Shown: piece after piece, positions 1 to 64,000 of the stretch
Position numbering within the stretch: the first letter of the stretch is position 1
How the letters are laid out: the number at the start of each line of letters is the position of its first letter
NCBI RefSeq assembly: GCF_024138125.1
Contig: NZ_CP099994.1
Coordinates: forward strand, 124,001 to 188,000
Direction of reading: 5' to 3'
Source: Halorussus salilacus
GTDB taxonomy: Archaea; Halobacteriota; Halobacteria; Halobacteriales; Haladaptataceae
DNA: 64,000 nucleotides
Translations under genes and position numbers: made by a program
Notes under the pieces: generated by a model
The model's database searches: none
What the model saw: only the letters and a program-made list of their open reading frames with translations
Told to the model about the DNA's origin: nothing

Positions 1-665
1 GAACCGAGAGCGTGTTCATGATAGCAGACCAGTGGCGGGGCGTCTTCCGTTCACTGCTCGGTCTGTTCGAGAACCACGGCGCGACGGTGTTCTATCCGCC
101 GGGGGCCCAGCAGTACGACGACTGGAAACCGTTACAGCTCGAACAGCTCGCGATGGCGGGGGTCTCGGTTCCGGACACCGTGTTCACCACCGACCCGGAC
201 CGCGTCCGCGAGTTCGTCGCGGAACACGGCGAGGTCGTCTACAAGCCGGTCGCCGACTCGACGCGACCGAATCGACTGTCCGAGAGCGACCTCGGGGACG
301 CGCCGCTCGACCGACTGTCGAACGCGCCCGTCCAGTTTCAGGAGTACGCCCCGGGCGACGACGTCCGGGCGTACTTCCTCGACGGCGAGGTCGTCGGCGC
401 GAGTCGCTACGAGATCGACGATTGGACGTACAAGTCGGTCGGTCGCGTCGACGACGCCGAACCGGTGGACCTCCGGGAGGAGGTTCGACGCGACGTCGAA
501 CGCGCCGCCCGCGTCTCTCCGATTCGGTTCGGGGCGGTCGACTTGCGTGTCACGGACGACGAACACGCCCTTCTGGAGGTCAATCCCGGTCCCCGATTCG
601 CGTTCCACGACCTCCACGGTGCCACGGACATCGCCGGTGTCCTCGCCGACGCGCTGGTCGAGTGA
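1..665 (+). CDS. ATP-grasp ligase, 5' end outside window
   Basis: The reading frame is open to the left edge, so the true start is outside; GTG at 12 and ATG at 18 are only the first starts inside. The visible part is an ATP-grasp fold of the RimK/graspetide-ligase kind: the lead-in AMAGVSVPDT, the ATP-binding lysine in VVYKPVA, the hinge QFQEYAPG, and the magnesium-binding LEVNPGPR close to the C-terminus. The family joins a carboxylate to an amine or hydroxyl using ATP. It runs towards a 32-codon peptide gene and an M50 protease gene on the other strand, so I infer peptide modification; a stand-alone amino-acid or cofactor ligase is the alternative. The N-terminal pre-ATP-grasp domain is missing only because of the window edge. 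Confidence 0.85.
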   Translation, partial: TESVFMIADQWRGVFRSLLGLFENHGATVFYPPGAQQYDDWKPLQLEQLAMAGVSVPDTVFTTDPDRVREFVAEHGEVVYKPVADSTRPNRLSESDLGDAPLDRLSNAPVQFQEYAPGDDVRAYFLDGEVVGASRYEIDDWTYKSVGRVDDAEPVDLREEVRRDVERAARVSPIRFGAVDLRVTDDEHALLEVNPGPRFAFHDLHGATDIAGVLADALVE

Positions 666-753
666 GACTCAGGGGTAGGCGGTCTCGCGTCTCGACTCGG
701 ACCGACGACGGTCTACGCGACCCCTCAGCTCACGATGGTTGCGTCGGCCGTCG

Positions 754-802
754 AAAAAATCGATTCTGGCGGCCGTCGGCGAGCGCTCGCGCTCGCCGAC
801 GG
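754..802 (-). terminator. Hairpin plus T-run after the small peptide gene
   Basis: Arms of 13 bases at 773-785 and 790-802 pair perfectly around a 4-base loop. Read on the minus strand, the hairpin begins 14 bases after the stop of the peptide gene and is followed by a run of six T (754-759). It also sits between two convergent genes. T-runs are known to stop archaeal RNA polymerase; the hairpin may only stabilise the end. Confidence 0.6.
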
Positions 803-815
803 TCGGACCAGTCGT

Positions 816-914
816 CTACTGCGAGTCCCAGGTGGGGTCGCTGGTGTACATGGTCTGTTCGCGGTCTTCGAGATCCTCTTCCTCGCCGAGGGCTTCGATG
901 AATGTTTCCATCAT
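816..914 (-). CDS. 32-residue peptide, candidate RiPP precursor
   Basis: A short gene that length cut-offs would miss: two ATG codons in a row (914-912 and 911-909), 32 codons, TAG stop at 816-818. The product begins MMETFIEALG, continues with a very acidic Glu/Asp-rich stretch, and ends TMYTSDPTWDSQ. The helical acidic first half looks like a leader; the tail holds Thr, Ser, Asp, Tyr and Trp, the residues graspetide and other modifying enzymes use. It has its own TATA-like promoter and a hairpin/T-run terminator, which argues for a real, separately expressed gene. It lies between an ATP-grasp ligase and an M50 protease with a PqqD-like N-terminus. The precursor role is inference; I recognise no family. 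Confidence 0.6.
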   Translation of the reverse strand: MMETFIEALGEEEDLEDREQTMYTSDPTWDSQ

Positions 915-939
915 GCTACATTGTGTAATGGTAACCGGT

Positions 940-966
940 GTCAATTAAATCTTTTCTAGTTATATC
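940..966 (-). promoter_or_regulatory. Promoter of the small peptide gene
   Basis: The minus strand upstream of the peptide start is AT-rich in a GC-rich genome. Two TATA-like boxes are present: GATATAACTAG at 966-956 and ATTTAATTG at 949-941. The first would give a leader of about 20 bases, the second an almost leaderless message. Which one is used cannot be decided from sequence. Confidence 0.5.
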
Positions 967-1034
967 TAACAATTAAGAGCCTCCGCTACGAAAGTGAGAC
1001 GAGCTGTGGTGGCGACCGGCTCGCTCCCGGCCGT

Positions 1035-2084
1035 TCAGCGACCGGACGCCGACCGGACCGTTCGGAAGCGCTCGACGATACCGAAGTACGATTCGGCGTA
1101 GATGACGACGAGCACACAGAGGACGGCGAGTGACCCCGCGACGTCACCGACGAGATATCCGACCGCCAGATTCACCGCGAATCCGACGATAGCGAACCCG
1201 TAGGAGACGGCGGCGTACGCCGCTTGCCACGTCGGGCGGCGCTCCTTGAGGTCCGTTATCCCGCGCGTTCGAACGTTGCGTTCGTCCAGCAAGTCGGTCA
1301 TCAGCAGATAGCCGTCGCCGTGGATGAGCGGATTGAGGGCGGCGACTTGGAGATTGAAACAGAGGAGCCCCGCCACTGCGACGCCCGGATGCGGCCAGAG
1401 CGTGTAGTAGAGCGCGAACATCCCCAGCGTCCAGAGGAGGCCGTAGGCCGGTCCGGCGAGGGTGTTCCACATCCGGCGGTTCCGCGGGAGGACCCAGCCG
1501 CCGTGGGTCCGCGTGACGACCGCGGGAATCACGCCGTTGAGAATGGACACGCCGAACGACGGGTCCAGTCCCTGTTTCCGAGCGGTGTGGTAGTGTCCGA
1601 GTTCGTGGACGACGACCGAGCAAATCACCATCGGGATGAGAACCGGGGCCGAGTCGAGGAGGTAGCGAATCGGGTGGTCGAGGAACGGCCCGGCGAGCCT
1701 CGACGCCGTCGCGACCCACAGCGCTCCGGTGAGACACAGAAGCAGTCCGACCCCGAGCGCGCGGTGCCACAGTCGGATGTCCTCGGGCGGTCGGACTCGC
1801 TCGACCGGCGCGCCGTCCCTGACGAAGTCCTTCTCGTCCATCTCCCGGAGGACGGCCGCCGCTCCGGAGTCGTGTCGCTCCGTCTCGGCGATGAGTTCGT
1901 CGATGGACAGCTCCGTCGACTTCTCTCTCATGGTCTCGACCACCACCTCGGGGACCTGCTTGAACCGGTCGTCGGGCGACCGAATCCGGTACTTCCCGTC
2001 GGCGAAGACCCAGGTGAACCCGTATCGGGTGTCGGTTTCTTCCACCTCCGTTTCGAGGGTCGTTCGTTCCAATAGTGAGAACAT
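1035..2084 (-). CDS. M50-family membrane zinc protease with PqqD-like N-terminus
   Basis: A 349-residue polytopic membrane protein. The zinc site is HELGH at residues 160-164 with a second motif NPLIHGDG at 251-258 (Asp257 as third ligand), the arrangement of site-2 (M50) intramembrane proteases. About 5-6 hydrophobic segments lie between residues 108 and 335. Residues 20-95 are soluble and read like a PqqD/RRE winged helix (YGFTWVFADGKYRIRS, then a Val/Glu-rich helix), the peptide-recognition module of RiPP systems. M50 proteins with this layout occur in bacteriocin and peptide-export clusters, where they cleave or export the peptide. It lies just upstream of the 32-codon peptide gene on the same strand. 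Start at ATG 2084; a TATA-like GATATTAAG lies about 40 bases upstream. Confidence 0.85.
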   Translation of the reverse strand: MFSLLERTTLETEVEETDTRYGFTWVFADGKYRIRSPDDRFKQVPEVVVETMREKSTELSIDELIAETERHDSGAAAVLREMDEKDFVRDGAPVERVRPPEDIRLWHRALGVGLLLCLTGALWVATASRLAGPFLDHPIRYLLDSAPVLIPMVICSVVVHELGHYHTARKQGLDPSFGVSILNGVIPAVVTRTHGGWVLPRNRRMWNTLAGPAYGLLWTLGMFALYYTLWPHPGVAVAGLLCFNLQVAALNPLIHGDGYLLMTDLLDERNVRTRGITDLKERRPTWQAAYAAVSYGFAIVGFAVNLAVGYLVGDVAGSLAVLCVLVVIYAESYFGIVERFRTVRSASGR

Positions 2085-2235
2085 AATCTTATTCGTCGTT
2101 GTTGAGTAGGAATCGGGTCGGGGAGCTTAATATCTTCGGGTGAAGGAGTTTGATATTACCGTTCGTCGTGTGGTCGCGCTCGCTACCCCGCTCGGGACCG
2201 AAAGCTTATCCCGTCGTCCTCTGAATCCCGTCACG

Positions 2236-2580
2236 ATGCCCTCCACCTACGACAATCCGTCGAGCGACAGACCGCTCGGAATCACGATTCTCTGTATCCT
2301 CGGCGCTATCGGCGTCGTCGTCAGTTTCTTCGGGGGCCTCGGTGCGCTCGGGAGCGGCGGCGCGGGGATTCTGGTCGGCGCGTTCGTACTCGCGGTCGCG
2401 GTCGGACAGGCCGTCGTCCTCAACGGCCTCTGGCGGCTCCAGCACTGGGGCTACAAGTGGGCGCTGGTCTTCTACGGCCTCAGCGCGGTCGTCGACCTCG
2501 TGCAGTTCAACGCGCTCGGACTGATACTCGACCTGCTGATCATCGCGTACCTGTTCAGCGTCGAGGACCACTTCGAGTAG
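2236..2580 (+). CDS. Small membrane protein, function unknown
   Basis: 114 residues with a short hydrophilic N-terminus (DNPSSDRPLG) and three to four hydrophobic segments, ending in an acidic tail (VEDHFE). The frame is open further upstream, but ATG 2236 is preferred because a TATA-like GCTTATCC lies about 28 bases before it, the spacing of a leaderless haloarchaeal message. The pattern resembles the many small haloarchaeal integral membrane proteins with a conserved Trp-rich loop (LWRLQHWGYKWAL). No function can be assigned. Upstream is the divergent M50 protease gene. Confidence 0.75.
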   Translation: MPSTYDNPSSDRPLGITILCILGAIGVVVSFFGGLGALGSGGAGILVGAFVLAVAVGQAVVLNGLWRLQHWGYKWALVFYGLSAVVDLVQFNALGLILDLLIIAYLFSVEDHFE

Positions 2581-2647
2581 CTCCAATCGTCTACCTGACG
2601 AGCAAGACCGACCACTTCTGAAAATTCCGACACGGATTCGTAGACGC

Positions 2648-3280
2648 CTATGGTGGCTTGAGACCCGTCTCGGTCTCGAAGTGGACGTCTACCTGTTGGT
2701 TCCAGAGTTGTGCTTCGCCGTCCACTCGGACGTAGACCGTTTCGTTCGCGCCGACGAGGTCGTTCGCCACCTTCCACTGGGCTTCCGTCTGCGGTTTCGA
2801 GACGACCGTAATCTCGGTCGTGTCGTTCGGTTCGACTACGAACGTCGGCGTCTTCTCGTCCGGGCAGGGCAGGCCTTCCTTCTCGACGAAGTCGTGGAAC
2901 GTCTGGTCCGCACCGAGGAGTTCCACGAAGTCACACCCCCGGACCTCGCCCTCTGCAAACGCCGCGAACTCCCCGTCGCGGCCGGACAGCACGCTGTACT
3001 GAACGCCGTTGACCGGGACGCGGTACTCGGTCGGATTCCGTATCTCCACGGTGGCGGTGACGCGCACGTCGTCCTCGGCGAGCGACTCGAACGCGACGCG
3101 TTCGAGGCCCATCGACGCCCACTCGATGCGCTCGGCGGGAGACTCGTCCGGCGCGACGGTGTCGGTGGTCCGGGTGGTTTCGGCGGCGTCGTCGGCGTCG
3201 CCGACACAGCCAGTCGCGAAACCGGCGAGGGGAACCGACCCCGTCGCAACGAGGGACCGCAGGGCGGTTCGACGGTTCAC
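2648..3280 (-). CDS. Tat-exported lipoprotein, function unknown
   Basis: 210 residues from a GTG start at 3280. The N-terminus has a twin-arginine signal (NRRTALRSLVATGSV) followed by a lipobox ending in Cys (FATGC), so the protein is probably exported folded and anchored by a lipid at the cell surface. A Thr/Glu/Asp-rich linker follows, then a beta-rich domain with VRVTATVEIRNPTEYRVPV, typical of an LEA14/Ig-like fold, containing two further Cys residues (RGCDF and LPCPD) that may form a disulfide. No catalytic motif is visible. A very long open frame runs on upstream through the next gene on the opposite strand, but it is only a shadow of that gene. Confidence 0.8.
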   Translation of the reverse strand: MNRRTALRSLVATGSVPLAGFATGCVGDADDAAETTRTTDTVAPDESPAERIEWASMGLERVAFESLAEDDVRVTATVEIRNPTEYRVPVNGVQYSVLSGRDGEFAAFAEGEVRGCDFVELLGADQTFHDFVEKEGLPCPDEKTPTFVVEPNDTTEITVVSKPQTEAQWKVANDLVGANETVYVRVDGEAQLWNQQVDVHFETETGLKPP

Positions 3281-3451
3281 GTCACTCGGTTGACCTGTGT
3301 GGGGGAAGTATCTTCCGGTGCGCCAGTAGCGCCGACTTCGGCCGACGGTATCGGGAAGCGGAGACGACGGTATCGGGGAGCGGGGATTTTTCCCGCCCCC
3401 GTGCGCGCGAATCCACCTACTTTCATTATCTCGCCCGGAGTACCCGCGGGC

Positions 3452-4726
3452 ATGGGATTTTATCAGCGCGATTTCATGGAAGGCACGCGCGGCACGATGG
3501 GCGTCGACTGGGAGGAACGGATAAACTTCCAGCGCATGCGCGAGGAGCGCAAGGAACGCGCCCTCGAACGCATGCGCGAGCAGGGTCTCGGCTCGATGCT
3601 CCTGATAAACGACCCTAACGTTCGATACGTGACGGGACTCGCCATGACCGGCGGGTCGGGTGCCGATCACTACACCCTGCTCACGGAGGACGGCGACGTG
3701 GTCCACTGGGACACCGCCGACCACGCGAGCAACCAGCAGTTCAACTGCCCGTGGCTCGACGACATCCGGTACGCCGCCCCCGGACTGGGGAACGTCCCGC
3801 GAGCGTCGGGCAGTAGCTCGGCCCGGCGTTGGCTCAAGGGCAAGATGGCCGATCTGGTCGTGGAGGCGATGGACGAGTACGGCGTCCGAAAGGAGCCGAT
3901 GGGAATCGACGTGGGCAATCGGGCGCTCGTCTCTGCGTTCGAGGACCGCGGGGTCGACGTGCGCCCCGGCGAGTGCGCGCAGGTGATGGAGGACGCCCGG
4001 AAGACGAAGACCCGCGACGAGATAGAGTGCCTGCGGATGGTGGCGGCGCTCTGTGAGGCCGGATTCCAGCGGATCACCGAGACCGCCAAGCCCGGCATGC
4101 GCGAGTCGGAGGTGTGGGGCGAGGCCACGAAGGAGCTCTGGCGGCTCGGCGCGATGGTGCAGGGCGGCTACGTGACCTCGGGGCCGAACACCTGGCCCAA
4201 GCATCAGGCCAACACCACCGACCGCGTCATCCGGCCGGGCGACCTCGTGTACGCCGACTTCTACAACATCGGGTTCATGGGCTATCGGTCGTGCTACTAC
4301 CGGACCTTCTCGCTCGGGGAACCCACCGAGGCCCAGAAAGACGCCTACGAGAAGGCCCGCGACGACCTCTACGACGTGCTCGAACGAATCGAACCGGGAG
4401 CCACGACCGACGAAATCTGTCGGGGCTTCCCCGACGAGGAGGGCGAGCACATGGACTGGTACGGCGCGGAGGACTTCTGGGAGATGACCACCAACCACTG
4501 GGCCCACGGCCTTGGCCTCCAGCTCTACGAGGTCCCGCTCATCTGGCGGGGGCTCTCGCCCGACCACCCCATCGAGATCGAGGAGGGGATGACCATGGCG
4601 GTCGAGACGATGCGGCCCGCCGACCGGCAGGGCGTCCGTGTCGAGGAGATGGTGGTCGTCCGCGAGAACGGCGTCGAGATACTGAGCCAGTGGCCGGTCG
4701 AGGAGATAACGACCATCGAACACTGA
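3452..4726 (+). CDS. M24-fold metallopeptidase-like protein
   Basis: 424 residues with the creatinase N-domain (about 40-190) and a pita-bread M24 domain (about 195-424). The metal-site motifs can be followed: YADFYN supplies Asp269, WAHGLGLQ supplies His352, AVETMRP and VEEMVVV supply the two glutamates. The second aspartate of the usual S-D-x-T-R-T-F motif is replaced: here it is RSCYYRTF, so Cys281 sits where Asp is expected. The family includes Xaa-Pro aminopeptidase, creatinase and the DMSP lyase DddP; overall layout recalls DddP, but the altered ligand makes the reaction uncertain. Start at ATG 3452, preceded by TTTCATTATC about 30 bases upstream. Confidence 0.85.
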   Translation: MGFYQRDFMEGTRGTMGVDWEERINFQRMREERKERALERMREQGLGSMLLINDPNVRYVTGLAMTGGSGADHYTLLTEDGDVVHWDTADHASNQQFNCPWLDDIRYAAPGLGNVPRASGSSSARRWLKGKMADLVVEAMDEYGVRKEPMGIDVGNRALVSAFEDRGVDVRPGECAQVMEDARKTKTRDEIECLRMVAALCEAGFQRITETAKPGMRESEVWGEATKELWRLGAMVQGGYVTSGPNTWPKHQANTTDRVIRPGDLVYADFYNIGFMGYRSCYYRTFSLGEPTEAQKDAYEKARDDLYDVLERIEPGATTDEICRGFPDEEGEHMDWYGAEDFWEMTTNHWAHGLGLQLYEVPLIWRGLSPDHPIEIEEGMTMAVETMRPADRQGVRVEEMVVVRENGVEILSQWPVEEITTIEH

Positions 4727-4784
4727 CGGGCGCGAGCCGGTTCGGCGACCGACTCCCCGGTCGCTTTCGGGGTCGGCCCCGCGT

Positions 4785-5642
4785 TCACTCCCGGACCGTC
4801 AGCACCGGCACGGGCGAGGAGCGGATCAGCTTCTCGGTCACGCCGCCGAGCAGGATGCGCTCGGTCGCACCCTGTCCGGTGGTCCCCATCGCGACGAGGT
4901 CCACGCCCTCCGCGTCCACGTACGAACCGATCTCGTCGGCGGCTCGTCCGGTCTCGACGCGCTCGACGACGTTCTCGACGCCCGCTTCTGTCGCGCGGTC
5001 TGCGACATCCGACACCGCGTCCTCGGCGGCCTCCCGGAGCTGGGCGTCCGAGAGCTCCGAGCGAACGTCGAGGCCCAGCGAGCCGGAATCGGCGACCGAG
5101 AGGACGTGAAGCGTCGCGTCGAGGTCGGCCGCGATGTCGACCGCGAGCGCCGCGGCCGCGGCCGCGGCGTCGCTCCCGTCGGTCGCCACCAGCACGTCCT
5201 CGTAGGGGAACGGCGTCCGGGCCTCCTCCATCCGGACGGTGACCACCGGGACCGGCGAGAGCCGGACCACCTTCTCGGTCACGCTCCCGAGGAGGTACCG
5301 CGAGATGCCGCTCCGGCCGTGGGTTGGCATCACCACGAGGTCGGCGTGGGCGTCGGCGTACTCCGCGATGGTCTGGGCGGGCTTGCCCTGCACCACGTCG
5401 GTCCGGCAGTCGATTCCGGCCTCGGAGAGCTCGGCGGCGGCGTCCTCGACGATTCGTTCGCCCTCGTGTTCGAGCGCGTCGACGACCTCGGTCCCGACCA
5501 TCGTCACGCTGTCGCGGTTGGTGTCGGCGACGAACAGGACCCTGACCGTCCCACCGAACCGCTCGGCGATGTCTCCGGCGTGTCGAATCGCCGCGTCGGC
5601 ACCGTCGCTTCCGTCCACCGGCACGAGGATGTCTTCGAGCAT
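4785..5642 (-). CDS. Universal stress protein, two tandem UspA domains
   Basis: 285 residues made of two UspA domains: residues 1-140 (ILVPVDGSDGA ... VMPTHGRSGISRYLLGSVTEKV) and 147-285 (VLVATDGSDAA ... AMGTTGQGATERILLGGVTEKL). Both keep the ATP-binding G-x2-G-x9-G-(S/T) type loop. Cytoplasmic; the family is linked to survival under stress but with no single reaction. The start ATG at 5642 is followed directly by LEDILVPVDG, the usual N-terminus. It is divergent from the flavin monooxygenase gene, with a large palindrome between them. Confidence 0.92.
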   Translation of the reverse strand: MLEDILVPVDGSDGADAAIRHAGDIAERFGGTVRVLFVADTNRDSVTMVGTEVVDALEHEGERIVEDAAAELSEAGIDCRTDVVQGKPAQTIAEYADAHADLVVMPTHGRSGISRYLLGSVTEKVVRLSPVPVVTVRMEEARTPFPYEDVLVATDGSDAAAAAAALAVDIAADLDATLHVLSVADSGSLGLDVRSELSDAQLREAAEDAVSDVADRATEAGVENVVERVETGRAADEIGSYVDAEGVDLVAMGTTGQGATERILLGGVTEKLIRSSPVPVLTVRE

Positions 5643-5685
5643 TGTCGATGTCGGTGGCTTCGTGGGACGACCCCAAGAGGTTTTC

Positions 5686-5723
5686 CCGTCCGACGGGGCC
5701 GACGCGTCGGCCCCGTCGGACGG
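5686..5723. repeat. Perfect 38-base palindrome between divergent genes
   Basis: Bases 5686-5704 and 5705-5723 are exact reverse complements with no loop, flanked by TTTT on the left and AAAA on the right. It lies between the starts of the Usp gene (minus) and the flavin monooxygenase gene (plus), so it cannot be an ordinary terminator of either. It could be a regulatory site or a cruciform-forming element; similar GC palindromes recur in this window. Confidence 0.7.
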
Positions 5724-5837
5724 AAAACCCGAACGGGACCGGTCCGACCGGCGACCGTGCGGGACTCGCCGGGCCGATTCTTCGTGGGAGACTCGTCGCT
5801 CATAAAACACTAAGTCGGCCCCGACCGACTCCCCGGC

Positions 5838-6842
5838 ATGGACATCGGCACGGGACTGTTCACCTGCCAGCGCCAACCCGACGACGACCGCTCGATGACC
5901 GAAATCTACGACGAGATGCTCGAACTCGGGCGGGCCATCGACGACGCGGGACTCGCGAGCGCGTGGGTCTCCGAGCACCACTTCGCCGACGACGGCTACC
6001 TCTCGGCGACGATGCCCGCGCTGGGTGCGCTGGCGGCCGAGACCGACACGGTCGAGCTCGGCACCTGCATCGCGCTCGCGCCCCTCTACGACGCGGTCCG
6101 GCTCGCCGAGGACGCCGCGACGGTCGACCTGCTGGCCGACGGTCGGCTCACGCTCGGGCTCGCAATCGGGTCGAACCCCCGCGAGTTCGAGGAGTTCGGC
6201 GTCCCCCGCGAGGAGCGCGTCGAGCGCATGCGCGACGCGACCGCGGTCCTCCGCGGGGCGTGGTCCGACGGCCCCCTCGACTACGACGCCGAGTTCCACG
6301 ACGTGTCCCCGGACGCGAACGTGACGCCCAAGCCCGACTCGGACATCCCCGTCATGTACGGCGGGTCGGCCAAGCCCGCGGTCCGGCGGGCGGCCCGCGA
6401 GGCCGACGCGTGGTGTGCGCCCTCCGCGCTCTCGGTGGAGGGGGTCCGCAAGCGGGTCGAGGACATCCGGACCGTCCGCGAGGAGGAGGGAATCGAGGGC
6501 GACTTCCAGATATACGTCCTCCAGCACGGGTTCGTCGGCGACTCGGCCGAAGAGGCGTGGGAGACGATGAAAGACGGCTACCTCTACATCCAGCGCCGAT
6601 ACGCCGAGATATTCTCGGGCGAGGCGGTCGAGCAGCTGTCCGACGAGCGAAGGCGAGAGCTGAGAGAGCAGGCCGTCTTCGGGACGCCCGAGCAGGTCGT
6701 CGAGGGGCTGGAGGAGTACCGCGAGGCGCTCGGCGACGATATCCACTTCGTGTTCCGGACCTACCACCCCGGAATCGGTACCGACCGGATGGTCGAGTGC
6801 GTAGAGCGCCTCGGCGACGAGGTGGTGCCCGCCTTCGAGTGA
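5838..6842 (+). CDS. LLM-class flavin-dependent oxidoreductase
   Basis: 334 residues with a bacterial-luciferase-like TIM barrel: WVSEHHF near residue 43, ELGTCIALAPLYDAVRLAEDAATVDLLADGR with the usual conserved helices, and the C-terminal TYHPGIGTDRMVE. Such enzymes use F420 or FMN, and haloarchaea are rich in F420, so the cofactor is open. The substrate cannot be read from sequence. ATG 5838 follows a TATA-like CATAAAAC by about 30 bases, consistent with a leaderless message. Confidence 0.85.
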   Translation: MDIGTGLFTCQRQPDDDRSMTEIYDEMLELGRAIDDAGLASAWVSEHHFADDGYLSATMPALGALAAETDTVELGTCIALAPLYDAVRLAEDAATVDLLADGRLTLGLAIGSNPREFEEFGVPREERVERMRDATAVLRGAWSDGPLDYDAEFHDVSPDANVTPKPDSDIPVMYGGSAKPAVRRAAREADAWCAPSALSVEGVRKRVEDIRTVREEEGIEGDFQIYVLQHGFVGDSAEEAWETMKDGYLYIQRRYAEIFSGEAVEQLSDERRRELREQAVFGTPEQVVEGLEEYREALGDDIHFVFRTYHPGIGTDRMVECVERLGDEVVPAFE

Positions 6843-6861
6843 CTGCCCGGTCACCCTCTCG

Positions 6862-6931
6862 GAGTGAACGCTCGGTCACCGTTCCCGAGTGACCGACCGG
6901 TCACCGGTCCCGAGTGAACGCTCGGTCGCCC
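6862..6931. repeat. Three copies of a 25-base imperfect tandem repeat
   Basis: Units beginning GAGTGA at 6862, 6887 and 6912 are spaced exactly 25 bases apart and share the core GAGTGAnCGnnCGGTC. They fill the gap between the monooxygenase and the next small gene. No function evident. Confidence 0.6.
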
Positions 6932-7038
6932 TTTCCGGCAGGGCTGGCAGACGGTCGCCGTCGGTCGCCGACCGACGGCGACCGCTCGCTCGGGCCCGAC
7001 TCCCCACACTTAACTTCCGGGGGGCCGTCGCGTCCGAC

Positions 7039-7233
7039 ATGGCTTCGACGTGGCGGCAACTGCTCCCGCAGTTCTTGATAATGATGTTGCTCTACTTCGT
7101 CTTCGTCGCGGCGCTGGCGGCGGCCGGTATCGACGGGTTCGTCGTCAGGATAGCCGTGGCGCTGGCGGTCGCGTTCGGGTATCCCGTGGTGCTTCGCCGT
7201 CTCGGGCGGGCACCCCCGGCGTGGGAGCGGTAG
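7039..7233 (+). CDS. 64-residue membrane protein, unknown
   Basis: ATG 7039 opens a 64-residue protein with two hydrophobic segments (FLIMMLLYFVFVAALAAAG and VRIAVALAVAFGYPVVL) and a short basic C-terminus (RRLGRAPPAWER). A TATA-like CTTAACTT lies about 28 bases upstream, supporting this start. It ends two bases before the stop of the convergent EamA-domain gene. Related small two-helix proteins are common in haloarchaea; the function is unknown. Confidence 0.65.
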   Translation: MASTWRQLLPQFLIMMLLYFVFVAALAAAGIDGFVVRIAVALAVAFGYPVVLRRLGRAPPAWER

Positions 7234-7234
7234 G

Positions 7235-7648
7235 TCAGGTCGAGAGCAACGCGACCGCGCCGACCGCGAGCGCGATGGCCGCCGCGTCCCGGAGGCCGAC
7301 CGACTCGCCGAGGAACACCGCGCCGAGGACCGCCGCGACCACGAAGTAGAGCGCGGTGACGGTGGTGACGATTCCCGAGGCCCCGTACTGGAGCGCGGCG
7401 TAGTAGCTCACCGCGCCGACGCCCGAGAACAGACCGCCAGCGACCGCGTAGCCGACGCCGACCCCCGAGAGCGTCGGCGAGAGGCCCTGTGAGGCGATGT
7501 ACCCCACCGCGATTCCGATACCCGCGAGGTACGATATCACCATCGCCACCGCGGGGTCGAGCGTTCGCGTCGCGAGGTCGGCGAACATCGCCCAGACGCC
7601 CCACGAGACCATGCCCACGCCAGCCAACAGGAGTGCCGTCCGCGTCAT
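7235..7648 (-). CDS. Single EamA-domain membrane transporter
   Basis: 137 residues with five hydrophobic helices, equal to one half of a ten-helix drug/metabolite transporter. The EamA signatures WGVWAMFADLA, ALQYGASGIVTTVTALYFVVAAVLGAVFLGES are all present, so this is a genuine one-domain protein rather than a fragment; such proteins act as dimers. Substrate unknown. Start ATG 7648 gives the usual MTRTALLLAG; ATG at 7675 would add nine residues. Confidence 0.85.
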   Translation of the reverse strand: MTRTALLLAGVGMVSWGVWAMFADLATRTLDPAVAMVISYLAGIGIAVGYIASQGLSPTLSGVGVGYAVAGGLFSGVGAVSYYAALQYGASGIVTTVTALYFVVAAVLGAVFLGESVGLRDAAAIALAVGAVALLST

Positions 7649-7755
7649 TGTCGGAGGGAATCGGTCGGGGAACATACCGCTTCGGATTCGACAGGACCGC
7701 CCTATCGCGGGACAGACGGCGTATAACAAAACGGGTCGGGCGGTCAGTAGCGCGC

Positions 7756-9197
7756 ATGCGGAGAGCCACACTGTCCGTAGCTCTGGTGGCGCTCGCGGTC
7801 GGCGGGAGCGTCGTCGCGCTCGCGGGCGCGAGCGCGACGACCGCGACCGGCCACGAGGGGCCACCGCCGACGACCCCCGAGAGCGCGCACCGCCCGAGTT
7901 GCCCGAGCAGTGGCGACACACCTACGGCGCGAGCGGCGACGACACCTTCGCCGACCTCGTGCCGACCGACGACGGCGGCTACCTCCTCGTCGGGTGGACC
8001 GAGGACGGCGACCGAGACGGCTGGGTCCTCAAGACCGACGGCGGCGGCGAGAAGGAGTGGGAGCGGAGCCTCGGCGGGAACGGGACCGACCGCTTCTACG
8101 GCGTCGCCGAGACCGACGACGGCTACCTGCTCGCTGGCCGGACCGACCAGAATAGTGGGCCGAACGGCTGGATAGTCGAACTGAGTTCCGACGGCGACCT
8201 CGAAGACGAGCGAATCGCGGATCCGGGCGCGTTCTACGCCCTCGAACCCGACGACTCGGGCTACCTCCTCGCCGGATGGACCCGCGGCGACGGCCGGGAG
8301 GGACGGGCGACGAAACTCGGCTCGGACGGCGCTACGGAGTGGTCCGAGACCTACGCGACCCCCGAGGGGTACGACGCGGGCTACCTCCGGGCAATCGTGC
8401 CGACCGACGACGGCTACTACCTCGCCGGGAAGACCGAGGGCGACAGCGACGACGGGTGGGCGCTGTCGGTCGATTCCGACGGGAGCCAGAACTGGCAGTC
8501 CACGGCCGGGGGACCAGACAGAGACGACGTGTGGGCGGCCGCGCCCGCCGGGGACGGGGAGTCCGACGCGGGGTTCGTGATGGCTGGCGAGACCGAGAGC
8601 AACGCCACCGGCCCGCGGGACGGCTGGCTGGTGAAGTTCGACGACGACGGGGAGGTCGAGTGGGAACGCAGACACGGCGGCGATGGCACCCAGTGGCTCG
8701 ACTCCGCGATGGCGACCGACGATGGGTTCCTGTTCACCGGGAGTTCCGATGCGAACTCCGACAGCGTGGACGGCTACGTGCTGGCGACCGACCCCGAGGG
8801 GGAGGTCGCGTGGGAGTCCTACTACGGCACCGACTCGTGGGACAAGCCGTGGCCAGCCGTCCGCGCCCACGGCGGCGGCTACGTCCTCGCGGGACAGACC
8901 GCGGGCGACGGCGCGGAGGGCAGGGACGGCTGGATGCTCCGCATCGGCGGCGCAGACGGGAATTCGACGGAAGACGGGACGGAATCGTCCGAGACCGCCG
9001 AGGACACCGAGAGCGAAACCGCGGACGAAACGACCGCAGAACCGCCCGATGGGACCACCGCAGAAGACGGCGCGATGGAGGCCGAGACCGCCACCGGTAC
9101 CGAGGAGTCGGCCAGCGACGTGCCCGGATTCGGCGTCGGCGTGGCGCTACTCGCGCTCGCCGCGCTGGTCTCGGCGCTCGCGGTCGCTCGGCGGTGA
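7756..9197 (+). pseudogene. Secreted PGF-CTERM repeat protein, split by a frameshift
   Basis: The start and signal peptide (MRRATLSVALVALAVGG ... ALAGASATTATG) are in one frame from ATG 7756; the mature protein (from about PPELPEQWRHTYG, base 7890 on) is in another. Losing one base in the CCCCC run near 7874-7878 would explain the shift; adding one C restores a single frame. The body has six to seven copies of a D-D-G-Y-L-L-A-G-x-T type blade, a beta-propeller as in DDD-containing haloarchaeal surface proteins, then a Thr/Glu-rich spacer and a PGF-CTERM tail (VPGFGVGVALLALAALV, then ARR) for archaeosortase processing. TATAACAAAA about 28 bases upstream fits a leaderless start. Broken gene, phase-variable gene or sequencing error cannot be told apart here. 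Confidence 0.75.
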
Positions 9198-9258
9198 ACC
9201 GCCGAGCGACCGCGCGAGGAGTCGGTTTCACGCCCAGAGCGGCCACATCTGCGGGCGG

Positions 9259-9684
9259 TCACTCCTCCGCGTCGGCCTCCCGAATCAGCCGCCGGACGTG
9301 CCCGAGCGAGTAGGAGACGCCGTACTCGCGCTCGATGAGGTCCCGGACCAGTTCGGGCGTCCACGAGGCCGCGTCGAAGCCGTAGGCCTCGGGCGAGTCG
9401 GCGAGCGCCCCGAACACGGCCTCGCGGTCGGCGTCGTCGAGTTCGCTCGGCCTGCCGGGGCGGTCGCCGTCCTCGACCGCGGCCGACACGGATTCGGCGG
9501 CGAATCGGTCGAGCCAGTAGTAGAGGGTCGACTCCGGAATCCCGTAGCGCTCGGAGAGGGTCGAGACCGGTACCCCGTCCTTGTAGGCCAGCGCGACCAT
9601 CAGGCGCTTGGCGGCCTTCGCGCTCTCGACCGCATCGAGTTCGGCGCGGAGCGACGCGCGCGAGACGCCGTCGAGTTTGTCCAT
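9259..9684 (-). CDS. Helix-turn-helix protein related to IS630 transposase N-terminus
   Basis: 141 residues with a first HTH at about 38-62 (STLSERYGIPESTLYYWLDRF) and a second winged HTH at about 105-136 (WTPELVRDLIEREYGVSYS, then HVRRLIRE). This is the double HTH that precedes the DDE domain in IS630/Tc1-type transposases. No DDE catalytic domain follows and no inverted repeats are seen at its edges, so it is either a remnant or a domesticated DNA-binding protein; stand-alone copies are frequent in haloarchaea. Start ATG 9684. Confidence 0.75.
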   Translation of the reverse strand: MDKLDGVSRASLRAELDAVESAKAAKRLMVALAYKDGVPVSTLSERYGIPESTLYYWLDRFAAESVSAAVEDGDRPGRPSELDDADREAVFGALADSPEAYGFDAASWTPELVRDLIEREYGVSYSLGHVRRLIREADAEE

Positions 9685-9810
9685 CGTCCGGAACTACCCG
9701 ATATCGGACCATAATTCTGTCCGTTCGAGTCGGAACTCGCGGGGTCGGGGCCGAACGCGCCGACTCCGCCGCCCCCGGGGTTAATGCGCTGGCGGTCGTA
9801 GCCCGGCGAC

Positions 9811-10959
9811 ATGAGCGTCACCGACTACGAACTGTTCGAGGTGCCCCCGCGGTGGCTGTTCCTGCGCCTCGAAACGAGCGACGGACTCGTGGGGTGGGGC
9901 GAACCGGTCGTCGAGGGGCGGGCCGGGACGGTCCGGACGGCGGTCGAGGAACTGCTTGAGGGGTACCTGCTCGGCGAGGACCCCGCGCGCATCGAGGACC
10001 ACTGGCAGACCCACTACCGCGGGGGGTTCTATCGGGGCGGGCCGGTCCTGATGTCGGCCATCGCGGGCGTCGATCAGGCGCTCTGGGACATCAAGGGCAA
10101 GCGACTCGGCGCGCCGGTCCACGAACTCCTCGGCGGGAGGGCGCGCGACCGAATCCGTGTCTACCAGTGGATCGGCGGCGACCGGCCGGACGACGTGGGC
10201 GAGGCCGCCCGCGAGAAGGTCGCGGAGGGGTTCACCGCGCTCAAGATGAACGCCACGCCCGAGTTAGAGCGAATCGACACCCCCGCCGCGGTCGCGGCGG
10301 CCGCCGACCGCCTCGCGGAGGTCCGCGAGGCGGTCGGCGACGATGTCGGCATCGGCGTCGACTTCCACGGCCGGGCGAGCAAGTCGATGGCGAAACGGCT
10401 GGTCGCGGCGCTCGAACCCCACGACCCGATGTTCGTCGAGGAGCCGGTCCTGCCCGAGCACAACGACGCCCTCCCCGACATCGCGGCCCGAACGACGGTA
10501 CCCATCGCCACGGGCGAGCGGCTGTACTCCCGGTGGGACTTCAAGCAGGTCTTCGAGTCGGGCGCGGTCGACGTGGTCCAGCCCGACCCGAGCCACGCCG
10601 GGGGAATTACCGAGGTCCACAAAATCGCGAGCATGGCCGAGACCTACGACGTGGCGCTCGCGCCCCACTGCCCGCTCGGTCCGGTCGCGCTGGCCGCCGC
10701 GCTCCAGATCGACGCCTGCACGCCCAACGCCCTGATTCAGGAGCAGAGCCTCGGCATCCACTACAACGAGGACAGCGACGTGCTCGACTACCTCGCCGAC
10801 CCGAGCGTCTTCGAGTTCGATTCGGGCTTCGTCGCGATACCGGACGGTCCGGGGCTCGGCGTCGAGGTCGACGAGTCGGTCGTCCGCGAGCGCGCGGGCG
10901 AGGTGAACTGGCGCAATCCCGTCTGGAGACACGAGGACGGGAGCGTCGCGGAGTGGTGA
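9811..10959 (+). CDS. dgoD: Enolase-superfamily sugar-acid dehydratase, galactonate dehydratase type
   Basis: 382 residues. The N-terminal capping domain (1-120) is followed by a TIM barrel with the mandelate-racemase-type metal ligands VDFHGRA (Asp and the adjacent His), FVEEPVL (Glu) and ATGERLY (Glu), and the catalytic PHCPLGP His. The D-x-H pair plus that His is the pattern of D-galactonate and related sugar-acid dehydratases, which feed the semiphosphorylative Entner-Doudoroff route. Exact substrate uncertain (galactonate, arabinonate, gluconate). GGTTAATG about 28 bases upstream of ATG 9811 supports the start. The next small gene begins three bases after its stop. Confidence 0.8.
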   Translation: MSVTDYELFEVPPRWLFLRLETSDGLVGWGEPVVEGRAGTVRTAVEELLEGYLLGEDPARIEDHWQTHYRGGFYRGGPVLMSAIAGVDQALWDIKGKRLGAPVHELLGGRARDRIRVYQWIGGDRPDDVGEAAREKVAEGFTALKMNATPELERIDTPAAVAAAADRLAEVREAVGDDVGIGVDFHGRASKSMAKRLVAALEPHDPMFVEEPVLPEHNDALPDIAARTTVPIATGERLYSRWDFKQVFESGAVDVVQPDPSHAGGITEVHKIASMAETYDVALAPHCPLGPVALAAALQIDACTPNALIQEQSLGIHYNEDSDVLDYLADPSVFEFDSGFVAIPDGPGLGVEVDESVVRERAGEVNWRNPVWRHEDGSVAEW

Positions 10960-10961
10960 CG

Positions 10962-11306
10962 ATGGCCGACCCGCTCGACCCGTTCTCCGGCGTGGAGGAA
11001 GAGGACGCCCGCGACCTCGCGGCCCGCCACCAGCGGCTCGTCCGGGAGTTCTCCGACCTCTCGGTCGCCGACGTGGTCTACGAGTACCGGACGCGCTTCC
11101 ACCGCGACCCCCTCGTGGCGCGCGACGGGGCCGCGTACTACCTCTCGGTCCGGAGCCACGTCTGGGAGGACTTCGCCGACCGACTGGAAACGAGCGAGGC
11201 GGAACTCGCGCGCCTGAAGGCCGTCCACGCCGAGGCGTTCCGGGCGGGCGTCGGCGACCCGGACGACCACGAGGGCGAACCGCTGGTGCTTGTCGAGGAG
11301 GACTGA
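10962..11306 (+). CDS. Conserved hypothetical protein, 114 residues
   Basis: ATG 10962 lies two bases past the stop of the dehydratase gene, so the two are probably cotranscribed. The product is acidic, soluble and predicted mostly helical (DARDLAARHQRLVREFSDLSV, then ETSEAELARLKAVHAEAF), with a central R-x-H-x-D-P-L segment. I do not recognise a family. A perfect hairpin begins at the base after its stop, a likely end of the operon. Confidence 0.7.
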   Translation: MADPLDPFSGVEEEDARDLAARHQRLVREFSDLSVADVVYEYRTRFHRDPLVARDGAAYYLSVRSHVWEDFADRLETSEAELARLKAVHAEAFRAGVGDPDDHEGEPLVLVEED

Positions 11307-11338
11307 GGCCGACGGGAGCCGTTCGGCTCCCGTCGGCC
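11307..11338 (+). terminator. Hairpin at the end of the dehydratase operon
   Basis: Fourteen-base arms 11307-11320 and 11325-11338 pair perfectly around a GTTC loop, starting one base after the stop codon. A short pyrimidine-rich stretch follows but no long T-run, so the role as terminator is inferred from position. Confidence 0.5.
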
Positions 11339-11463
11339 ATCCGACCCTTCATTCGTCGGTTGTATTACCCTATTCTCTCTGCCGGAAACCGTGAATTTTT
11401 TACCATCCGGCGTGCTTGGCACGGTAAGCCGAACCGAGGGAGCCGTTCGTCGGCGAGTAAATT

Positions 11464-11820
11464 ATGAAGGGAGATACGACAGACATCGTGGAACGCGACC
11501 CCTCGCTCGACAGCGACGGGCGCGCGGCGTACCGTGTGAACACCGACGGGAGGGGCCTGACGGCCACAATCGTCGGGGCCGTCGCGGAGGTGGCCGACTG
11601 CGACCCGGTTTCGGAGGGATTCCGGCTGTACGACGTGGTAGACCCCGAAGCGCTGGAACGGCTCTTCCCCGACGACGCGGCCGACGGACGCGTCGTCGGA
11701 ACGGTCACCTTCGAGCTACGTGGCTGTCGAGTCGAGGTCCACTCCGACGGCGAGCACGTCGTCTACGCGCCCGAGGAGGCCCACCACGACTCTCACTCGC
11801 CGTCGGTCGGGTCGGCGTAG
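11464..11820 (+). CDS. HalOD1 output-domain protein
   Basis: 118 residues forming a single HalOD1 domain: LTATIVGAVAEVADCDP, then a Val/Asp-Pro-Glu-Ala-Leu-Glu-Arg-Leu-Phe segment, then VTFELRGCRVEVHSDGEHVVY. HalOD1 is a haloarchaea-specific putative output domain of signalling systems, usually found alone or fused to receivers. Start ATG 11464 sits in an AT-rich patch (GTAAATTATG). The final residues are His/Ser-rich. Partner unknown. Confidence 0.85.
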   Translation: MKGDTTDIVERDPSLDSDGRAAYRVNTDGRGLTATIVGAVAEVADCDPVSEGFRLYDVVDPEALERLFPDDAADGRVVGTVTFELRGCRVEVHSDGEHVVYAPEEAHHDSHSPSVGSA

Positions 11821-11950
11821 TCCGAGCGCGGCGTTCTCCGGGAGTTGGTCCGTCCGAGCGCGGCGTTCTCCGAGAGCTGACCCATCAGAACGCGGTTGCG
11901 AAAAGGTGATGGGCCGTCGGTCGCAGGCTCCCTCACGGAGCGATTACCGA

Positions 11951-12220
11951 ATGGCCGTCAGGAACAAGGTCTCGTTTTGGGAGATGTTCAGGGAGTTGCC
12001 GGGTCGGACCGCGGTGGCGAGCGTCGTCCCCGTCCTCCTCGGCGTCGCACAGCTGGTGAACGGCTACCTCCACGGCGTCCCGGTGACCCACACCGGCGCG
12101 TTCGCCGTGGTGATGGCGGCCGCCGCGGTGGTGGTGACCCGGTACCACCTCGTGGCGTTCCACCGCGCGAAACTCCAGCGGAGCGTCTTCGGCGACCGCG
12201 GGCCCGTCTCCGACGACTGA
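11951..12220 (+). CDS. Two-helix membrane protein, 89 residues
   Basis: ATG 11951. The protein has an N-terminal amphipathic part (KVSFWEMFRELPGR) and two hydrophobic segments (TAVASVVPVLLGVAQLV and FAVVMAAAAVVVTRY) joined by a short His-containing loop, then a basic end. Function unknown. An alternative upstream start would put it in a frame already used by low-complexity sequence, so the short form is preferred. Confidence 0.6.
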   Translation: MAVRNKVSFWEMFRELPGRTAVASVVPVLLGVAQLVNGYLHGVPVTHTGAFAVVMAAAAVVVTRYHLVAFHRAKLQRSVFGDRGPVSDD

Positions 12221-12259
12221 CTCGCGGAACTCGGGCGAACGAGTCGCGAGCTTCGGGAC

Positions 12260-14410
12260 TCACGACGACTCGACCGCCGGGTCGTGGCGCGCGAACCAGT
12301 CGGTGAGTTCCTCCAGTCGATGGACCGCCCGGTCGGGGTCGCCGATGTTGTGATGCTCGTCGGGGTACACGACGAGGCGGGCGGGCACGCCCTGCTTCTT
12401 CACGCTGACGTAGAGCTGTTCGCTCTGGGAGGGCGGACACCGCCAGTCCTCGCCGCCCGCGGTCACGAGCAGGGGCGTCTCCACCTCGCCCACGTCGAGG
12501 ATGCTCGAACTCGCGTCGTAGCCCTCGGGGTCCTCCCACGGCAGGCCGAAGTCGTCCTCCCACCAGACGTGGCTGTCGTCGGTGCCGAACGCCGACCGGA
12601 AGTCGTAGAGGCCGTGTTCGGCCGCTGCCGCGGCGAACCGGTCGCTCGCCGTGATCAGGTAGCCCGTGGTGATACCGCCGTACGAGAAGCCGGTGGCGAA
12701 ACACCGGTCGGGGTCTGCCCACCCGCGCTCGACCAGTTCCTCGACGCCCGCGAGCACGTCGTCGCGCTCTCGGGGTCCCCACTCACCGCGAATCTGCTCG
12801 CTGAATTCGCGGCCGTACGAGGAACTCCCGCGGTAGTTCGTCCGGAGGACGACGTACCCCCTCCCGGTGAAGTGGGCGTACTCGAACGAGAAGGTCGGCG
12901 CGTCGTAGGAGATGGGCCCGCCGTGGATTGAGGCGACCAGCGGCCGGGGGTCGGGGTCCTCGGGGTCGAAGTCGGTGGGCAGGTACGCGAGGGCCTCTAT
13001 CTCCTGGCCGTCGGACTCGACGGTGAGTCGGCGACACTCCGGGAGTTCGGCGTCGGCCAGCAGGTCCTCGTTGACCGCCGAGATTCGGGTGGGTTCGACC
13101 GCGGCGTCGCCGTCGGCGACGCCGCGGTCGGCGGTAGCGGGGGAGGCGGCATCGAGGCCCGCCGCGTCGACGGCGTACACGTCCGTTCCCTCCTGCGGGT
13201 CCGAGAGGACGACCGCCGCGGTGCCACCGCGGCAGTCGAACCCCTCGATGGTCCGGCCGCGACCCTGCGCGTGGAAGATTCGCTTGGGTTCGCCGTCGGC
13301 CGGGAACCGGACGAGTCGGGTCAGCCCCTCGTCGCCGACGGCCGCGAGCACGTCGTCTCCCCGCCACCCGAGCGACCCGTACCGCGCGACGGTCCGGTCG
13401 AGGTCGGCAGACCTCGACCGGACCGTGGCTCCCGAGTCGAGGTCTGCGACGAAGACCTCGGAGGGAACGTACCAGTTCTCGGGGTCGCCGCCGACGAACG
13501 CGAGGCGCTCGCCGTCGGACGCGTCCGACGAGCCTCCGGTCGCGTCGCTTCCGGAGACGCCCTCGGGGTGCCACCGGAGCCGGGAGGCGGTGAGGTCCGA
13601 GTCGGTCACCTTCCGGCAGGCGGAGCCGTCGGGCGAGATCAGGTACACGTCCATCACATGGTTGTCGTCGGGCCTGTCGGTCCGGTTCGAGAGGAAGGCG
13701 ATGTCATCCCCCGCGGGCGACCACGCGGGCTGGAGGCCGAGCGCGGGTTCGCGCGCACCGCCGCCGTAGGCGTCGTCGAGGCGTTCGGCCTCGCGGGTGT
13801 CGCAGTCGACGACGAACAGGTAGGTGGTCACGTCGTCGAGCCAGCCCTTCCCGTCGTACTTGTGCTGGAGACGTTCGATCTCTATCGGGCCGTCCTCGTC
13901 GCGTCGGCGCTCCAGATACTCGCGCTGGTCGTCGGTCGGGTCGCGGGCGGCGACGACGAGACGGTCGCCCTCCGGACCCCAGTCGAACGACCGCGCGCCC
14001 TCCTCGAAGTCGGTGAGCTGTCGGGCGTCGCCGCCGCGTTCGAGGTCGAAGGCCCAGACCTGCGTCTTGGGTTCGTCGTCCGAACCGCCGTTCTCGTCGG
14101 CGTCTTCGGATTCGTCCGCGTCCTCGTCCCGCGAGACCGCGATTTCGGCGTCGGTCTCGCGGGCCGCGAGGAAGCCGAGTTTCGAGCCGTCGGGACTCCA
14201 GACCGGCGCGCTGGCGTCCGAGGCCCGCGAGAGGCGGTGGGGGTCCCGGGAGCCGTCGGTCGGCGCGACGAACACCGAACTCCGGCGGTCGTCCTCGGCG
14301 CGGTCGAACTCGGCGGCGACGAACGCCACGCGGCCCCCGTCGGGCGAGACCGCGAGGTCCGTCAACAGCGTGAGGTCGTAGAAGTCCTCGACTTCGAGCG
14401 GGTCGGGCAT
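12260..14410 (-). CDS. S9-family serine peptidase (acylaminoacyl-peptidase type)
   Basis: 716 residues. Residues 1-430 form a beta-propeller with WD-like blades (VSPDGGRVAFVAAEF, WSPDGSKLGFLA, WSPAGDDIAFLS). Residues 460-716 are an alpha/beta hydrolase with the oxyanion loop SIHGGP, the nucleophile GFSYGG, the aspartate in GGEDWRCPPSQ and the histidine in DEHHNI. It should cleave oligopeptides in the cytoplasm. An acidic low-complexity insert (EDADESEDADEN) lies in the propeller. Start ATG 14410 (MPDPLEVEDF); an upstream ATG would add nine residues. Confidence 0.92.
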   Translation of the reverse strand: MPDPLEVEDFYDLTLLTDLAVSPDGGRVAFVAAEFDRAEDDRRSSVFVAPTDGSRDPHRLSRASDASAPVWSPDGSKLGFLAARETDAEIAVSRDEDADESEDADENGGSDDEPKTQVWAFDLERGGDARQLTDFEEGARSFDWGPEGDRLVVAARDPTDDQREYLERRRDEDGPIEIERLQHKYDGKGWLDDVTTYLFVVDCDTREAERLDDAYGGGAREPALGLQPAWSPAGDDIAFLSNRTDRPDDNHVMDVYLISPDGSACRKVTDSDLTASRLRWHPEGVSGSDATGGSSDASDGERLAFVGGDPENWYVPSEVFVADLDSGATVRSRSADLDRTVARYGSLGWRGDDVLAAVGDEGLTRLVRFPADGEPKRIFHAQGRGRTIEGFDCRGGTAAVVLSDPQEGTDVYAVDAAGLDAASPATADRGVADGDAAVEPTRISAVNEDLLADAELPECRRLTVESDGQEIEALAYLPTDFDPEDPDPRPLVASIHGGPISYDAPTFSFEYAHFTGRGYVVLRTNYRGSSSYGREFSEQIRGEWGPRERDDVLAGVEELVERGWADPDRCFATGFSYGGITTGYLITASDRFAAAAAEHGLYDFRSAFGTDDSHVWWEDDFGLPWEDPEGYDASSSILDVGEVETPLLVTAGGEDWRCPPSQSEQLYVSVKKQGVPARLVVYPDEHHNIGDPDRAVHRLEELTDWFARHDPAVESS

Positions 14411-14511
14411 GGCAGTATCGTGGCGGTCGGACCACATTACGGTGTGGGTACGAGCGAGGGACGCGGGGTATCCGGGTAGGGAGAAGGGATGACGGGCGAG
14501 CGCCGAGGGCC

Positions 14512-14544
14512 GCGGCGAGGGCCGACGGCGTCGGCCCTCGCCGC
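14512..14544 (-). terminator. 15-base hairpin directly after a small gene
   Basis: Arms 14512-14526 and 14530-14544 pair perfectly around GGC and begin on the last base of the preceding minus-strand stop codon. It separates that gene from the S9 peptidase gene on the same strand. No T-run follows. Confidence 0.45.
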
Positions 14545-14825
14545 TAAATCGGGTCGTCGGGGTCGTGTTCGTCGGCCATCCGCGTCGCCTCGGTCGCGTA
14601 CCGCTCGCGCTCCTCCGGGTCGTCGACGCTCCCGAGGTCGCCGGGCGAGACGGCGAGCGCGGCGGTCGTGTCCCGGGCGTCGGAGAAGCTGGTGAGCGCC
14701 CGCTCCTTCCGGAAGTAGCGCTCGCCGTCGGGAGTCGCGTACACGAGGATGATGAGGTTCTGCTCGTCGTCGGAGTAGGTGCGCTCGACCAGCCAGACGC
14801 GAACGTCGTCGCTCTCTTCGGGCAT
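14544..14825 (-). CDS. Haloarchaeal hypothetical protein, 93 residues
   Basis: Start ATG 14825 (MPEESDDVRVWLVERTYSD). The protein has an alternating beta pattern (VRVWLVERTY, NLIILVYATPDG, RYFRKERAL) followed by an acidic helical tail rich in Glu and Asp. No catalytic motif. This pattern is frequent in haloarchaea; I cannot assign a function. It is divergent from the RidA gene. Confidence 0.7.
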   Translation of the reverse strand: MPEESDDVRVWLVERTYSDDEQNLIILVYATPDGERYFRKERALTSFSDARDTTAALAVSPGDLGSVDDPEERERYATEATRMADEHDPDDPI

Positions 14826-14924
14826 GGTCGTACGGAAGCACGACAGGAACGTAGTGGTTTGGACCGAGTCGCATCCGAAACCCGACCCGGACATTTATTA
14901 CGTATTGAGACGACATGATAACTG

Positions 14925-15362
14925 ATGGACAAGACAGCCATCCTGCCCGAGGGACGCACCGTCGAGTCGGACGACCTCGACGAACCGGCGTCGTCGTACG
15001 GAACGGTAACCCACCACGCCGACCACGCTCGGGTGGTGTTCTCCGGGTCGATATGGCCCGAGGGCGGCGTTGCGGAGCAGGTGCGTCAAATTCTGGCCCA
15101 CAAGGAGATGGCGCTCGGAGACCTCGGTGGGACCATGGACGACGTGGTCTCGATGCAGTTTTTCGTCCGAGACGACGTGCTGTCGCGCGAGACGCAGGGC
15201 GAGATTCACGAAGTTCGGAGCGAGTTCTTCTCGCGCCCCCACTATCCGGCGAGCACGATGGTCGGGGTCGCGAGCCTCCTCGACCCCGACGCGCTCGTCG
15301 AGGTCGAACTCGAAGCCGAGATTCCGAACGACGGCTGGGATACCGACGTTATCACGGGGTAG
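14925..15362 (+). CDS. RidA-family (YjgF/UK114) deaminase-like protein
   Basis: 145 residues with the RidA fold: ARVVFSGSIWPEGGVAEQVRQIL, LGDLGGTMDDVVSMQFFVRDD and the C-terminal PASTMVGVASLLDPDALVEVELEAE. True RidA hydrolyses reactive enamines/imines released by PLP enzymes. The arginine that binds the substrate carboxylate in RidA (usually R-x-x-V near GVASL) is not visible in the standard position, so it may belong to a Rid subfamily of unknown activity. Leaderless start: TTTATTA lies about 28 bases before ATG 14925. Confidence 0.85.
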   Translation: MDKTAILPEGRTVESDDLDEPASSYGTVTHHADHARVVFSGSIWPEGGVAEQVRQILAHKEMALGDLGGTMDDVVSMQFFVRDDVLSRETQGEIHEVRSEFFSRPHYPASTMVGVASLLDPDALVEVELEAEIPNDGWDTDVITG

Positions 15363-15427
15363 GCGCGTCGGGTCGACGTGCTCACGGGGTAGGAGCGGCC
15401 GGTCGGGGGAACGAACCGACCCCCGCA

Positions 15428-17218
15428 TCAGTCCAGTGCCTGTTCAATCCAGACTTCGAGGTTGCAGATTCCCGAGATGGCGTTCCACTCGTCGGCCTCG
15501 CCCGCGAGGTGGTCGCGCCGGAGGTCCTCGACCGCGTCGCCCTCGAACAGGTCGCGGTCGCGCGCCGCGTCGAGCCACCCGTCCACGGGCTCGCGGACCT
15601 CCTCGCGGTCGCGGTACCAGTCGCTCCACGGAATCGAGGGGCGACCCGTGAGGAACTTCCAGCGCAGTTGCTTTCCGACGTAGCCCGCGTCGTGAAGCGC
15701 GAGCGGTCGCGCCGGAGCGAACCCGGTCCGCTCGTAGGGAATCCGGTCGAGTCCGCCGTCGAGTTCGACGAGGACCTCGCGCTTGAGCGGCGACATCGAC
15801 CGCGGGATTCGCCCGCCCGTGCCCGGCACCGTGGCCCGCCGGAACCGCCTGAGGGGCATCCCCGCGGCGGTGTCGAGGAAGTCGCCGTCGGCGAACGGGA
15901 TGCGCATGCCGACCTGACTCCGGACCGCCCGGTTGCCCCGGAAGTGGGCGTTCGACGGGACGTTGCGGAACCACGTATCCATGATGCGATTCGGGACGCT
16001 CGATTTCGTGCTCTCGGCGACCATCTCCCGGACCGAGTCGTCGGGCTCGACCGGGTCGTCGAGCAGCAACCGGACCCTGTCGGCGGGTTCCCTGCGGAAC
16101 TCGAACATCGAGAGGAAGGCGTCGGCGGCCGAAGGCGCGTCGAGGTGGGAGGTCCAGACCTCCTCGCCGAGGAACTCCCCCTGCGGGGCGGCCTCCATCA
16201 TCACGTCGACCTTGGCGTGGAGGTCGTCGAACACGAACCCCGGGGCGACGAGGTTCTGGTGGGGGACCATCCCGCCGAACGCGCAGACCGCCCGCTCGAA
16301 GTCCCGGGCGAAGTCGTCGGGGGTCTCCAGCACGAGGTCGTTGTCGACCCCGAGGGTCTCGGCGACCCGCCTCGCGGGGTCGAGGTTCGAGGCGTCGGGC
16401 GGGTTCGAATCGTAGGTGAAGGTTCGGAACCGGCCGTGCTCGCGGCGGAGGACGCCCGCCATCGTCCTGCTGTCGAGGCCGCCCGAGAGCCAGAGGCCGA
16501 GGCTTCCCTCGACGGTGTCGCTCGCGTCGGCGACCGCCCGGCGGTAGGTCGAGAGCGCGCGACTCACGTACCCCTCCTCGGGGAGGCGACCGAAGGTCGG
16601 CTCCCAGTAGCGCTCGCGAGAGGGACCGTCGTCTCGACCGCCCGTTCCGCCTTCTCCGGCCTCGACCCGGAGCATCGTGGCCGGGGCGAGCGCGTCGACG
16701 CCCTCCACGAGCGTCTTCCCGCCCAGCGCGAAGCCAAAGGAGAGCAGGTCCGAGGCGGTCCGGGCGTCCACCTCGGGGTCGTCGAGCCGCGAGGCGACGG
16801 CTCCGAGGTCGGAGCCGAAGACGGTTCCGTCGGGCGTCTCGGCGTGGTAGCAGTCCCGCGTGCCGAGCTTGTCGGTGGCGACGAGCAGGTCCCCGTCGCG
16901 GTCGGCCACCGCGAGCAGGAAGGGGCCGCTGAGTTCCGGGAGGACGACCGAGGGCCGGTCGAGGACCCGCTCGAAGACCTCGGCCATCGGGAGGCCGAGT
17001 CGGTCGCGGTTCGACACCGCGCCGTAGCAGACGCCGACCCCGTCGTCGCCCTCCCAAATCGCGTGGCCGCCGGGGTCCTTCTCCCCGTGGTGGACGAGCG
17101 CGAGTCCCGCCTCGCCCACCTCGAACCGCTCGGTCTCGTACCACTCCTCGCGGTCGAGTCTCTCGACAGCCGACGTGAGGGCGTCGCCGGTCAGGTTCCC
17201 GCCGATGACACCTACCAT
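15428..17218 (-). CDS. Asparagine-synthase-like protein without the glutaminase cysteine
   Basis: 596 residues from ATG 17218 (VGVIGGNL follows). The N-terminal half (1-190) has the Ntn-hydrolase fold of class II glutamine amidotransferases, but residue 2 is Val where active asparagine synthases have the nucleophile Cys. The C-terminal half has the ATP-pyrophosphatase loop LSGGLDSRT and the downstream features of asparagine synthase B. It may use free ammonia, or activate a carboxylate for intramolecular amide formation as beta-lactam synthetase and lasso cyclases do. No amino-acid pathway genes adjoin it. An upstream ATG at 17242 would add eight residues. Confidence 0.8.
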   Translation of the reverse strand: MVGVIGGNLTGDALTSAVERLDREEWYETERFEVGEAGLALVHHGEKDPGGHAIWEGDDGVGVCYGAVSNRDRLGLPMAEVFERVLDRPSVVLPELSGPFLLAVADRDGDLLVATDKLGTRDCYHAETPDGTVFGSDLGAVASRLDDPEVDARTASDLLSFGFALGGKTLVEGVDALAPATMLRVEAGEGGTGGRDDGPSRERYWEPTFGRLPEEGYVSRALSTYRRAVADASDTVEGSLGLWLSGGLDSRTMAGVLRREHGRFRTFTYDSNPPDASNLDPARRVAETLGVDNDLVLETPDDFARDFERAVCAFGGMVPHQNLVAPGFVFDDLHAKVDVMMEAAPQGEFLGEEVWTSHLDAPSAADAFLSMFEFRREPADRVRLLLDDPVEPDDSVREMVAESTKSSVPNRIMDTWFRNVPSNAHFRGNRAVRSQVGMRIPFADGDFLDTAAGMPLRRFRRATVPGTGGRIPRSMSPLKREVLVELDGGLDRIPYERTGFAPARPLALHDAGYVGKQLRWKFLTGRPSIPWSDWYRDREEVREPVDGWLDAARDRDLFEGDAVEDLRRDHLAGEADEWNAISGICNLEVWIEQALD

Positions 17219-17475
17219 GTGCTCGAACGACCACGGATGCACCCATTGTTATTCGCTGGCGAATCCGGGGCAAAAATTGCGGAAAGTCGTATAGTCGGGG
17301 CATACGTCCGGGGAAACGGGGGGTTACCGGTCACGGATCGCCGGGCGTGGGGCCCCATCGGTCGATTGTCCACTCGCCGGGAAAGCGGCCGCGGCGACAG
17401 TTCCGGACGAGCGCGACTCAGTATTGCATACCCCACACACAATAGTTATGCCCCTCCGGCGACAAGGTGGAACCG

Positions 17476-17871
17476 ATGAGCGAGGACGAACTCGAATCCA
17501 TCCGTCAGGAAAAGCGCGAAGCCATTGTCGAGAACGCCGCCGCTCCCGACGCACCCGACGAGCCGATTCACGTCGGGAGCGTCGAGGAGTTCTCGACGGT
17601 CACCACCGACCACGGAGTCGTGCTGGTGGACTTCTACGCGGATTGGTGCGGTCCGTGCAATATGCTCGAACCGGTCGTCGAGTCGGTCGCCGCGAACACC
17701 GAGGCCGCGGTGGCGAAGGTCGACATCGACGAGCATCAGGGGCTGGCGAGCCAGTACGGCGTTCGGAGCGTCCCGACGCTCGTCCTGTTCGCCGACGGCG
17801 AACAGGTCGAGCAGGTCGTCGGGATGCAGGACGAGGCCGCCCTGACGAGGCTCGTCGACCGGTACGCGTGA
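17476..17871 (+). CDS. trxA: Thioredoxin
   Basis: 131 residues with the active site WCGPC (DFYADWCGPCNMLEPV) and the cis-proline motif SVPTLVLF. An N-terminal extension of about 35 residues, acidic and helical (MSEDELESIRQEKREAIVEN), precedes the thioredoxin fold, as is usual for haloarchaeal thioredoxins. Cytoplasmic disulfide reductant. ATG 17476 follows AATAGTTA by about 28 bases, favouring it over ATG 17467. It is divergent from the asparagine-synthase-like gene. Confidence 0.92.
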   Translation: MSEDELESIRQEKREAIVENAAAPDAPDEPIHVGSVEEFSTVTTDHGVVLVDFYADWCGPCNMLEPVVESVAANTEAAVAKVDIDEHQGLASQYGVRSVPTLVLFADGEQVEQVVGMQDEAALTRLVDRYA

Positions 17872-17918
17872 CCGAACCGAATACTCGATTTTAAGCCGGT
17901 CAGCCGCCAAACTTCACC

Positions 17919-18473
17919 ATGGGCTTTCACACCTTCGACGCCGACCGAGCCGAGAAACTGGAGGACCAATCGCGCTATCGGTACCTCTCGCGCGAGGAGC
18001 TGGTCGCCGGGCTCGACCCCGACACGAGCGACGCGATAGCCGACCTCGGGAGCGGGACCGGCTTCTACACCGACGACGTCGCTCCCTTCGCGGGCGAGGT
18101 GCGGGCGGTGGACGTGCAGGCCGAGATGCACGAGGTCTACCGCGAGAAGGGCGTTCCCGAGAACGTCGCGCTGGTGACCGCCGACGTGGCCGACCTCCCG
18201 TTCGCCGACGGGGAACTGGACGCCGCGTTCTCGACCATGACCTTCCACGAGTTCGCGAGCCCCGAGTCGCTCGCGGAGGTCGCGCGCGTCCTCCGGTCGG
18301 GCGGGCGATTCGTGGTCGCCGACTGGACCGCCGCGGGCGACGGCGAAAGCGGGCCGCCCCTCGACGAGCGCTACGACCGCGAGCGAGCTGTCGAACTCCT
18401 CGACGAGGCGGGATTCGACGTGGTTCGCGCCGACGAGCGACCAGAGACGCTGTTCGCGGTCGCGGAGCGATAG
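17919..18473 (+). CDS. Class I SAM-dependent methyltransferase
   Basis: 184 residues. Motif I is IADLGSGTGFYTDDVA, an acidic residue after VRAVDVQ binds the ribose, and post-motif FADGELDAAFSTMTFHEFA follows, as in the UbiE/Methyltransf_11 group. Substrate unknown. ATTTTAAG about 28 bases upstream of ATG 17919 points to a leaderless message. The gene starts 48 bases after thioredoxin and converges on the next membrane-protein gene. Confidence 0.85.
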   Translation: MGFHTFDADRAEKLEDQSRYRYLSREELVAGLDPDTSDAIADLGSGTGFYTDDVAPFAGEVRAVDVQAEMHEVYREKGVPENVALVTADVADLPFADGELDAAFSTMTFHEFASPESLAEVARVLRSGGRFVVADWTAAGDGESGPPLDERYDRERAVELLDEAGFDVVRADERPETLFAVAER

Positions 18474-18479
18474 CTCGCC

Positions 18480-18878
18480 TCAGAGGTCGGCGAGGACCGA
18501 GCCGATTCCGTAGCCGACGAGGGCGACGACCTGCCCGAGCGCGAGCGTCCCCGCGAGGAAGAACGCGAGGAAGCCGGGGTGAATCGGGTCTCCGAGCGGT
18601 TCGACGACCGCGCCGACCAGTCCCGCGGTGAGCGCGGCCGCGACCGGGGCGACGCCGACTCCGACGACGGTCGCCGCCGACAGGTCGTTCGCGCCGCACC
18701 AGCCCGCGACGAGCAACACGCACGTCCCCGCGAGGAGGTAGGTCGCGGTCGGCCACTGCGACCGCGTCGGTTCGCCAGCCGCGACGCTACTCGCGCCGAC
18801 CAGCGCGACGTACAGCGCGACCAGCGCGGCGTAGGCGACGACCCCAAACGACAGCGCGTCTCGGAGTTCCGGGTTCAT
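18480..18878 (-). CDS. Membrane protein, four helices, unknown
   Basis: 132 residues with four hydrophobic segments (YAALVALYVALVGASSV, ATYLLAGTCVLLVAGW, VVGVGVAPVAAALTAGLVG, FLAFFLAGTLALGQVVALV). Short polar ends. It lies seven bases after the stop of the convergent methyltransferase and 10 bases past the secreted protein gene on the same strand, so it could be cotranscribed with that gene. No family recognised. Confidence 0.65.
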   Translation of the reverse strand: MNPELRDALSFGVVAYAALVALYVALVGASSVAAGEPTRSQWPTATYLLAGTCVLLVAGWCGANDLSAATVVGVGVAPVAAALTAGLVGAVVEPLGDPIHPGFLAFFLAGTLALGQVVALVGYGIGSVLADL

Positions 18879-18887
18879 CGGGCGCGG

Positions 18888-19757
18888 TCAGGAAATCTTC
18901 GAGAGGTACCCGTTCGAGGAGTCGTCGCAGGTGTACCCGCTACCGTTACTCTGGTAGTAGAGCGTCTCTGAGTAATCGAGCGAATCCGTCCATGTGTCGG
19001 CGAGGGTTTGGCGCGATTCGCTGAAGCGATAATCGGGGTCGAGGAGTATCGTCCCGTGGTCCTGCACGTCGTAGTGGGCCTGCGAGACGACGCGACCGTC
19101 CGGAAGGTTCCACAGCCGGGCGTGCCACTGGCTCCCGGTGAGGTGCGAGCCGACCGACTTGGCGACGCCGCTGTCGTTCTCGGTGGCGTCCCCGTCGATG
19201 ACCGCGTACCGGGTGAAACTCGGGAGGTCGGCGCACCAGCACTCGCCGCCCCACCAGCTCACGTCGTCGCGCATGGCCGACCGGATCTCGCCAGCCGACA
19301 TGTCCACGTCCCAGGCGACGTTTATCGGCCCGGTTCGCTCGGCGGCCTCGGCGTTCTTGTAGCAGTACATCGGCAGGTCGTGGGTCCGAGTCCCCACCTC
19401 GCCGTTCGCGCCGGACTCCTGCGCCACGAACTCCGGCATGTGGGCCAGTACCGCGGTGTCGGGCTGGGTGACCTGAAATCGCCCCTCGCGGTCCCGGTAC
19501 TCCTCGGGGAGCTGGTCGCGGGTGACGGTGGCCTCGTCGACGGTGACCGTCTCGGTTCCGAACTTCGCGCGGAGTCGCCCGCTCCTGAACTGCTCCTCGT
19601 AGTCGAAGGTGTCGTCGTCCCGCGGGGTGAATCGGTGCATCCGAACGCCCTCGACGCGAATCGGGCCGTCGGCGTCCTCGCTACTGCTCGCGGTACCGGC
19701 ACCGAGTACGCCAGCGAGTCCGGCACCTGCGGCCGTGATGAAATTTCTCCTGTTCAC
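18888..19757 (-). CDS. Tat-exported protein with Cys- and Trp-rich middle, unknown
   Basis: 289 residues from GTG 19757. The N-terminus (NRRNFITAAGAGLAGVLGAG, then TASS) is a twin-arginine signal without lipobox Cys, so the protein should be secreted. The mature part contains CYKNAEAAERTGPINVAWD, VSWWGGECWCADL and a C-terminal SGYTCDDSSNGY; paired cysteines may form disulfides outside the cell. No catalytic signature is recognised. The upstream ATG at 19784 would add nine residues ahead of the twin arginines. AT-rich DNA lies upstream. Confidence 0.7.
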   Translation of the reverse strand: MNRRNFITAAGAGLAGVLGAGTASSSEDADGPIRVEGVRMHRFTPRDDDTFDYEEQFRSGRLRAKFGTETVTVDEATVTRDQLPEEYRDREGRFQVTQPDTAVLAHMPEFVAQESGANGEVGTRTHDLPMYCYKNAEAAERTGPINVAWDVDMSAGEIRSAMRDDVSWWGGECWCADLPSFTRYAVIDGDATENDSGVAKSVGSHLTGSQWHARLWNLPDGRVVSQAHYDVQDHGTILLDPDYRFSESRQTLADTWTDSLDYSETLYYQSNGSGYTCDDSSNGYLSKIS

Positions 19758-20033
19758 GGAGGTGTAATTACGGGTGCGATACAAATTATTTTCCGTATTT
19801 AGGTATAAGGAAAGTAGAGTCTACGGTCACCGATGGCCCGATAACGTTCGGGCTGTGGCGTCGCGATGGTGTCGGTTCGGGACACAGGTCGCGACGGGGG
19901 CGATGGAATGCAGGTAGCGATGGTGACGGTCCGAGACGCGGGTCGCGCTGGCGGCACTCACTCGAATCGTCATCGAATCGTCACGGCGGCGATTTCCGAC
20001 GGCCGCGGTTCCAAAGACGTGACGGTGAACTAA

Positions 20034-20541
20034 CCCCATCGTTTCCGCTGTTTCTCTCGGGCGAGGAGACGTCGTAGTCGACGAGGGGGCGTGACGATGA
20101 GGGATTGGGAGAGCGGGTGTTCGAAGTACGAGTATCCGAAGTTGGAGCGTCCGCGATTACGGACGAAACCGAGGTGCGACGCCGGAGGACGGAGGAGTTC
20201 TACCCCACCGTTTCCGCTGTTTTCACGGAGGTCTCAGGGGAACGAACGGCTTCCGAGGTGGTGGCGTCCACAGGATACTCCGGAGAGAAGCGAACGGTCG
20301 GAGAGAAGCGAACGGTTGGAAACGACTCGCGAGATCGTAGACGTAACGGGGCTGAACACCACCATTTCCGCTGTTAGGTCGTCCGACTCGGACTGATTAC
20401 CGCGGAGTTCGAGGGGGACACCCACCCCACGGTTTCCGATGTTTTCGGAGGAGATGGGAGCGGTGGCGGGGGTCTGGGGGATGTCGGACCCTCGGAGGGG
20501 TCGGTTTTCGGGACACACCCACCCCACCGTTTCCGCTGTTT
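20034..20541 (+). repeat. Five forward origin-recognition boxes left of orc1/cdc6
   Basis: Copies of the core CCCCACCGTTTCCGCTGTTT or close variants begin at about 20034, 20203, 20356, 20425 and 20522, all on the plus strand and at irregular spacing. The last copy has an extended form (20511-20542) that recurs inverted at 20790-20821. Haloarchaeal Orc1/Cdc6 proteins bind boxes of this type (a GTTTCC-containing core beside a C-run). The stretch 19785-20955 contains no gene I can support; an 18-base tandem repeat lies at about 20280-20316. Confidence 0.85.
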
Positions 20542-20627
20542 TGTGGATGATCGGATGGGTGGGGGGAGTGAAGGGGTAGATGGAAGATCACGGGCTGGAG
20601 GGATGAAGGGCTGGAGGGATGAAGGGG

Positions 20628-20745
20628 TAAATAAAAGAACGGGTACAAAACCGAGTGTAGTTTATATAGTTACATTATTCTATATAGTCGATTTAGACTA
20701 ATTGCAATACGGGTATGGTTTTCCCCATATAGTAATAAGACTTTC
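20628..20745. other. AT-rich stretch, probable origin unwinding element
   Basis: About 118 bases that are strikingly AT-rich against the rest of the window, with repeated TATATAGT words near 20663, 20684 and 20728. It lies exactly between the forward boxes on the left and the inverted boxes on the right, the position of the duplex-unwinding element in archaeal origins. No open frame worth calling. Confidence 0.75.
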
Positions 20746-20789
20746 GCTCCAATAGCACCCAGTCTAACATCCCCCCATCCCTCCACACC

Positions 20790-20855
20790 AAAACACAGGA
20801 AACGATGGGGTGGGTGTGTCCTTATAAAAAATCGGACACAGGAAACGACGCCCCC
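20790..20855 (-). repeat. Two inverted origin-recognition boxes beside orc1/cdc6
   Basis: The minus-strand reading gives two boxes with CGTTTCCTGTG cores (about 20794-20818 and 20836-20855). The first, extended to 20790-20821, matches the forward element 20511-20542 in 29 of 32 positions as a reverse complement. They lie 100-165 bases before the initiator gene, so they may also control its transcription. Confidence 0.85.
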
Positions 20856-20955
20856 TTCGAAAAACCCCGCCAAACAAAAACCCTCGGGACAGAAGAAACA
20901 GCGGACACCACACTAACCATGTGGCTTTATGTCGCTCTCCGTCCAACCGACACTC

Positions 20956-22197
20956 ATGTCATCGTTCAGTTTCGACCGGGACAACTCCCTCTACAAGAAC
21001 CGCGACGCGCTCTTGGAGGAGTACACCCCGAACAACCTCGTCGGGCGCGACGACGAGCTCGAGGAGTACCACGCCGCCCTCCAGCCCATCATCAACGGCG
21101 AGGCCCCGTCGAACATCTTTCTCTACGGCAAGAGCGGGGTAGGCAAGACCGCCGCCACTCGGTTTCTCCTCAATCGGCTCCAGGACGACGCCGCGAAGTA
21201 CGACGACATCACGCTCGACGTCATCGAGATAAACTGCGACGGCCTCAATTCGAGCTATCAGGTGGCGGTCCGACTCGTCAACACGCTCCGGGACCCCTCC
21301 GAGCAGATCAGCAACACGGGCTACCCGCAGGCGCAGGTCTACAGCTTCCTCTGGGAGGAACTCGACGAACTCGGCGGCACCATCATCGTGGTCCTCGACG
21401 AGGTCGACCACATCAACGACAACTCTATCCTCTATCAGATTCCGCGCGCCAGAAGCAACGGCTACCTCGAAGACGCCAAGATCGGTCTCATCGGCATCTC
21501 CAACGACCTCTCGTTCCGCGATTCGCTCTCGGCGAAAGTTCGCTCGTCGCTCTGTGAGAAGGAGGTCTCGTTCCCGCCGTACGACGCCACCGAACTCCAG
21601 AAGGTCCTCAGCCAGCGCGAACAGGTCGCGTTCCACGACGGCGCGCTCGCCGAGGACGTCATTCCGCTCTGTGCGGCGTACGGCGCGCAGGACGCCGGTG
21701 ACGCCCGGCAGGCGCTCGACCTCCTGCTGGAGGCGGGCGACCTCGCCCGCAAGGAGGCCGTCGAGCAGGTCACCGAGAGCCACGTCCAAGAGGCCCGCGA
21801 GAAACTCGAACGCGACCGCATCATGGAGGGGGTCGCCGACCTGACCGAACACGCCCGGCTCATCCTCTACGCGCTCACCTCGCTGGAGGCCGAGGAGAAG
21901 ACCCCCGCGCGCTCGCGGGACATCCGACCGCGCTACGAGCAACTCTGCAACCACGTCGGGACCGAGCCCCTCACCAGCCGACGGATGCGCGACCACCTCG
22001 CCGACCTCGCGATGCTCGGCGTCATCTCCTCGACCGAGAAGAACGAGGGGATGTCGGGCGGCAAGTACCGCGAGCACGCCCTCAAACAGGACCTCCAGCT
22101 CGTGGTCAGCGCGCTCGAAGAGACCATCGAGTTCGCTGGCGTCCACGAGAGCATCCGCCCCTACTACCAGACGACGTTCGGCGAAGCCGAGAACTGA
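20956..22197 (+). CDS. orc1: Orc1/Cdc6 replication initiator
   Basis: 413 residues from ATG 20956 (MSSFSFDRDNSLYKNRDALL). AAA+ ATPase with Walker A GKSGVGKT at 58-65, Walker B VVLDEVD at about 145-151 and sensor 1 in IGISNDLSF; sensor 2 lies near DAGDARQALDLL. A C-terminal winged helix (about 310-400) carries the DNA-reading helix. It binds the flanking origin boxes and loads the MCM helicase. An upstream ATG at 20929 would add nine residues. The gene is embedded in origin repeats on both sides, as in haloarchaeal oriC1-type origins; the numbered paralogue cannot be settled from this window. Confidence 0.95.
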   Translation: MSSFSFDRDNSLYKNRDALLEEYTPNNLVGRDDELEEYHAALQPIINGEAPSNIFLYGKSGVGKTAATRFLLNRLQDDAAKYDDITLDVIEINCDGLNSSYQVAVRLVNTLRDPSEQISNTGYPQAQVYSFLWEELDELGGTIIVVLDEVDHINDNSILYQIPRARSNGYLEDAKIGLIGISNDLSFRDSLSAKVRSSLCEKEVSFPPYDATELQKVLSQREQVAFHDGALAEDVIPLCAAYGAQDAGDARQALDLLLEAGDLARKEAVEQVTESHVQEAREKLERDRIMEGVADLTEHARLILYALTSLEAEEKTPARSRDIRPRYEQLCNHVGTEPLTSRRMRDHLADLAMLGVISSTEKNEGMSGGKYREHALKQDLQLVVSALEETIEFAGVHESIRPYYQTTFGEAEN

Positions 22198-22269
22198 GAT
22201 TTCCCTTCCCCTCCCTTCCCCTCGTCATCTTTCGCTCTTCCCCTTCCCTGCCACCCCTAAATACCCGTA

Positions 22270-22542
22270 CCCCACCGTTTCCGTTGCTCTCCTCTCCGCG
22301 CTCTCCGCGCTCTCCGCGCTACCCAGCGATTTCTTCGCGTTCACCAGACTCACCCGCTAACCCCACTATTTCCGCTGTCATTGCTCCCGATTATTACTCC
22401 GCCGTTTCCGTTGTCTTTCGCATGTGTTCGCCCCCGATTCCAGCGATTCGTTCTCTCTCCCGCAGACGTGTTCCCACTCCGACGTTTCCGCTGTTTCCGG
22501 ACCGGAACCCCCAAACTGCAGACCCCACGATTTCCGCTGTTG
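22270..22542 (+). repeat. Five forward origin boxes right of orc1/cdc6
   Basis: Cores begin at about 22270, 22361, 22398, 22474 and 22523, each a variant of CCCCACCGTTTCCGCTGTT. Several have the third-position changes GATTTCC, TATTTCC or GACGTTTCC. A short tandem CTCTCCGCG run (22292-22320) lies among them. The 914-base stretch from 22198 to 23111 holds no gene I can support; the open frames across it are low-complexity and inconsistent with neighbours. Confidence 0.8.
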
Positions 22543-22683
22543 TGCCCCGGCCGAAGCTCCGCCTCAGGCGATTTTCGACGGTTCGGAAGACCCAGACCCG
22601 CGTCGAGTCCCGCCCCGAGACTCGCGAGAAGCACTCTGGCCCCGCGACCTCTCCGAAACCGAACGAACCTCCCGAATCGGACG

Positions 22684-22950
22684 AAACAGCGGAAACGCCG
22701 GTGTGGCGGGCCATCGCGGATTTCGGCCCGAACGTCGCGACGGCGAACCGGCGAGCCGACGCGTGATACCCGGAAACCGCGGATAGCGCGGCCGAGGGCC
22801 CCGCTCATTCGTTCCCCACCCTCCGCGCTCTCGAAACGCAGACAGCGGAAATTCCGGTGTTCGACCGGGGTCAGAGCGACGATAAACAGCGGAAACGACG
22901 GTGTAGGACCCCCCCTACTCGTCGGGCGGAGACAGCGGAAACGGCGGGGT
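22684..22950 (-). repeat. Four inverted origin boxes at the right edge of the origin
   Basis: Minus-strand boxes with the AACAGCGGAAACG core (read on the plus strand) lie at about 22684-22706, 22841-22860, 22884-22905 and 22931-22950. With the five forward copies to their left they form a second inverted set, but the DNA between the two sets is GC-rich and shows no unwinding element. Confidence 0.8.
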
Positions 22951-23020
22951 CGGTCGAGTCGCACACGTTCGGATTCGGACGGACCGAGTTGTGGGGGGAG
23001 CGTCGAGACGATTCGAGAAG

Positions 23021-23086
23021 ATGCGGGAAAACCGGACGGCCCGAATGCGGGAAAACCGGACGGCCCGAATGCGGGAAAACCGGACG
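23021..23086. repeat. 24-base tandem repeat, 2.75 copies
   Basis: The unit starts ATGCGGGAAAACCGGACG and repeats at 23021, 23045 and 23069 with no mismatch. It lies just outside the last origin boxes, between the origin and the next gene, and contains a GGGAAAACC core that is itself not an origin box. Confidence 0.75.
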
Positions 23087-23111
23087 AGCTCGGGCCGAGT
23101 ACCGACCGAGC

Positions 23112-23921
23112 TCAGGCGCTGTGTTCGACTTCCAACAGCCGCGAGTCGCAGTCCGAGCAACTCACCGCGACCACGTCCATCGTCCGACAGCACGACTCGA
23201 CGGTCTCCTGGTCCATGGCGATGTCACCGCCGCAGTCCGGACACGCGTCGAGGAAGATGCGCAGACCGCTCAGCACCCGGCTCTGATTCGTGACCGTGAG
23301 CGCGTCCCAGTCGGCGTACCGCTCCTCCAGCAACTTCGCGGCCGCGAGGTCGGCGATCAGCGCGCCGCGGGACTCCCACTGGCCGAGGCGACCGCTGCCC
23401 AGCCTCGCCACGAGGGCGTCGTCGTGTTCCTCGAAGCTGAGTTCCGCCTCGTCCACGTCGAGCACCTCGCTCAGGTCGCTCTTTTCGGTTCCCTCGGCCT
23501 TGATAGACTCCATCCGGTCGTACCAGTCGGCGCGGAACGACTCGTCGAGACAGAGGTCGTCGACCTCCCCGCAGGGCTCGACCGCTCCGGCGTCGGCCAG
23601 CACCGCCTCGGGCTCGCGCTCGTCCTCGCCGACCTCGGGGGCCCCGTGTTCGTGCTTGTCGAACATCGCGAGGAGCCAGTCGGGGAAGTACCGCTTCGTC
23701 AACGCGGGCGTTCCGGGAACGAGGTACCCTCGGAGGTATATCGCCAGCAGACACACCGCGAACACCGGCGCGCCGACGAGCGGCGTGGCGAACACCGAGA
23801 CCACGCCACCGAGGCCCATCGCGATGACGACGTTGACGATCGTGCACGGGGTACATCTGTTCTCTCCGGTGTACTCCGGTTGCCGGAGCCGTTCGACGAA
23901 TCCGGTCGATCCAGTACTCAT
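23112..23921 (-). CDS. Membrane protein with C-terminal zinc ribbon, unknown
   Basis: 269 residues. Near the N-terminus there is a Cys pair (NRCTPCTIVN) and two hydrophobic segments (VVIAMGLGGVVSVFATPLV and VFAVCLLAIYLRGYLV). A long acidic cytoplasmic part follows, and residues 225-269 hold CPDCGG, CC and CSDC, a probable zinc ribbon. This layout recurs in haloarchaea next to origins and elsewhere but no function is known to me. Start ATG 23921; TATA-like ATATATATG lies about 25-30 bases upstream on its strand. Confidence 0.75.
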   Translation of the reverse strand: MSTGSTGFVERLRQPEYTGENRCTPCTIVNVVIAMGLGGVVSVFATPLVGAPVFAVCLLAIYLRGYLVPGTPALTKRYFPDWLLAMFDKHEHGAPEVGEDEREPEAVLADAGAVEPCGEVDDLCLDESFRADWYDRMESIKAEGTEKSDLSEVLDVDEAELSFEEHDDALVARLGSGRLGQWESRGALIADLAAAKLLEERYADWDALTVTNQSRVLSGLRIFLDACPDCGGDIAMDQETVESCCRTMDVVAVSCSDCDSRLLEVEHSA

Positions 23922-24050
23922 ACTGGCGATATTTTCGTTTTGACCATATATATCTGTTGTTAAAGAAAATGGACACGTTCCGGAAACCGAACGCTACTCC
24001 CGGGCGGCGATTCAGAACGACGGGGTGAAGCTCAGAAGACGGAGTGGGAC

Positions 24051-25733
24051 TCAGAACGACGGGGTCGTTCGGAGACTCTCGGTCGCTCGCTGTAGCCGGA
24101 GCGTCACCGCCCCGCCGTCGGTGTGGTAGTCGTCGAACGAGAGTTCGCCGCCGAACTTGCCGACGATCCAGTTGGTCAGCCAGAGTCCGAGGCCGCTCCC
24201 GTGATGGAGCGCGGTCTCTTCGCCCTCGATCAGGACCGCTCGTTCCTCCTCCGGAATCCCGGGACCGTCGTCGAGGATGGTCACCTCGACCCACTCGCCC
24301 TCGTCCTCGACGAACGAGGCGGTCACTCTGACCGACGGCCGGTCGGTGTCGTTGTGTTCGATGGCGTTCTCCAGTACCTCGCTGATAGCGGCTTCGAGCG
24401 TCTTGTCGCCGAACACCGTCGCGGAGTCGGGCAGGTCGACGGTGATGTCGGCGTCGGGGTACGACTGACGGAGCTCCGAGCAGGACCTTCGGATGCAGTC
24501 GGTCACGTCGACCTGCCTATCGGTGTGGTCCTCGCGGTCGAGCGTCTTGCCGACCTCGCGGGCCTTCTCGCTTATCTCGATGAGTTCGCTCGCCTTCCGT
24601 TTGATGGTGGCCGCCTCGTCCTCGACGACCGGGTACTCCTCGGTGAGGTTGTCGGCGTGGCCCAACACCACGTTGAGGTCGTTGCGGAGGTTGTGCCGGA
24701 GGATGCGGTTGAACACCTGGAGTCGCTGTTCGCGCCGGACGAGTTCCTTGCGGGTCTGGACAGAGTCGATGGCGTAGGCGACGTTGCTCCCGAACTTCGA
24801 GAGGACGCGACGCTCGGTCTCACCGAAAGCGTCTCGCTCGTCCGACCAGAGGCTCAACACGCCGTATATCGTCTCCTCGTACGTGAGCGGCACTGCGGCT
24901 ATCGTACACCGGCACCCGTCGACTTCGGGCTCCAGAACGTCCGTCTCCACCTCCGTCCCCGGCTCCTCACCCGTCTCGACCTCCGTCTCGGGCTCCTCAC
25001 CCGTCTCGACCGCGGCCGACTCGCCGACTCGGACGGTTCCGGTTTCGACCGCTCTCCGAATCAGCCTCGTTCCCGGAGTCGCGTGGTCGGCCGACTCGTC
25101 GCCCCCGCCGTCGAGCGCGACCGGGTCGAGGTATCGCCTCTCGATTCCGGCCGACGCCTGCGGGCAGACCGCCTTCGCTCCCTCGTCGATGTCCCCGACC
25201 CACGCGAGGAGGTACGGGTCGGCGTCGGCGAGTCGCTCGCAGACGGTCCGCTCGATGTCCTCGGGCGAGGACGCCTGCAGAACCGCCTTGCTCACGTCCC
25301 ATATCCGGTCGTTCACCGCGATCTGGCGGGTCGCGCGCCGCTCGCTCCGTCGGCGCGCGACGGCGTTCTCGATTCGGTTCGCCAGGACCGCGAACTGGTC
25401 GGTTCCCGACCCCTTCTGGAGGTAGTCGGTCACGCCCGCCGAGATGGCCTCGCTCGCGATCTCCTCGCTCCCGCCCCCGGTCAGGAGGATGAACGGAACC
25501 TCTGAACCCCGCTCTCGGACGGCGTCCAGGAACGCCAGTCCGTCCATCCCCGGCATCTCGTAGTCGCTGACGATGCAGTCGAACCCCTCGGAATCGAGCA
25601 GTTCGAGGGCGTCGCTCGCGCTCGTCGCCGTGCGCACCGCCATCCCGTACTCGTCGCCGAGGACGCTTGCGGTGACTCTGGCGAAGAACTCGTTGTCCTC
25701 GACGTGGAGCACACGGTACGGCGCGTCTGACAT
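24051..25733 (-). CDS. Hybrid histidine kinase: receiver, GAF, kinase
   Basis: 560 residues. Receiver domain 5-120 with phospho-acceptor Asp57 (SDYEMPGMDG) and Lys107 (YLQKG). A GAF-like sensor domain spans about 135-330 and is interrupted at 240-266 by a tandem repeat (ETGEEPxTEV) of low complexity. The kinase part has the haloarchaeal H-box RILRHNLRNDLN with His347, the N-box ENAIEHND and the G2 box HGSGLGLWLTN. No membrane helix, so it senses inside the cell or through another protein. No response regulator gene adjoins it; the built-in receiver may be its input or output. Confidence 0.92.
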   Translation of the reverse strand: MSDAPYRVLHVEDNEFFARVTASVLGDEYGMAVRTATSASDALELLDSEGFDCIVSDYEMPGMDGLAFLDAVRERGSEVPFILLTGGGSEEIASEAISAGVTDYLQKGSGTDQFAVLANRIENAVARRRSERRATRQIAVNDRIWDVSKAVLQASSPEDIERTVCERLADADPYLLAWVGDIDEGAKAVCPQASAGIERRYLDPVALDGGGDESADHATPGTRLIRRAVETGTVRVGESAAVETGEEPETEVETGEEPGTEVETDVLEPEVDGCRCTIAAVPLTYEETIYGVLSLWSDERDAFGETERRVLSKFGSNVAYAIDSVQTRKELVRREQRLQVFNRILRHNLRNDLNVVLGHADNLTEEYPVVEDEAATIKRKASELIEISEKAREVGKTLDREDHTDRQVDVTDCIRRSCSELRQSYPDADITVDLPDSATVFGDKTLEAAISEVLENAIEHNDTDRPSVRVTASFVEDEGEWVEVTILDDGPGIPEEERAVLIEGEETALHHGSGLGLWLTNWIVGKFGGELSFDDYHTDGGAVTLRLQRATESLRTTPSF

Positions 25734-25876
25734 CCTACGTCTTGCCGGTTTCGCGGCTCCCTAATAAATGGTTTCCTTCTTTTAAGTTTACTCTCTTTCA
25801 AATCGGAAACGACGCCCTCGATGATTTTCGATTCCCAAAAGTCGCCGAGGTACGGTGTTACGGTCCCTCCATCGCG

Positions 25877-25972
25877 TCAGACCGGCCGAACGGACTACGC
25901 TCCCTCGGGCGGGTCAGACCGGCCGGACGGACTACGCCCCCTCGGGCGGGTCAGACCGGCCGAACGACGGTT
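25877..25972. repeat. 37-base tandem repeat covering the ThuA stop codon
   Basis: TCAGACCGGCC recurs at 25877, 25914 and 25951, exactly 37 bases apart. The middle copy encodes the last residues and stop of the ThuA gene (SDPPEGA, stop), so the gene end has been duplicated downstream of itself. Confidence 0.8.
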
Positions 25973-26645
25973 CGGGCCCGTCGACCGGCGCGGCCCACTC
26001 GACGGCGTTGCCGACGACCCGCTGAATCTCGGGCTGTCGGTAGATGGGGTAGGTCTCGTGGCCGGGCCGGAAGTAGAACACCTTCCCCGCGCCGCGCCGG
26101 TAACAACAGCCGCTGCGGAACACCTCCCCGCCCTCGAACCAGCTGGTGAACACCAGCGTCTCGGGCGCTGGCACGTCGAAGCGCTCGCCGTACATCTCGG
26201 CCTCGGGGACCTCGACGTATTCGTCGATTCCGTCGGCGATGGGGTGGCCGGGTTCGACCACCCACAGCCGCTCGGTCTCGCCGCGCTCGCGGTACTTGAG
26301 GTCGCAGGTCGTGCCCATCAGTCGCTTGAATATCTTCGAGAAGTGGCCCGAGTGCAGCACGACCAGCCCCATCCCCCCGAGGACACGCTCGCGGACGCGC
26401 TCGACCACCTCGTCTGCCACCTCGTCGTGGGCCTCGTGGCCCCACCACGTCAGCACGTCAGTCCCGTCGAGCACCGACTCGGTCAGGCCGTGCTCGGGGT
26501 CGTCGAGGGTGGCGGTCCGGGTCTCGAACCCGCGGTCCCCGAGGAACCCCGCGATGACCTCGTGGATTCCCTCGGGGTACACCTCGGCGACCTCCTCGTC
26601 CTCGCGCTCGTGCCGGTACTCGTTCCAGACGGTGACGCTGGTCAT
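25932..26645 (-). CDS. ThuA-like (trehalose utilisation) protein
   Basis: 237 residues with a class I glutamine-amidotransferase-like fold: [10 protein letters not shown] at the start, [28 protein letters not shown] and the C-terminal [18 protein letters not shown] region. This matches the ThuA family, which in haloarchaea often carries WWGH and FYFRPGHE motifs. The family is linked to oxidation or epimerisation steps in sugar use, but the reaction here is not known. Start ATG 26645. Its 3' end lies in a tandem repeat. Confidence 0.85.
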
Positions 26646-26752
26646 GGGCGTAGTTGCCGTGCCACTGCATTACTGTTGACGGCTCACTTCGAGCGAATAC
26701 TTGGTATCGGCGGGAGTCCTGCGATTCGAGGACCTGTAGGAAACGAGAACGG

Positions 26753-26886
26753 CCAGAAAGCCCTCGGCCGGTCGCGGTCGCTCAGCGACATATCCTCGCT
26801 CGCTTCGCTCACTCGGATAGGGGTCGCTGAGACGACCACGGGCCTTCGGCCCGCGACCGGCCGACCCCTTTCATTCCCGCCCGCGG
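26753..26886. ncRNA. Structured dispersed element, copy 1
   Basis: 134 bases bounded by CCAGAAAGCCC and CCCCTTTCATTCCCGCCC, ends shared with a second copy at 56319-56442. Inside, an outer stem (TCGGCCGGTCGCGG with CCGCGACCGGCCGA) and an inner stem (CTCAGCGAC with GTCGCTGAG) enclose a hairpin with ATCC/GGAT ends. The stems differ in sequence from copy 2 but pair equally well. It occupies most of the gap between the ThuA and MBL-fold genes. Strand is not decided. It may be a structured RNA or a non-autonomous mobile element. Confidence 0.6.
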
Positions 26887-26938
26887 CGGCTGGTCAATCG
26901 AGCGCCAGACACCCGAAAAGACGACTCCCGAAACCCTC

Positions 26939-27937
26939 CTACTCCGCCTCGGCCGAGACGCCGTGGTCGCCGAAAATCGCGTCGAGGTCCGGGTCCTCCT
27001 CGCGGAGTTCGTACCCCTCGTCGGTCTTCGCGACGACGCCCTCGCGGTCGAGGTGGTCGAGGTGGGCGTACGCCTCGCCCGGCCCGTGGAGGATGTGGAT
27101 GTTCGAGAGTTCGCCGAAGAGGTCGGCGCTGACCGTCCACGCGTCGGCGACCCCGCGCTCGCGCAGGACCGAAACGACGCGCTCGGTGCGCTCGCGGTGG
27201 TGAGAAAGTATCTCGCGAGCGCGCCCGGTCGGGTCGTCGATGGCGTCGCGGTGGCCCGGCCACGCGCGTGCGTAGTCGTTTCGAATAATCCGGTCGAGCG
27301 AGTCGAGGTAGGCCCCGAGCGGGTCCTCGACTCGGGGGTCGGCACCGCCCACGTTCGGGGTGTACTTCGGCAGGAGGGCGTCGCCCGCGAACAGCTCGGT
27401 GCCAGACTCGCCCGCGAATTCGAACCCGGTGAGTCCCGCGGCGTGGCCGGGCAGGTGGACCGCTTCGAGTTCGGCGTCGCCGAACTCGAAGCGGTCGCCG
27501 TCGGCGAACGTCTCGACGGTCGGGGTCTCGCCCCGTATCTCCTCGTGGAGTTCGAGGAAGTCCAGCAGTTCCTCGCGCTTTTTCTCGGGGATGCCCCAGT
27601 CGTCGAACAGGCCGCGCCGGTCGATCTCGACCTCGTGGCTGGCCTCTTCGCTTCCGACCATCTCGGCGTCGTCCTCGTGGACGTAGACCGCGGCGTCGCC
27701 AGCGGCCTGTATCTCCCCGGCGAGTCCGGCGTGGTCGTGGTGCCAGTGGGTCAGCACGACGGCGTCCACGTCGGCGAACGTCAGGCCGTACTCACCGAGG
27801 CCCTCGCGGAACTGCTCGCGGGCGTCGTCCGTGGCGACTCCGGTGTCGACCAGCGCGGTCGTCCCCGACTCGGCACCGAGGACGTACGCGTCGTTGCGCC
27901 CCTCGAAGACGGTGTTTCCGAGCTGAATCCGTTTCAC
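26939..27937 (-). CDS. Metallo-beta-lactamase-fold hydrolase
   Basis: 332 residues from GTG 27937 (VKRIQLGNTVFEG). The dinuclear metal site motif THWHHDHAG lies near residue 65, with the later ligands in LPGHAAG and a C-terminal WPGHRDAI. A winged-helix-like C-terminus (DLFGELSNIHILHGPGEAYAHLDHLDREGV) follows, as in LACTB2-type hydrolases. It likely cleaves a thioester or phosphoester; substrate unknown. The 5' region is shared with a divergent zinc-ribbon gene and holds a palindromic site. Confidence 0.85.
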   Translation of the reverse strand: MKRIQLGNTVFEGRNDAYVLGAESGTTALVDTGVATDDAREQFREGLGEYGLTFADVDAVVLTHWHHDHAGLAGEIQAAGDAAVYVHEDDAEMVGSEEASHEVEIDRRGLFDDWGIPEKKREELLDFLELHEEIRGETPTVETFADGDRFEFGDAELEAVHLPGHAAGLTGFEFAGESGTELFAGDALLPKYTPNVGGADPRVEDPLGAYLDSLDRIIRNDYARAWPGHRDAIDDPTGRAREILSHHRERTERVVSVLRERGVADAWTVSADLFGELSNIHILHGPGEAYAHLDHLDREGVVAKTDEGYELREEDPDLDAIFGDHGVSAEAE

Positions 27938-28024
27938 GGTCGTACTCCGGCCGGTTCGGGTAAGTCGCTTTCCTTCCGGGTCTCGCTCCACTCGTCTCCC
28001 CCGGATGCGGGTTTTATTATTACT

Positions 28025-28041
28025 GTAGTAAATATTACTAC
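28025..28041. promoter_or_regulatory. Palindromic operator-like site
   Basis: GTAGTAA and TTACTAC pair exactly around ATA in an AT-rich patch between divergent genes (MBL-fold hydrolase and zinc-ribbon protein). It lies 42 bases before the zinc-ribbon start and 88 bases before the MBL start, overlapping likely TATA boxes, as a repressor site would. Confidence 0.45.
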
Positions 28042-28082
28042 GGAACATTTATGATGGGTTCGGTCCCGGCTCCAACCACGCG

Positions 28083-28337
28083 ATGAGCGAACCAGCCGAG
28101 CCCCGCGAACGCGAGGCCGACCGCATCAACTGGAAGCGAACCGACGGCGGCGTGGAACTCTACGACGAGACCAACGCAGACGCGTGGGTCCGGATGGAGT
28201 TCGTCAGCGGCATCGACCCCGCGAGGCGGCTGTACGGCATCTGCGACGACTGCGGGCTGGTCGCCCCCCAACGCGGCCTCCCCTCCGCGAGCATGGCCTG
28301 TGGCAACTGCGGTGCGGAGTTCGAGACCGACCGATAG
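28083..28337 (+). CDS. Small zinc-ribbon protein, 84 residues
   Basis: ATG 28083. The acidic, charged first half (EPREREADRINWKRTDGG) is followed by CDDCGLVAP and CGNCGAEF, two Cys pairs that should bind one zinc. Such small single-zinc proteins are common in haloarchaea and several affect stress or biofilm behaviour, but no role is evident here. It converges on the S9 peptidase gene. Confidence 0.75.
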   Translation: MSEPAEPREREADRINWKRTDGGVELYDETNADAWVRMEFVSGIDPARRLYGICDDCGLVAPQRGLPSASMACGNCGAEFETDR

Positions 28338-28366
28338 CGTCCGGGAGCTCGCCGCGACCCCTCGTC

Positions 28367-30187
28367 TCAGACGTGTTCGTCGAGGAAGGCCGCGATGCGT
28401 TCGAACTGCTCGATGCGGTTCTCCAGCTTCGTGGTGTGGTGGCCCTCGTCCTCGAAGATCAGCTTCTCGACGGGCACGCCCTGCGCGGCCACCTCCTCGG
28501 CTATCTGCTCTGCCTCCTCGACCGGCACCCGGGGGTCGTTCGCGCCGTGCTGGACGAACAGCGGGCACTCGACCGCCTCGACCGAGTGAATCGGGCTGAT
28601 GGACTCCAGCAGGTCGCGGTCCTCCGCCAGCGACCCGTACTCGGCCTCCCGGTGGGAGCGCCGCCAGTCGCCGGTGTTCTCCAGGAACGTCACCCAGTTT
28701 CCGATGCCAACGAAGTCGACCGCGGCGGCCCAGCGGTCGGGGAACTGGGTGATGGCCGCGAGCACCATGAAGCCGCCGTACGACCGGCCGTAGGCGACGA
28801 TTCCATCGGGGTCGACCTCGGGACGCTCGCGGAGCCAGTCGACGGCCGCCGCGATGTCCCGAACCGAGTCCATCCGCTTTTCCACGTCGTCGAGCGCGGC
28901 GTACTCCCGGCCGTAGCCCGACGACCCCCGGACGTTCGGCTCGAACACCGCGTACCCCGAATCGAGGAAGTACTGGCGAATCGGCCGGAACCACGGTCGG
29001 CGCTGGTGGTGAGGTCCGCCGTGGATGTCGACGACGACCGGGGTCTCCCCGGGTTCCGGATTCTCGGGGAGCGTGAAGTACGCCGGAATCTCTCGCTCGT
29101 CGAACGTCTCGTACCGCACTAACTCGGGCGTATCGTAGGCGTCGAGCGCCACCCCGCCGGGCGACGGGCGGGTCCAGCGCTCGGCCCGGAGCGACCCGCC
29201 GCCGTCGGCGTCGGTCGGGTCCACGACGAACACCGAGTGGTTCAGGTCGGGAGCCGACACCGCCGCCGCGATTCGCTCGCCCTCCGGCCCGACCGCGAGG
29301 CCGTGGACCACGCCCTCGGGAACGTCGACCGGCGCGGTGGCGGCCTCCGCGGGGGCCGCAAGCCGCCCGACCCGCAGCTCCGAGTAGCCGTCGACGTTCC
29401 GCGACAGGGCGAGTCGGCCGGTCGCGGCGTCGAGCGCGAAGTGGTCGACGCTCCACGCCTCGCTTTCGACGACCGTCTCGGTTTCGAGCGTGTCGAGGCC
29501 GATGCGGACCACCTCCTTCGCGTCGGCGTTCGCGTCGCTCGCGCAGTAGACCGCGTCGCCGTCCGGCCCGAACGTCGGCTGGCGATACCGGACGTGGCCC
29601 TCGTGGGGCGTGAGGTGGCGGCGTTCGCCCGAGTCGATGTCGACCGCGAAGAGGTCGTCGTCGGAGCTCGCGTTCGGTTCCCGGACCAGCAGGCGGTCGC
29701 CCGAGGGGCTCCACCCCTCGATTGACAGCATGCCCTCGCGGTCGCCCTCGCAGACGAGTTCGGCCTCGCTCCCCTCGTCCTCGACATCCATCACGTACGC
29801 GTCGAACACCGACTCGTCGCGTCGGTTCGCGGCGAACGCGATTCGGTCGCCCGAGGGGCTCCACCCGCCCCACGCGTGGATGGCGTCGGGGCGGTCGGTC
29901 AGCCGGGAGACTCGGCCGGTCTCGGGGTCGAGCGCGAACAGCTGGTCGTGCTCGTCGGCCCCCGCGTCCTTTCCGAACGCGAGGGCGTCGCCGTCGGGCG
30001 ACCACGAGACGAACGAGACGCGCTCGTCGTAGAAGGTGCGCTGGCGGGGCCACGCCCCGGGAACGTCGGCGGTCCAGACCTGCGTCGTGCCGGTGGTGTC
30101 GGCGAGGAACGCGAGCCGACCGTCGGGCGAGAGGGTCGGCGAGACGGTCCGGCGCGCGGTCAGGTAGGGTCGCACGTCGTGTTCCAT
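28367..30187 (-). CDS. S9-family serine peptidase, second copy
   Basis: 606 residues from ATG 30187 (MEHDVRPYLTARRTVSPTLS). Propeller blades with SPDG/SPSG motifs fill residues 1-345; the hydrolase domain (about 365-606) has VDIHGGPHHQ, the nucleophile GRSYGG, the aspartate in GANDPRVP and the histidine in DEGHHTTK. Like the other S9 gene in this window it belongs to the prolyl-oligopeptidase clan and should work in the cytoplasm. It follows the HIT gene on the same strand after about 60 bases. Confidence 0.92.
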   Translation of the reverse strand: MEHDVRPYLTARRTVSPTLSPDGRLAFLADTTGTTQVWTADVPGAWPRQRTFYDERVSFVSWSPDGDALAFGKDAGADEHDQLFALDPETGRVSRLTDRPDAIHAWGGWSPSGDRIAFAANRRDESVFDAYVMDVEDEGSEAELVCEGDREGMLSIEGWSPSGDRLLVREPNASSDDDLFAVDIDSGERRHLTPHEGHVRYRQPTFGPDGDAVYCASDANADAKEVVRIGLDTLETETVVESEAWSVDHFALDAATGRLALSRNVDGYSELRVGRLAAPAEAATAPVDVPEGVVHGLAVGPEGERIAAAVSAPDLNHSVFVVDPTDADGGGSLRAERWTRPSPGGVALDAYDTPELVRYETFDEREIPAYFTLPENPEPGETPVVVDIHGGPHHQRRPWFRPIRQYFLDSGYAVFEPNVRGSSGYGREYAALDDVEKRMDSVRDIAAAVDWLRERPEVDPDGIVAYGRSYGGFMVLAAITQFPDRWAAAVDFVGIGNWVTFLENTGDWRRSHREAEYGSLAEDRDLLESISPIHSVEAVECPLFVQHGANDPRVPVEEAEQIAEEVAAQGVPVEKLIFEDEGHHTTKLENRIEQFERIAAFLDEHV

Positions 30188-30246
30188 ACCATTGCGCTCG
30201 AAGTCGGGGCAGTTGAAACTGCGGGTCGCGGAACGACCGAAACGGG

Positions 30247-30657
30247 TCACAGCGCATCGCGGATTTCCGCGGCGATGTCCCGGTCGGATTCCCCCGGCGG
30301 GTCTCCGGGGGACCACGCGAGCGTCACGTCGTCGTCCCCGTACCGCGGGACGACGTGGACGTGGGCGTGGAACACGTCCTGTCCGGCGGCCTCGCCGTTC
30401 GACTGGACCACGTTCAGTCCGTCGGGGTCGAGCGCCGACTCGACGGCGCTCGCGACTCGGCGGACGGACCGAAACAGGTCCACTGCGAGGTCGGGTTCGA
30501 CCTCGGTCAGCGTCTCGCGGTGGGGCTTGGGTACGACCAGCGCGTGGCCGGGCGCTGCTGGCGCGGCGTCGAGGAACGCGAGGGTGCGCTCGTCCTCGTG
30601 GAGTCGGTGCGCAGAGCGCTCGCCAGCGACGATGTCGCAGAAGACGCACTCGGGCAT
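30247..30657 (-). CDS. HIT-family hydrolase
   Basis: 136 residues. The N-terminal CVFCDIVAGE, the helix of PGHALVVPKPHRETL and the histidine triad HAHVHVVPR identify a histidine-triad nucleotide hydrolase or transferase of the HinT/Fhit clan. The paired Cys residues at the start (CVFC) often bind zinc in this clan. Cytoplasmic. Start ATG 30657. Upstream on its strand lies a tandem repeat. Confidence 0.92.
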   Translation of the reverse strand: MPECVFCDIVAGERSAHRLHEDERTLAFLDAAPAAPGHALVVPKPHRETLTEVEPDLAVDLFRSVRRVASAVESALDPDGLNVVQSNGEAAGQDVFHAHVHVVPRYGDDDVTLAWSPGDPPGESDRDIAAEIRDAL

Positions 30658-30717
30658 GCTCGGAACTGCGAATCGCACGCCAAAGTATCCTCGGTCGATT
30701 TGGCGACTTCCACGCGA

Positions 30718-30790
30718 CCGTTCGACACGCAGGCGGACGGAACGCTCGACGCGCAGGCAGACAGAACGCTCGACGCGCACGCGGGCCGAC
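30718..30790. repeat. Imperfect tandem repeat of about 30 bases
   Basis: The word CGACGCGCAGGCnGAC and variants occurs three times upstream of the HIT gene. It is noncoding on any frame I can support. Probably slippage-derived. Confidence 0.5.
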
Positions 30791-30822
30791 CGTTTAACAC
30801 GCGGGCGGTCGTGTCACGACTC

Positions 30823-30993
30823 ATGGCAATCCCGACTCCGGACTCGCCGACGCAGATGGCGCTGGTCGCGGTCGGTGCGGTCGTCGCGTTCCTCGTGGTC
30901 GTGCCCCTGCTCCCGACCGTCTTCGACCTCCTGTTCGGGGCGGTCCGGAGCGTCTTCGACGTGGTCGTCCCCGGTGGACGCACGGCCACCTAG
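30823..30993 (+). CDS. 56-residue single-helix membrane protein
   Basis: ATG 30823; one hydrophobic helix (MALVAVGAVVAFLVVVPLLPTVF region, residues 12-35) with a second weakly hydrophobic part (DLLFGAVRSVFDVVV). The stop codon overlaps the stop of the convergent GerW-like gene by three bases. Small size makes the call tentative, but TTTAAC upstream could serve as a promoter. Confidence 0.5.
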   Translation: MAIPTPDSPTQMALVAVGAVVAFLVVVPLLPTVFDLLFGAVRSVFDVVVPGGRTAT

Positions 30994-31391
30994 TCGCGAC
31001 CCCACCGCCGACCGACCGCGAGCCCGATTCCGAACCCGGCGAGCGCGAGCGCGAGCGCCCCGGGAAACCCGGGGCGCTCGCGCTCGAACCGCACGAACTC
31101 GGTCGCGCCGTCGCGGATTTCGAGCGCGCCGACCGGGGTCGCCGACGCGCTCCCGCCGCCGCCACCTCCCCGTACCCCGACGGGCCCGCGGTTCGCCTCG
31201 TCTCGACCCGCGCGTTCGCGCTTTCGGTCGCCACCGCCGACCCGGCCGTATCCGCCGCCGAAGCCGTAGCTCACGCGGGCGACCGGAATCACGGTCCGGT
31301 CGCCGCGCTCGATGGGGTCTCCGAAGACGGTGCGTGCGTTCGCGCTCCGCGCGAGTCGCTCGACGAGGGACTCGATTCGTGCAGCGCTCAT
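30990..31391 (-). CDS. GerW/YtfJ-family protein
   Basis: 133 residues. The segment RTVFGDPIERGDRTVIPVARVSYGFGGGYG is the GerW (spore protein YtfJ) signature; a Gly-rich linker and a short hydrophobic C-terminus (ALALALAGFGIGLAVG) follow. Archaea do not form spores, so the family must do something else here; the role is unknown. The codons for RFERERPGFPGALALA lie in a 19-base-arm inverted repeat (31046-31064 with 31068-31086, loop AAA). Confidence 0.85.
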   Translation of the reverse strand: MSAARIESLVERLARSANARTVFGDPIERGDRTVIPVARVSYGFGGGYGRVGGGDRKRERAGRDEANRGPVGVRGGGGGGSASATPVGALEIRDGATEFVRFERERPGFPGALALALAGFGIGLAVGRRWGRD

Positions 31392-31455
31392 CTCGGTCCG
31401 GTTCGACGCGCAACGCCAAAAGGGTGGTCGCTACCGGAGGTCGCAGTGGTGGTCG

Positions 31456-32145
31456 CTACCGGACCTCGTAGGTGTCCTCGGTCGCGACGAACCGGCTCAG
31501 GTCGGCGGTCTGCCGGTAGTCCGATTCCAGCAGGTCGGCCAGCGAGGCGGTCAGTCGCTCGCCGTCGTCGCCAGTCCACTCGCTCGGTTGCTTCACCGGG
31601 ACCACGAGGAAGCCGCTCCCCGGGACGTGGTCGGCGTGGAGCGCGTCCATCCCCCTCGCCTCCACGAGGGACTCGCGGGCGGCGTAGGTCCCGAGGACGT
31701 GACGGGTCGCCCGCTCGCCGACCGGCACGAGGACGTGGGCCGCGATGGCCCGCAGCTCCGCGTCGAAGAACGGTTCGAGGTCGTCGTACTCCCGGGCGGT
31801 CGGTTCGCGGTCCCCCGGCAGACAGCACATGTGGAGATAGCTCGCGAAGAGGTTCGGCGTCGGGGGGAACTCGCGGTCGGCGACGGCGACGCCGCTGGCG
31901 TCGCCGTCGCCGACGAGGCCGACCTCGTTCAGGACCGGCCGGAGGCGCTCGCCCGCGACGCTTCCGGTGAAGGGGACGCCCGTCTCGACCCCGCCGTGGA
32001 CGCCGGGGTGGTCGCCGACGAGGTGGAAGTCGGCGTTGGCGTCGCCGTACCCGAAGACGGCCCGCCGAGGCGCCGCCCCGCAGTCGTGTTCGCAGGGCGG
32101 CCGCATGTCGAAGGGATTGGAGGTTCTGTCCGTGACGTTCTTCAC
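31456..32145 (-). CDS. Uracil-DNA glycosylase superfamily protein
   Basis: 229 residues. Motif A-like VGDHPGVHGGVETGVPFTG, a Cys cluster (PPCEHDCG, HMCCLPG) as in iron-sulfur family 4/5 glycosylases, and VPVKQPSEW near the C-terminus in place of the usual His-containing motif. It should remove uracil or a damaged base from DNA. The coding region contains an 18-base-arm palindrome at 31876-31914 (GDGDASGVAVAD). Start ATG 32145. No repair operon adjoins. Confidence 0.75.
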   Translation of the reverse strand: MKNVTDRTSNPFDMRPPCEHDCGAAPRRAVFGYGDANADFHLVGDHPGVHGGVETGVPFTGSVAGERLRPVLNEVGLVGDGDASGVAVADREFPPTPNLFASYLHMCCLPGDREPTAREYDDLEPFFDAELRAIAAHVLVPVGERATRHVLGTYAARESLVEARGMDALHADHVPGSGFLVVPVKQPSEWTGDDGERLTASLADLLESDYRQTADLSRFVATEDTYEVR

Positions 32146-32227
32146 GCACCCACGTAACGCGGTCCGGGTTAAATTCGGCGCGGTTCGGCGCGGGGGTCGG
32201 AGTCGGCGTGAGGCGTCTGCGTTTGCG

Positions 32228-32410
32228 CTACTCCTCGTCGCTGGCGTTCTTTATCTCGTCGAGCTTGTCCAGTAGCTCGTCCTGGGACGCCTCGGAGTCG
32301 AACGAGACCGTCCCCTTGTGGTCGTTTTCGTGGACGTTGACCGCGGCGTCCTCGTCGATGTCGTTGTCCTGGTCCTGCTGTTCGGACTCGTCGTAGCTAC
32401 CGAAACCCAT
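32228..32410 (-). CDS. Small acidic haloarchaeal protein (DUF5786 type)
   Basis: 60 residues starting MGFGSYDESEQQDQDND and ending DELLDKLDEIKNASDEE. I recall this conserved start from a haloarchaeal family of unknown function (DUF5786). Hyperacidic, soluble, with a predicted C-terminal helix. Own ATG at 32410; located between the glycosylase and EF-1 alpha genes on the same strand. Confidence 0.8.
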   Translation of the reverse strand: MGFGSYDESEQQDQDNDIDEDAAVNVHENDHKGTVSFDSEASQDELLDKLDEIKNASDEE

Positions 32411-32497
32411 GTCTCGACGGATGGGCGTCCGACGCTAAAAAGGAACGATGTCGGACCGGCCGCGCCGGACCGCGGTCCGGCGCGGCCGGGCGGTGGC

Positions 32498-33769
32498 TCA
32501 CCGCTCGTGGACTTCCAGCACGCGCCCGGCCGCGATGGTCTGGCCCATGTCCCGGACCGCGAAGCTCCCCAACTCGGGAATCTCCGAGGAGGGCTCTATC
32601 GAGAGGGGCTTCTGGGGCCGGACCGTGATGACCGCGGCGTCGCCCGACTGGATGAAGTCGGGATTCTCCTCCTCGACCTCGCCCGAGGAGGCGTCTATCT
32701 TCTGGTCGAGCGACTCGATGGTGCAGGCGACCTGCGCGGTGTGGGCGTGGAAGACCGGCGTGTAACCGTCGGTGATGACCGAGGGGTGTTGCATCACCAC
32801 TATCTGGGCCGTGAAGGTCTCGGCGACGCTCGGCGGGTCGTCTGCCGGACCGCAGACGTCGCCGCGGTGGATGTCGTCCTTGCCGATGCCCCGGACGTTG
32901 AAGCCGACGTTGTCGCCGGGACCCGCCTGCGGGACCTCCTCGTGGTGCATCTCGATGGTCTTGACCTCGCCGCCCACGTCGCTGGGCTGGAACGAGACGG
33001 TGTCGCCGGTGTTCAACATCCCCGTCTCGACGCGGCCGACCGGAACGGTCCCGATGCCCGAGATGGTGTACACGTCCTGAATCGGCAGGCGCAGCGGCGC
33101 GTCGGTCGGCGGGTCGGGCTCTTCGAGGCCGTTGAGCGCTTCGAGGATGAGTTCGCCGTCGTACCACGGCATGTCGTCGCTGCGGTCGACGACGTTGTCG
33201 CCCTCCAGCGCCGAGATGGGGATGAAGCTGGCGTCCTCGGTGTTAAAGCGCACCTGATTCAGGAGGTCGGTGACCTCCTCGACGACCTCGCGGTAGCGGT
33301 CCTCGTCGTAGTCGACCGTGTCCATCTTGTTGACCGCGACGATGAGTTCGTTGATGCCCAGCGTCCGCGCGAGGAAGACGTGTTCCTGTGTCTGGGGGGC
33401 GACGCCGTCGTCTGCGGCGACGACCAGCACGGCGTTGTCGGCCTGCGAGGCCCCCGTTATCATGTTCTTCACGAAGTCGCGGTGGCCGGGCGTGTCCACG
33501 ATGGTGAAGTAGTACTCGTCGGTCTGGAACTCCTGATGGGCGATGTCGATGGTGACGCCGCGCTCGCGTTCCTCCGCGAGGTTGTCCATGACGTAGGCGA
33601 ACTCGAAGCCGCCCTTGCCCTTCTCCTCTGCCTCCTCGCGGTGCTGTTCGATGATGTGCTCCGGGATGGACCCCGTCTCGAAGAGGAGTCGCCCGACCAG
33701 CGTGCTCTTTCCGTGGTCGACGTGGCCGATGATGGCCAGATTCTGATGCGGTTTGTTGGTCTCTGACAT
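32498..33769 (-). CDS. tuf: Translation elongation factor EF-1 alpha
   Basis: 423 residues from ATG 33769 ([15 protein letters not shown]). G1 GHVDHGKST at about 15-23, switch residues [12 protein letters not shown]3 DTPGH, G4 NKMD and the domain 2/3 landmarks [26 protein letters not shown] and HAHTAQVAC. It brings aminoacyl-tRNA to the ribosome with GTP. In haloarchaea this gene normally sits beside rpsJ, which is not here; the next gene downstream is the DUF5786 protein. An extra in-frame ATG at 33781 would add four residues. Confidence 0.95.
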
Positions 33770-33870
33770 GGTTTCCCCCACCGTAGAACACTAGTCGCGG
33801 TTCATGGGTATGAAAGTTGCTCCGGTGTGAGGCCTCACCTCCCCCGCGGTCGGCCCGTCGCGGTCGCGGC

Positions 33871-35088
33871 TCACCGCACCTCGGGGGCGTACCACGACAG
33901 CACCGCCCCGAGGACCGCCACCCCGGTCGCGAGCAGGAAGGCGGGCCGGTACCCGGCGCGAGCGATTATCTCGCCGCCGACGATGGGCGCGAGGAAGGCC
34001 CCGAGCAGACCGACGCTCGTCAGCATCGAGACCGCGGTGGTCCGGACCGCCGGGGAGACGACCTCGACGACGTAGGTGTAGAACAGCCCGAGCGCGAGCT
34101 GGACCGCGAACCCGGAGACGACGACGAGCGCGACCACCGGGGCGACCGACGAGACCGCGACGAACCCGGCGACCGCGGGCGCGGCCGCCGCGAACGACAG
34201 CAACGCGACCGGACGACGCTTGCCGCCGAACAGCCGGTCCGAGAGCACGCCGCCGCCGGTCCGCGAGACCACGCCGACCGCGGGGAACAGCGCGGTCAAC
34301 AGGCCCCCCGCCGCCAGCGAGACCCCGAGGCTGTCGGTCAGGTAGCTCGGGAGCCAGCTGTTGAGAAAGAGGTACAGCGAGAACCCGAGGAAGCTGAGGA
34401 TGCAGAGCGTCCACGCCGCGCGGTTCCGAAACAGCGCTGCGAACTCCTCGCGACTCGGCGCGTCGGCCTCGACCGCGAGGCTCCGCCCGCGGGTCGCGAG
34501 CAGGAAGACCGCGACCCCGACCACCGCGAGGGCCGCGAACGTCGGCAAGGCCGCCTCCCAGCCGAGCGCCTCGGCGACCAGCGGGCTGCCGAACTGCCCC
34601 AGCGCGAACCCGACCGGCGCGCTCGCGGTGAACACGCCGACCGCGGTCGCGCGAACCTCGGCGTCGACCGCCTGCCCCACGAGGTTCGCGCCCGCGTTCC
34701 AGAACACGACGTACGCGAACCCGCCGAGGATTCGGGAGGCGAACAGCCACCAGTAGGCCCCGGCGACCGCGGCGGCCCACCCCCACCCGCCCGCGACGAG
34801 CAGCGCGAGGGCCGCGGCCGCGACCGCCCGCCGGACCGACACGCGGTCGAGCGCCGCCCCGACCGGGACGCTCGCGACGACCGCGGTGAGGTACATCACG
34901 CTCACGAGCCACCCCGCCGCGGTCGCTCCCACGCCGAGCGACTCGCGGACGAGGGGCAGGACGCTCGCCGGGGCTATCTCGTACGCGCCCGCCGCGGTCG
35001 AGAGCACGAACAGTCCGGCCACGAGACCGACGGTTCGGCGTCGGGACCGCTCGCCCGAACCCGCTGTCGCGCCGTCGCGTTCGGTCAC
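33871..35088 (-). CDS. MFS transporter
   Basis: 405 residues with 12 hydrophobic helices. The loop between helices 2 and 3 reads GAALDRVSVRRAV, the MFS signature (G-x3-D-R-x-R-R), and a second half-copy SDRLFGGKRRPV lies between helices 8 and 9. N-terminus TERDGATAGSGERSRRR is cytoplasmic and charged. Substrate unknown; sugar or drug export is equally open. Its start at ATG 35088 is 80 bases from the stop of the acetyltransferase gene on the same strand. Confidence 0.88.
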   Translation of the reverse strand: MTERDGATAGSGERSRRRTVGLVAGLFVLSTAAGAYEIAPASVLPLVRESLGVGATAAGWLVSVMYLTAVVASVPVGAALDRVSVRRAVAAAALALLVAGGWGWAAAVAGAYWWLFASRILGGFAYVVFWNAGANLVGQAVDAEVRATAVGVFTASAPVGFALGQFGSPLVAEALGWEAALPTFAALAVVGVAVFLLATRGRSLAVEADAPSREEFAALFRNRAAWTLCILSFLGFSLYLFLNSWLPSYLTDSLGVSLAAGGLLTALFPAVGVVSRTGGGVLSDRLFGGKRRPVALLSFAAAAPAVAGFVAVSSVAPVVALVVVSGFAVQLALGLFYTYVVEVVSPAVRTTAVSMLTSVGLLGAFLAPIVGGEIIARAGYRPAFLLATGVAVLGAVLSWYAPEVR

Positions 35089-35167
35089 GTCTCTCCCTTT
35101 TCAGGTCGAATATAAAATTCTGCGCGTGGCGGAACCCTCTGCGCTCGCCCGCCGGGGTCACGGCTGG

Positions 35168-36109
35168 CTACCCGCGGTCGTACCGGAGGCCGAACTCGCG
35201 TTCGAGCGTCGCGTGCCACTCCTCGTGGGTCACGGTGCGCTCGCGCTCGTCGCCACTCACGTACTCGGTCAGGGTCTCGCCCGAGAGCTTCCGGTGGCCC
35301 TCGTCGGTCGCGACCGAGACGACGGGGTCGCCCGTGAACGGCGACTCGGGGGCGGTCTGGAGGTAGTCGTTGGTCGCCTCGAAGTAGCGGAACTCGCGGG
35401 CCACGTCGCTGAACACGTAGCGCGTGGACCACTCCACGTCGCCGGGTCCGCGGTACTCCGAGCGGTAGGTCTCGTCGGGCCGGTCGCTCTCGGCGATTCG
35501 CCACTCGACGCCGACCGAATCGGAGCGCGGGGTCCCGTCGAGGGGAATGGGTCGGCGCATCGTCGGGACCCCCATCCCCACGTCGACCACGTACCGGCGG
35601 TCGAGTTCCACGATATTAGCATGGTGATTCGCGGGCGGGCGCGCGTCGCCGTCGTCGCCGACGACCCGCGCCGCCACGCGGTCCACGTCGTAGCCGAACA
35701 CGGCGAGTAGCGAGTGGAAGAGGCCGTTGAGTTCGAAGCAGTAGCCGCCCCGCCCGCGCTCGACGACCTTCTCGCGGAGGTGCGGGGTCGAGAGGACCAC
35801 GCGTTCGCCGTCACCCTCGGCATCCCGGTCGCCGTGGGGGTCGCCGACGACGGACAGATTCTCGAACGGGACCGCGGTGACGTGGGCGCGCTGGAGGCGT
35901 TCGAGCGTGTCGAGGTCGGGCGTCTCGACGGTCCCGGGGTCGATGCCGATGCGTTCGAGGTACGCGTCGGGGTCCACGTCGTTGGGTTCGAGGTACGCGT
36001 CGGGGTCCACGTCGTCGCGTTCGCGTTGCGTTTCGGGGTCCGAGCGCGCCCGACGGGCGCGCTCGGACCCGCCGCCGGTCGGACCGGCCGCCGACGTATC
36101 GCGTGACAT
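35168..36109 (-). CDS. Arylamine N-acetyltransferase
   Basis: 313 residues from ATG 36109. The catalytic triad is visible: Cys in RGGYCFELNG, His in NHHANIV, Asp in VVDVGMGVP. VPFENLSV precedes it as usual. Acetylates arylamines or hydrazines from acetyl-CoA, with some relatives using other acyl-CoA. The N-terminus carries an extra acidic stretch where VDPDAYLE occurs twice in a row, from a 33-base tandem duplication around 35963-36030. Alternative start at ATG 36142. Confidence 0.88.
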   Translation of the reverse strand: MSRDTSAAGPTGGGSERARRARSDPETQRERDDVDPDAYLEPNDVDPDAYLERIGIDPGTVETPDLDTLERLQRAHVTAVPFENLSVVGDPHGDRDAEGDGERVVLSTPHLREKVVERGRGGYCFELNGLFHSLLAVFGYDVDRVAARVVGDDGDARPPANHHANIVELDRRYVVDVGMGVPTMRRPIPLDGTPRSDSVGVEWRIAESDRPDETYRSEYRGPGDVEWSTRYVFSDVAREFRYFEATNDYLQTAPESPFTGDPVVSVATDEGHRKLSGETLTEYVSGDERERTVTHEEWHATLEREFGLRYDRG

Positions 36110-36183
36110 CTCGTTCGGACGTTCCGCCTCTCGGCCCTTCACTGTATCCTGTAGCCGATTTGTGTAAGGCTGGATACCATTCG

Positions 36184-37143
36184 CTACTCGTAGGCCTCGC
36201 GGATTCGCTCGAACTGCTCGTCAGACAGCGAGATGTCGCTCGCGCCGAGGTTCTCCTCCAGTTGGTCGACGGTTCGTGCGCCGACGATGGGGACGCAGCG
36301 GAACTCGCGCTGGTCGGCCAGCCACCGCAGCGACACCTGCGCGGGCGTGGCGTCGACCTCGTCGGCGACCGCCTCGACGGCGTCGAGGACCGCCCACTGG
36401 CGGTCGTCCCACCTGTCTCCCCACTCGTAGAGTTCGCCGCGCGACCCCTCGGGGACGGTCCCCTCGCGGTCGTATTTCCCCGTCAGAAATCCGCCTTCGA
36501 GCGGCGAGTACGGACACACCGCGAGGTCTCGGTCGGCGCACACGTCGAGGTAGTCGGCGACCGGGTCCCGATACGCGGCGTTGAACCTCGGTTGGGTCAC
36601 CTCGAAGCGCTCCAGTCCCTCCACGTCGCTGGTCCAGAGCGCCTTGGTCAGCTTCCACGCCGCCATCGAACTCGCCGCGAGGTAGTTCACTTTCCCCTCG
36701 CGAACGAGGTCGTTCAAGGTCTGCAGGGTCTCCTCGATGGGCGTCTCGTCGTCCCAGCGGTGGACGTAGTACACGTCGAGGTAGTCCGTGCCGAGTCGGT
36801 CGAGCGTGCCCTCGATCTGGGCCCGGACGTGCTTGCGCGAGAGGCCCCTGTCGTTTGGGCCCTCGTCGACGCCGAAGTACACCTTCGAGGCCAGCACGAA
36901 GTCCTCGCGGTCGTGGTCGGCGAGCCAGTCGCCGATCCACTCCTCTGCGGTGCCGTTGGGGTCGCCGTAGACGTTCGCGGTGTCGACGAAGTTGACCCCG
37001 CGGTCCCACGCCGCGTCGAGCAGGTCGTGGGCGGTCTTGCGGTCGGTCTCGACGGTGCCGTTCGACTCCTTGCCGAACCGCCACGTCCCGAAGCATATCT
37101 CGCTGACCTTGGTGCCCGTGGAGCCGAGTCTGACGTACTCCAT
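36184..37143 (-). CDS. Aldo-keto reductase
   Basis: 319 residues. Catalytic tetrad: Asp and Tyr in DTANVYG, Lys in LASKVYFG, His in YYVHRWD. The C-terminal NADPH-binding region has VPIVGARTVDQLEENL. It most likely reduces an aldehyde or ketone with NADPH in the cytoplasm. Substrate unknown. Start ATG 37143 (MEYVRLGSTGTKVSEI). Neighbours do not suggest a pathway. Confidence 0.92.
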   Translation of the reverse strand: MEYVRLGSTGTKVSEICFGTWRFGKESNGTVETDRKTAHDLLDAAWDRGVNFVDTANVYGDPNGTAEEWIGDWLADHDREDFVLASKVYFGVDEGPNDRGLSRKHVRAQIEGTLDRLGTDYLDVYYVHRWDDETPIEETLQTLNDLVREGKVNYLAASSMAAWKLTKALWTSDVEGLERFEVTQPRFNAAYRDPVADYLDVCADRDLAVCPYSPLEGGFLTGKYDREGTVPEGSRGELYEWGDRWDDRQWAVLDAVEAVADEVDATPAQVSLRWLADQREFRCVPIVGARTVDQLEENLGASDISLSDEQFERIREAYE

Positions 37144-37260
37144 ACTCGTCCGGTCGGGGGTTTCGTCCTTAGTTCTGTGCGTGGCGGTCCCCGGAACGCC
37201 TCCGACCGAGACGCCGTCACCGACCCGAAGATATTAATAAGTTTACACTCTACCCGGCGT

Positions 37261-37686
37261 ATGGTCCGCGCGGAGCGAGAGAAGCGCAGGCGGAAGTCTG
37301 GGGGCCGGTCTCGGGGGCAATCGCCGAGCGACGAGTCGCGGCGTTCCGCGACCCGCGGAACCGACCGCTCGGTCCGGCTGGTGGCTCTAGGACTCCTCAT
37401 GGCGGTCGGCGCTCTCGGAGCGCTCTGGGGTAGCCTGCTGTTGATCGCCGGTGGGATGGGCATCGTCGGGTTTCCACTCGCACTCGCCGCGACCGGCCAG
37501 CTCGTGGTCGCGGTCGGGGTGCTCGCCACCCGTGCGTGGGCGTTCTTCTGGGCGACGCTCCTCCTCTTCGTGAACGTGTTCTTCGGCACGGTCCGGGTGT
37601 TCCTGACGGGAGAGGGAATCGCCTCGGTCCTGGTCGGGGTCCTCTGCCTCGCCGTCCTGCTCAGTGCCGCCGAAGAGTTCGCGTGA
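37261..37686 (+). CDS. Membrane protein with basic N-terminus, unknown
   Basis: 141 residues. A 38-residue very basic, Ser-rich N-terminus (EREKRRRKSGGRSRG) precedes about four hydrophobic helices (LVALGLLMAVGALGALW, PLALAATGQLVVAVGVLA, FFWATLLLFVNVFFGTV, SVLVGVLCLAVLLSAA). ATATTAATAAG about 28 bases before ATG 37261 fits a leaderless start. Unknown function. Confidence 0.75.
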   Translation: MVRAEREKRRRKSGGRSRGQSPSDESRRSATRGTDRSVRLVALGLLMAVGALGALWGSLLLIAGGMGIVGFPLALAATGQLVVAVGVLATRAWAFFWATLLLFVNVFFGTVRVFLTGEGIASVLVGVLCLAVLLSAAEEFA

Positions 37687-37764
37687 CGCCACGGCGGTCC
37701 CAATCCTGGCGGCGACAAGCTCACGGGTCGAGGACACGGGAGCGCCCGGGACACCGCTCTCGGG

Positions 37765-39657
37765 TCACCGATACGTCTCGCGCTCGGCGAACCGGACGCG
37801 CGTGTCGCCCGATTCGGCCATCAGCCGGGTTCCGTCGTCGCCGTCGACGGCCGTCACCGTGAGGTCTCCCACGTCGGCCGATTCGTTGGTCTCGGGGACC
37901 GGTACGGCGTCGACGGTCTCGCCGTCGGTCAGGACCGCGACCTCGAATCCTTCCGGGGTCGGGACCACTTCGAGACGTCGACCGTCGACCTCGGCGCTCG
38001 CCCGAGACCCGTCGGAGGTGAACGCCCGGACGGTCTCGCCGCCAGCGCCCGGTTCGAGGTCGACCGCGTAGGCGGTGTCGTTGCCCAGCACCTCCCAGCC
38101 CGTTCGCTCGGCGCGGACCGTCTCGCGCCAGCCGACGCCGCCCACCGTGACGTTCCCCTCGCCCCTGAACGCGAGCGTCCGTCTGTCGAGGCCGACTGTC
38201 CAGAGCTCTCGGTCGTCGCTGGCGACGATGACGCCGCTGACGCTCGTCGGTTCGTCGGTGGCTTCGTCCCCGGTGTCGACGAGCCACTGCTGTCCGCTGG
38301 TGGCGTTCTCCGCGTAGGTGACGGCGTAGTCCCCGGCCGACACGCCCCCCTCGGGCATCGCGTCGGCCCCGACGACCGTCAGCCCGACGGGAACGCTCAC
38401 GACCGCGACGAGCGCGGTGAACACCGCGATGGCGACCACGGCCCCGCCCCGCCACGACGCGGTCGAGGGCAGTCGGTCGTCGGGGGCCAGCGCGACGAGC
38501 GCCGGGACGGCCAGCACGGACGCGAACGCGACCAGAACGGCGGACTCGTAGACGTTCCCCTCTCCCGTCGCGACGAGGCTCACGGCTCCGAGCGCCGCCC
38601 CCGCGACCAGCAACGCGAGCCACGCGACCGCGACCGTCCGGCCCGACGGGAGCCACGCGAAGCGCCCGCCCGGCGTCAGGAGGCGTCGGTCGCGGCCCGC
38701 GACCGCGCTCGCGATGGCCAGCGCCAGACCCGCCACCATGGCGAGGCCGATTCCCCGGTACAGCACGTACACGTCCTGACTCGGCGTCCAGACGAGGAGC
38801 CACAGCGACTGGACCGCACCGACGGCGAACACGCCCAGTCCGAGCGCGGCGAACGACGGCCTGCGCCGACGACGCGACACCACGAGGACCGCGACGACGA
38901 CGCCGAGCAGGAACCCCAGCAAGTGGGCCTGAAACGCGATGCCAGCCCACCCCGGCGGTGACGGCCCACCGGCTTCGACCGTCTCGCGGACGACCGGCTG
39001 CGTGAGCGCGTCGAGCGTGACCGACAGGACCGAGGACGCCACGACCCCGACGACGGCCGCGAGGGGGCGCAGGACGGCCGCGAACCCCACGAGGGCGAAC
39101 ACCACGCCCGAGAAGCCGAGTCCCGGCCCGAGCGAGAAGACGGCGGTCACCAGCGCGGCCGCGAACAGCGCCGCCGGGAACGCCACGAACGCCCGGAACC
39201 ACGGACGGCCGAGGAGGCCGCCGCGACGGGCGTCCGTCGCGGCGGTCTCCCCACCGGTGGGGAGACCGCGCCGTCGGGCGCGGCGCTCCCGACGCGGCCG
39301 GTGGCCCCAGGCGTACTCGGCGATGGACCCGAAGACCAGAGTCGCCGTCACGTTCGAGACGAGGTGGGCGAGTCCGGCGTGTGCGATTCCGGCGGTGAGT
39401 AACCCGGTCGGATAGAAGTACGACCACGTAACGAACGGCAGGACGAGGGGGTCGCTCGGACGCTCGAAACCGCCCTGAACCACGAGATAGAACCCGACGA
39501 CCGCGCTGGCGGCGAGGAGGGTTCCCCACGGCACACCGTAGAGCAGTCGCTCGTCGAGGGCGGCGTACCAGCGACCGCGGCCGTCGACGTACCACGCGCT
39601 GGCGAGGACGACCGCCAGCGCCCCGGCGAGCCCGACTTGGGTCGGGGTTATTTCCAT
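37765..39657 (-). CDS. Rhomboid-type intramembrane protease, long form
   Basis: 630 residues. Residues 1-270 hold a rhomboid core: the first signature HAGLAHLVSNVTATLVFG, the nucleophile in GLGFSGVVF (Ser of G-x-S-G) and the catalytic His in AFQAHLLGFLLG. Further hydrophobic helices follow to about 440, then an extracytoplasmic beta-rich domain (residues 440-630) with VTVGGVGWRETVRAE, YAVDLEPGAG and a Thr/Asp-rich end. Such long rhomboids are typical of haloarchaea. A 28-base perfect palindrome (39242-39269) encodes part of a cytoplasmic loop (GLPTGGETAATD). Start ATG 39657. Confidence 0.85.
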   Translation of the reverse strand: MEITPTQVGLAGALAVVLASAWYVDGRGRWYAALDERLLYGVPWGTLLAASAVVGFYLVVQGGFERPSDPLVLPFVTWSYFYPTGLLTAGIAHAGLAHLVSNVTATLVFGSIAEYAWGHRPRRERRARRRGLPTGGETAATDARRGGLLGRPWFRAFVAFPAALFAAALVTAVFSLGPGLGFSGVVFALVGFAAVLRPLAAVVGVVASSVLSVTLDALTQPVVRETVEAGGPSPPGWAGIAFQAHLLGFLLGVVVAVLVVSRRRRRPSFAALGLGVFAVGAVQSLWLLVWTPSQDVYVLYRGIGLAMVAGLALAIASAVAGRDRRLLTPGGRFAWLPSGRTVAVAWLALLVAGAALGAVSLVATGEGNVYESAVLVAFASVLAVPALVALAPDDRLPSTASWRGGAVVAIAVFTALVAVVSVPVGLTVVGADAMPEGGVSAGDYAVTYAENATSGQQWLVDTGDEATDEPTSVSGVIVASDDRELWTVGLDRRTLAFRGEGNVTVGGVGWRETVRAERTGWEVLGNDTAYAVDLEPGAGGETVRAFTSDGSRASAEVDGRRLEVVPTPEGFEVAVLTDGETVDAVPVPETNESADVGDLTVTAVDGDDGTRLMAESGDTRVRFAERETYR

Positions 39658-39766
39658 ACCCTCCGAATTCGAACACCACGCCCATCAATAGTTCGGTCGA
39701 TAGACCGGCGAGTCCCGGGCGTCGAACCTCTCACCTTTTAATCCGCGCCCCGACAACAGTTCCCAC

Positions 39767-40849
39767 ATGAAGGCCGCAGTCCTGCGCGAATACGGCGAAC
39801 CCCTCGAAATCGAAGACGTCCCAGCGCCCGACCCGGACCCCCACGGCGTCGTCGTCGAGACCGAAGCCTGCGGCGTCTGTCGGAGCGACTGGCACGCGTG
39901 GCAGGGCCACGGCGAATGGGCCGACGACCGGGTTCCGAAGGGCCAGATACTCGGCCACGAACCCGCGGGCACCGTGGTCGCGGTCGGCGACTCGGTCGAG
40001 CGAATCCGGGAGGGCGACCGCATCGCGGTCCCGTTCAACCTCGGTCGGGGCGACTGCGAGTACTGCCGGAACGGCCACGGAAACGTCTGTGCCGGCGGCC
40101 TCGCGCTCGGGTTCGAGGCCGACGCGCCCGGCGCGTTCGCCGAGCGGGTCCACGTCCCCGACGCCGATTACAACGCGGTCGGCCTGCCCGCGGGCGTCTC
40201 GCCCACCGAGATGGCGAGTCTCGGCTGTCGGTTCGCGACCGCGTACCACGGGCTGGCCCACCGCGCCGACCTCGCGCCCGGCGACTGGGTCGCGGTCCAC
40301 GGCTGTGGCGGGGTCGGCCTCTCGGCGGTCCACGTTGCCGACGCGCTCGGGGCGAACGTGGTCGCGGTGGACCTCGCCGACGGGAAGCTGGTGAAGGCCC
40401 GCGAGCTGGGTGCCGACGAGACCGTGAACGCCGGGGACGTGGACGCCGGGGACGCCGCCGACGGCGGCGTCCCCGCCGCGATTCGGGGGCTCACCGACGG
40501 CGGCGCGCACGTCTCGGTCGACGCACTCGGCATCGCAGAGACGGTTCGCAACTCGGTCGCGTGTCTCCGCAAGCGCGGCCAGCACCTCCAGCTCGGGCTG
40601 ACGACCGACGAGGAGCGCGGGGAGGTCTCGCTCCCCACCGACGCGATGACGATGAGCGAAATCACGTTCCTCGGGTCGCGCGGGATGCCGCCGACCCGGT
40701 ACGACGAACTCCTCCGGATGATGGACCGAGGGACCGTCTCGCCCGCCGACCTCGTGACCGCGGAGGTCGGCCTGTCGGACGTGCCCGACCGACTCGCGGC
40801 GATGGGCGACTACGGGACCGTCGGAATCGAGGTCGTCACGGAGTTCTGA
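39767..40849 (+). CDS. Zinc-dependent alcohol dehydrogenase
   Basis: 360 residues. Catalytic zinc ligands in EACGVCRSDWHAW (Cys and the downstream GHEPAG His-Glu); the structural zinc lobe has three of four Cys (GDCEYCRNGHGNVC), with Arg in place of the first. Rossmann motif VHGCGGVGLSAVHVA with the acidic VDLAD, so NAD is likely preferred. Oxidises an alcohol or polyol; identity unknown. TTTTAATC about 28 bases before ATG 39767. A 13-base-arm inverted repeat lies inside the coding region at 40447-40475. Confidence 0.9.
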   Translation: MKAAVLREYGEPLEIEDVPAPDPDPHGVVVETEACGVCRSDWHAWQGHGEWADDRVPKGQILGHEPAGTVVAVGDSVERIREGDRIAVPFNLGRGDCEYCRNGHGNVCAGGLALGFEADAPGAFAERVHVPDADYNAVGLPAGVSPTEMASLGCRFATAYHGLAHRADLAPGDWVAVHGCGGVGLSAVHVADALGANVVAVDLADGKLVKARELGADETVNAGDVDAGDAADGGVPAAIRGLTDGGAHVSVDALGIAETVRNSVACLRKRGQHLQLGLTTDEERGEVSLPTDAMTMSEITFLGSRGMPPTRYDELLRMMDRGTVSPADLVTAEVGLSDVPDRLAAMGDYGTVGIEVVTEF

Positions 40850-40853
40850 GCGC

Positions 40854-40871
40854 GTTTGCGGAATCGCAAAC
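40854..40871. terminator. Small hairpin after the alcohol dehydrogenase gene
   Basis: GTTTGCGGAATCGCAAAC folds with a 7-base stem and GAAT loop, four bases past the stop codon. A sister hairpin with compensating changes occurs after another gene at 46557. Confidence 0.45.
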
Positions 40872-40933
40872 GGACTGCCTCGGCGTGGGGTGTCAAAACT
40901 TAACACCTCCGGACGAGGAGTTGGGGAGAGACG

Positions 40934-41911
40934 ATGGCTCTCCCGGACCGACGACTCTCCCACGTCCTCGCCAAGTGCGAGACCGACCGCGCGCCCGACC
41001 CGCGGGTCACTGTCTTCGACGTATCCGCGGAATCGACCGACAGCGCCGTCCTGCTCTCGGGAGTAGTACTCACCGACCACCTGAAGGCCCGCGCGGTCGA
41101 GGCCGTCGAGGCCGCGACCGACCGGCCGGTCGCGGCCACCGACGTGACCGCGCTGGAGCGGTCGGCCCGCGACCGAACCGTCACCGCGCCGGTCGCGCCG
41201 GTCCGGGGCGAGCCCGACGAGGACGCCGAGCAGGTGACGCAGGTGCTGTACGGCGCGGACCTGACGGCCTACGACGCCGAGGACGGTTGGCGGCGCGTCC
41301 GGGTTCCGGACGGCTACGTCGGGTGGGTCGACCGGACCTGCGTGGGCGTTCCGACCGAGATTTCGGCCGACGCCGCGGTGACCGCGACGAGACTCGACGT
41401 GGCGGCCGACCCCGGAACGATGTACGCGGGCACCGAGTGCGAGATAATCGAGGACGCCGACCCCGCGCGGGTCCGGTTCCGGACGGGAGTCGAGCACTCG
41501 GTGCCCCGCGAGGCGGTCGGAGAGCGGCCCGCGGGCCGCTCTCCGACCGGGGACGAGGTGGTCGAGACCGCCCGCGAGTACCTCGGCACCGAGTACGTCT
41601 GGGGCGGAATGACGGTCGAGGGCATCGACTGCTCGGGGCTGACGTGGATGGCCTACCGCCGGAACGGCCTGACCCTGCCGCGGGACGCCGACCTCCAGCG
41701 CAAGATGGGCGAGGAGGTCGCGCGCGGGGACCTCGAACCCGGCGACCTGCTGTTCTTCCCGGGCCACGTCGCGCTGAGCCTCGGGGGCGAGCGGGTGATC
41801 CACGCCGAGGGCGAAGCGGGCGAGGTGGTCGTCGACAGCCTCGACCCCGACGCCGACCGGTACAACGAGCGACTCGACGAGGGGTTCGAACTCGCGACCC
41901 GGCTCGTCTGA
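40934..41911 (+). CDS. NlpC/P60-family peptidase with SH3-like domain
   Basis: 325 residues. Residues 80-150 are SH3-like (VTAPVAPVRGEP, then TQVLYGADLTAYDAEDGWRRVRV and GYVGWVD), the N-terminal module of murein-peptide hydrolases such as YkfC. The NlpC/P60 domain starts near residue 212: VETAREYLGTEYVWGGMTVEGIDCSGLTWMAYR (catalytic Cys in D-C-S-G), then EPGDLLFFPGHVALSLG (His) and IHAEGEAG. Haloarchaea lack murein, so the substrate is probably an imported peptide or a pseudopeptide. A 34-base palindrome (41515-41548) encodes the linker between domains. CTTAACACC about 30 bases before ATG 40934. Confidence 0.88.
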   Translation: MALPDRRLSHVLAKCETDRAPDPRVTVFDVSAESTDSAVLLSGVVLTDHLKARAVEAVEAATDRPVAATDVTALERSARDRTVTAPVAPVRGEPDEDAEQVTQVLYGADLTAYDAEDGWRRVRVPDGYVGWVDRTCVGVPTEISADAAVTATRLDVAADPGTMYAGTECEIIEDADPARVRFRTGVEHSVPREAVGERPAGRSPTGDEVVETAREYLGTEYVWGGMTVEGIDCSGLTWMAYRRNGLTLPRDADLQRKMGEEVARGDLEPGDLLFFPGHVALSLGGERVIHAEGEAGEVVVDSLDPDADRYNERLDEGFELATRLV

Positions 41912-41982
41912 GTCGATTCGTGTCCGAGGATTTTTAGGAGTTGGCTGAGAGTATCCCGTACAGTTCAGGGGCGCGCCACACC

Positions 41983-44247
41983 ATGTCCACGCACCCGACC
42001 TTCGGCTCGTTGCCGGACGCGAACGGTCTCGACGTCGTCGACCCCATCGAGACGCGTCACTTCTCGCTGTTCACGAGCGCGCCGGTCGACCCGGTCCCGG
42101 CCGACCCCGAGTCGTTCGCCTTCCCGGTCGCCAACGCCTGCCGGATTCGGACCGACGGCTTCGAACTCCCGTACATGGTTCCGATGGAGGTCCGAACGCC
42201 CGACGGCGACCACCTGGCGGCCGTCGACCTCCCGACGACCGAGGCGTTCCCGGTCGGCGACTACCTGCTCGAACTCCACTCGCCCATCAAGATATACGTC
42301 CGGGTCACCGGCGCGGTCGCCATCGACGCGACCGAGGACAGCGTCGACGTGGAGTTCGACCGCGAACGCTCGGTCGCGGTCGGCGCGCGGTCGTACCACA
42401 GCGAACCCGCCGCCACCGTGACGGTGCCCGACGACCCCGAGGCGCTCATGGAAGCGGTCTCGACGTTCTCCTCGGCGCTCAAGACCACCTCGCCCGAGCG
42501 CGCGTGGCCGACCCTGCGCGGCCATCCGCCCCGCATCGAGCGCGGGGACGAACTCTCGATTCCCGAGGGGCTGGACCCGCCGGAGACGGGCATCACCATC
42601 GCAGTGCCCCCGGAGTACGAGTACGTCCTCACGGTCGCGCCGCTGGCGTACTACCTCGGGGCGCGGGTCGCGGCGGGCGAGACCCCGCGGCTGACCGCCG
42701 AGTCGGGGGTCGCGCGCTTCCTCGGCGAGGACCCGGAGGCAGTCGCCGACGCGGTCGAGTCGCTGCTCAAGCGAACGCTCGTCCTCGACTGCGCGACCCG
42801 GACAGAGGGGCTGTATCCCGACGACCTCCACGAGCGGTCGGTCCTCGAATCGGAGGCCGACCTCGACTTCGCCGCGCTCTACGACGCCTCGCCCGGAGAG
42901 CGCCTCCGGGAGTACCTCGCGGTGCCAGACGAGGCGGTCGCCGCGGTCGAGTCGCCGTGGCACCGGGTCACGCACGTCCAACCCGGACCCGAGGCGGCCG
43001 AACTCCTGCCGTACGTCGTCAACGACCTCTCGCTCGTCCGGCCGAAGACGACCGGCGGCGGGTCGTGGACGCCGACCGACAAGCAGGTCGAAACCGACGA
43101 GGCGCTGTCGGGGTTCTTCCGCGGTCCCGACGCGACGGTCCCGTCCGGCCCGCCAGCGGGGTCGCCAGCGCCCGCGGGCGCTGGCGACCCCGGGAGTGCG
43201 AGCGGGGGCGACCCCGACGACTTCCTGCGGTCGGTCGGCACCCGCCGGTCGGTGACCCGGAGAGGGAGCGACGACGGGGACGAATCCGACGACTCCGACG
43301 ACCTCACCGACTCGGAGTCGGCCCGCGGGGTACCGGGCGAGGGCGGGTACATGCCCCTCCCGGAGACCGACGCCCTCGAACAGGCGTGGGTCGGCGACCG
43401 GACGCCGATTCAGGGCACCAAGCTCCTCAAGGCGGCGTTCGAACACGACCGGGCGACCTCCGAGGACGGCACGGTCGCCATCACGGTGGTCTGCAACGAC
43501 GAGGAGATGCGCGAGGAACTCGACTCGGCCGCCGAAATCTACGGGAGCCGCGACGACCTCCGGACCGACGTGACCTGCGAGTTCGGCGTCTCCACCGACC
43601 GGCTCCGGGACCTGCTCGCGGCCGACTCCGACATGTTCCACTTCATCGGCCACATCGACGGCCTCGGCTTCAAGTGTTCGGACGGCATCCTCGACGCCGA
43701 GGAATTGGACGAGACGGGCGCGAAGACCGTCCTCCTGAACGGGTGTCGCTCGCACGATCAGGGCGTCGCGCTCGTGGAGGCGGGCGCGAGGGCGGCGGTG
43801 GTGAGTCTGGCCGACCTGTGGAACTCCGGTGCCGTGGAGGTGGGTGAGACGTTCGCGCGTCTACTGTATCACGGATTCGGCGTCGGTGCGGCGGTCGAAC
43901 TCGTTCGGGAGTATACTTCGTTAGGGAATCAGTACGTGGTGTTGGGGGACCCCGGAACGACATTTACTCAGTGTGAGAATAATGCTCCTGTGTTATACCA
44001 TATGGTAGATTATAGTAATACTAGAGAAATAAAGATTGAGCCATGCGGTTATATCACACGCTCTTTCGGCATTGGTTCAACTGTCCATCCACATATCTCT
44101 GAACCTAAATGGTTCATCCTTGGGGGACTATCTGGAAAGACAACGGTATGTACGGAGGAAATCCGCGAAACGTTTCAGGGCGATTGGCCACCTATTATTG
44201 TTGACCAGAACTTAGTCTGGAGCAAACACTGGCTTTCAAATATTTGA
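41983..44247 (+). CDS. CHAT-domain protease (caspase-like)
   Basis: 754 residues from ATG 41983. The N-terminal two thirds are a beta-rich region followed by a low-complexity linker (GDESDDSDDLTDSE). Residues 510-650 form a CHAT (caspase HetF-associated) peptidase domain with His557 in FHFIGHIDG and Cys588 in LLNGCRSHDQG, followed by the VVSLADLWNSGAVEVGETF helix and QYVVLGDPG. CHAT proteases cleave partner proteins in bacterial and archaeal defence and cell-death systems. The last 100 residues (from base 43950) are encoded by AT-rich DNA unlike the rest. Palindrome at 43158-43191 in the linker. Just downstream, on the opposite strand, lies a tiny membrane-peptide gene. Confidence 0.85.
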   Translation: MSTHPTFGSLPDANGLDVVDPIETRHFSLFTSAPVDPVPADPESFAFPVANACRIRTDGFELPYMVPMEVRTPDGDHLAAVDLPTTEAFPVGDYLLELHSPIKIYVRVTGAVAIDATEDSVDVEFDRERSVAVGARSYHSEPAATVTVPDDPEALMEAVSTFSSALKTTSPERAWPTLRGHPPRIERGDELSIPEGLDPPETGITIAVPPEYEYVLTVAPLAYYLGARVAAGETPRLTAESGVARFLGEDPEAVADAVESLLKRTLVLDCATRTEGLYPDDLHERSVLESEADLDFAALYDASPGERLREYLAVPDEAVAAVESPWHRVTHVQPGPEAAELLPYVVNDLSLVRPKTTGGGSWTPTDKQVETDEALSGFFRGPDATVPSGPPAGSPAPAGAGDPGSASGGDPDDFLRSVGTRRSVTRRGSDDGDESDDSDDLTDSESARGVPGEGGYMPLPETDALEQAWVGDRTPIQGTKLLKAAFEHDRATSEDGTVAITVVCNDEEMREELDSAAEIYGSRDDLRTDVTCEFGVSTDRLRDLLAADSDMFHFIGHIDGLGFKCSDGILDAEELDETGAKTVLLNGCRSHDQGVALVEAGARAAVVSLADLWNSGAVEVGETFARLLYHGFGVGAAVELVREYTSLGNQYVVLGDPGTTFTQCENNAPVLYHMVDYSNTREIKIEPCGYITRSFGIGSTVHPHISEPKWFILGGLSGKTTVCTEEIRETFQGDWPPIIVDQNLVWSKHWLSNI

Positions 44248-44248
44248 A

Positions 44249-44386
44249 TTATGGTCCTGCTCTTGCGCTTGAACTAGTTGCTATCACTGACCCCGATTCT
44301 GCAAGCAGTAACATCATCGCCCAGAGAACGCCCATCATCTTCGGGTTGTCCGCGAGCCAATCTGCGAGCTTGGATTTGTTTTCCAT
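44249..44386 (-). CDS. 45-residue membrane peptide, haloarchaeal family
   Basis: A gene too short for most callers: ATG 44386, TAA 44249-44251, starting MENKSKLADWLADNPKMM and continuing with a hydrophobic segment (GVLWAMMLLLAESGSVIA) and a Ser-rich tail ending ARAGP. The layout (short charged start, N-P-K/R-M-M, one helix, Gly-Pro end) matches what I recall as the haloarchaeal family DUF7503. It should sit in the membrane or be exported. It converges on the CHAT gene, one base apart. AT-rich DNA upstream holds TATA-like TTTAGAAAAATAG. Confidence 0.7.
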   Translation of the reverse strand: MENKSKLADWLADNPKMMGVLWAMMLLLAESGSVIATSSSARAGP

Positions 44387-44636
44387 TGCAAATTTATTTA
44401 CACCAGCTGGTAATTTCTATTTTTCTAAAGATTTCCTATAGTAAAAATACGATATGAACTTCAATCTGCAAACTCGATTTAAATTATGGACTCCAGAAAC
44501 TTAGTTCTGCGGGCCGATTCACCCGAGCGCCGACTCGTCGTTTTCCGTTCAAGACTCTGGCCGAACATCTTTATACTGACTTTTACTAATCGATAAAATT
44601 TATAAAGAAAACACACATGACTTACCATGTGAACAT

Positions 44637-45389
44637 ATGTCGACGGACCAGCCACACCCCTCGCGAGCCGACGACGGACCGCCCGACGACCTCTCGGCGT
44701 TCATCGGCCTGCTGAACGAGCTCAAGACGACGGGCTGTAATCTGCTCGTGGTCGGGGACGCCCCGCGCGAGGTCTTCACCCGCGCGAGCGGTCGGCTCCT
44801 CGGCGACGACGACCAGTTGCGCTACCGGCTGCTCGCGGTCACCGACGCCACGCCGCGGAGCATCGCCGAGAGGCTCCCGGACCCGGACGCCGCGCCGCGC
44901 TCGCTGACCGAGACCACCCGCATCCTCAACCACACCGGCGCGCCGCGGTCGGTCACCGCGGCGACCGACCCCACCACGCCGCCGGAACTCGCCGGGATTC
45001 GAGAGACGTGCGTGGCCGACCCCGAGCTACGGGGCCTCCAGTCGGCGCTCGCGGAGGCCATCGACGAGACCGAGAACCGGGCCGACCGCCTCCGTCCGGC
45101 CGACCTCCGCGTCTGCCTCGACTCGCTCGGCCCGCTGATCGACCACTACGGACCCGACGTGGTCCGGCGCTGTATCGACGCGGTCGGCGGCCACGTCCGC
45201 GACCGCGACGCGATGGCCCACTACGTACTGGCGAACGCCTACGACAGCGACCCCGTGCAGGCGCTCGCACCCGGTGTGGACGCTATCATCGAACTCCGCA
45301 CCGTCGACCCCGACGAGTACGGCCACGACGCCCAACAGCGCTGGCACGTCCCCCGCCGCGACATCACCACCGAGTGGACCCCGCTCTGA
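44637..45389 (+). CDS. Haloarchaeal protein (DUF7504 type), CHAT-locus neighbour
   Basis: 250 residues. SAFIGLLNELKTTGCNLLVVGDAPREVFTRASGRLLGDD resembles the start of a degenerate RecA/KaiC-like fold without a Walker A lysine, and I recall a haloarchaeal family (DUF7504) with this G-C-N-L-L-V motif. The C-terminal half (RPADLRVCLDSLGPLIDHYG, VHRDRDAMAHYVLANAYDSD region) is helical with a terminal beta segment. TATA-like AAATTTATAAAG lies about 35 bases before ATG 44637. It follows the CHAT gene and membrane peptide across an AT-rich gap of 250 bases that holds no other gene I can support. Confidence 0.7.
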   Translation: MSTDQPHPSRADDGPPDDLSAFIGLLNELKTTGCNLLVVGDAPREVFTRASGRLLGDDDQLRYRLLAVTDATPRSIAERLPDPDAAPRSLTETTRILNHTGAPRSVTAATDPTTPPELAGIRETCVADPELRGLQSALAEAIDETENRADRLRPADLRVCLDSLGPLIDHYGPDVVRRCIDAVGGHVRDRDAMAHYVLANAYDSDPVQALAPGVDAIIELRTVDPDEYGHDAQQRWHVPRRDITTEWTPL

Positions 45390-45522
45390 GGTCGGTTCGC
45401 GGGCCGGTCCGTCGACATCTCCACCCGCCCTTCTCGCCGATTTCTCTCCTCGCACGCCGTCGCCCCGCAAGCGTGCCATCCGTTCCCGAGGGATTATCTC
45501 CCTCGGACCCGACGGTCTCGGC

Positions 45523-45660
45523 ATGCCCGAGGACCACACAGCCGACCCCTCAGTCGAGCGCGACGCGGTCGTCGCGCTCGACCGCTCCCCGGCCGAGAAC
45601 GCCCCCGCGGCCGGGCTACGGACCGAGTTGTCCGGCCGCGAGGAGGTCCGGCGCGGATGA
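45523..45660 (+). CDS. Putative 45-residue protein upstream of a beta-lactamase-fold gene
   Basis: ATG 45523 to TGA 45658-45660, with the stop overlapping the next gene's start (ATGA). The product (MPEDHTADPSVERDAVVALD ... EEVRRG) is charged and has no recognised domain. The overlap suggests translational coupling; GGATTATC about 30 bases upstream could be its promoter. Small size keeps confidence low. Confidence 0.4.
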   Translation: MPEDHTADPSVERDAVVALDRSPAENAPAAGLRTELSGREEVRRG

Positions 45661-46550
45661 GGCCCGACCGCCCCGAGGTCGAGACCGACGCCGACCTCGC
45701 GGCCCACATCGACTCGTACGCCGGGACGCTCGGCGGTCGCCTCGGGGTCTTCCTCGGGTTTCCGCGCGGGCCCGACGACTTCGAGGTCGTCTACCGCTCG
45801 AACGCCGAGGCGACCTTCGCCAGCGCGAGCGTCATCAAGCTCCCAATCCTCTACGCGCTCTACGAGACCTACGACGGGCGACTCGACGAACTGACTCGCC
45901 GCCGCGAAATCACGCCCGAGAACCGGGTCACCGGGAGCGGTCTGTTCCACCTGCTCGACGACCCCGACCCGTCGCTCGAAGACCTCGCGCGGGCGATGAT
46001 AGCCATCAGCGACAACGCCGCCACGAACGAACTGATAGACGAGGTCGGGATGGAGCGAGTCGAGGAGTCGGCCCGGGACCTCGGCATGACCGACACCCGC
46101 CTGCGCCGGAAGATGATGGCCACGCTCGGCGACAACGACCTCCCGGTCACGGGCGAGTGGCCCGAGGGCGAACCCGCGAACGCGACCACGCCGCTCGACT
46201 GCGCCCGCTTTTTCGCCGACGTGGTCCACGAGGCGACCCTCTCGTCGGCGGCCTACGACCGACTCGTGGTTCCGCTCGAAGAACAGAAGTACGCGACCGC
46301 CTTCCCGCGCTACCTCCCGTTCGAGACCCCGGTCGCCCACAAGACCGGGAGCCTCCCGACCGCGGCGCTCGATACGGGGTACGTCTCGCTCCCCGACGGT
46401 GACGCCGAGGTCGGAGCGGCCGACCCCGGGGACCCGCCGCTGGTGTTCGCGGTCTTCGCCGACCGACTGGAGAACGGCGGCGACGGGAGCGACGCCCTCG
46501 CCGAAATCGGCGAGGGCGTCTACGAGTGGCTGAAGAATCGTGCGGAGTGA
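45657..46550 (+). CDS. Class A beta-lactamase-fold serine hydrolase
   Basis: 297 residues with all three penicillin-binding motifs: SASVIKLP (S-x-x-K, about residue 57), AISDNAATN (S-D-N, about 118) and AHKTGSLPTA (K-T-G, about 229). No signal peptide is seen, so it acts in the cytoplasm. Without murein in archaea the substrate is not a cell-wall peptide; amide or ester hydrolysis of another metabolite is more likely. It starts inside the stop of the preceding 45-codon frame. Confidence 0.85.
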   Translation: MRPDRPEVETDADLAAHIDSYAGTLGGRLGVFLGFPRGPDDFEVVYRSNAEATFASASVIKLPILYALYETYDGRLDELTRRREITPENRVTGSGLFHLLDDPDPSLEDLARAMIAISDNAATNELIDEVGMERVEESARDLGMTDTRLRRKMMATLGDNDLPVTGEWPEGEPANATTPLDCARFFADVVHEATLSSAAYDRLVVPLEEQKYATAFPRYLPFETPVAHKTGSLPTAALDTGYVSLPDGDAEVGAADPGDPPLVFAVFADRLENGGDGSDALAEIGEGVYEWLKNRAE

Positions 46551-46556
46551 CGCGGT

Positions 46557-46578
46557 CCGTTTACGGAATCGTAAATGG
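46557..46578. terminator. Small hairpin after the beta-lactamase-fold gene
   Basis: CGTTTACGGAATCGTAAATG folds like the hairpin after the alcohol dehydrogenase gene: same GAAT loop and stem length, with an A-T pair where the other has G-C. It starts 10 bases after the stop and lies between convergent genes. Confidence 0.45.
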
Positions 46579-46614
46579 AACCGAGTCGGTCGAACGCTCC
46601 TCGACCGACGCCGC

Positions 46615-47052
46615 TCACGCGCCCTGCTCGACGTTCACGAGCAGGACCGGGACCGGCGAGTGACGGACCACGCGCTCGGCGACGCTGCCCATGAGGACGT
46701 TGCGGATTCCGCTCCTGCCGTGGGTCCCCATCACGATGAGGTCGACGTCGTTGTCCTCGACGTACTCGACGATCTCCTTCGAGGGCTTTCCCTCGGCGGT
46801 CGCGGTCACGACGTCGGCCCCTCCGGCCTCGGCCAACTCCCGGAATTCGTCGAGCGCGCCCGCACCGGTCCGCTCGAAGCTCTTGACGACCTCGTCTCGC
46901 ATCTCGGCGTCGAGTTCGGGCATCCCGCCCTTGTCCACGACGTAGAGGCCGTGGACGGTCGCGCCGTCCCGTTCGGCGATATCGAGGGCGTGAGCCACGA
47001 CCCGTTCGACGTGTTCGCTCCCGTCGGTCGGGACCAGAATTCGACTGTACAT
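46615..47052 (-). CDS. Universal stress protein, single domain
   Basis: 145 residues, one UspA domain: RILVPTDGSEHVERVVAHALD at the start and VMGTHGRSGIRNVLMGSVAERVVR near the end with the ATP-binding glycines. It likely forms dimers. A GGGCGC-rich end follows. ATG 47052 opens the usual MYSRILVPTDG. The shared 5' region with the next divergent gene has TATA-like sequences on both strands. Confidence 0.92.
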   Translation of the reverse strand: MYSRILVPTDGSEHVERVVAHALDIAERDGATVHGLYVVDKGGMPELDAEMRDEVVKSFERTGAGALDEFRELAEAGGADVVTATAEGKPSKEIVEYVEDNDVDLIVMGTHGRSGIRNVLMGSVAERVVRHSPVPVLLVNVEQGA

Positions 47053-47178
47053 AATCTATAATTTCTGTCTATGCGCATATACCTTCCTCCGGTCGGGGAC
47101 GGCCGGGACAGCCCCGACGAACTTCCTCCCGACCAGATAGGGACAAAATTATAACCCGAATGGGGACAACGGGACCGT

Positions 47179-47976
47179 ATGGCCGACCTCCTGCCCTCCA
47201 GCCCCGACCCCTCGGCGGGGGACGGCGGCGACCCCCGAGTCATCGGCGTCGACAGCGACGACGCCGCCGACCTCCTCGCGGCCCTCCAGTCGGAGACGGC
47301 CCGCGACATTCTGGGCGCGCTGTACGACGACCCGGCGACCCCCTCGGCGCTCGCCGAGGCGGCCGACACCTCCATCCAGAACGTCCGGTACCACCTCGAA
47401 AAGCTGACCGACGCCGACCTCGTGGAGGTCGTCGACACCGTCTACTCCGAGAAGGGCCGCGAGATGAATGTCTACGCCCCGTCAGCCAAGCCCCTCGTCG
47501 TGTTCGCCGGGAACGACGACGACACCGAGGGCGTCGAGACCGCCCTCTCGCGACTGCTCGGCGGCCTCGGCATTCTTGGCGCGTCGAGCCTCCTCGTCCA
47601 GCACCTGTTCGACCCGGGCGCGAGCGGCTTCGAATTCGCCTCTCAGGGCGGCGACTCCGGCGCGGGGTCGGACGCCGGGCCGAACGCGAGCGACGACGCC
47701 GAAACCGCCACCGAGGAGCAGGGCACGGCGACCGAGAGTGGCGACACCGAGGTCGCAACCGAGGAACCCGAAACCGTGACCGAAGTCACCGAGGAGGAGA
47801 CCGAGGCGATGACGACCGTCGCCGAGGAGACCACCGAGGTCGCGACGACCGTGGTCGACGGCGGCGGTACCGACGCGCTCGCCACGCTCCCGCCCGGCCT
47901 CGTCTTCTTCCTCGGCGGCGCTGTCGTCCTCCTCGCGCTCGGCGTCGCGTGGTACGTCCGGTCGCGCTCGCGGTGA
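47179..47976 (+). CDS. Membrane-anchored winged-helix regulator
   Basis: 265 residues. Residues 25-110 are an ArsR-like winged helix: DLLAALQSETARDILGALYDD, TPSALAEAADTSIQNVRYHLEKLTDADLVEVV, with the recognition helix SIQNVRYHLEKL. A hydrophobic stretch (LLGGLGILGASSLLVQHLF) lies near 150, then a Thr/Glu-rich spacer of about 75 residues (EETEAMTTVAEETTEV) and a C-terminal helix (LPPGLVFFLGGAVVLLALGVAWYV) followed by RSRSR. It would bind DNA while tethered to the membrane. AAATTATAA about 28 bases before ATG 47179. Confidence 0.85.
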   Translation: MADLLPSSPDPSAGDGGDPRVIGVDSDDAADLLAALQSETARDILGALYDDPATPSALAEAADTSIQNVRYHLEKLTDADLVEVVDTVYSEKGREMNVYAPSAKPLVVFAGNDDDTEGVETALSRLLGGLGILGASSLLVQHLFDPGASGFEFASQGGDSGAGSDAGPNASDDAETATEEQGTATESGDTEVATEEPETVTEVTEEETEAMTTVAEETTEVATTVVDGGGTDALATLPPGLVFFLGGAVVLLALGVAWYVRSRSR

Positions 47977-48021
47977 TTCCTCTCCTGTCCTCTCCTGTCC
48001 TCTCCTCTCCCGACTCGACGG

Positions 48022-48618
48022 CTACCGCTCGAAGACCACGGCGTAGTGGTACGGCGGCAGGTCGACGCGTCGGGCGACCGAGAAACCGCTCGGCGCGTCG
48101 AGGACGGCGGCCTCGGTCTCGCCGGGCGACATCCTGAGGTCGGTCGGCGGGCCGCGCGGTTCGCCCATCGCGGCGGTCTCCTCGCGGGGCAGGTCGCGCC
48201 AGTTGACGACGACGAACCGGCCGCCGGGTTCGAGCGCGTCGAAGACCGCCTCGACGACCGCCGCGGTCTCGCCGATTCCGTGGAAGGCGTTCGCCAGCAA
48301 CACGCCCTCGACGGTCTCCGGGAGGTGGGCGGGGAGTTCGCGGACGTCGCCCCGAACCGGAACCACGTTCTCGACTCCCTGCCGGTCGGCGAGGTCGGCG
48401 AGCTCGCCGAGCAGTTCCTCGTCGAGGTCGAGCGCGTACAGCGGCGCGGGGTCGACGATTCGCGCGGCGGGCAGTGCGAAGTAGCCGTTGCCACACCCCG
48501 CCTCGACGTACGTTTCCCCGGGCTCGACCCCGAGGCGTCGGAGGGTCTCGCCGGGAGTCGGCCACAGCCGACCCCACCAGTCCCAATCCGGTTGGCCGGT
48601 GTTTTCGAACTTCGCCAT
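48022..48618 (-). CDS. Class I SAM-dependent methyltransferase
   Basis: 198 residues with motif I VEAGCGNGYFALPAA, the acidic LDLDEELL after strand 2 and VEGVLLANAFHG after strand 4. A conserved N-terminal FENTGQPDWDWWGRLWPTPGETL distinguishes this haloarchaeal group; it also starts with the Met of ATG 48618. The target is not predictable. The gene converges on the winged-helix gene, with a CTCCTGTC-type tandem run between them (47981-48008). Confidence 0.8.
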   Translation of the reverse strand: MAKFENTGQPDWDWWGRLWPTPGETLRRLGVEPGETYVEAGCGNGYFALPAARIVDPAPLYALDLDEELLGELADLADRQGVENVVPVRGDVRELPAHLPETVEGVLLANAFHGIGETAAVVEAVFDALEPGGRFVVVNWRDLPREETAAMGEPRGPPTDLRMSPGETEAAVLDAPSGFSVARRVDLPPYHYAVVFER

Positions 48619-48809
48619 CGGTTCCGTTTTCGCGTCGCTCGGGAAGTGCGTTCTGCTTCCTCGATTTCGCCCGACTTGGGACTCGCGATTCCGCCCGGCG
48701 CTCGCTCCGCTCGACTCGCGTCCCCCGGTCCCGGATAATTTCGCCGACTCCCCGTCTGAACGCCCGAAAATCGGTGGGTCTTATATATTATGGGGTGGAA
48801 AATACGGGT

Positions 48810-49037
48810 ATGCAACCACTGCTCGAGAGCCGCGAGACCGGAACCGACGTAGACCTCTCTCGGGACGCCGATAACTTCGACTCGTTGCTCTTCTGTGGCC
48901 GCTGCGGCGAGCGATTCCAGGCCAGCGAGGCGACCGACGACGGCTGGTACTATCGATGTCCGAACGAGGACTGCGACGCCGAGGGCATCCACGAGGACCT
49001 CTACCCCGTCAAGGACGTTCTGCCGTCGTCGCACTGA
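48810..49037 (+). CDS. Small zinc-finger protein, 75 residues
   Basis: ATG 48810 preceded by TTATATATTATG about 28 bases upstream, so the message is probably leaderless. The protein has CGRCGERFQASEAT, then YRCPNEDCDAEGIHEDLYPV: two Cys pairs separated by about 24 residues, likely to bind one zinc. Its small size and architecture are typical of haloarchaeal small zinc-finger proteins. Function unknown. Confidence 0.8.
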   Translation: MQPLLESRETGTDVDLSRDADNFDSLLFCGRCGERFQASEATDDGWYYRCPNEDCDAEGIHEDLYPVKDVLPSSH

Positions 49038-49052
49038 GTCGGTCCTCCGTCG

Positions 49053-49700
49053 CTACCACACCGCCACGGCCCTGACCGGCGCGCCGTCGGCGTCGGGAAG
49101 CGGTAGCGGATACGCCCTGAGTTCGAATCGGTCTGGGAGGCCCGAAAGCCCCGTCAGGTTCTCGACGATGAGGCGTTCGCTACCGAGCAGTGTGTGGTGG
49201 GCGGGGACGCCCGCCGGTTCGCCGTCGCGCTCGGTTCCGCGCGCGCTCGGCGAGGGGTCGACGCTCAGGGCGTCCACGCCCACGCAACAGCCGTTCTCCG
49301 CGCACGCTCTCGCGGCTGCTTCGCTCAGATACGGGTGATCGTAGTAGGCGTCTGACCCCCACTCGTCGGCCCAGCCCGTTCGAATCGCGAGCAGGTCGGC
49401 GTCGGGGTCGTCCGGCAGGTCGCCCGGGCGAATCGGCTCGCGCGCCCGCTTGTCCGAGCAGTCCACGAGTCGCGCGTCGAACGCGAACCGCGCGGCGTCG
49501 AACGCGTCGAGAGTCCCGCCGTCGGGTTCGGTGTGGCTCGGCGCGTCGACGTGGGTCCCGGCGTGACTGCCCATGCGAATCTCGGTCACGCGATAGCCGT
49601 CGGCCTCGTGGGTCGCGGCCGGGGCGCGCTCGACCGCGGGGTCGCCTGGGTAGACGGTCACGTCGTCGTCCAGCGGATGGGAGAGGTCTCGGGTCGGCAC
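49053..49700 (-). CDS. Cyclase-family metal hydrolase (kynurenine formamidase-like)
   Basis: 215 residues from GTG 49700 (VPTRDLSHPLDDDVTVYPGDP). The metal motif SHAGTHVDAPSH lies near residue 45, a further Asp/Glu-containing AIRTGWADEW follows, and GVDALSVDPSPS leads to the C-terminal HHTLLGSERLIVENLTGL. This is the arylformamidase/cyclase fold with a Zn or Mn site. It hydrolyses an amide such as N-formylkynurenine or a related lactam; no tryptophan-degradation genes adjoin. Confidence 0.85.
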   Translation of the reverse strand: MPTRDLSHPLDDDVTVYPGDPAVERAPAATHEADGYRVTEIRMGSHAGTHVDAPSHTEPDGGTLDAFDAARFAFDARLVDCSDKRAREPIRPGDLPDDPDADLLAIRTGWADEWGSDAYYDHPYLSEAAARACAENGCCVGVDALSVDPSPSARGTERDGEPAGVPAHHTLLGSERLIVENLTGLSGLPDRFELRAYPLPLPDADGAPVRAVAVW

Positions 49701-49822
49701 GCCCGGGTGTTCGGGGTCGAGGGCCTTCGACCCTCGGGTTCGGGGTGCAGTGGACGGCGCGCGGGAAGCAGTGCTCGACGGTCGCCACGCGTTTATACGC
49801 TCCGGCCGTATCCGTCCACCAC

Positions 49823-50467
49823 ATGATGGCGACCACCCACGCGCTGGTCGGCGTGGCCCTCGCGACCGCGGTCGCGAGGGCCGCGCCGGAGTTCGCCGCG
49901 GTCGCGCTCGTCGCGGCCGCGGTCGGCAGCGTGTTCCCCGACTTCGACCTCTACGCGGGCCACCGGAAGACGTTCCACTTCCCGGTCTACTACTCCGCGC
50001 TCGCGGTCCCCGCCGGGGGGCTCGCACTCGCGCTTCCGAGCGCGGCGACGATAGCGCTCGCGCTGTTCGTCGTCGGCGCGGCGCTCCACTCGCTGATGGA
50101 CGCGCTGGGCGGCGGCCTCGAAGTCGAACCGTGGCGCGCGACCTCCGACCGGGCGGTGTACGACCACTTCCGCGGGCGGTGGGTCGCCCCGCGGCGCTGG
50201 ATTCGGTACGACGGCGCGCCCGAGGACCTCGCGCTCGCGGGCCTGCTCGGAGTCCCGGCGTTCGTCGTCCACGAACCCCCGGTCCGGACTCTCGTGGTCG
50301 CTGTCCTCGCGGTCTCGGCGGGCTACGCCCTCCTCCGGAAGCCGCTGGCGCGACTCTGGGTGCGTCTGGTCGGAGCAGTCCCCCGGGAGGCGCGGGCCTA
50401 CGTCCCGGACAGATTCGAGGAGGCGACCGAGTCCCGCGCTCGCGGGACTCGGTCGGAGGCCGACTGA
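49823..50467 (+). CDS. Membrane-bound metal-dependent hydrolase (YdjM/LexA-binding type)
   Basis: 214 residues from ATG 49823 (a second ATG follows at 49826). TTHALVGVALATAVARAAP starts the fold; GSVFPDFDLYAGHRKTFHF holds the conserved P-D-x-D and H-R-K-x-x-H motifs, and ALHSLMDALGG carries H-x3-D. Four to five hydrophobic helices. Family members are putative membrane phospholipid or sugar-phosphate hydrolases. A 15-base-arm inverted repeat (50424-50455) encodes the C-terminal tail. Confidence 0.85.
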   Translation: MMATTHALVGVALATAVARAAPEFAAVALVAAAVGSVFPDFDLYAGHRKTFHFPVYYSALAVPAGGLALALPSAATIALALFVVGAALHSLMDALGGGLEVEPWRATSDRAVYDHFRGRWVAPRRWIRYDGAPEDLALAGLLGVPAFVVHEPPVRTLVVAVLAVSAGYALLRKPLARLWVRLVGAVPREARAYVPDRFEEATESRARGTRSEAD

Positions 50468-50471
50468 GGCG

Positions 50472-50571
50472 GGTCGCCCCCTTTCGAGGGAGGCGAGTCG
50501 CTCGCCCTTCGGCGGAAGGCGTGTCGCCCCCTTTCGAGGGAGGCGAGTCGCCCTCCCTTCGGCGGGATTTA
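50472..50571. repeat. 50-base tandem repeat, two copies
   Basis: GTCGCCCCCTTTCGAGGG recurs 50 bases apart and the copies match almost throughout. It fills the gap between the YdjM-like and RNase H-like genes; the second copy runs into the next promoter. Confidence 0.75.
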
Positions 50572-50598
50572 TTACCAATGACGGAACCAACTGAGGGC

Positions 50599-51345
50599 AT
50601 GCGACTGGAGAACTCCTTCATCCCCGCGCGGGGCGTGGGCGAGAAGACCGAGCGACGCCTCTGGCAGCGGGGGGTCACCCACTGGGACGACTTCGAGGAC
50701 GACTTGCTGGGCCCGACCACCGCCGAGAACGTCCGCGAGTTCATCGGCGAGGCCCGCGACCGCCTCGACGCGGGCGACGCCGACTTCTTCGGCGACGCGC
50801 TCCCGAGCGGGAGCCTCTGGCGGGCCTACCCCAACTTCGCGGAGGACGCCTGCTTCTTCGACATCGAGACCACCGGTCTCGACAGTTCGCGCCACGAGGT
50901 GACGACCGTCAGCCTCCACCGCGGGGGCGACACCCGGACCTACGTGCAGGGCGAGGACCTGACCTGCGAGGCGCTCCGCGAGGAGTTCGCCGCTTCGAGC
51001 ATGCTGGTCTCGTTCAACGGCAAGCGCTTCGACCAGCCGTTTCTGGAGGACTGCTACCCCCTCGACGTGACCACGCCCCACCTCGATCTGATGTACCTCT
51101 GCAAGCGGGTGGGGCTGTCGGGCGGGCTCAAGTCGGTCGAGCGCGACCTCGGCATCGACCGCGCCGACGACGACGTGGACGGCCGCGAGGCGGTCCGGCT
51201 CTGGCAGCGCTACGACCGCCACGAGGACGACGCCGCTCTGGAGCGGCTGGTCCGGTACAACCGCGAGGACGCCGAGAACCTGAAGGACCTGCTCGAAACC
51301 GTTCGCGGGCGGCTCCGCGCCGACGTGTTCGAGTCGTACGTCTGA
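50599..51345 (+). CDS. RNase H-like exonuclease domain protein
   Basis: 248 residues from ATG 50599. A helix-hairpin-helix-like N-terminus (IPARGVGEKTERRLWQRGV) is followed by a DnaQ/YprB-like exonuclease domain: FFDIETTGLD (first metal motif), NGKRFDQPF, and the last motif YNREDAENLKDLL. It is likely a 3'-5' nuclease, perhaps in repair or RNA turnover. TTTATTA at 50568-50574 is about 28 bases before 50599, favouring this ATG over 50578. Five bases of gap separate it from a tandem repeat. Confidence 0.85.
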   Translation: MRLENSFIPARGVGEKTERRLWQRGVTHWDDFEDDLLGPTTAENVREFIGEARDRLDAGDADFFGDALPSGSLWRAYPNFAEDACFFDIETTGLDSSRHEVTTVSLHRGGDTRTYVQGEDLTCEALREEFAASSMLVSFNGKRFDQPFLEDCYPLDVTTPHLDLMYLCKRVGLSGGLKSVERDLGIDRADDDVDGREAVRLWQRYDRHEDDAALERLVRYNREDAENLKDLLETVRGRLRADVFESYV

Positions 51346-51367
51346 GCCGTCTCCCGGCGCGGGGCGC

Positions 51368-52096
51368 TCACTCGGGACCGGAGTCCGTCCCGTACCTGTC
51401 CCGGAGGTGGTCGAACACGTCGCCGACGATGTCCCCGTCGTAGCTCCAGAACCCCCGGAATTCGTCGGTCTCCTCCTCCACGGCGACGAGCGCGCAGTCG
51501 CCCCCGTCCGGCGACTGGAAGGCGACGAACCACGCGTCTCGAATCTCGTCGGATTCGCTCGGATGGGCCGCGAACCGGTCGGTCTCGGGTGGTTTCCAGT
51601 CGGGCGCACCGTAGACGTGAACGTCGACGCCCCGGTCGGCGATTCGGGAGTAGAGGTCCCACTGGTCGGCCAGGAGCGAGAGCCGCTGGAACCCCGCGTG
51701 GAGTTCGCCGTTCCCCTCGCGCCACGCTCGCTCCTCTATCTCGCGGGACGCGAGGACCATCCGTTGCTTGCCGTACGCGGTGAACGTCGCGTCGTCGACG
51801 TGCGTGAGTATCTCGGGGTACCGCGTCCGCTCGAACTCGTCGGCGTCGAGGAGCCCCGCTCGGAAGGAGACCGCGTCGCGTAGCTTCCCGAGGTCGGCGG
51901 CCGAGAGGAACTCCCCGTCGTCGTGGAGGACGGCGAAGTCGTCGGGCCCGACGGGCGCGGTCGCTCGCTCTACGGTGACGTTCTGGACCGCGAAGTGGCG
52001 CTCTACGTCCTCGATAGCGGCCGGGTCCTCGGGGTCGTACACCGTCAGCGTGCGTTCGTTGCCCGTCACACCGTCGATGATGGACGAGAGTGACAT
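51368..52096 (-). CDS. DICT sensory domain protein
   Basis: 242 residues from ATG 52096 (MSLSSIIDGVTGNERTLTVYDP). The DICT domain (RDFVVLHD-like FAVLHDDGEFLSAADLGKLRDAV, then AFQRLSLLADQWDLYSRIA and WFVAFQSPDGGDCALVAVEEE) is linked in bacteria and archaea to phytochrome-like or cyclic nucleotide signalling. No enzyme domain is attached. CTTTTAATAGG about 28 bases upstream indicates a leaderless start. Converges on the RNase H-like gene. Confidence 0.8.
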   Translation of the reverse strand: MSLSSIIDGVTGNERTLTVYDPEDPAAIEDVERHFAVQNVTVERATAPVGPDDFAVLHDDGEFLSAADLGKLRDAVSFRAGLLDADEFERTRYPEILTHVDDATFTAYGKQRMVLASREIEERAWREGNGELHAGFQRLSLLADQWDLYSRIADRGVDVHVYGAPDWKPPETDRFAAHPSESDEIRDAWFVAFQSPDGGDCALVAVEEETDEFRGFWSYDGDIVGDVFDHLRDRYGTDSGPE

Positions 52097-52209
52097 CCCT
52101 CTCGACTGCAGGTACTCCAACCTATTAAAAGTGACATAAACGGAAAATGCGCGCGGTTCTTCGCCGTCCAAGCGACAGCTATTCAACGACGCCGTCGCAA
52201 GGTCAAAAC

Positions 52210-53262
52210 ATGACAACAGGGGTCGTCCTGCTCAACTTCGGAGAGCCGTCGGAACCGACCCGGGAGAACGTCGTCGCCTACCTCGAACGCATCTTCCTCA
52301 ACAACGCGTCGCTGGAGGACGCCGACACCGAGGAGGAGGCCCGCGAGCGCGCGCGCCAGCTCGCAGAGCGGCGCGCGCCCGGACTCATCGAGGAGTACGA
52401 GGAGATCGGCGGGTCGCCGCTGAATCCGCAGGCGACGGCGCAGGCCGACGCGCTGGGGGCCGAACTCGACGCCCGCGGCTACGACGTCGAGACCTACGTC
52501 GGGATGCAGTTCACCGAACCGTTCATCGGCGACGCGGTCGAGGCCGCCCGCGATGACGGCGTCGACGAACTCGTCGGGCTCCCGGTCTACCCGCTCTGTG
52601 GGGCCTCGACCACCGTCGCGGCGCTCGAAGAGCTGAACGAGGCGGTCGCCGAGCGCGACTGGGACGCCCCGGTCGCCGAGATTACTGGCTGGCACCGCCA
52701 CCCCCTCTACAACGAGATTCGGGCCGACAACGTCCGGCGGTTCTGCTCGGCTCACAACCTCGATTTGGCCGACGAGGGCACCGAGTTCGTCTACTCGGCC
52801 CACGGCACGCCCCGCCACTACCTCGACGAGGGGAGCCGATACGACACCTACGTCGAGGAGTTCTGCGAGGTCGTCGCCCGGAAGCTGGGCGTCGAGTCGT
52901 ACTCGCTGGGCTACCAGAACCACGAGAACCGCGACATCCCGTGGACCGAACCCGACGTAGAGGAGGTAATCGAGGGCCTCGGCGACGCCGAGGTCGACCG
53001 CGTCGTCGTCGAACCCATCAGCTTCATGCACGAGCAGAGCGAGACCCTCTCGGAACTCGACGACGAGCTCCGCGAGGAGGCCGAGGAGGTCGGACTGGAG
53101 TTCTACCGGGTGCCCGTGCCCCACGACGACGAGCGGTTCTCGGAGGTGCTCGCCGACCTCGCCGAGCCGTTCGTCGGCGACTTCGACCCCGGATACTACC
53201 AGTTCCGCCAGTGCCAGTGCTCCGAGTCGCCGGGCGCGATGTGCCTGAACGCGCCGCGATGA
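52210..53262 (+). CDS. hemH: Ferrochelatase (iron into coproporphyrin or protoporphyrin)
   Basis: 350 residues. GVVLLNFGEPSEP starts the fold; YSAHGTPRHYLDEG holds the metal-site His, and GYQNHENRDIPWTEP and EPISFMHEQSET follow as in ferrochelatases. The C-terminus CQCSESPGAMC has three Cys that could hold a 2Fe-2S cluster. With the next gene (hemY-like) and hemE nearby, it probably belongs to the coproporphyrin-dependent haem route. Start ATG 52210. The next gene overlaps its stop (ATGA). Confidence 0.93.
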   Translation: MTTGVVLLNFGEPSEPTRENVVAYLERIFLNNASLEDADTEEEARERARQLAERRAPGLIEEYEEIGGSPLNPQATAQADALGAELDARGYDVETYVGMQFTEPFIGDAVEAARDDGVDELVGLPVYPLCGASTTVAALEELNEAVAERDWDAPVAEITGWHRHPLYNEIRADNVRRFCSAHNLDLADEGTEFVYSAHGTPRHYLDEGSRYDTYVEEFCEVVARKLGVESYSLGYQNHENRDIPWTEPDVEEVIEGLGDAEVDRVVVEPISFMHEQSETLSELDDELREEAEEVGLEFYRVPVPHDDERFSEVLADLAEPFVGDFDPGYYQFRQCQCSESPGAMCLNAPR

Positions 53263-54605
53263 CCGGCGAGCGCACCGACTCCACTGCCCACGCGGAACGC
53301 ACCGACGATGCCGACCCGCGGGTCGGCATCGTCGGCGGCGGAATCACGGGGCTGGCGCTGGCCCACTACCTCGACCGTGAGGGCGTCGAGTACGTCCTCT
53401 ACGAGGCCGCACCCGACCCCGGCGGCGTGATTCGGAGCGAGCGCGTCGACGGCAACGTCCTCGAACGCGGCCCCCAGCGGATGCGCCGGACCGACCGCGT
53501 CGACGGCATGATTCGGGACCTCGGACTCGACTCGGCGGTCCGGACTGCCGACCCCGACCTCCCGGTCTGCGTCTACGCCGACGGGGAGATTCGGCCCGCG
53601 CCGTTCACCCCCGCGGAGTTCGCCGAGACCGACCTCCTCTCCGCGGAGGGAAAGCGGCAGGTCCTCGCCGAACCCTTCACCGACCCCGCCGACCCCGACG
53701 AGACCGCCGAAGCCATGTTCGTCCGGAAGTTCGGCGCGGAGGCCTACCGGAACCTGCTCGGCCCGCTGTTCGGCGGCATCTACGGCTCGGACCCCGCCGA
53801 GATGCCGGTCGAACACGCGCTCTCGGGGCTGGTGACGCTCGAAAAGCGACACGGAAGCCTCCTGAAGGCCGCCATCGAGCGTAGCACGGGCGGCCGCGAG
53901 ACCCCGCCCGCGATCTCGTTCGACGACGGCCTCCAGCGGCTTCCCGAGGCGCTCGCGGATGCTCACGCCGAGAACGTCGAACTCGGGACGCCCGTGACCG
54001 CGGTCAGGGAGTCGGAGGATGGCGGATGGGAACTCGAAACCCCCGAGGGGACGACCGCGGTCTCGGAGGTCGTCCTCACCACGCCCGCCGACCTGACCGC
54101 CGACCTCGTGGGCGACCTCGCGCCCGACTCCGCGGCGGCGCTCCGGCAGCTGAACTACAACCCCCTCGCGATGGTCTACCTCCGGGCCGACCTCGACGCC
54201 GAGGGCGACGTGGACCCCCGCGCCCTCGGCTATCAGGTCGGGTTCGGCGAGGACCTCCGGACGCTCGGGGCGTCGTGGAACGCGAGCATGTTCGGCCGGG
54301 AAGTCTACACCGTCTTCCTCGGCGGGATGCACGACCCCGGGATTATCGACGAGAGCGACGCGACCCTCGGCGAGGTCGCGAGCCGAGAGTTCGAGGCGGT
54401 CACGGGGGCCGAGAGCGAGGTCGTGGACGTTCACCGCTACCGTCGGGGCTTCCCGGCCTACGACGACTCGTGGGCGGTGCTGGACCGGGTGGACCTGCCC
54501 GACGGAGTCCGGCTGGCGACCAACTACACCGCGCGGATGGGGGTCCCGAGTCGGATTCGGGAGGCCGAGGCGCTGGCAGAAACGTTGGCCGAGGCACAAG
54601 ACTGA
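53259..54605 (+). CDS. hemY: HemY-type porphyrinogen oxidase
   Basis: 448 residues. FAD motif GIVGGGITGLALAHYL at about 23, then YEAAPDPGGVIRSERVDG and VLERGPQRMR, and the C-terminal YTARMGVPSRIREAEALAETL. It oxidises coproporphyrinogen III (or protoporphyrinogen IX) using oxygen, feeding the ferrochelatase whose stop it overlaps by four bases. An N-terminal acidic extension of about 20 residues precedes the FAD site. The choice between copro- and proto-type is inferred from the pathway, not from a residue. Confidence 0.88.
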   Translation: MTGERTDSTAHAERTDDADPRVGIVGGGITGLALAHYLDREGVEYVLYEAAPDPGGVIRSERVDGNVLERGPQRMRRTDRVDGMIRDLGLDSAVRTADPDLPVCVYADGEIRPAPFTPAEFAETDLLSAEGKRQVLAEPFTDPADPDETAEAMFVRKFGAEAYRNLLGPLFGGIYGSDPAEMPVEHALSGLVTLEKRHGSLLKAAIERSTGGRETPPAISFDDGLQRLPEALADAHAENVELGTPVTAVRESEDGGWELETPEGTTAVSEVVLTTPADLTADLVGDLAPDSAAALRQLNYNPLAMVYLRADLDAEGDVDPRALGYQVGFGEDLRTLGASWNASMFGREVYTVFLGGMHDPGIIDESDATLGEVASREFEAVTGAESEVVDVHRYRRGFPAYDDSWAVLDRVDLPDGVRLATNYTARMGVPSRIREAEALAETLAEAQD

Positions 54606-54631
54606 TTCCCCCGCCCTCGGAACCGAGGGGT

Positions 54632-55093
54632 ATGGCCTCCACCACCGCGCGCCGCCGGTTCCTCGCCGCCTGCGGGTCGGCGACCGCCGCCGCGCTCGCG
54701 GGATGTAGCGGGTTCGGCGACGCCGACGGCCCGCGGATCGTCTCGAAGTCGTTCGAGCGCCTCGACTCCGCCGACTCCGAGGAGGTCGAGGTTTCGTTCG
54801 ACGCCGAGGAGAACGCGGTCCGCGTGACCGGCTTCGCCTACTACGGCTCGGACAGCTGCGACAAGCCCGCCCTGCAGTCGGCGTCCTACCACCCGGACGC
54901 GGACGCGCTCGCGGTGCGGGTCGGGAGCGAGCGAAAGCTGTTCTCGCTGGCCTGCACCGGCGTCATGGCCGGGACCGACTACCGCGTGACTGTCGGGTTC
55001 GCGGGCGGACTGCCGGGGACGGTCGAAGTCGAGGAGTTCCTCGACGGCGAGCGCGACGACGGTCGGACCGTCGAGCGCGGCGGCGGGGACTGA
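54632..55093 (+). CDS. Tat lipoprotein, 153 residues, unknown
   Basis: ATG 54632. Signal MASTTARRRFLAACGS has twin arginines and ends in a lipobox LAGC (Cys about residue 25), so it should be lipid-anchored outside. The mature part is a beta-rich domain (VSKSFERLDSADSEEVEVSFD) with two Cys (SDSCDKP, SLACTG) that could form a disulfide. It lies between hemY and convergent hemE, but nothing ties it to haem. No family recognised. Confidence 0.7.
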   Translation: MASTTARRRFLAACGSATAAALAGCSGFGDADGPRIVSKSFERLDSADSEEVEVSFDAEENAVRVTGFAYYGSDSCDKPALQSASYHPDADALAVRVGSERKLFSLACTGVMAGTDYRVTVGFAGGLPGTVEVEEFLDGERDDGRTVERGGGD

Positions 55094-55131
55094 CTCGTTC
55101 CGGTCTCACTCGCGCTTCCGTCCCACTCGCG

Positions 55132-56142
55132 CTACCACTCCCACTCCTTGGCGGTCTCGACGAACGCCTCGGCGTTCCCGACGGGCGTCTCGCGCTCGAT
55201 GCCGTGGCCGAGGTTGAGGATGTGGCCCTCGGGTCCGGCCTTCTCGATGACCTCCGCGGTCTTCTCGCGGACGAACGCCTCGTCGCCGAGCAGATAGCTC
55301 GGGTCGAGGTTGCCCTGTACGGGGGTCTCGCCCAGTTCCTCCCGGGCGTCGGCGAGGTCGACGGTCCAGTCGAGGCTCACCACGTCGGCCCCCGAGTCGG
55401 CGAGCAAATCGAGCTTGCCGCCCGGATTCCGGGCGAAGACGACGGTGGGCACCCCGACCGCCTCGAAGATGCGTTGGTGAAGCGGCTGGACGAACTCCCG
55501 GTAGTCGTCGGGGGTCAGAAGCCCGGCGTAGGTGTCGAACAGTTGGATTACGTCTGCACCGGCCTCGACCTGATACTCGACGTACTCGACCACCACGTCG
55601 GCGAACCGCTCCAGCAGGTCGGCGAACGCCTCGGGGTGCTGGGACCGGAACCGCCGAATCGGGAGCTGTTTCTTGCCCGCGGGCTTGCCCGCGACGGCGT
55701 AGGCAGCGAGGGTGAAGGGCCCGCCCGCGAAGCCAATAATGGCTGTCCGGTCGCCGATGCGCTCCTGGAGGCGTTCGAGGAGCGCGCCCACGTAGTCCAG
55801 TTCCTCGCGCACGTCGGCGTGGCCCGCGGGCACGTCGCCCGGTCCGTTCACCGGATTCTCGACCACGGGGCCGACCCCGCTCTCGATGTGGTAGTCGAGG
55901 CCGAGGGGTTCGAGGACGGTGAGGATGTCCGAGAACATCACGAGGCCGTCGGGTTCGAAGATGTCCCACGGCAGGAGGGTGATGCGTTCTGCCACCTCGG
56001 GGGTCGAGATGGCCTCCTTGAACGTGTAGTCCTCGCGAATCTCGCGGTACTCGGGGATGTACCGCCCGGCTTGGCGCATCAGCCAGACCGGGGGTCGCTC
56101 GGTTCGCTCGCCGCGGGCCGCCCTGACCAGGAGGTCGCTCAT
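55132..56142 (-). CDS. hemE: Uroporphyrinogen decarboxylase
   Basis: 336 residues. PVWLMRQAGRYIPEYRE is the signature at the active-site mouth; FSDILTVLEPLG, IGFAGGPFTLA, VIQLFDTYAGLLTPDDYREFV and the C-terminal HILNLGHGIERETPVGNAEAFVE are all present. It removes four carboxyls from uroporphyrinogen III to make coproporphyrinogen III in the cytoplasm, the branch into the coproporphyrin or protoporphyrin haem routes rather than the sirohaem route most archaea use. It converges on the hemH-hemY-lipoprotein genes. Confidence 0.95.
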   Translation of the reverse strand: MSDLLVRAARGERTERPPVWLMRQAGRYIPEYREIREDYTFKEAISTPEVAERITLLPWDIFEPDGLVMFSDILTVLEPLGLDYHIESGVGPVVENPVNGPGDVPAGHADVREELDYVGALLERLQERIGDRTAIIGFAGGPFTLAAYAVAGKPAGKKQLPIRRFRSQHPEAFADLLERFADVVVEYVEYQVEAGADVIQLFDTYAGLLTPDDYREFVQPLHQRIFEAVGVPTVVFARNPGGKLDLLADSGADVVSLDWTVDLADAREELGETPVQGNLDPSYLLGDEAFVREKTAEVIEKAGPEGHILNLGHGIERETPVGNAEAFVETAKEWEW

Positions 56143-56206
56143 TGGCCGGGAGTTGTCGGGCGAGGGGCTAATGGTTTCGGAATCGGGCTTCGGGTAGTCT
56201 GGCGTA

Positions 56207-56254
56207 TTTTCTGGAAGATTGGTGATGGAGTTTTCTGGAAGATTGGTGATGGAG
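56207..56254. repeat. 24-base tandem repeat, two copies
   Basis: TTTTCTGGAAGATTGGTGAT recurs at 56207 and 56231 without mismatch. It lies 65 bases upstream of the hemE start on the minus strand, in the region that should hold its promoter. The 372-base gap 56143-56514 otherwise holds only the structured element below. Confidence 0.8.
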
Positions 56255-56318
56255 GGTGGTCCGGCTCGAATGGTCCTGTCGGTTCGCTACGAGTCGAAGA
56301 AAGACCCGACGTGAACGC

Positions 56319-56442
56319 CCAGAAAGCCCCCGCCCGCTCGCGGTCGCTGTGCGGGATATCCGCGCAAACCGCGCGCGGATAGTGCCCGCACAGACGACTA
56401 AAACGAGCGCGAGCGGGCGGCCCCTTTCATTCCCGCCCGCGG
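56319..56442. ncRNA. Structured dispersed element, copy 2
   Basis: 124 bases with the same ends as copy 1 (CCAGAAAGCCC and CCCCTTTCATTCCCGCCC). The outer stem is GCCCGCTCGCG with CGCGAGCGGGC, the inner stem GTGCGGG with CCCGCAC, and the inner hairpin ATCCGCGC with GCGCGGAT. Every stem differs from copy 1 yet still pairs, while the joining words (GGTCGCT, ATATCC, GGATAG, GACGAC) are kept. It lies between hemE and the AI-2E-family gene, in a region with no reading frame I can support. Confidence 0.6.
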
Positions 56443-56514
56443 TGGATTGACTCTTCGGCCGAAACCCCTTGGAGGTGTCCATCGGTCGATTTCCCGTTGA
56501 GTGACTCAATTCCG

Positions 56515-57780
56515 TCACTGGCGGTCGGTTTCGCTTCCGTCACCCCTTCCATTCTCGCTGTCGTCCCCTTCGTCACCGCCGTCTGCGAGCGACGAGTCGC
56601 TCGCAGACGGCTGGCCGGATTCGCCGGACTCACCCGATTCACCAGACTGGTCCGGTGGGTCCGACCCCAGCGACGGGGCAGCGTTCACCTCGGGCGTGAG
56701 CCCCTCGCCGTGGACGAGTTCGGTCAGGACGAGACGGACCGCCTGCAGGACCAGCACCACGAACACCGGGAGCAGGAAGAAGCCGTACCAACCGAACAGC
56801 ATCGGACCGAGCAGGTACGCGAACATCAGGATGCCCGAGTGGGTCTCCCGGCCGGTGATGTACGGCTGGACGAACGTCTGAGGGAGGATGTCCAGCAACA
56901 GGAAGCAGACTGCGAGCAGGCCCGCCGGGTAGACCAGCGACGCGCCGCCCGACTGGAGCGCCATCGCACCGACGTAGACGACAACCGGGACGTAGACCAG
57001 TTTCCCGACCACCAGCGGCACGAGACTCGCCACGCCGGTCAGGAGGGCGAGCAGGACCGCGAACGGAATCGACAGCGCGGGCGGCGCGACGAAGTTGAAG
57101 CCGTAGTAGACCAGCGTCGCGAGGACGGCTATCGTGGCGATGAACAGTACATTCCCGAAGAACACGGTTTCGAGGTCCTCGTCGACCGCGGTCGCGTAGG
57201 CGTAGCCGGTCGTGTCCCGGTCGGCGATGCTCTCGCGGAACCACGCCGCGATGCGGTCGCCGTCCCGTAGCAGGAAGAACGCCGCGGCGAACGACAGCGA
57301 GACGTGGACCAGCCCGCCCGTGACGGTCCCGAGGAACGCGAGACCGCCTCCGAGGACGGCCCCGGCCTGCCCGAACGGGAGTGACTGGAGCCGACCGGGC
57401 AGGTCGCTCAGTGTCGAGACGAGGGTCTGCTGGCCCTCGGTCAGTTCCTCGACGTTCAGGAGCGGCGCGACCGTCCGGGCGACGTCCTCCTGCCCGGCCA
57501 GCGACGCGAAGTCCTGCAACCCCGCGACGAGGATGTAGGCCACGACGACCAGTACCGGCACGACGAACCCGAGCAGGGTGGCCGACGCCGCGAGGCCGTC
57601 GCCGAGGTGGGGCCGGAGCCGGTGGAACACCGGCCGCGACGCGTAGTAGATGACGATGCCGAAGATGAAGGTCCCGACGAACGAGTGGAACACGAACGCG
57701 AGTCCCAGCCCCAGCAGTCCGAGGTAGACCCACCACCCGACGCGGTTCCGGTTGCGGTCCAGCGCGTCGACCCAGCTCAC
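56515..57780 (-). CDS. AI-2E family (PerM-type) transporter
   Basis: 421 residues with about seven to eight hydrophobic helices; the family signatures FFLLRDGDRIAAWFRESI and the C-terminal FVQPYITGRETHSGILMFAYLLGPMLFGWYGFFLLPVFVVLV are clear. Transport of AI-2 is established only for a few members; in haloarchaea the substrate is unknown and ion or permease roles are as likely. The last 50 residues are Ser/Glu/Asp-rich (SGESGESGESGQ) and partly encoded by a palindrome (56580-56609). Start ATG 57780. Confidence 0.85.
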   Translation of the reverse strand: MSWVDALDRNRNRVGWWVYLGLLGLGLAFVFHSFVGTFIFGIVIYYASRPVFHRLRPHLGDGLAASATLLGFVVPVLVVVAYILVAGLQDFASLAGQEDVARTVAPLLNVEELTEGQQTLVSTLSDLPGRLQSLPFGQAGAVLGGGLAFLGTVTGGLVHVSLSFAAAFFLLRDGDRIAAWFRESIADRDTTGYAYATAVDEDLETVFFGNVLFIATIAVLATLVYYGFNFVAPPALSIPFAVLLALLTGVASLVPLVVGKLVYVPVVVYVGAMALQSGGASLVYPAGLLAVCFLLLDILPQTFVQPYITGRETHSGILMFAYLLGPMLFGWYGFFLLPVFVVLVLQAVRLVLTELVHGEGLTPEVNAAPSLGSDPPDQSGESGESGESGQPSASDSSLADGGDEGDDSENGRGDGSETDRQ

Positions 57781-57861
57781 GAGCGCACCACTCCCCGGGA
57801 CTCGCCCATCGTAATCACCGAAAGAGGGACCACGGCCAGCCTGATAACTGCTTTCGCCGTT

Positions 57862-57907
57862 TCTCTCCCTCTCCCTCTCCCTCTCCCTCTCCCTCTCCCT
57901 CTCCCTC
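57862..57907. repeat. (CTCCCT)n microsatellite
   Basis: A TCTCCC hexamer repeats about 7.5 times between divergent genes (AI-2E-family transporter and Lrp/TRASH regulator). Hexamer repeats can change length by slippage; this one lies about 100 bases from each start and could change promoter spacing. Confidence 0.85.
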
Positions 57908-58009
57908 CGCGGCGATGGGGACCTTCCCCACGCTCTCGTGGGGACGCCCGAGCCGGGACCCCCTCGCGACGAAAAGTGTTTCTACGCTGGACGGACAAGC
58001 TATCCGATA

Positions 58010-58600
58010 ATGCGAGAACTCGACGAGACCGACTTCGAGATCCTCCAACTGCTCGTCGCCGACGCGCGACGACCGTACAACGAGATCGCCGACGCGGTGG
58101 GACTATCCCCGCCCACCGTCTCGGACCGGATCGACCGTCTGCAGGACCTCGGCGTGATCCGGCGGTTCACGCTCGACCTCGACCGGTCGCTCCTCTCGGA
58201 GGGGGTCGCGGTGCTGGTGGACGTTCGCGCCGAGCCCGGCCGGGTCGCCGACGTGCTTGCGGGCGTCGAGGAGTTGGACGGCGTCGAACACGTCTTCGTG
58301 ACCGCCGACGGCCACGTCGTCTTCCACGCCCGACTGCAGGAGGCGTCGGTCGAGGCACTGGTCGCCGAGTCGCTCGACGCCGAGGCCGTCCGGGAGTACG
58401 ACGTGCGACTGCTCGCCGATTCGTCGTGGAACTCGCAACCGCGGGGGGTCGAACTCGCGCTGGAGTGCGACGAGTGCGGCAACACCGTCACCGCGGAGGG
58501 CGAGACCGCGCGAATCGACGGCGACCGCTACCACTTCTGCTGTTCGTCCTGCAAGTCACGGTTCGAGGAGAAGTACGAGGAACTCCGGGAGGCCGCCTGA
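58010..58600 (+). CDS. Lrp/AsnC-family regulator with TRASH domain
   Basis: 196 residues from ATG 58010 (MRELDETDFEILQLLVADAR). Residues 4-60 are the Lrp/AsnC winged helix (NEIADAVGLSPPTVSDRIDRLQDLGVIRR), then a short RAM-like domain (VAVLVDVRAEPGRV to about 145), and at about 155-190 a TRASH metal-binding finger: CDECGNTVTAEGE with CCSSCKSRFEEKY. Haloarchaeal regulators of this type sense copper or other metals. It is divergent from the AI-2E-type gene and upstream of the Rieske gene. An upstream ATG at 57938 would add 24 residues. Confidence 0.9.
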   Translation: MRELDETDFEILQLLVADARRPYNEIADAVGLSPPTVSDRIDRLQDLGVIRRFTLDLDRSLLSEGVAVLVDVRAEPGRVADVLAGVEELDGVEHVFVTADGHVVFHARLQEASVEALVAESLDAEAVREYDVRLLADSSWNSQPRGVELALECDECGNTVTAEGETARIDGDRYHFCCSSCKSRFEEKYEELREAA

Positions 58601-58676
58601 CCCCGACTCGTGTCGGCTAGATTACTAAATGTCGTTTCAGCGAACCGTTTTGGGGTTCGCTTGCGAACTCTTCTCT

Positions 58677-60482
58677 ATGGCAACCGAGGACACAGACCCG
58701 GAGCCGACGGAGCCCGAATCGACGGAGCCGACCGACGCCGAACCGGTCGAGGCCGAATCGACGTTCGTCGGCGTCGCCGACGCCGACGAACTCCGCGAGC
58801 AGGGGCGGATGGTCGCGCGAGCGGGGAACCGCGCCCTCGCGCTGTTCCACCACGAGGGGGAGTTCCGCGCGGTGGCGAACCGGTGTCCCCACATGGGCTT
58901 TCCGCTCTCTGAGGGCACCGTCGACGACGGCGTCCTGACCTGCCACTGGCACCACGCGCGGTTCGAACTCTCCTGCGGGGACACCTTCGACCCGTGGGCC
59001 GACGACGTCCAGACCTTCCCGACCGAGGTCAGGGACGGCGAGGTGTACGTCGACCCCCATCCCGACCCCGACCTGCCGCCGGTCGAGCACTGGACCGACA
59101 GGCTCGAAACCGGCCTCGAAGAGGGCCTGCGCCTCGTCGTGGCGAAGTCGGTGCTGGGGCTGGCCGACGAGGACGTGCCCTACACCGACCCCCTCCGGCA
59201 GGGTCTGGCGTTCGGCGCGCGGTATCGGGCCGACGGGTGGGGTCGGGGCCTGACCACGCTCGCGGTGATGGCGAACCTCCACGACGAGGTGCGCCCCGAG
59301 GACCGGACGCGAGCGCTGTACGCGGGCCTGTCTGAGGTCGCCGAGAACGCGCAGGGCGAACCCCCGCGGTTCGAACAGCCCGCGTTCTCGACCCGGGACC
59401 TGACCCGGGACCGCCTCGAATCGTGGTTCCGCGAGACGGTCGAGGTCCGAGACGACGACGGGGCCGAGCGATGCCTCCGGACCGCTATCGAGACGCTCGA
59501 CCCCGAGGCGGTCGCCGATATCCTCTACACCGCCGCGACCGACCACCTCTACATGGACGCGGGCCACACCTTCGACTTCGTCAACAAAGCGTGCGAGGCG
59601 CTCGACCACGTCGGTTGGGAGCACGCCCCCGAAATCCTGCCGAGCGTGATTCCGCGCCTGACGGGGGCGACTCGCTACGAGGAGCGCTCGGCGTGGCGAC
59701 AGCCCTTGGATGTCGCCGGACTCGTCTTCGACGCCTACGACGAGCTTCCCGGACTCGTCGAGGACGGGGCCGACGAGACGTGGAGCGCGCCCGAGGGGTT
59801 CGCCGACACCCTGCTGAGCGACGACCCCGAGGAGCTCGTGACTGCGATGAAAGCCGCGATTCAGAACGGCGCGACCCCCGCCGAAATCGCGGGCGAGGTG
59901 GCCCACGCCGCGGGCGTCCGGGTCGCCCGGTTCGGCACCTCGAACGAGTTCGGCGACTGGGACACGGTCCACCACACCTACACCTACGCCAACGCGGTCC
60001 ACGAGGCCGCGCTCCGGACCGACTCGACCGCCGCGTATCGGGGGGCCTTCGCCGGGGCGATGAGCGTCTACCTCGACCGGTTCCTCAACACCCCGCCGAC
60101 CCCGATTCCCGACGGGAGCGAGGTCGAGACCCCCGACGACCTCCGGACCGAACTGCTGGGACTGTTCGACGAGGAGGGCGAGGTCGATTCGGCCGGGCGA
60201 CTGGTCGCGGCCTTCCTCGCCGATGGCGGCGACCCGGCGGAACTCAAGCGCGCGCTGGGTGAAGGTCTCCTCCGCGAGGACGCGGACTTCCACACCCGAC
60301 AGAACGTCGAGGCCGCCTTCGAGCAGTTCGACCTCGCCGACGACCCCGAGCGCGCGCGGGTCCACCTCGTCGCGACCGCGCGGTACCTCTCTGCCCACGC
60401 GCCCACCCGGCGGTCGGCCGAGCAGACCTACACCATCGCCGACCGGCTCAACCGCGGCGAGAATATCCACGAGTCGGACTGA
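58677..60482 (+). CDS. Rieske iron-sulfur protein with large helical domain
   Basis: 601 residues from ATG 58677 (MATEDTDPEPTEPEST). After an acidic 40-residue start, residues 45-145 are a Rieske domain with CPHMGF (C-x-H) and CHWHHARFEL (C-x2-H), binding a 2Fe-2S cluster. Residues 150-600 are a large, mainly helical region with HTYTYANAVHEAALR and HLVATARYLSAHAPTRRSAEQT; I do not recognise the family. No signal peptide or membrane helix. It could be an oxygenase-like electron carrier. An earlier ATG at 58629 would add 16 residues. It follows the Lrp/TRASH gene on the same strand. Confidence 0.8.
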   Translation: MATEDTDPEPTEPESTEPTDAEPVEAESTFVGVADADELREQGRMVARAGNRALALFHHEGEFRAVANRCPHMGFPLSEGTVDDGVLTCHWHHARFELSCGDTFDPWADDVQTFPTEVRDGEVYVDPHPDPDLPPVEHWTDRLETGLEEGLRLVVAKSVLGLADEDVPYTDPLRQGLAFGARYRADGWGRGLTTLAVMANLHDEVRPEDRTRALYAGLSEVAENAQGEPPRFEQPAFSTRDLTRDRLESWFRETVEVRDDDGAERCLRTAIETLDPEAVADILYTAATDHLYMDAGHTFDFVNKACEALDHVGWEHAPEILPSVIPRLTGATRYEERSAWRQPLDVAGLVFDAYDELPGLVEDGADETWSAPEGFADTLLSDDPEELVTAMKAAIQNGATPAEIAGEVAHAAGVRVARFGTSNEFGDWDTVHHTYTYANAVHEAALRTDSTAAYRGAFAGAMSVYLDRFLNTPPTPIPDGSEVETPDDLRTELLGLFDEEGEVDSAGRLVAAFLADGGDPAELKRALGEGLLREDADFHTRQNVEAAFEQFDLADDPERARVHLVATARYLSAHAPTRRSAEQTYTIADRLNRGENIHESD

Positions 60483-60723
60483 CGGTGTATCCTTTTTCGC
60501 CACTCCTTTCTCCCGTTTCGCACGGTTCGGAGTCGTCGTCCCGCGCCCGGAAAACAAATTGAGTTTCACTTATGAAAGGAAAGTTGGAAAGCTTTATCCG
60601 GGTCCGACCAGACACGAGACGATACGGCCGAGGAAATCGGAGCCGAGAACGGCTCTCCACGCCGATTAGTGGCGACGCTGTCGAGCGACACCGGCCCGGT
60701 TCCGACCTCAGTAAGGATAACCC
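60483..60723 (+). promoter_or_regulatory. Long leader region before nrdA
   Basis: A TATA-like AGCTTTATCC (about 60591-60600) is preceded by GGAAAGTTGGAAAG. If transcription starts some 25 bases downstream, the message has a 100-base leader with two possible hairpins (GAGCCGAGAACGGCTC and TCGAGCGAC region). Most genes here look leaderless, so this leader is unusual. No gene in this 241-base stretch. Confidence 0.4.
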
Positions 60724-63153
60724 ATGAGCCAGACGACTTCCACGGACGAGATGATACGCTCGGTCCTCGACCGGGCGCGCACAGGACACGAGAACGTTGT
60801 CACCGACCCGGTCCTCGCGGACCTCGTCGAGGAGACCGCACGGGACCTCTATGCAGGGGCGTCGCGCGAGGAACTGTACAACGCCGCAATCGGTGCACTG
60901 ACCGCCCGGGTCGAACGCGACCCGGCGTACAAGCGCGTCGCCGCCGCGGTGTTCCGCGAGCGATACTACCGTGAGGTGGTCGGCGAGGTCCCCGATGACT
61001 TCGCGTCGGCCGCCCGCGAGTCGTTCGCCGAGAACGTCGAGCGCAGCGTCAGCGAGGGCCTGCTGGACGAGCGACTGCTGACCTACGACCTCGACGCGCT
61101 CGCGGGGGCACTGGTCCCCGAACGCGACGAACTGTTCGACCACATGGCGCTCGACACCCTCTACCAGCGGTACTTCCTCAAGACCGCCGAGGGCGAGCGC
61201 CTCGAACTCCCGCAGGCGTTCTGGATGCGCGTGGCGATGGGGCTGGCGCTCCGCGAACCGGTCGGCGAGCGCGAGGCCCGCGCCCGGGAGTTCTACGGGG
61301 TCATGTCCACGCTCCGGTTCGTGCCGTCGAGTCCGACGCTGTTCCACGCCGGGACGACCCACGCGCAACTGAGTTCGTGCTACCTCACGACCGTTTCGGA
61401 CGACCTCGAAGCCATCTTCGACTCGTACAAGGGCCACGCCCAGCTCTCGAAGTGGAGCGGCGGTCTCGGCAACGACTGGACGCCCCTGCGCGCGTCGGGC
61501 GCGCTCATCGAATCGACGGGCGTCGAATCGACCGGCGTCGTCCCGTTCCTCAAGATCTCGAACGACGTGACCGCGGCCATCAATCGGTCGGGCAAGCGCC
61601 GCGGGGCCGCCTGCGCGTATCTCGCGTGCTGGCACCTCGATTTCCCGGAGTTCATCGACCTCCGGCGCAACACGGGCGACGAGCGCAGGCGGACCCACGA
61701 CATGAACACCGCGGCGTGGATTCCGGACCTGTTCGTCAAGCGCGTTCGGGCCGACGAGGAGTGGACGCTGTTCTCGCCCGACGAGGTGCCCGAACTCCAC
61801 GAGACGTACGGCGCTGAGTTCGAGGAGAAGTACCGGGAGTACGAGGAGAAAGCCGAGGCGGGCGAACTCCGCCAGTACGAGACGGTGGACGCCGCCGACC
61901 TCTGGCGAGACACGCTCACGAGGCTGTTCGAGACCGGCCACCCGTGGATTACGTTCAAGGACCCGTGCAACGTCCGGTCGCCTCAGGACCACGAGGGCGT
62001 GGTCCACTCCTCGAACCTCTGCACCGAAATCACGCTCAACACGAGCGAGGACGAACACGCGGTCTGCAACCTCGGGTCGGTCAACCTCTCGGAGCACACG
62101 GATTCGGACGGTCTCGACCGCGAACACCTGCGCGAGACGGTCGAGACCGGGATGCGGATGCTCGACAACGTCGTGGACCTCAACTTCTACCCGACCGAGG
62201 AGGCCGAGCGCTCGAACATGCGCCACCGGCCCATTGGCCTCGGCGTGATGGGATTCCACGAGTCGCTCATCGAGCAGGGCGTTCCGTTCGCGTCCGAGGA
62301 CGCGGTCGAGTTCGCCGACGAAGCACAGGAGTTCGTCTCGTACCACGCGATTCGGACCTCCGCGGAGTTGGCGGACGAGCGCGGCGCGTACCCCTCGTTC
62401 GAGGGGTCGAAGTGGGAACGCGGAATCCTCCCCCACGACACGCTCGACCTTCTCGAAGACGAACGCGGCCGCGAGATTCCCTTACCGCGCGAGGAGCGAC
62501 TGGACTGGGACGCGGTTCGCGAGACCATCGCCGAGAACGGCATGCGAAACTCCAATACGATGGCAATCGCGCCGACCGCGACCATCTCGACAATCGCGGG
62601 CACGACGCCCTCTATCGAACCGCTGTACTCGAACCTCTACGTCAAGTCGAACATGAGCGGCGACTTTACGGTCGTCAACGACCACCTCGTCGCCGAACTG
62701 AGAGACCGCGACCTGTGGGACGAGGAGATGGTGGACCGAATCAAGTTCCACGACGGTTCTATTCAGGAGATTGATGAGATTCCCGAGGACGTGCGCGAGC
62801 GCCACCGGACCGCGTTCGAAATCGACCCGCGCCACCAGCTCCGGCTGACCGCGCGGCGCGGCCAGTGGATAGACCAGTCGGTGTCCCACAACGTCTTCTT
62901 CCCCTCGACCGACGGGTCGCTGTTGGACGACGTGTATCAGACGGCGTGGGAACTCGGCGTGAAGACGACCTACTACCTCCGGACGCTCGGCGCGTCCCAG
63001 ATAGAGAAGTCCACCCTCGAGATGTCCGAGTACGGCAAGACCCAGACTCGCCGACAGCAGAGCACCGAGGAGGCCGCGGACGGTGACGACGAATCGAGCG
63101 ACGAGACCGACCTCCCGAGCGTGGAGGACCCGACCTGCGAGGCCTGCCAATGA
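60724..63153 (+). CDS. nrdA: Ribonucleoside-diphosphate reductase, alpha subunit
   Basis: 809 residues. The substrate-site cysteine is in LSSCYLTTVSDD, the catalytic segment is SSNLCTEITLNT with CNLGSVNLSEH downstream (partner Cys), ATISTIAGTTPSIEPLYSNLYVKS follows, and the C-terminus CEACQ carries the swinging dithiol pair. It reduces ribonucleoside diphosphates to deoxyribonucleotides with its beta partner. I do not see an ATP-cone in the N-terminus. Its stop overlaps the start of nrdB (ATGA at 63150). A leader of about 100 bases precedes it. Confidence 0.95.
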   Translation: MSQTTSTDEMIRSVLDRARTGHENVVTDPVLADLVEETARDLYAGASREELYNAAIGALTARVERDPAYKRVAAAVFRERYYREVVGEVPDDFASAARESFAENVERSVSEGLLDERLLTYDLDALAGALVPERDELFDHMALDTLYQRYFLKTAEGERLELPQAFWMRVAMGLALREPVGEREARAREFYGVMSTLRFVPSSPTLFHAGTTHAQLSSCYLTTVSDDLEAIFDSYKGHAQLSKWSGGLGNDWTPLRASGALIESTGVESTGVVPFLKISNDVTAAINRSGKRRGAACAYLACWHLDFPEFIDLRRNTGDERRRTHDMNTAAWIPDLFVKRVRADEEWTLFSPDEVPELHETYGAEFEEKYREYEEKAEAGELRQYETVDAADLWRDTLTRLFETGHPWITFKDPCNVRSPQDHEGVVHSSNLCTEITLNTSEDEHAVCNLGSVNLSEHTDSDGLDREHLRETVETGMRMLDNVVDLNFYPTEEAERSNMRHRPIGLGVMGFHESLIEQGVPFASEDAVEFADEAQEFVSYHAIRTSAELADERGAYPSFEGSKWERGILPHDTLDLLEDERGREIPLPREERLDWDAVRETIAENGMRNSNTMAIAPTATISTIAGTTPSIEPLYSNLYVKSNMSGDFTVVNDHLVAELRDRDLWDEEMVDRIKFHDGSIQEIDEIPEDVRERHRTAFEIDPRHQLRLTARRGQWIDQSVSHNVFFPSTDGSLLDDVYQTAWELGVKTTYYLRTLGASQIEKSTLEMSEYGKTQTRRQQSTEEAADGDDESSDETDLPSVEDPTCEACQ

Positions 63154-64000
63154 TACTGAACGACGAGAAGACCGACCCGAACAAGATTCTGCCCATCGAG
63201 TACGACTGGGCGCGCGAGTACTACCGCGCTGGCGTTGACAACAACTGGGTGCCCGAGGAGATTCCGATGGGCGAGGACGTAAAGCAGTGGAACGGCGACG
63301 CGCTGACCGACGCCGAGCGCCAGTTGGTCGAGTGGAACCTCGGGTTCTTCTCGACCGCCGAGTCGCTGACCGCCAACAACATCGTGCTGGCGCTCTACGA
63401 GTACGTCACCAGCCCCGAGTGTCGCCAGTACCTCCTCCGGCAGGCCTACGAGGAGGCCATCCACACCGACACCTTCATCTACTGCTGTGACTCGCTCGGC
63501 CTCGACCCCGACTACGTCTACGGCATGTACGACGAGGTGCCGTCCATCGAGGAGAAAGACGAGTTCGTCGTGGACCTCACCGAGGGAATCTTGGACGACG
63601 ACTTCGAGATTCGGACCGACGACGACGTCCGGTCGTTCCTGCGCGACCTCGTCGGCTTCTACGTCGTGATGGAGGGCATCTTCTTCTACGCGGGATTCGC
63701 CATGATGCTCGGACTCAAGCGCCAGAACAAGCTGGTCGGCATCGGCCAGCAGTTCGAGTACATCATGCGCGACGAGTCGGTCCACCTCGCGTTCGGCGTG
63801 GACCTGATACACGCGATTCGCCAGGAACACCCCGGCGTCTGGACCGACGAGTTCGGAGCCGAAATCGCGTCACTCGTCGAGGACGCGGTCGAACTCGAAC
63901 AGATATACGCCTTGGAGGCGTGTCCCACGGAGATACTCGGGATGGGCCCCTCGCAGTTCGCCGAGTACGTCGAGTACGTCGCCGACCGCCGCCTCGGGCA
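63150..64000 (+). CDS. nrdB: Ribonucleotide reductase beta subunit, class Ic-like, 3' end outside window
   Basis: 283 residues are visible and the frame runs off the right edge. The metal ligands are Glu71 (STAESL), Glu102 and His105 (EEAIHTDTF), Glu175 (VVMEGIFF), Glu209 and His212 (RDESVH). The residue that carries the stable tyrosyl radical in standard class I enzymes is Phe109 (EAIHTDTF), and position 71 is Glu rather than Asp. That combination is the hallmark of class Ic subunits, as in Chlamydia trachomatis, which use a Mn/Fe centre instead of a tyrosyl radical. It overlaps nrdA by four bases. Confidence 0.93.
   Translation, partial: MILNDEKTDPNKILPIEYDWAREYYRAGVDNNWVPEEIPMGEDVKQWNGDALTDAERQLVEWNLGFFSTAESLTANNIVLALYEYVTSPECRQYLLRQAYEEAIHTDTFIYCCDSLGLDPDYVYGMYDEVPSIEEKDEFVVDLTEGILDDDFEIRTDDDVRSFLRDLVGFYVVMEGIFFYAGFAMMLGLKRQNKLVGIGQQFEYIMRDESVHLAFGVDLIHAIRQEHPGVWTDEFGAEIASLVEDAVELEQIYALEACPTEILGMGPSQFAEYVEYVADRRLG

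Follow-up and report, generated by a model that had tools for sequence, protein, structure and literature searches.

Does the 32-codon open reading frame (ORF) that lies between an ATP-grasp ligase gene and an M50 protease gene in Halorussus salilacus encode the precursor of an enzymatically modified peptide, and if so, what kind of product would it yield? The frame is located in a 64,000-nucleotide stretch of DNA (positions 124,001 to 188,000 of contig NZ_CP099994.1), herein called the window. An earlier note, made without database searches, had read peptide, ligase and protease as a graspetide-like pathway. Our analysis supports that reading, with the linkage in the product inferred and no product data available.

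The 32-codon gene is a conserved precursor gene

The gene occupies positions 816-914 on the minus strand, where an ORF encoding the 32-amino-acid peptide MMETFIEALGEEEDLEDREQTMYTSDPTWDSQ is found exactly, and is supported by profile search and by conservation across loci. It sits between the gene for ligase B, whose C-terminal 220 residues are encoded at positions 1-665 on the plus strand, and the M50 protease gene (1035-2084, minus strand, 349 amino acids), as the earlier note had claimed. In the whole genome (G000; 3.6 Mb in four contigs), the gene order is an EthD-domain gene, ligase A, ligase B, the peptide gene and the M50 gene, the last two on the minus strand. The sequence upstream of the window, which that note had wished to see, thus contains the remainder of ligase B and two further genes. 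The complete ligase B gene (308 amino acids; G000:C2:123739-124665) starts 262 nt before the window, and the gene for ligase A (318 amino acids; G000:C2:122687-123643, equivalent to L005:8687-9643) lies just upstream of the window. The adjoining gene encodes a tandem EthD-domain protein (L005:7801-8517) that is 92% identical in H. ruber, where it also adjoins ligase A. It was rejected as a part of the cassette, since it was not found in the 18 kb H. halobius locus or at the other loci.

The peptide gene was also claimed to have its own TATA-like promoter and a hairpin/T-run terminator, and both held in the sequence. A TTTAAT box lies at positions 944-949 on the minus strand, approximately 35 nt upstream of the ATG, and recurs at about the same distance from the ATG in the loci nearest to the window, those of H. 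ruber YC25 and H. halobius HD8-83. A terminator-like element (754-805, minus strand) follows the stop codon. A repeat search identified in it a 17-bp inverted repeat (770-786/789-805) with a 2-nt loop, which is followed by a run of six T (759-754); this hairpin was missed by the terminator rule of a sigma-type promoter scan, which was not designed for archaea. An A/T-rich box ahead of the gene and a run of T behind its stop codon are features of many precursor genes in the family. The peptide DNA has another match in the genome (C1:2373955), which falls inside an apparent malate:quinone oxidoreductase gene and was dismissed as chance.

Homologues of the M50 protease were found in 17 of the 392 haloarchaeal genomes sampled, at 19 places. 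All 17 genomes carry a ligase of the window's family (hypergeometric P of co-occurrence, 2.5e-26), and each protease gene has a ligase gene adjoining or very close to it. The earlier note had proposed searching for short ORFs beside homologues of the protease. A precursor was present at every locus with an intact ligase/protease pair (21/21) and at three loci with a ligase only, giving 24 precursors in total; at least 19 haloarchaea besides this one share the cassette of peptide, ligase and membrane protease.

A precursor profile made from 18 seed peptides was searched against the 9,039 ORFs of all loci. It detected precursors down to an E-value of 0.007, while the next match had an E-value of 1.2. 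One precursor (L028) lies within a longer frame, outside the ORF set, and was recovered by short-query BLAST. Across 18 Halorussus genomes, all strong precursor matches (13/13, E<1e-7) adjoin a ligase of this family, the next match having an E-value of 0.02. A leave-out profile was built from 17 other precursors, excluding the window peptide and its two nearest relatives; it placed the window peptide at the top of its own 3.6 Mb genome (E = 6.7e-5). The 816-914 gene is a real, conserved precursor gene and not a chance ORF. The family is real because it recurs across other haloarchaea, its recognition half staying constant while its product half changes fast.

Not every locus carries the full cassette. 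Ligase and precursor occur without the protease at three loci, and one of the three genomes concerned (G012) has no such protease anywhere. One of these loci, L084, is apparently the L035 locus minus its protease, with which it shares neighbors. In two Halorussus genomes (L082 and L083), ligase and precursor lie, with no protease at the locus, beside A-type ATP synthase genes, which by sequence resemblance only we take to be atpB-like and atpD-like genes flanking them on either side. At a further locus, L085, the ligase is found beside an M50 gene that lacks the catalytic core, and no precursor was detected; judged by its sequence, this is probably a decayed or decaying cassette. The Halocatena copy is carried on a 365-kb plasmid; in the one RefSeq record examined, its protease is annotated as hypothetical and its precursor is unannotated. 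A search for bacterial ligase homologues on plasmids found none, and only Halocatena salina matched.

Comparison of the neighbors across loci revealed no conserved dedicated exporter, toxin-immunity gene, receptor, regulator or extra modifying enzyme. Other neighbors were rejected as cassette parts: they recur among close relatives only, consistent with shared synteny. No NCBIfam model exists for the precursors, nor does any PDB chain match them.

The precursors are 28-49 amino acids long, each with a single core and a variable tail of 9-29 residues. An HFIExL...ER(N/S) motif marks the N-terminus throughout, in degenerate form at the three ligase-only loci and as the variant TFIEAL in the window, H. 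ruber and H. halobius. In the window precursor, the leader region MMETFIEALGEEEDLEDREQ (855-914, minus strand) carries the FIExL...ER motif common to the family, and the proposed core TMYTSDPTWDSQ corresponds to positions 819-854 on the same strand, its exact cleavage site being inferred. T21, T24, S25, P27 and D30 are invariant in this trio. Pairwise comparison within the trio gave 3 nonsynonymous differences in leader codons 2-20 for each pair, against 6, 6 and 2 in core codons 21-31. We read this as selection on the peptide, with a largely preserved leader and a drifting core. The clearest evidence of a functional core comes from L035 and L084. In their last eight codons (TPITWFGG), five are identical, three differ synonymously and none differs nonsynonymously, while the codons just before are almost all replaced. 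TPITWFGG is under purifying selection. Selection on the peptide, the absence of which the earlier note would have counted as a refutation, is thus visible in the leader of the trio and in the core of L035/L084. The other refuting condition named there, a lack of the short ORF next to protease homologues, did not hold at any intact pair.

With donor and acceptor residues defined as for graspetides (PMC13097080), a Ser, Thr or Lys donor precedes an Asp or Glu acceptor in 19 of the 24 cores, that of the window included. The remaining five have no Ser/Thr/Lys followed by Asp/Glu; thus, a side-chain ester inside the core cannot hold for the whole family. TPITWFGG has neither an acidic nor a Lys side chain, and its C-terminus is its sole conserved carboxylate. 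For the five cores that lack such an acceptor, acids of the less conserved linker may be used, the C-terminal carboxylate may be the electrophile, or the ligase may act in another way. Many Halorussus cores have a Thr or Ser about eight residues from the end. A C-terminal Cys-x3-Cys or Cys-x4-Cys recurs in L030, L033, L083 and the Natrialbaceae loci (CIAYC, CPLSC, CDGAC, CPEKC, CFETGC); such Cys pairs could reflect a disulfide, a thioester or a metal site.

Ligases and membrane protease

A profile of 22 ligases was compared with the PDB, and the top match was PsnB (7drm, E = 1.8e-72), followed by 9bou (PruB), 5ig8 and 5ig9 (MdnB, MdnC), 7mgv (CdnC) and 7m4s (AMdnB), with RimK entries later. 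For the H. ruber orthologue, a confident structural model (pLDDT 86) gave the same picture in Foldseek: its first 15 matches were all PsnB chains, with E-values down to 5e-25 and a TM-score of approximately 0.8. PsnB and microviridin ligases are ahead of RimK by a wide margin in both sequence and fold, although RimK and LysX/ArgX share the fold. Identity to PsnB is 28-37%. The best NCBIfam models are GRASP_SAV_5884, MvdD and MvdC, with scores far below the curated cut-offs. The earlier note had called the ligase one of the graspetide/RimK type; of these, profile and fold very strongly favor a PsnB-type graspetide synthetase over a RimK-type ligase.

The E-x-N metal residues of the ATP-grasp fold are invariant across the ligases and the DxR motif is kept in nearly all, three relatives having NYR there. 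Ligase B of this genome has the ATP-binding Lys (KPV), GDDVR and EVN, and lacks the Gly-rich loop. In ligase A, the ATP-binding Lys that the other ligases conserve is replaced by Gln (AVVQPVNGG), and its counterparts in H. ruber and H. halobius show the same change. Because of this replacement, ligase A may be either a partner of ligase B or a degenerate copy; together with the missing loop in ligase B, it may hint at a division of labor. The two-ligase state is confined to the three close Halorussus species.

The ligase tree comprises two haloarchaeal clades. One, from Natrialbaceae, Halocatena and relatives, stands beside PsnB and is associated with TTxxxxE[EC] cores, which occur with no other clade; the second includes the window and has diversified cores. 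PsnB itself is on a long branch beside the clade without the window, and its exact placement is unsure. Core types track this tree: S[CT]xxx[DE]xx is found with the ligases of L029, L031 and L034, and TPITWFGG with those of L035 and L084.

The protease homologues share an invariant M50 HExxH motif, which in the window protease is HELGH (residues 160-164; 1593-1607, minus strand), and an invariant GDG motif in the second half. All 18 proteases match the NCBIfam daptide_HExxH model (best E = 2.8e-20) and 17 of 18 match LiaK/YydH, all below the curated cut-offs; for the daptide model NF041824, the score is 44.9 bits against a cut-off of 300. The protease is related to the daptide metalloproteases and is not a member of them. 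The sole plausible match in the structure search was SpoIVFB.

The N-terminus of the protease had been described as PqqD-like, and this part of the earlier reading remains suggestive only. The N-terminal 85 residues are predicted to form four strands and three helices, a topology compatible with PqqD, and the soluble domain that they represent (residues 12-97; 1794-2051, minus strand) is a candidate divergent PqqD/RRE domain. Neither Pfam (PF05402) nor a PDB profile matched it, and hhalign against haloarchaeal PqqD gave a probability of 7.6. Support is indirect. In four archaeal genomes that are not haloarchaeal, distant M50 homologues match PqqD in Pfam at the N-terminus, two of them above the cut-off, and the haloarchaeal domain is collinear with the set that contains these homologues (hhalign pairwise E = 2e-4, with a probability of only 45%). 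A divergent PqqD/RRE domain is plausible and has not been shown. The loci of distant, PqqD-bearing M50 proteases from outside the haloarchaea (L136-L139) may represent separate RiPP systems; in L138, and apparently in L137 too, the M50 gene adjoins one for a B12-binding radical SAM protein.

A proposed pathway and its alternatives

Because 24 precursors with a conserved leader and a variable core lie beside a ligase, the peptide is best seen as a RiPP precursor with its modifying enzyme. The cassette is likely to direct RiPP biosynthesis of the graspetide type, although the chemistry is inferred and neither product nor mass nor enzymology data exist. The process would begin with a precursor made from its own promoter, whose FIExL...ER leader would dock on the ligase. 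The ligase would then use ATP to phosphorylate an acidic core residue, for which D30 is the best candidate in the window. A conserved Thr or Ser (T21, T24 or S25) would attack the activated acid, forming one or two ester rings with a loss of 18 or 36 Da. For the free core TMYTSDPTWDSQ, the calculated [M+H]+ is 1431.573 when linear, and would be 1413.563 with one ring and 1395.552 with two. The corresponding inferred cores are TQHTSGPSDDK in H. ruber YC25 (1172.518 linear, 1154.507 with one ring) and TQHTSAPHDDK in H. halobius HD8-83 (1236.560 and 1218.550); for TPITWFGG, present in H. amylolyticus YC93, the values are 878.441 and 860.430. Linking T21, T24 or S25 to D30 places the nucleophile before the acid, as reported for known graspetides (PMC7823629). 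The M50 protease would cut the leader off at the membrane, near an inferred Q20/T21 boundary, with its N-terminal domain perhaps holding the leader, and an exporter of undetermined identity would release the product. Under this best explanation, and in the absence of product data, the product would probably be a protease inhibitor, an antagonist or a signal peptide; the graspetides characterized up to 2022 are protease inhibitors (PMC8939145).

Can the same observations be explained otherwise? That the short ORF arose by chance, or encodes a small protein unrelated to two unconnected enzymes, is all but excluded. Thirty-two codons alone are weak evidence in a GC-rich genome, where many such ORFs exist, but this one has been kept at 24 loci that span several haloarchaeal families, lies beside every intact pair and is the top match genome-wide for the leave-out profile. 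It is also very unlikely that the ligase merely extends the peptide by an amino acid or an amine in the manner of RimK, without cyclization. The fold common to RimK and LysX/ArgX and the existence of acid-free cores would allow it; the distance by which PsnB and microviridin ligases outrank RimK and the retained DxR motif speak against it. The graspetide reading itself faces the three protease-less loci, ligase scores far below the NCBIfam cut-offs and the Gln of ligase A.

A more serious challenge concerns the linkage. Throughout the family or in some of its members, the ligase might activate the C-terminal alpha-carboxylate, so that a lactone or thiolactone ring closes at the tail on a conserved Thr, Ser or Cys, similar to autoinducing peptides. 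Arguments in its favor are the five cores in which no donor is followed by an acidic side chain, the purifying selection on TPITWFGG despite its scrambled linker, with the C-terminus as its sole conserved carboxylate, and the many Halorussus cores with a Thr or Ser about eight residues before the end. Against it, graspetide synthetases are described as joining side chains (PMC13097080), the nucleophile precedes the acid in most cores, the window's among them, and the PsnB-side clade keeps its Thr-Thr/Glu pattern. We consider this alternative unlikely, and equally so its bolder form, in which at least L030, L032, L033, L035 and L084 are cyclized through the C-terminal carboxylate onto Thr, Ser or Cys. 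If it were true, the products of these five loci would be small archaeal autoinducer-like tail-lactone or thiolactone peptides, and the linkage would be of a type not described for graspetide synthetases. A pheromone role, in which the M50 protease makes and releases a signal peptide stabilized by the ligase modification, is possible; it concerns function and is compatible with the graspetide cassette. Short cores (9-29 amino acids), an intramembrane protease, a core type that varies between genomes and the lack of conserved toxin-immunity and exporter genes are in its favor, but no receptor or regulator is conserved at the loci.

Relation to known systems

The graspetide reading finds its closest parallel in plesiocin, whose ligase PsnB is nearest to the haloarchaeal ligases in sequence and fold and forms two lactones in each core repeat (PMC9484694). 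Plesiocin-like TTxxxxEE cores (TTLAVGEE, TTMAMGEE, TTMALGEE) occur in one haloarchaeal clade, the exact motif appearing once in each of L040, L041, L043 and L080, and are absent from the window and its clade. TTxxxxEE is the repeat of plesiocin, and FIEDL in the plesiocin leader resembles the FIExL of these precursors; both parallels, if borne out, would strengthen the link. Plesiocin has repeats, whereas the haloarchaeal precursors have a single core, and the present genome differs from the plesiocin pathway in having two ligases. NHLM-type transporters are reported to accompany graspetide group 2 (PMC13097080), while the haloarchaeal cassette has a dedicated M50 membrane protease instead.

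The microviridin macrocyclases MdnB and MdnC are also ATP-grasp enzymes, with two paralogous ligases per locus, like this genome. They are more distant from the haloarchaeal ligases than PsnB, and microviridin leaders carry PFFARFL (PMC8939145) where the haloarchaeal ones carry FIExL. A membrane protease of the M50 type dedicated to a short RiPP precursor is known from daptide and epipeptide systems (YydH/LiaK), which provide the best NCBIfam matches, far below the equivalog cut-offs.

Haloarchaea, including Halorussus, are known to encode lanthipeptides, the archalans and their relatives (PMC10105419, PMC12144867), but these rely on LanM chemistry and not on ATP-grasp enzymes. The text of PMC12144867 names YcaO, radical-SAM, lanthipeptide and lasso classes in archaea and does not mention graspetides. 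In a 2026 RODEO survey (PMC13097080), several graspetide groups have neighboring proteases, and the predicted group 36, found in Thermoprotea only, is apparently archaeal; it co-occurs with a putative chromosome-segregation protein and not with an M50 protease. Archaeal graspetides as such are therefore possibly not new. Haloarchaea are unmentioned in the main text of that survey, whose supplementary group lists were not covered, and no paper on a haloarchaeal ATP-grasp RiPP was found in the literature searched. The remark in the earlier note that it knew of no described haloarchaeal system of this make-up thus held within that literature. The cassette probably represents a family of ribosomally synthesized ring peptides that has apparently not been described before, with the ring chemistry inferred.

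The acid-free cores raise the direct question of which groups this ligase family can join. Native leader proteases of graspetides are largely unknown (PMC8939145, PMC12291112), and the M50 protease is a candidate for a dedicated one. On the reading that we favor, haloarchaea would also make ring peptides with ATP-grasp enzymes, using a minimal cassette of three genes.

Follow-up and report, generated by a model that had tools for sequence, protein, structure and literature searches.

A haloarchaeal family of covarying hairpins with DNA-like stems

Two elements of about 130 bases in the genome of Halorussus salilacus share their ends, and their stems differ in sequence and still pair. The initial annotation of the window (the whole 64,000-nucleotide stretch analysed here, contig NZ_CP099994.1, positions 124,001 to 188,000) read this compensating change as the mark of a selected RNA fold, and offered a haloarchaeal noncoding RNA family or a non-autonomous mobile element as the possible identity. 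What keeps the two arms of such a hairpin complementary while their letters change?

Fold of the two window copies

Both elements lie where they had been reported, with the described stems present and paired. Copy 1 occupies 26755..26883 of the plus strand (core from GAAAG at 26756 to CTTTC at 26872) and copy 2 occupies 56321..56439 of the same strand (core from GAAAG at 56322 to CTTTC at 56428); they match covariance model R1, built from 40 copies, with 108.6 and 128.3 bits, respectively. The shared ends are exact in both copies, CCAGAAAGCCC at 26753 and 56319 and CCCCTTTCATTCCCGCCC at 26865 and 56421. Each copy forms one long hairpin, with a stability relative to dinucleotide shuffles of z -6.3 (copy 1) and -8.0 (copy 2), and none of 200 shuffles matches the single-strand fold stability of either copy.

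From the outside, the fold begins with GAAAG/CTTTC, followed by a CCC/CCC internal loop, the 13-bp stem P1 and a 4-bp GTCG/CGAC stem. The three stems recognised initially all pair, but a fourth had been overlooked, formed by the conserved ends across the CCC/CCC loop. In copy 1, the 5' arm of P1 (TCGGCCGGTCGCG, 26764..26776, plus strand) pairs with the 3' arm CGCGACCGGCCGA (26852..26864), and GTCG (26777..26780) pairs with CGAC (26833-26836). Further inward are a one-base bulge on the 3' side, the 9-bp stem P2 (CTCAGCGAC at 26781..26789 paired with GTCGCTGAG at 26823-26831), a bulged A directly after the P2 5' arm (26790), opposite three or four bases, and the tip stem P3, which is free in sequence among copies and is predicted by folding at 26791..26819 (TATCC..GGATA) in copy 1. 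The linker between CGAC and the 3' arm of P1 is unpaired and may form a small hairpin of its own, for copy 1 an optional GGGCC-TTC-GGCCC predicted within 26837..26851. The architecture is thus rigid, and the stem letters vary yet remain complementary.

Two further observations concern the window. A direct repeat of about 25 bp (TTTTCTGGAAGATTGGTGATGGAG, twice) lies just upstream of copy 2 at 56204-56256, and an isolated near-match to the element 5' end (CCCGAAAGCCC) occurs at 49141-49151 without a full element.

Distribution, sites and setting

The family is confirmed to be real and much larger than two copies. A BLAST search with copy 1 locates 51 places in its own genome, a sequence pattern gives 123 matches versus 70 in the reversed control, and model R1 gives 115 matches at E <= 0.001, a few of which are one place matched on both strands. 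Covariance-model matches extend to 203 of the 292 haloarchaeal genomes of a class-wide sample and to 59 of its 77 genera; this screen scored the best 11 candidates of each genome, without individual inspection of weak matches. In a phylum-wide sample, 14 of 148 genomes match, all among the 24 of the order to which Halorussus belongs, and none of the 124 genomes outside this haloarchaeal order does. An exact pattern finds at least 120 stretches in a collection of named species; all 80 titles among the matches listed are haloarchaeal, from Halorussus, Halosimplex, Haloarcula, Halomicroarcula, Halovenus, Halopiger and other Halobacteriales. Viral contigs contain no match to one exact element pattern, and phage records none to one copy by BLAST. 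The haloarchaeal family surmised by the initial annotation is therefore borne out, with pairing retained across its copies.

Copy number varies widely within the genus. The 18 Halorussus genomes hold 115 (own genome), 96, 11, 113, 37, 60, 58, 1, 71, 0, 8, 50, at least 150, 42, 57, 107 (a genome that is 62% complete), 13 and 84 copies, and thus range from none (G024) and one (G296) to at least 150.

The elements are mostly intergenic, 8 of 88 copies overlapping an open reading frame called by a simple score. The element 5' side is towards the gene start in 56 of the 77 copies that could be placed (11 of the 88 could not), and copies facing a start codon lie mostly 100-200 bp upstream of it. There is no pattern with respect to the replication strand among 75 chromosome copies (35 runs versus 38.0 expected). 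Three loci (L001, L003 and L007) duplicate other stretches and are excluded from the counts of gene overlap and placement and from the site comparison below.

Between 47 loci of the own genome and 40 of G147, seven pairs occupy the same site, three of them with both flanks matching, compared with about 0.6 pairs expected by chance if some 3000 intergenic regions, an assumed rather than measured number, were equally open. The elements in these seven pairs are about 82% identical, and their similarities fall at percentiles 54, 58, 58.5, 72, 80, 88 and 91 of 1840 cross-genome pairs; elements at shared sites are no more alike than random pairs. The combination of shared sites and unlike stems implies that places persist while stems turn over. 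Hot spots could explain such persistence, as could gene conversion among copies or the retention of elements that are of use.

Retention for use is central to the first alternative, in which the hairpin is a resident promoter-proximal DNA element (a cruciform insulator, a terminator or a protein-binding site) that is kept where useful, with gene conversion in polyploid cells making the copies uniform. The same-site pairs, the upstream spacing from start codons and the presence of an element at the L013 site in several species all agree with it. However, one congener has none and another a single copy, and the copy-1 site has no space for an element in most comparable relatives: the intergenic stretch around copy 1 (26645..26971, taken without strand) measures 327 bp here and 39-71 bp in 10 of 17 relative regions (nine genomes, one of them twice), the other seven regions not being comparable in this way.

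The sister genomes G292 and G302, which are 94-96% identical, also speak against residence. Twelve loci were compared, of which L167 could not be placed. Three elements (L148, L154 and L159) are absent from the partner genome, and at L083/L173 the G292 copy has been cut down to its ends, leaving a deletion stub. At another site, shared as L163/L175, every stem is different and the same odd 3' end, CCCCTTTATCC, is kept in both genomes, which indicates that the interior was replaced or that the site was hit twice. At the copy-1 site and the G292/G302 loci, the flanks of filled and empty sites never align to the base, and neither a clean insertion boundary nor a target duplication was found at the compared sites. 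Given these absences and the stub, we regard a resident element as a minor possibility.

Several kinds of repeat accompany the elements. Directly upstream, many Halorussus copies are flanked by tandem repeats of 54-57 bp that each include the first ~20 bases of the element (arrays at C1:1889813-1890118 of the own genome, L012 and L047), and 27-bp tandem repeats resembling GGTGGACTGTGTCACCGGCCGATTCCC, which are small palindromes, lie directly downstream in L011, L012, L014 and L019. In several genera (L016, L029, L031 and L033; also L065, L070 and L073), the element is followed by another module, conserved and structured (CCTCCCCAACCGACTGCG..TCGTCCCTCGCGCG..). Contig C1 of G274 carries weaker-scoring hairpins in pairs of opposite orientation, about 24 bp apart (for example, 1017398-1017514 with 1017538-1017654), which resemble a two-hairpin composite. 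A 51-bp mini-element, made of two small free-sequence hairpins joined by GAG or similar, is inserted into the main hairpin, at its linker or tip, in L176, L038 and L042 and in the right modules of L023, L029 and L033; it is present in G292 and absent from the same place in G302 (L176/L157).

Pairing statistics and the origin of covariation

In a MAFFT alignment of 40 copies, 96.8% of the cells pair, and none of 500 shuffles reaches any of five pairing measures; summed over stems P0-P2, 114 cells have changed on both sides and three on one side. Among 49 model-aligned copies, the 1862 cells include four G-U pairs (0.2%), eight A-C and 21 other mismatches, with two one-sided standard changes versus 211 two-sided. 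Model-fitted alignments are biased towards their own structure, and the MAFFT result is concordant; the RNase P sequence L142 was left out of alignment A2 and the long element L038 out of A1. The control, RNase P RNA of 17 Halorussus genomes scored on its predicted consensus structure, has 105 G-U pairs in 1700 cells (6.2%), and 36 one-sided versus 64 two-sided changes. Across 234 copies from many genera (six of 237 candidates having been dropped with fewer than 8 of 13 bases paired), 8815 cells contain 50 G-U, 97 A-C and 316 other mismatches, part of the last probably due to the Halosimplex group being offset by one base. The plus-strand G-U fraction is therefore 0.2-0.6%, and that of A-C, which is G-U on the minus strand, is about 1.1%.

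These figures bear on the second alternative, a transcribed family of structured noncoding RNAs, either RNA genes or cis-acting RNA leaders, with a selected fold. A strong conserved fold with conserved unpaired nucleotides is what such a family would offer, and reading along the minus strand leads into the adjacent gene more often than away (17 versus 5 in the own genome, p 0.017; 12 versus 7 in G147, p 0.36). Stems with a single mismatch favour A-C over G-T (30 versus 14), the direction of minus-strand wobble. RNA under selection for pairing would be expected to show G-U pairs and one-sided steps beside the two-sided ones, as the RNase P RNA does; here G-U is nearly absent and two-sided changes occur without one-sided intermediates. 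In addition, the window has no Rfam match above the gathering score, and some congeners hold 0 or 1 copies.

Copies shared by the sister genomes give a direct view of how stems change. In the three common pairs (L089/L153, L168/L162 and L157/L176, the last from fetched partner regions), all six stem differences are one-sided, so that shared copies decay uncompensated, and the fourth shared site has swapped its stems entirely. The claim that compensating change shows a selected RNA fold is not supported by these comparisons, and we consider an RNA family unlikely; copying of arms at the DNA level, together with turnover of copies, fits the pattern better than base-by-base RNA compensation. What stands of the earlier interpretation is the haloarchaeal family, its conserved fold and its possible mobility.

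The mismatches carry a further asymmetry. When distinct stems with a single bad pair are counted, the C is kept and its G lost in 62, the G is kept in 19, and two are T-T, although the rows are not fully independent. If decay is even, this asymmetry suggests either that the minus strand folds, on which these mismatches read G-T, G-G and G-A, or that mutation is strand-biased; it hints at the minus strand as the folded one.

One plasmid copy provides an example of arm copying. This copy, L126, belongs to a plasmid group related to Haloarcula marismortui pNG500; GGATATGTCGCTGA stands in place of the GGATAGGGGCCGCTGA of its plasmid relatives, so that one arm now complements the other exactly and the bulge is lost. 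This matches the footprint of template switching, a replication error that, according to PMC8794818, overwrites one hairpin arm with the complement of its partner and thereby yields a two-sided change in one step. That account deals with RNA genes, whereas here the process would act on a dispersed repeat. Arm copying should erase bulges, yet L126 is the sole genuine case (of two hits) among about 270 motifs; something therefore preserves the bulges, which argues for recognition of shape.

Mobility and candidate mobilisers

Short, non-coding and multi-copy, with inverted ends and with presence and absence between close relatives, the hairpins have the properties of a MITE or small mobile repeat. 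We found neither an autonomous partner or transposase with matching ends nor, among the loci examined, any autonomous form whose arms enclose a gene.

Y1 enzymes recognise hairpins, an activity that would suit an origin as an IS200/IS605 (PATE) remnant, or as a REP element that relies on a Y1 HUH transposase to move. PATEs are abundant in Haloquadratum (PMC3119063), but this origin is very improbable, as copy number does not track the presence of Y1_Tnp, which is missing from six genomes with many copies (G147 with 96, G293 with 113, G162 with 71, G295 with 60, G297 with 50 and G294 with 37).

A second candidate was suggested by Haloarcula plasmids (L121 and L123-L129), on which the element lies about 500 bp ahead of an OB-fold gene; two JP-L23 plasmids have the element and this gene alone in common, and their left flanks differ. 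The product has weak OB-fold matches, below the cut-off, and no PHROG match. Homologues occur in 15 of the 18 genomes of the genus, including those with zero and one copy, and are absent from G297, G301 and G302, so that this gene is not the driver.

Mobile palindromic repeats are a known kind of element, and three systems invite comparison. In integron attC sites, the stem sequence is free, the fold and the extrahelical bases are conserved, and the bottom strand is recognised in single-stranded form; the haloarchaeal hairpin resembles them in the first two features and differs in that many of its copies have tandem repeats on either flank. Among the elements of fungal mitochondria, the double-hairpin type shows compensating change. 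Together with palindromic GC clusters, such elements are mobile, GC-rich intergenic hairpins that merge and shuffle and have constrained stems (PMC4478555); they differ from the present family in being organellar, shorter (about 42 bp) and unrelated in sequence. Closest in host is SMR-A of Haloquadratum walsbyi, which PMC3119063 presents as an element of about 110 bp whose inverted ends are prominent and which occurs in tens of copies, lacks a transposase and is mobilised by unexplained means. The likeness thus covers host group, size, inverted ends, copy number and lack of a transposase. By description, not by sequence comparison, the two differ: SMR-A copies are conserved, commonly at >95% identity, and target PATEs (PMC3119063), whereas the stems of our hairpin vary between copies and its setting is promoter-proximal. 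Searches of open-licence literature listed no paper on the haloarchaeal hairpin repeat, although it may have been published elsewhere; within that scope, the fixed fold, free Watson–Crick stems and haloarchaea-wide spread make it a new variant.

In sum, we conclude that these elements are probably non-autonomous mobile DNA hairpins that form a family within the haloarchaea, a reading supported by copy numbers of 0 to at least 150 in one genus, the kept fold, the Watson–Crick stems, their turnover and their uncompensated decay. The mobile alternative offered at the outset is thereby strengthened by variable copy number and by presence, absence and whole-stem replacement between sister species. 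Weighing on the other side are the missing clean boundary, target duplication and autonomous partner, the sharing of sites above chance, the rarity of bulge erasure and the non-random placement relative to gene starts. A mobile hairpin of this kind would spread by transposition or by conversion among copies, and its spread may pass through folded single-stranded DNA recognised by shape. The arms would stay complementary if one were copied from the other by template switching at the hairpin, if well-paired copies alone could spread, or both.

More tentatively, the family might represent a new archaeal class of mobile element, in which shape, and not sequence, would mark folded single-stranded DNA for movement by an undescribed enzyme and arm-templated copying would let stems drift while staying perfectly paired. 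If true, this class would be a natural system with apparent covariation that arises without RNA selection. Covariation ranks as the strongest evidence that an RNA is functional, and here about 100 copies per genome display it strongly in a form that looks made by DNA. With hundreds of copies in dozens of genera, the family offers a means of asking whether RNA covariation can be imitated by template switching and the turnover of copies, and it points to a mobilising activity in haloarchaea.
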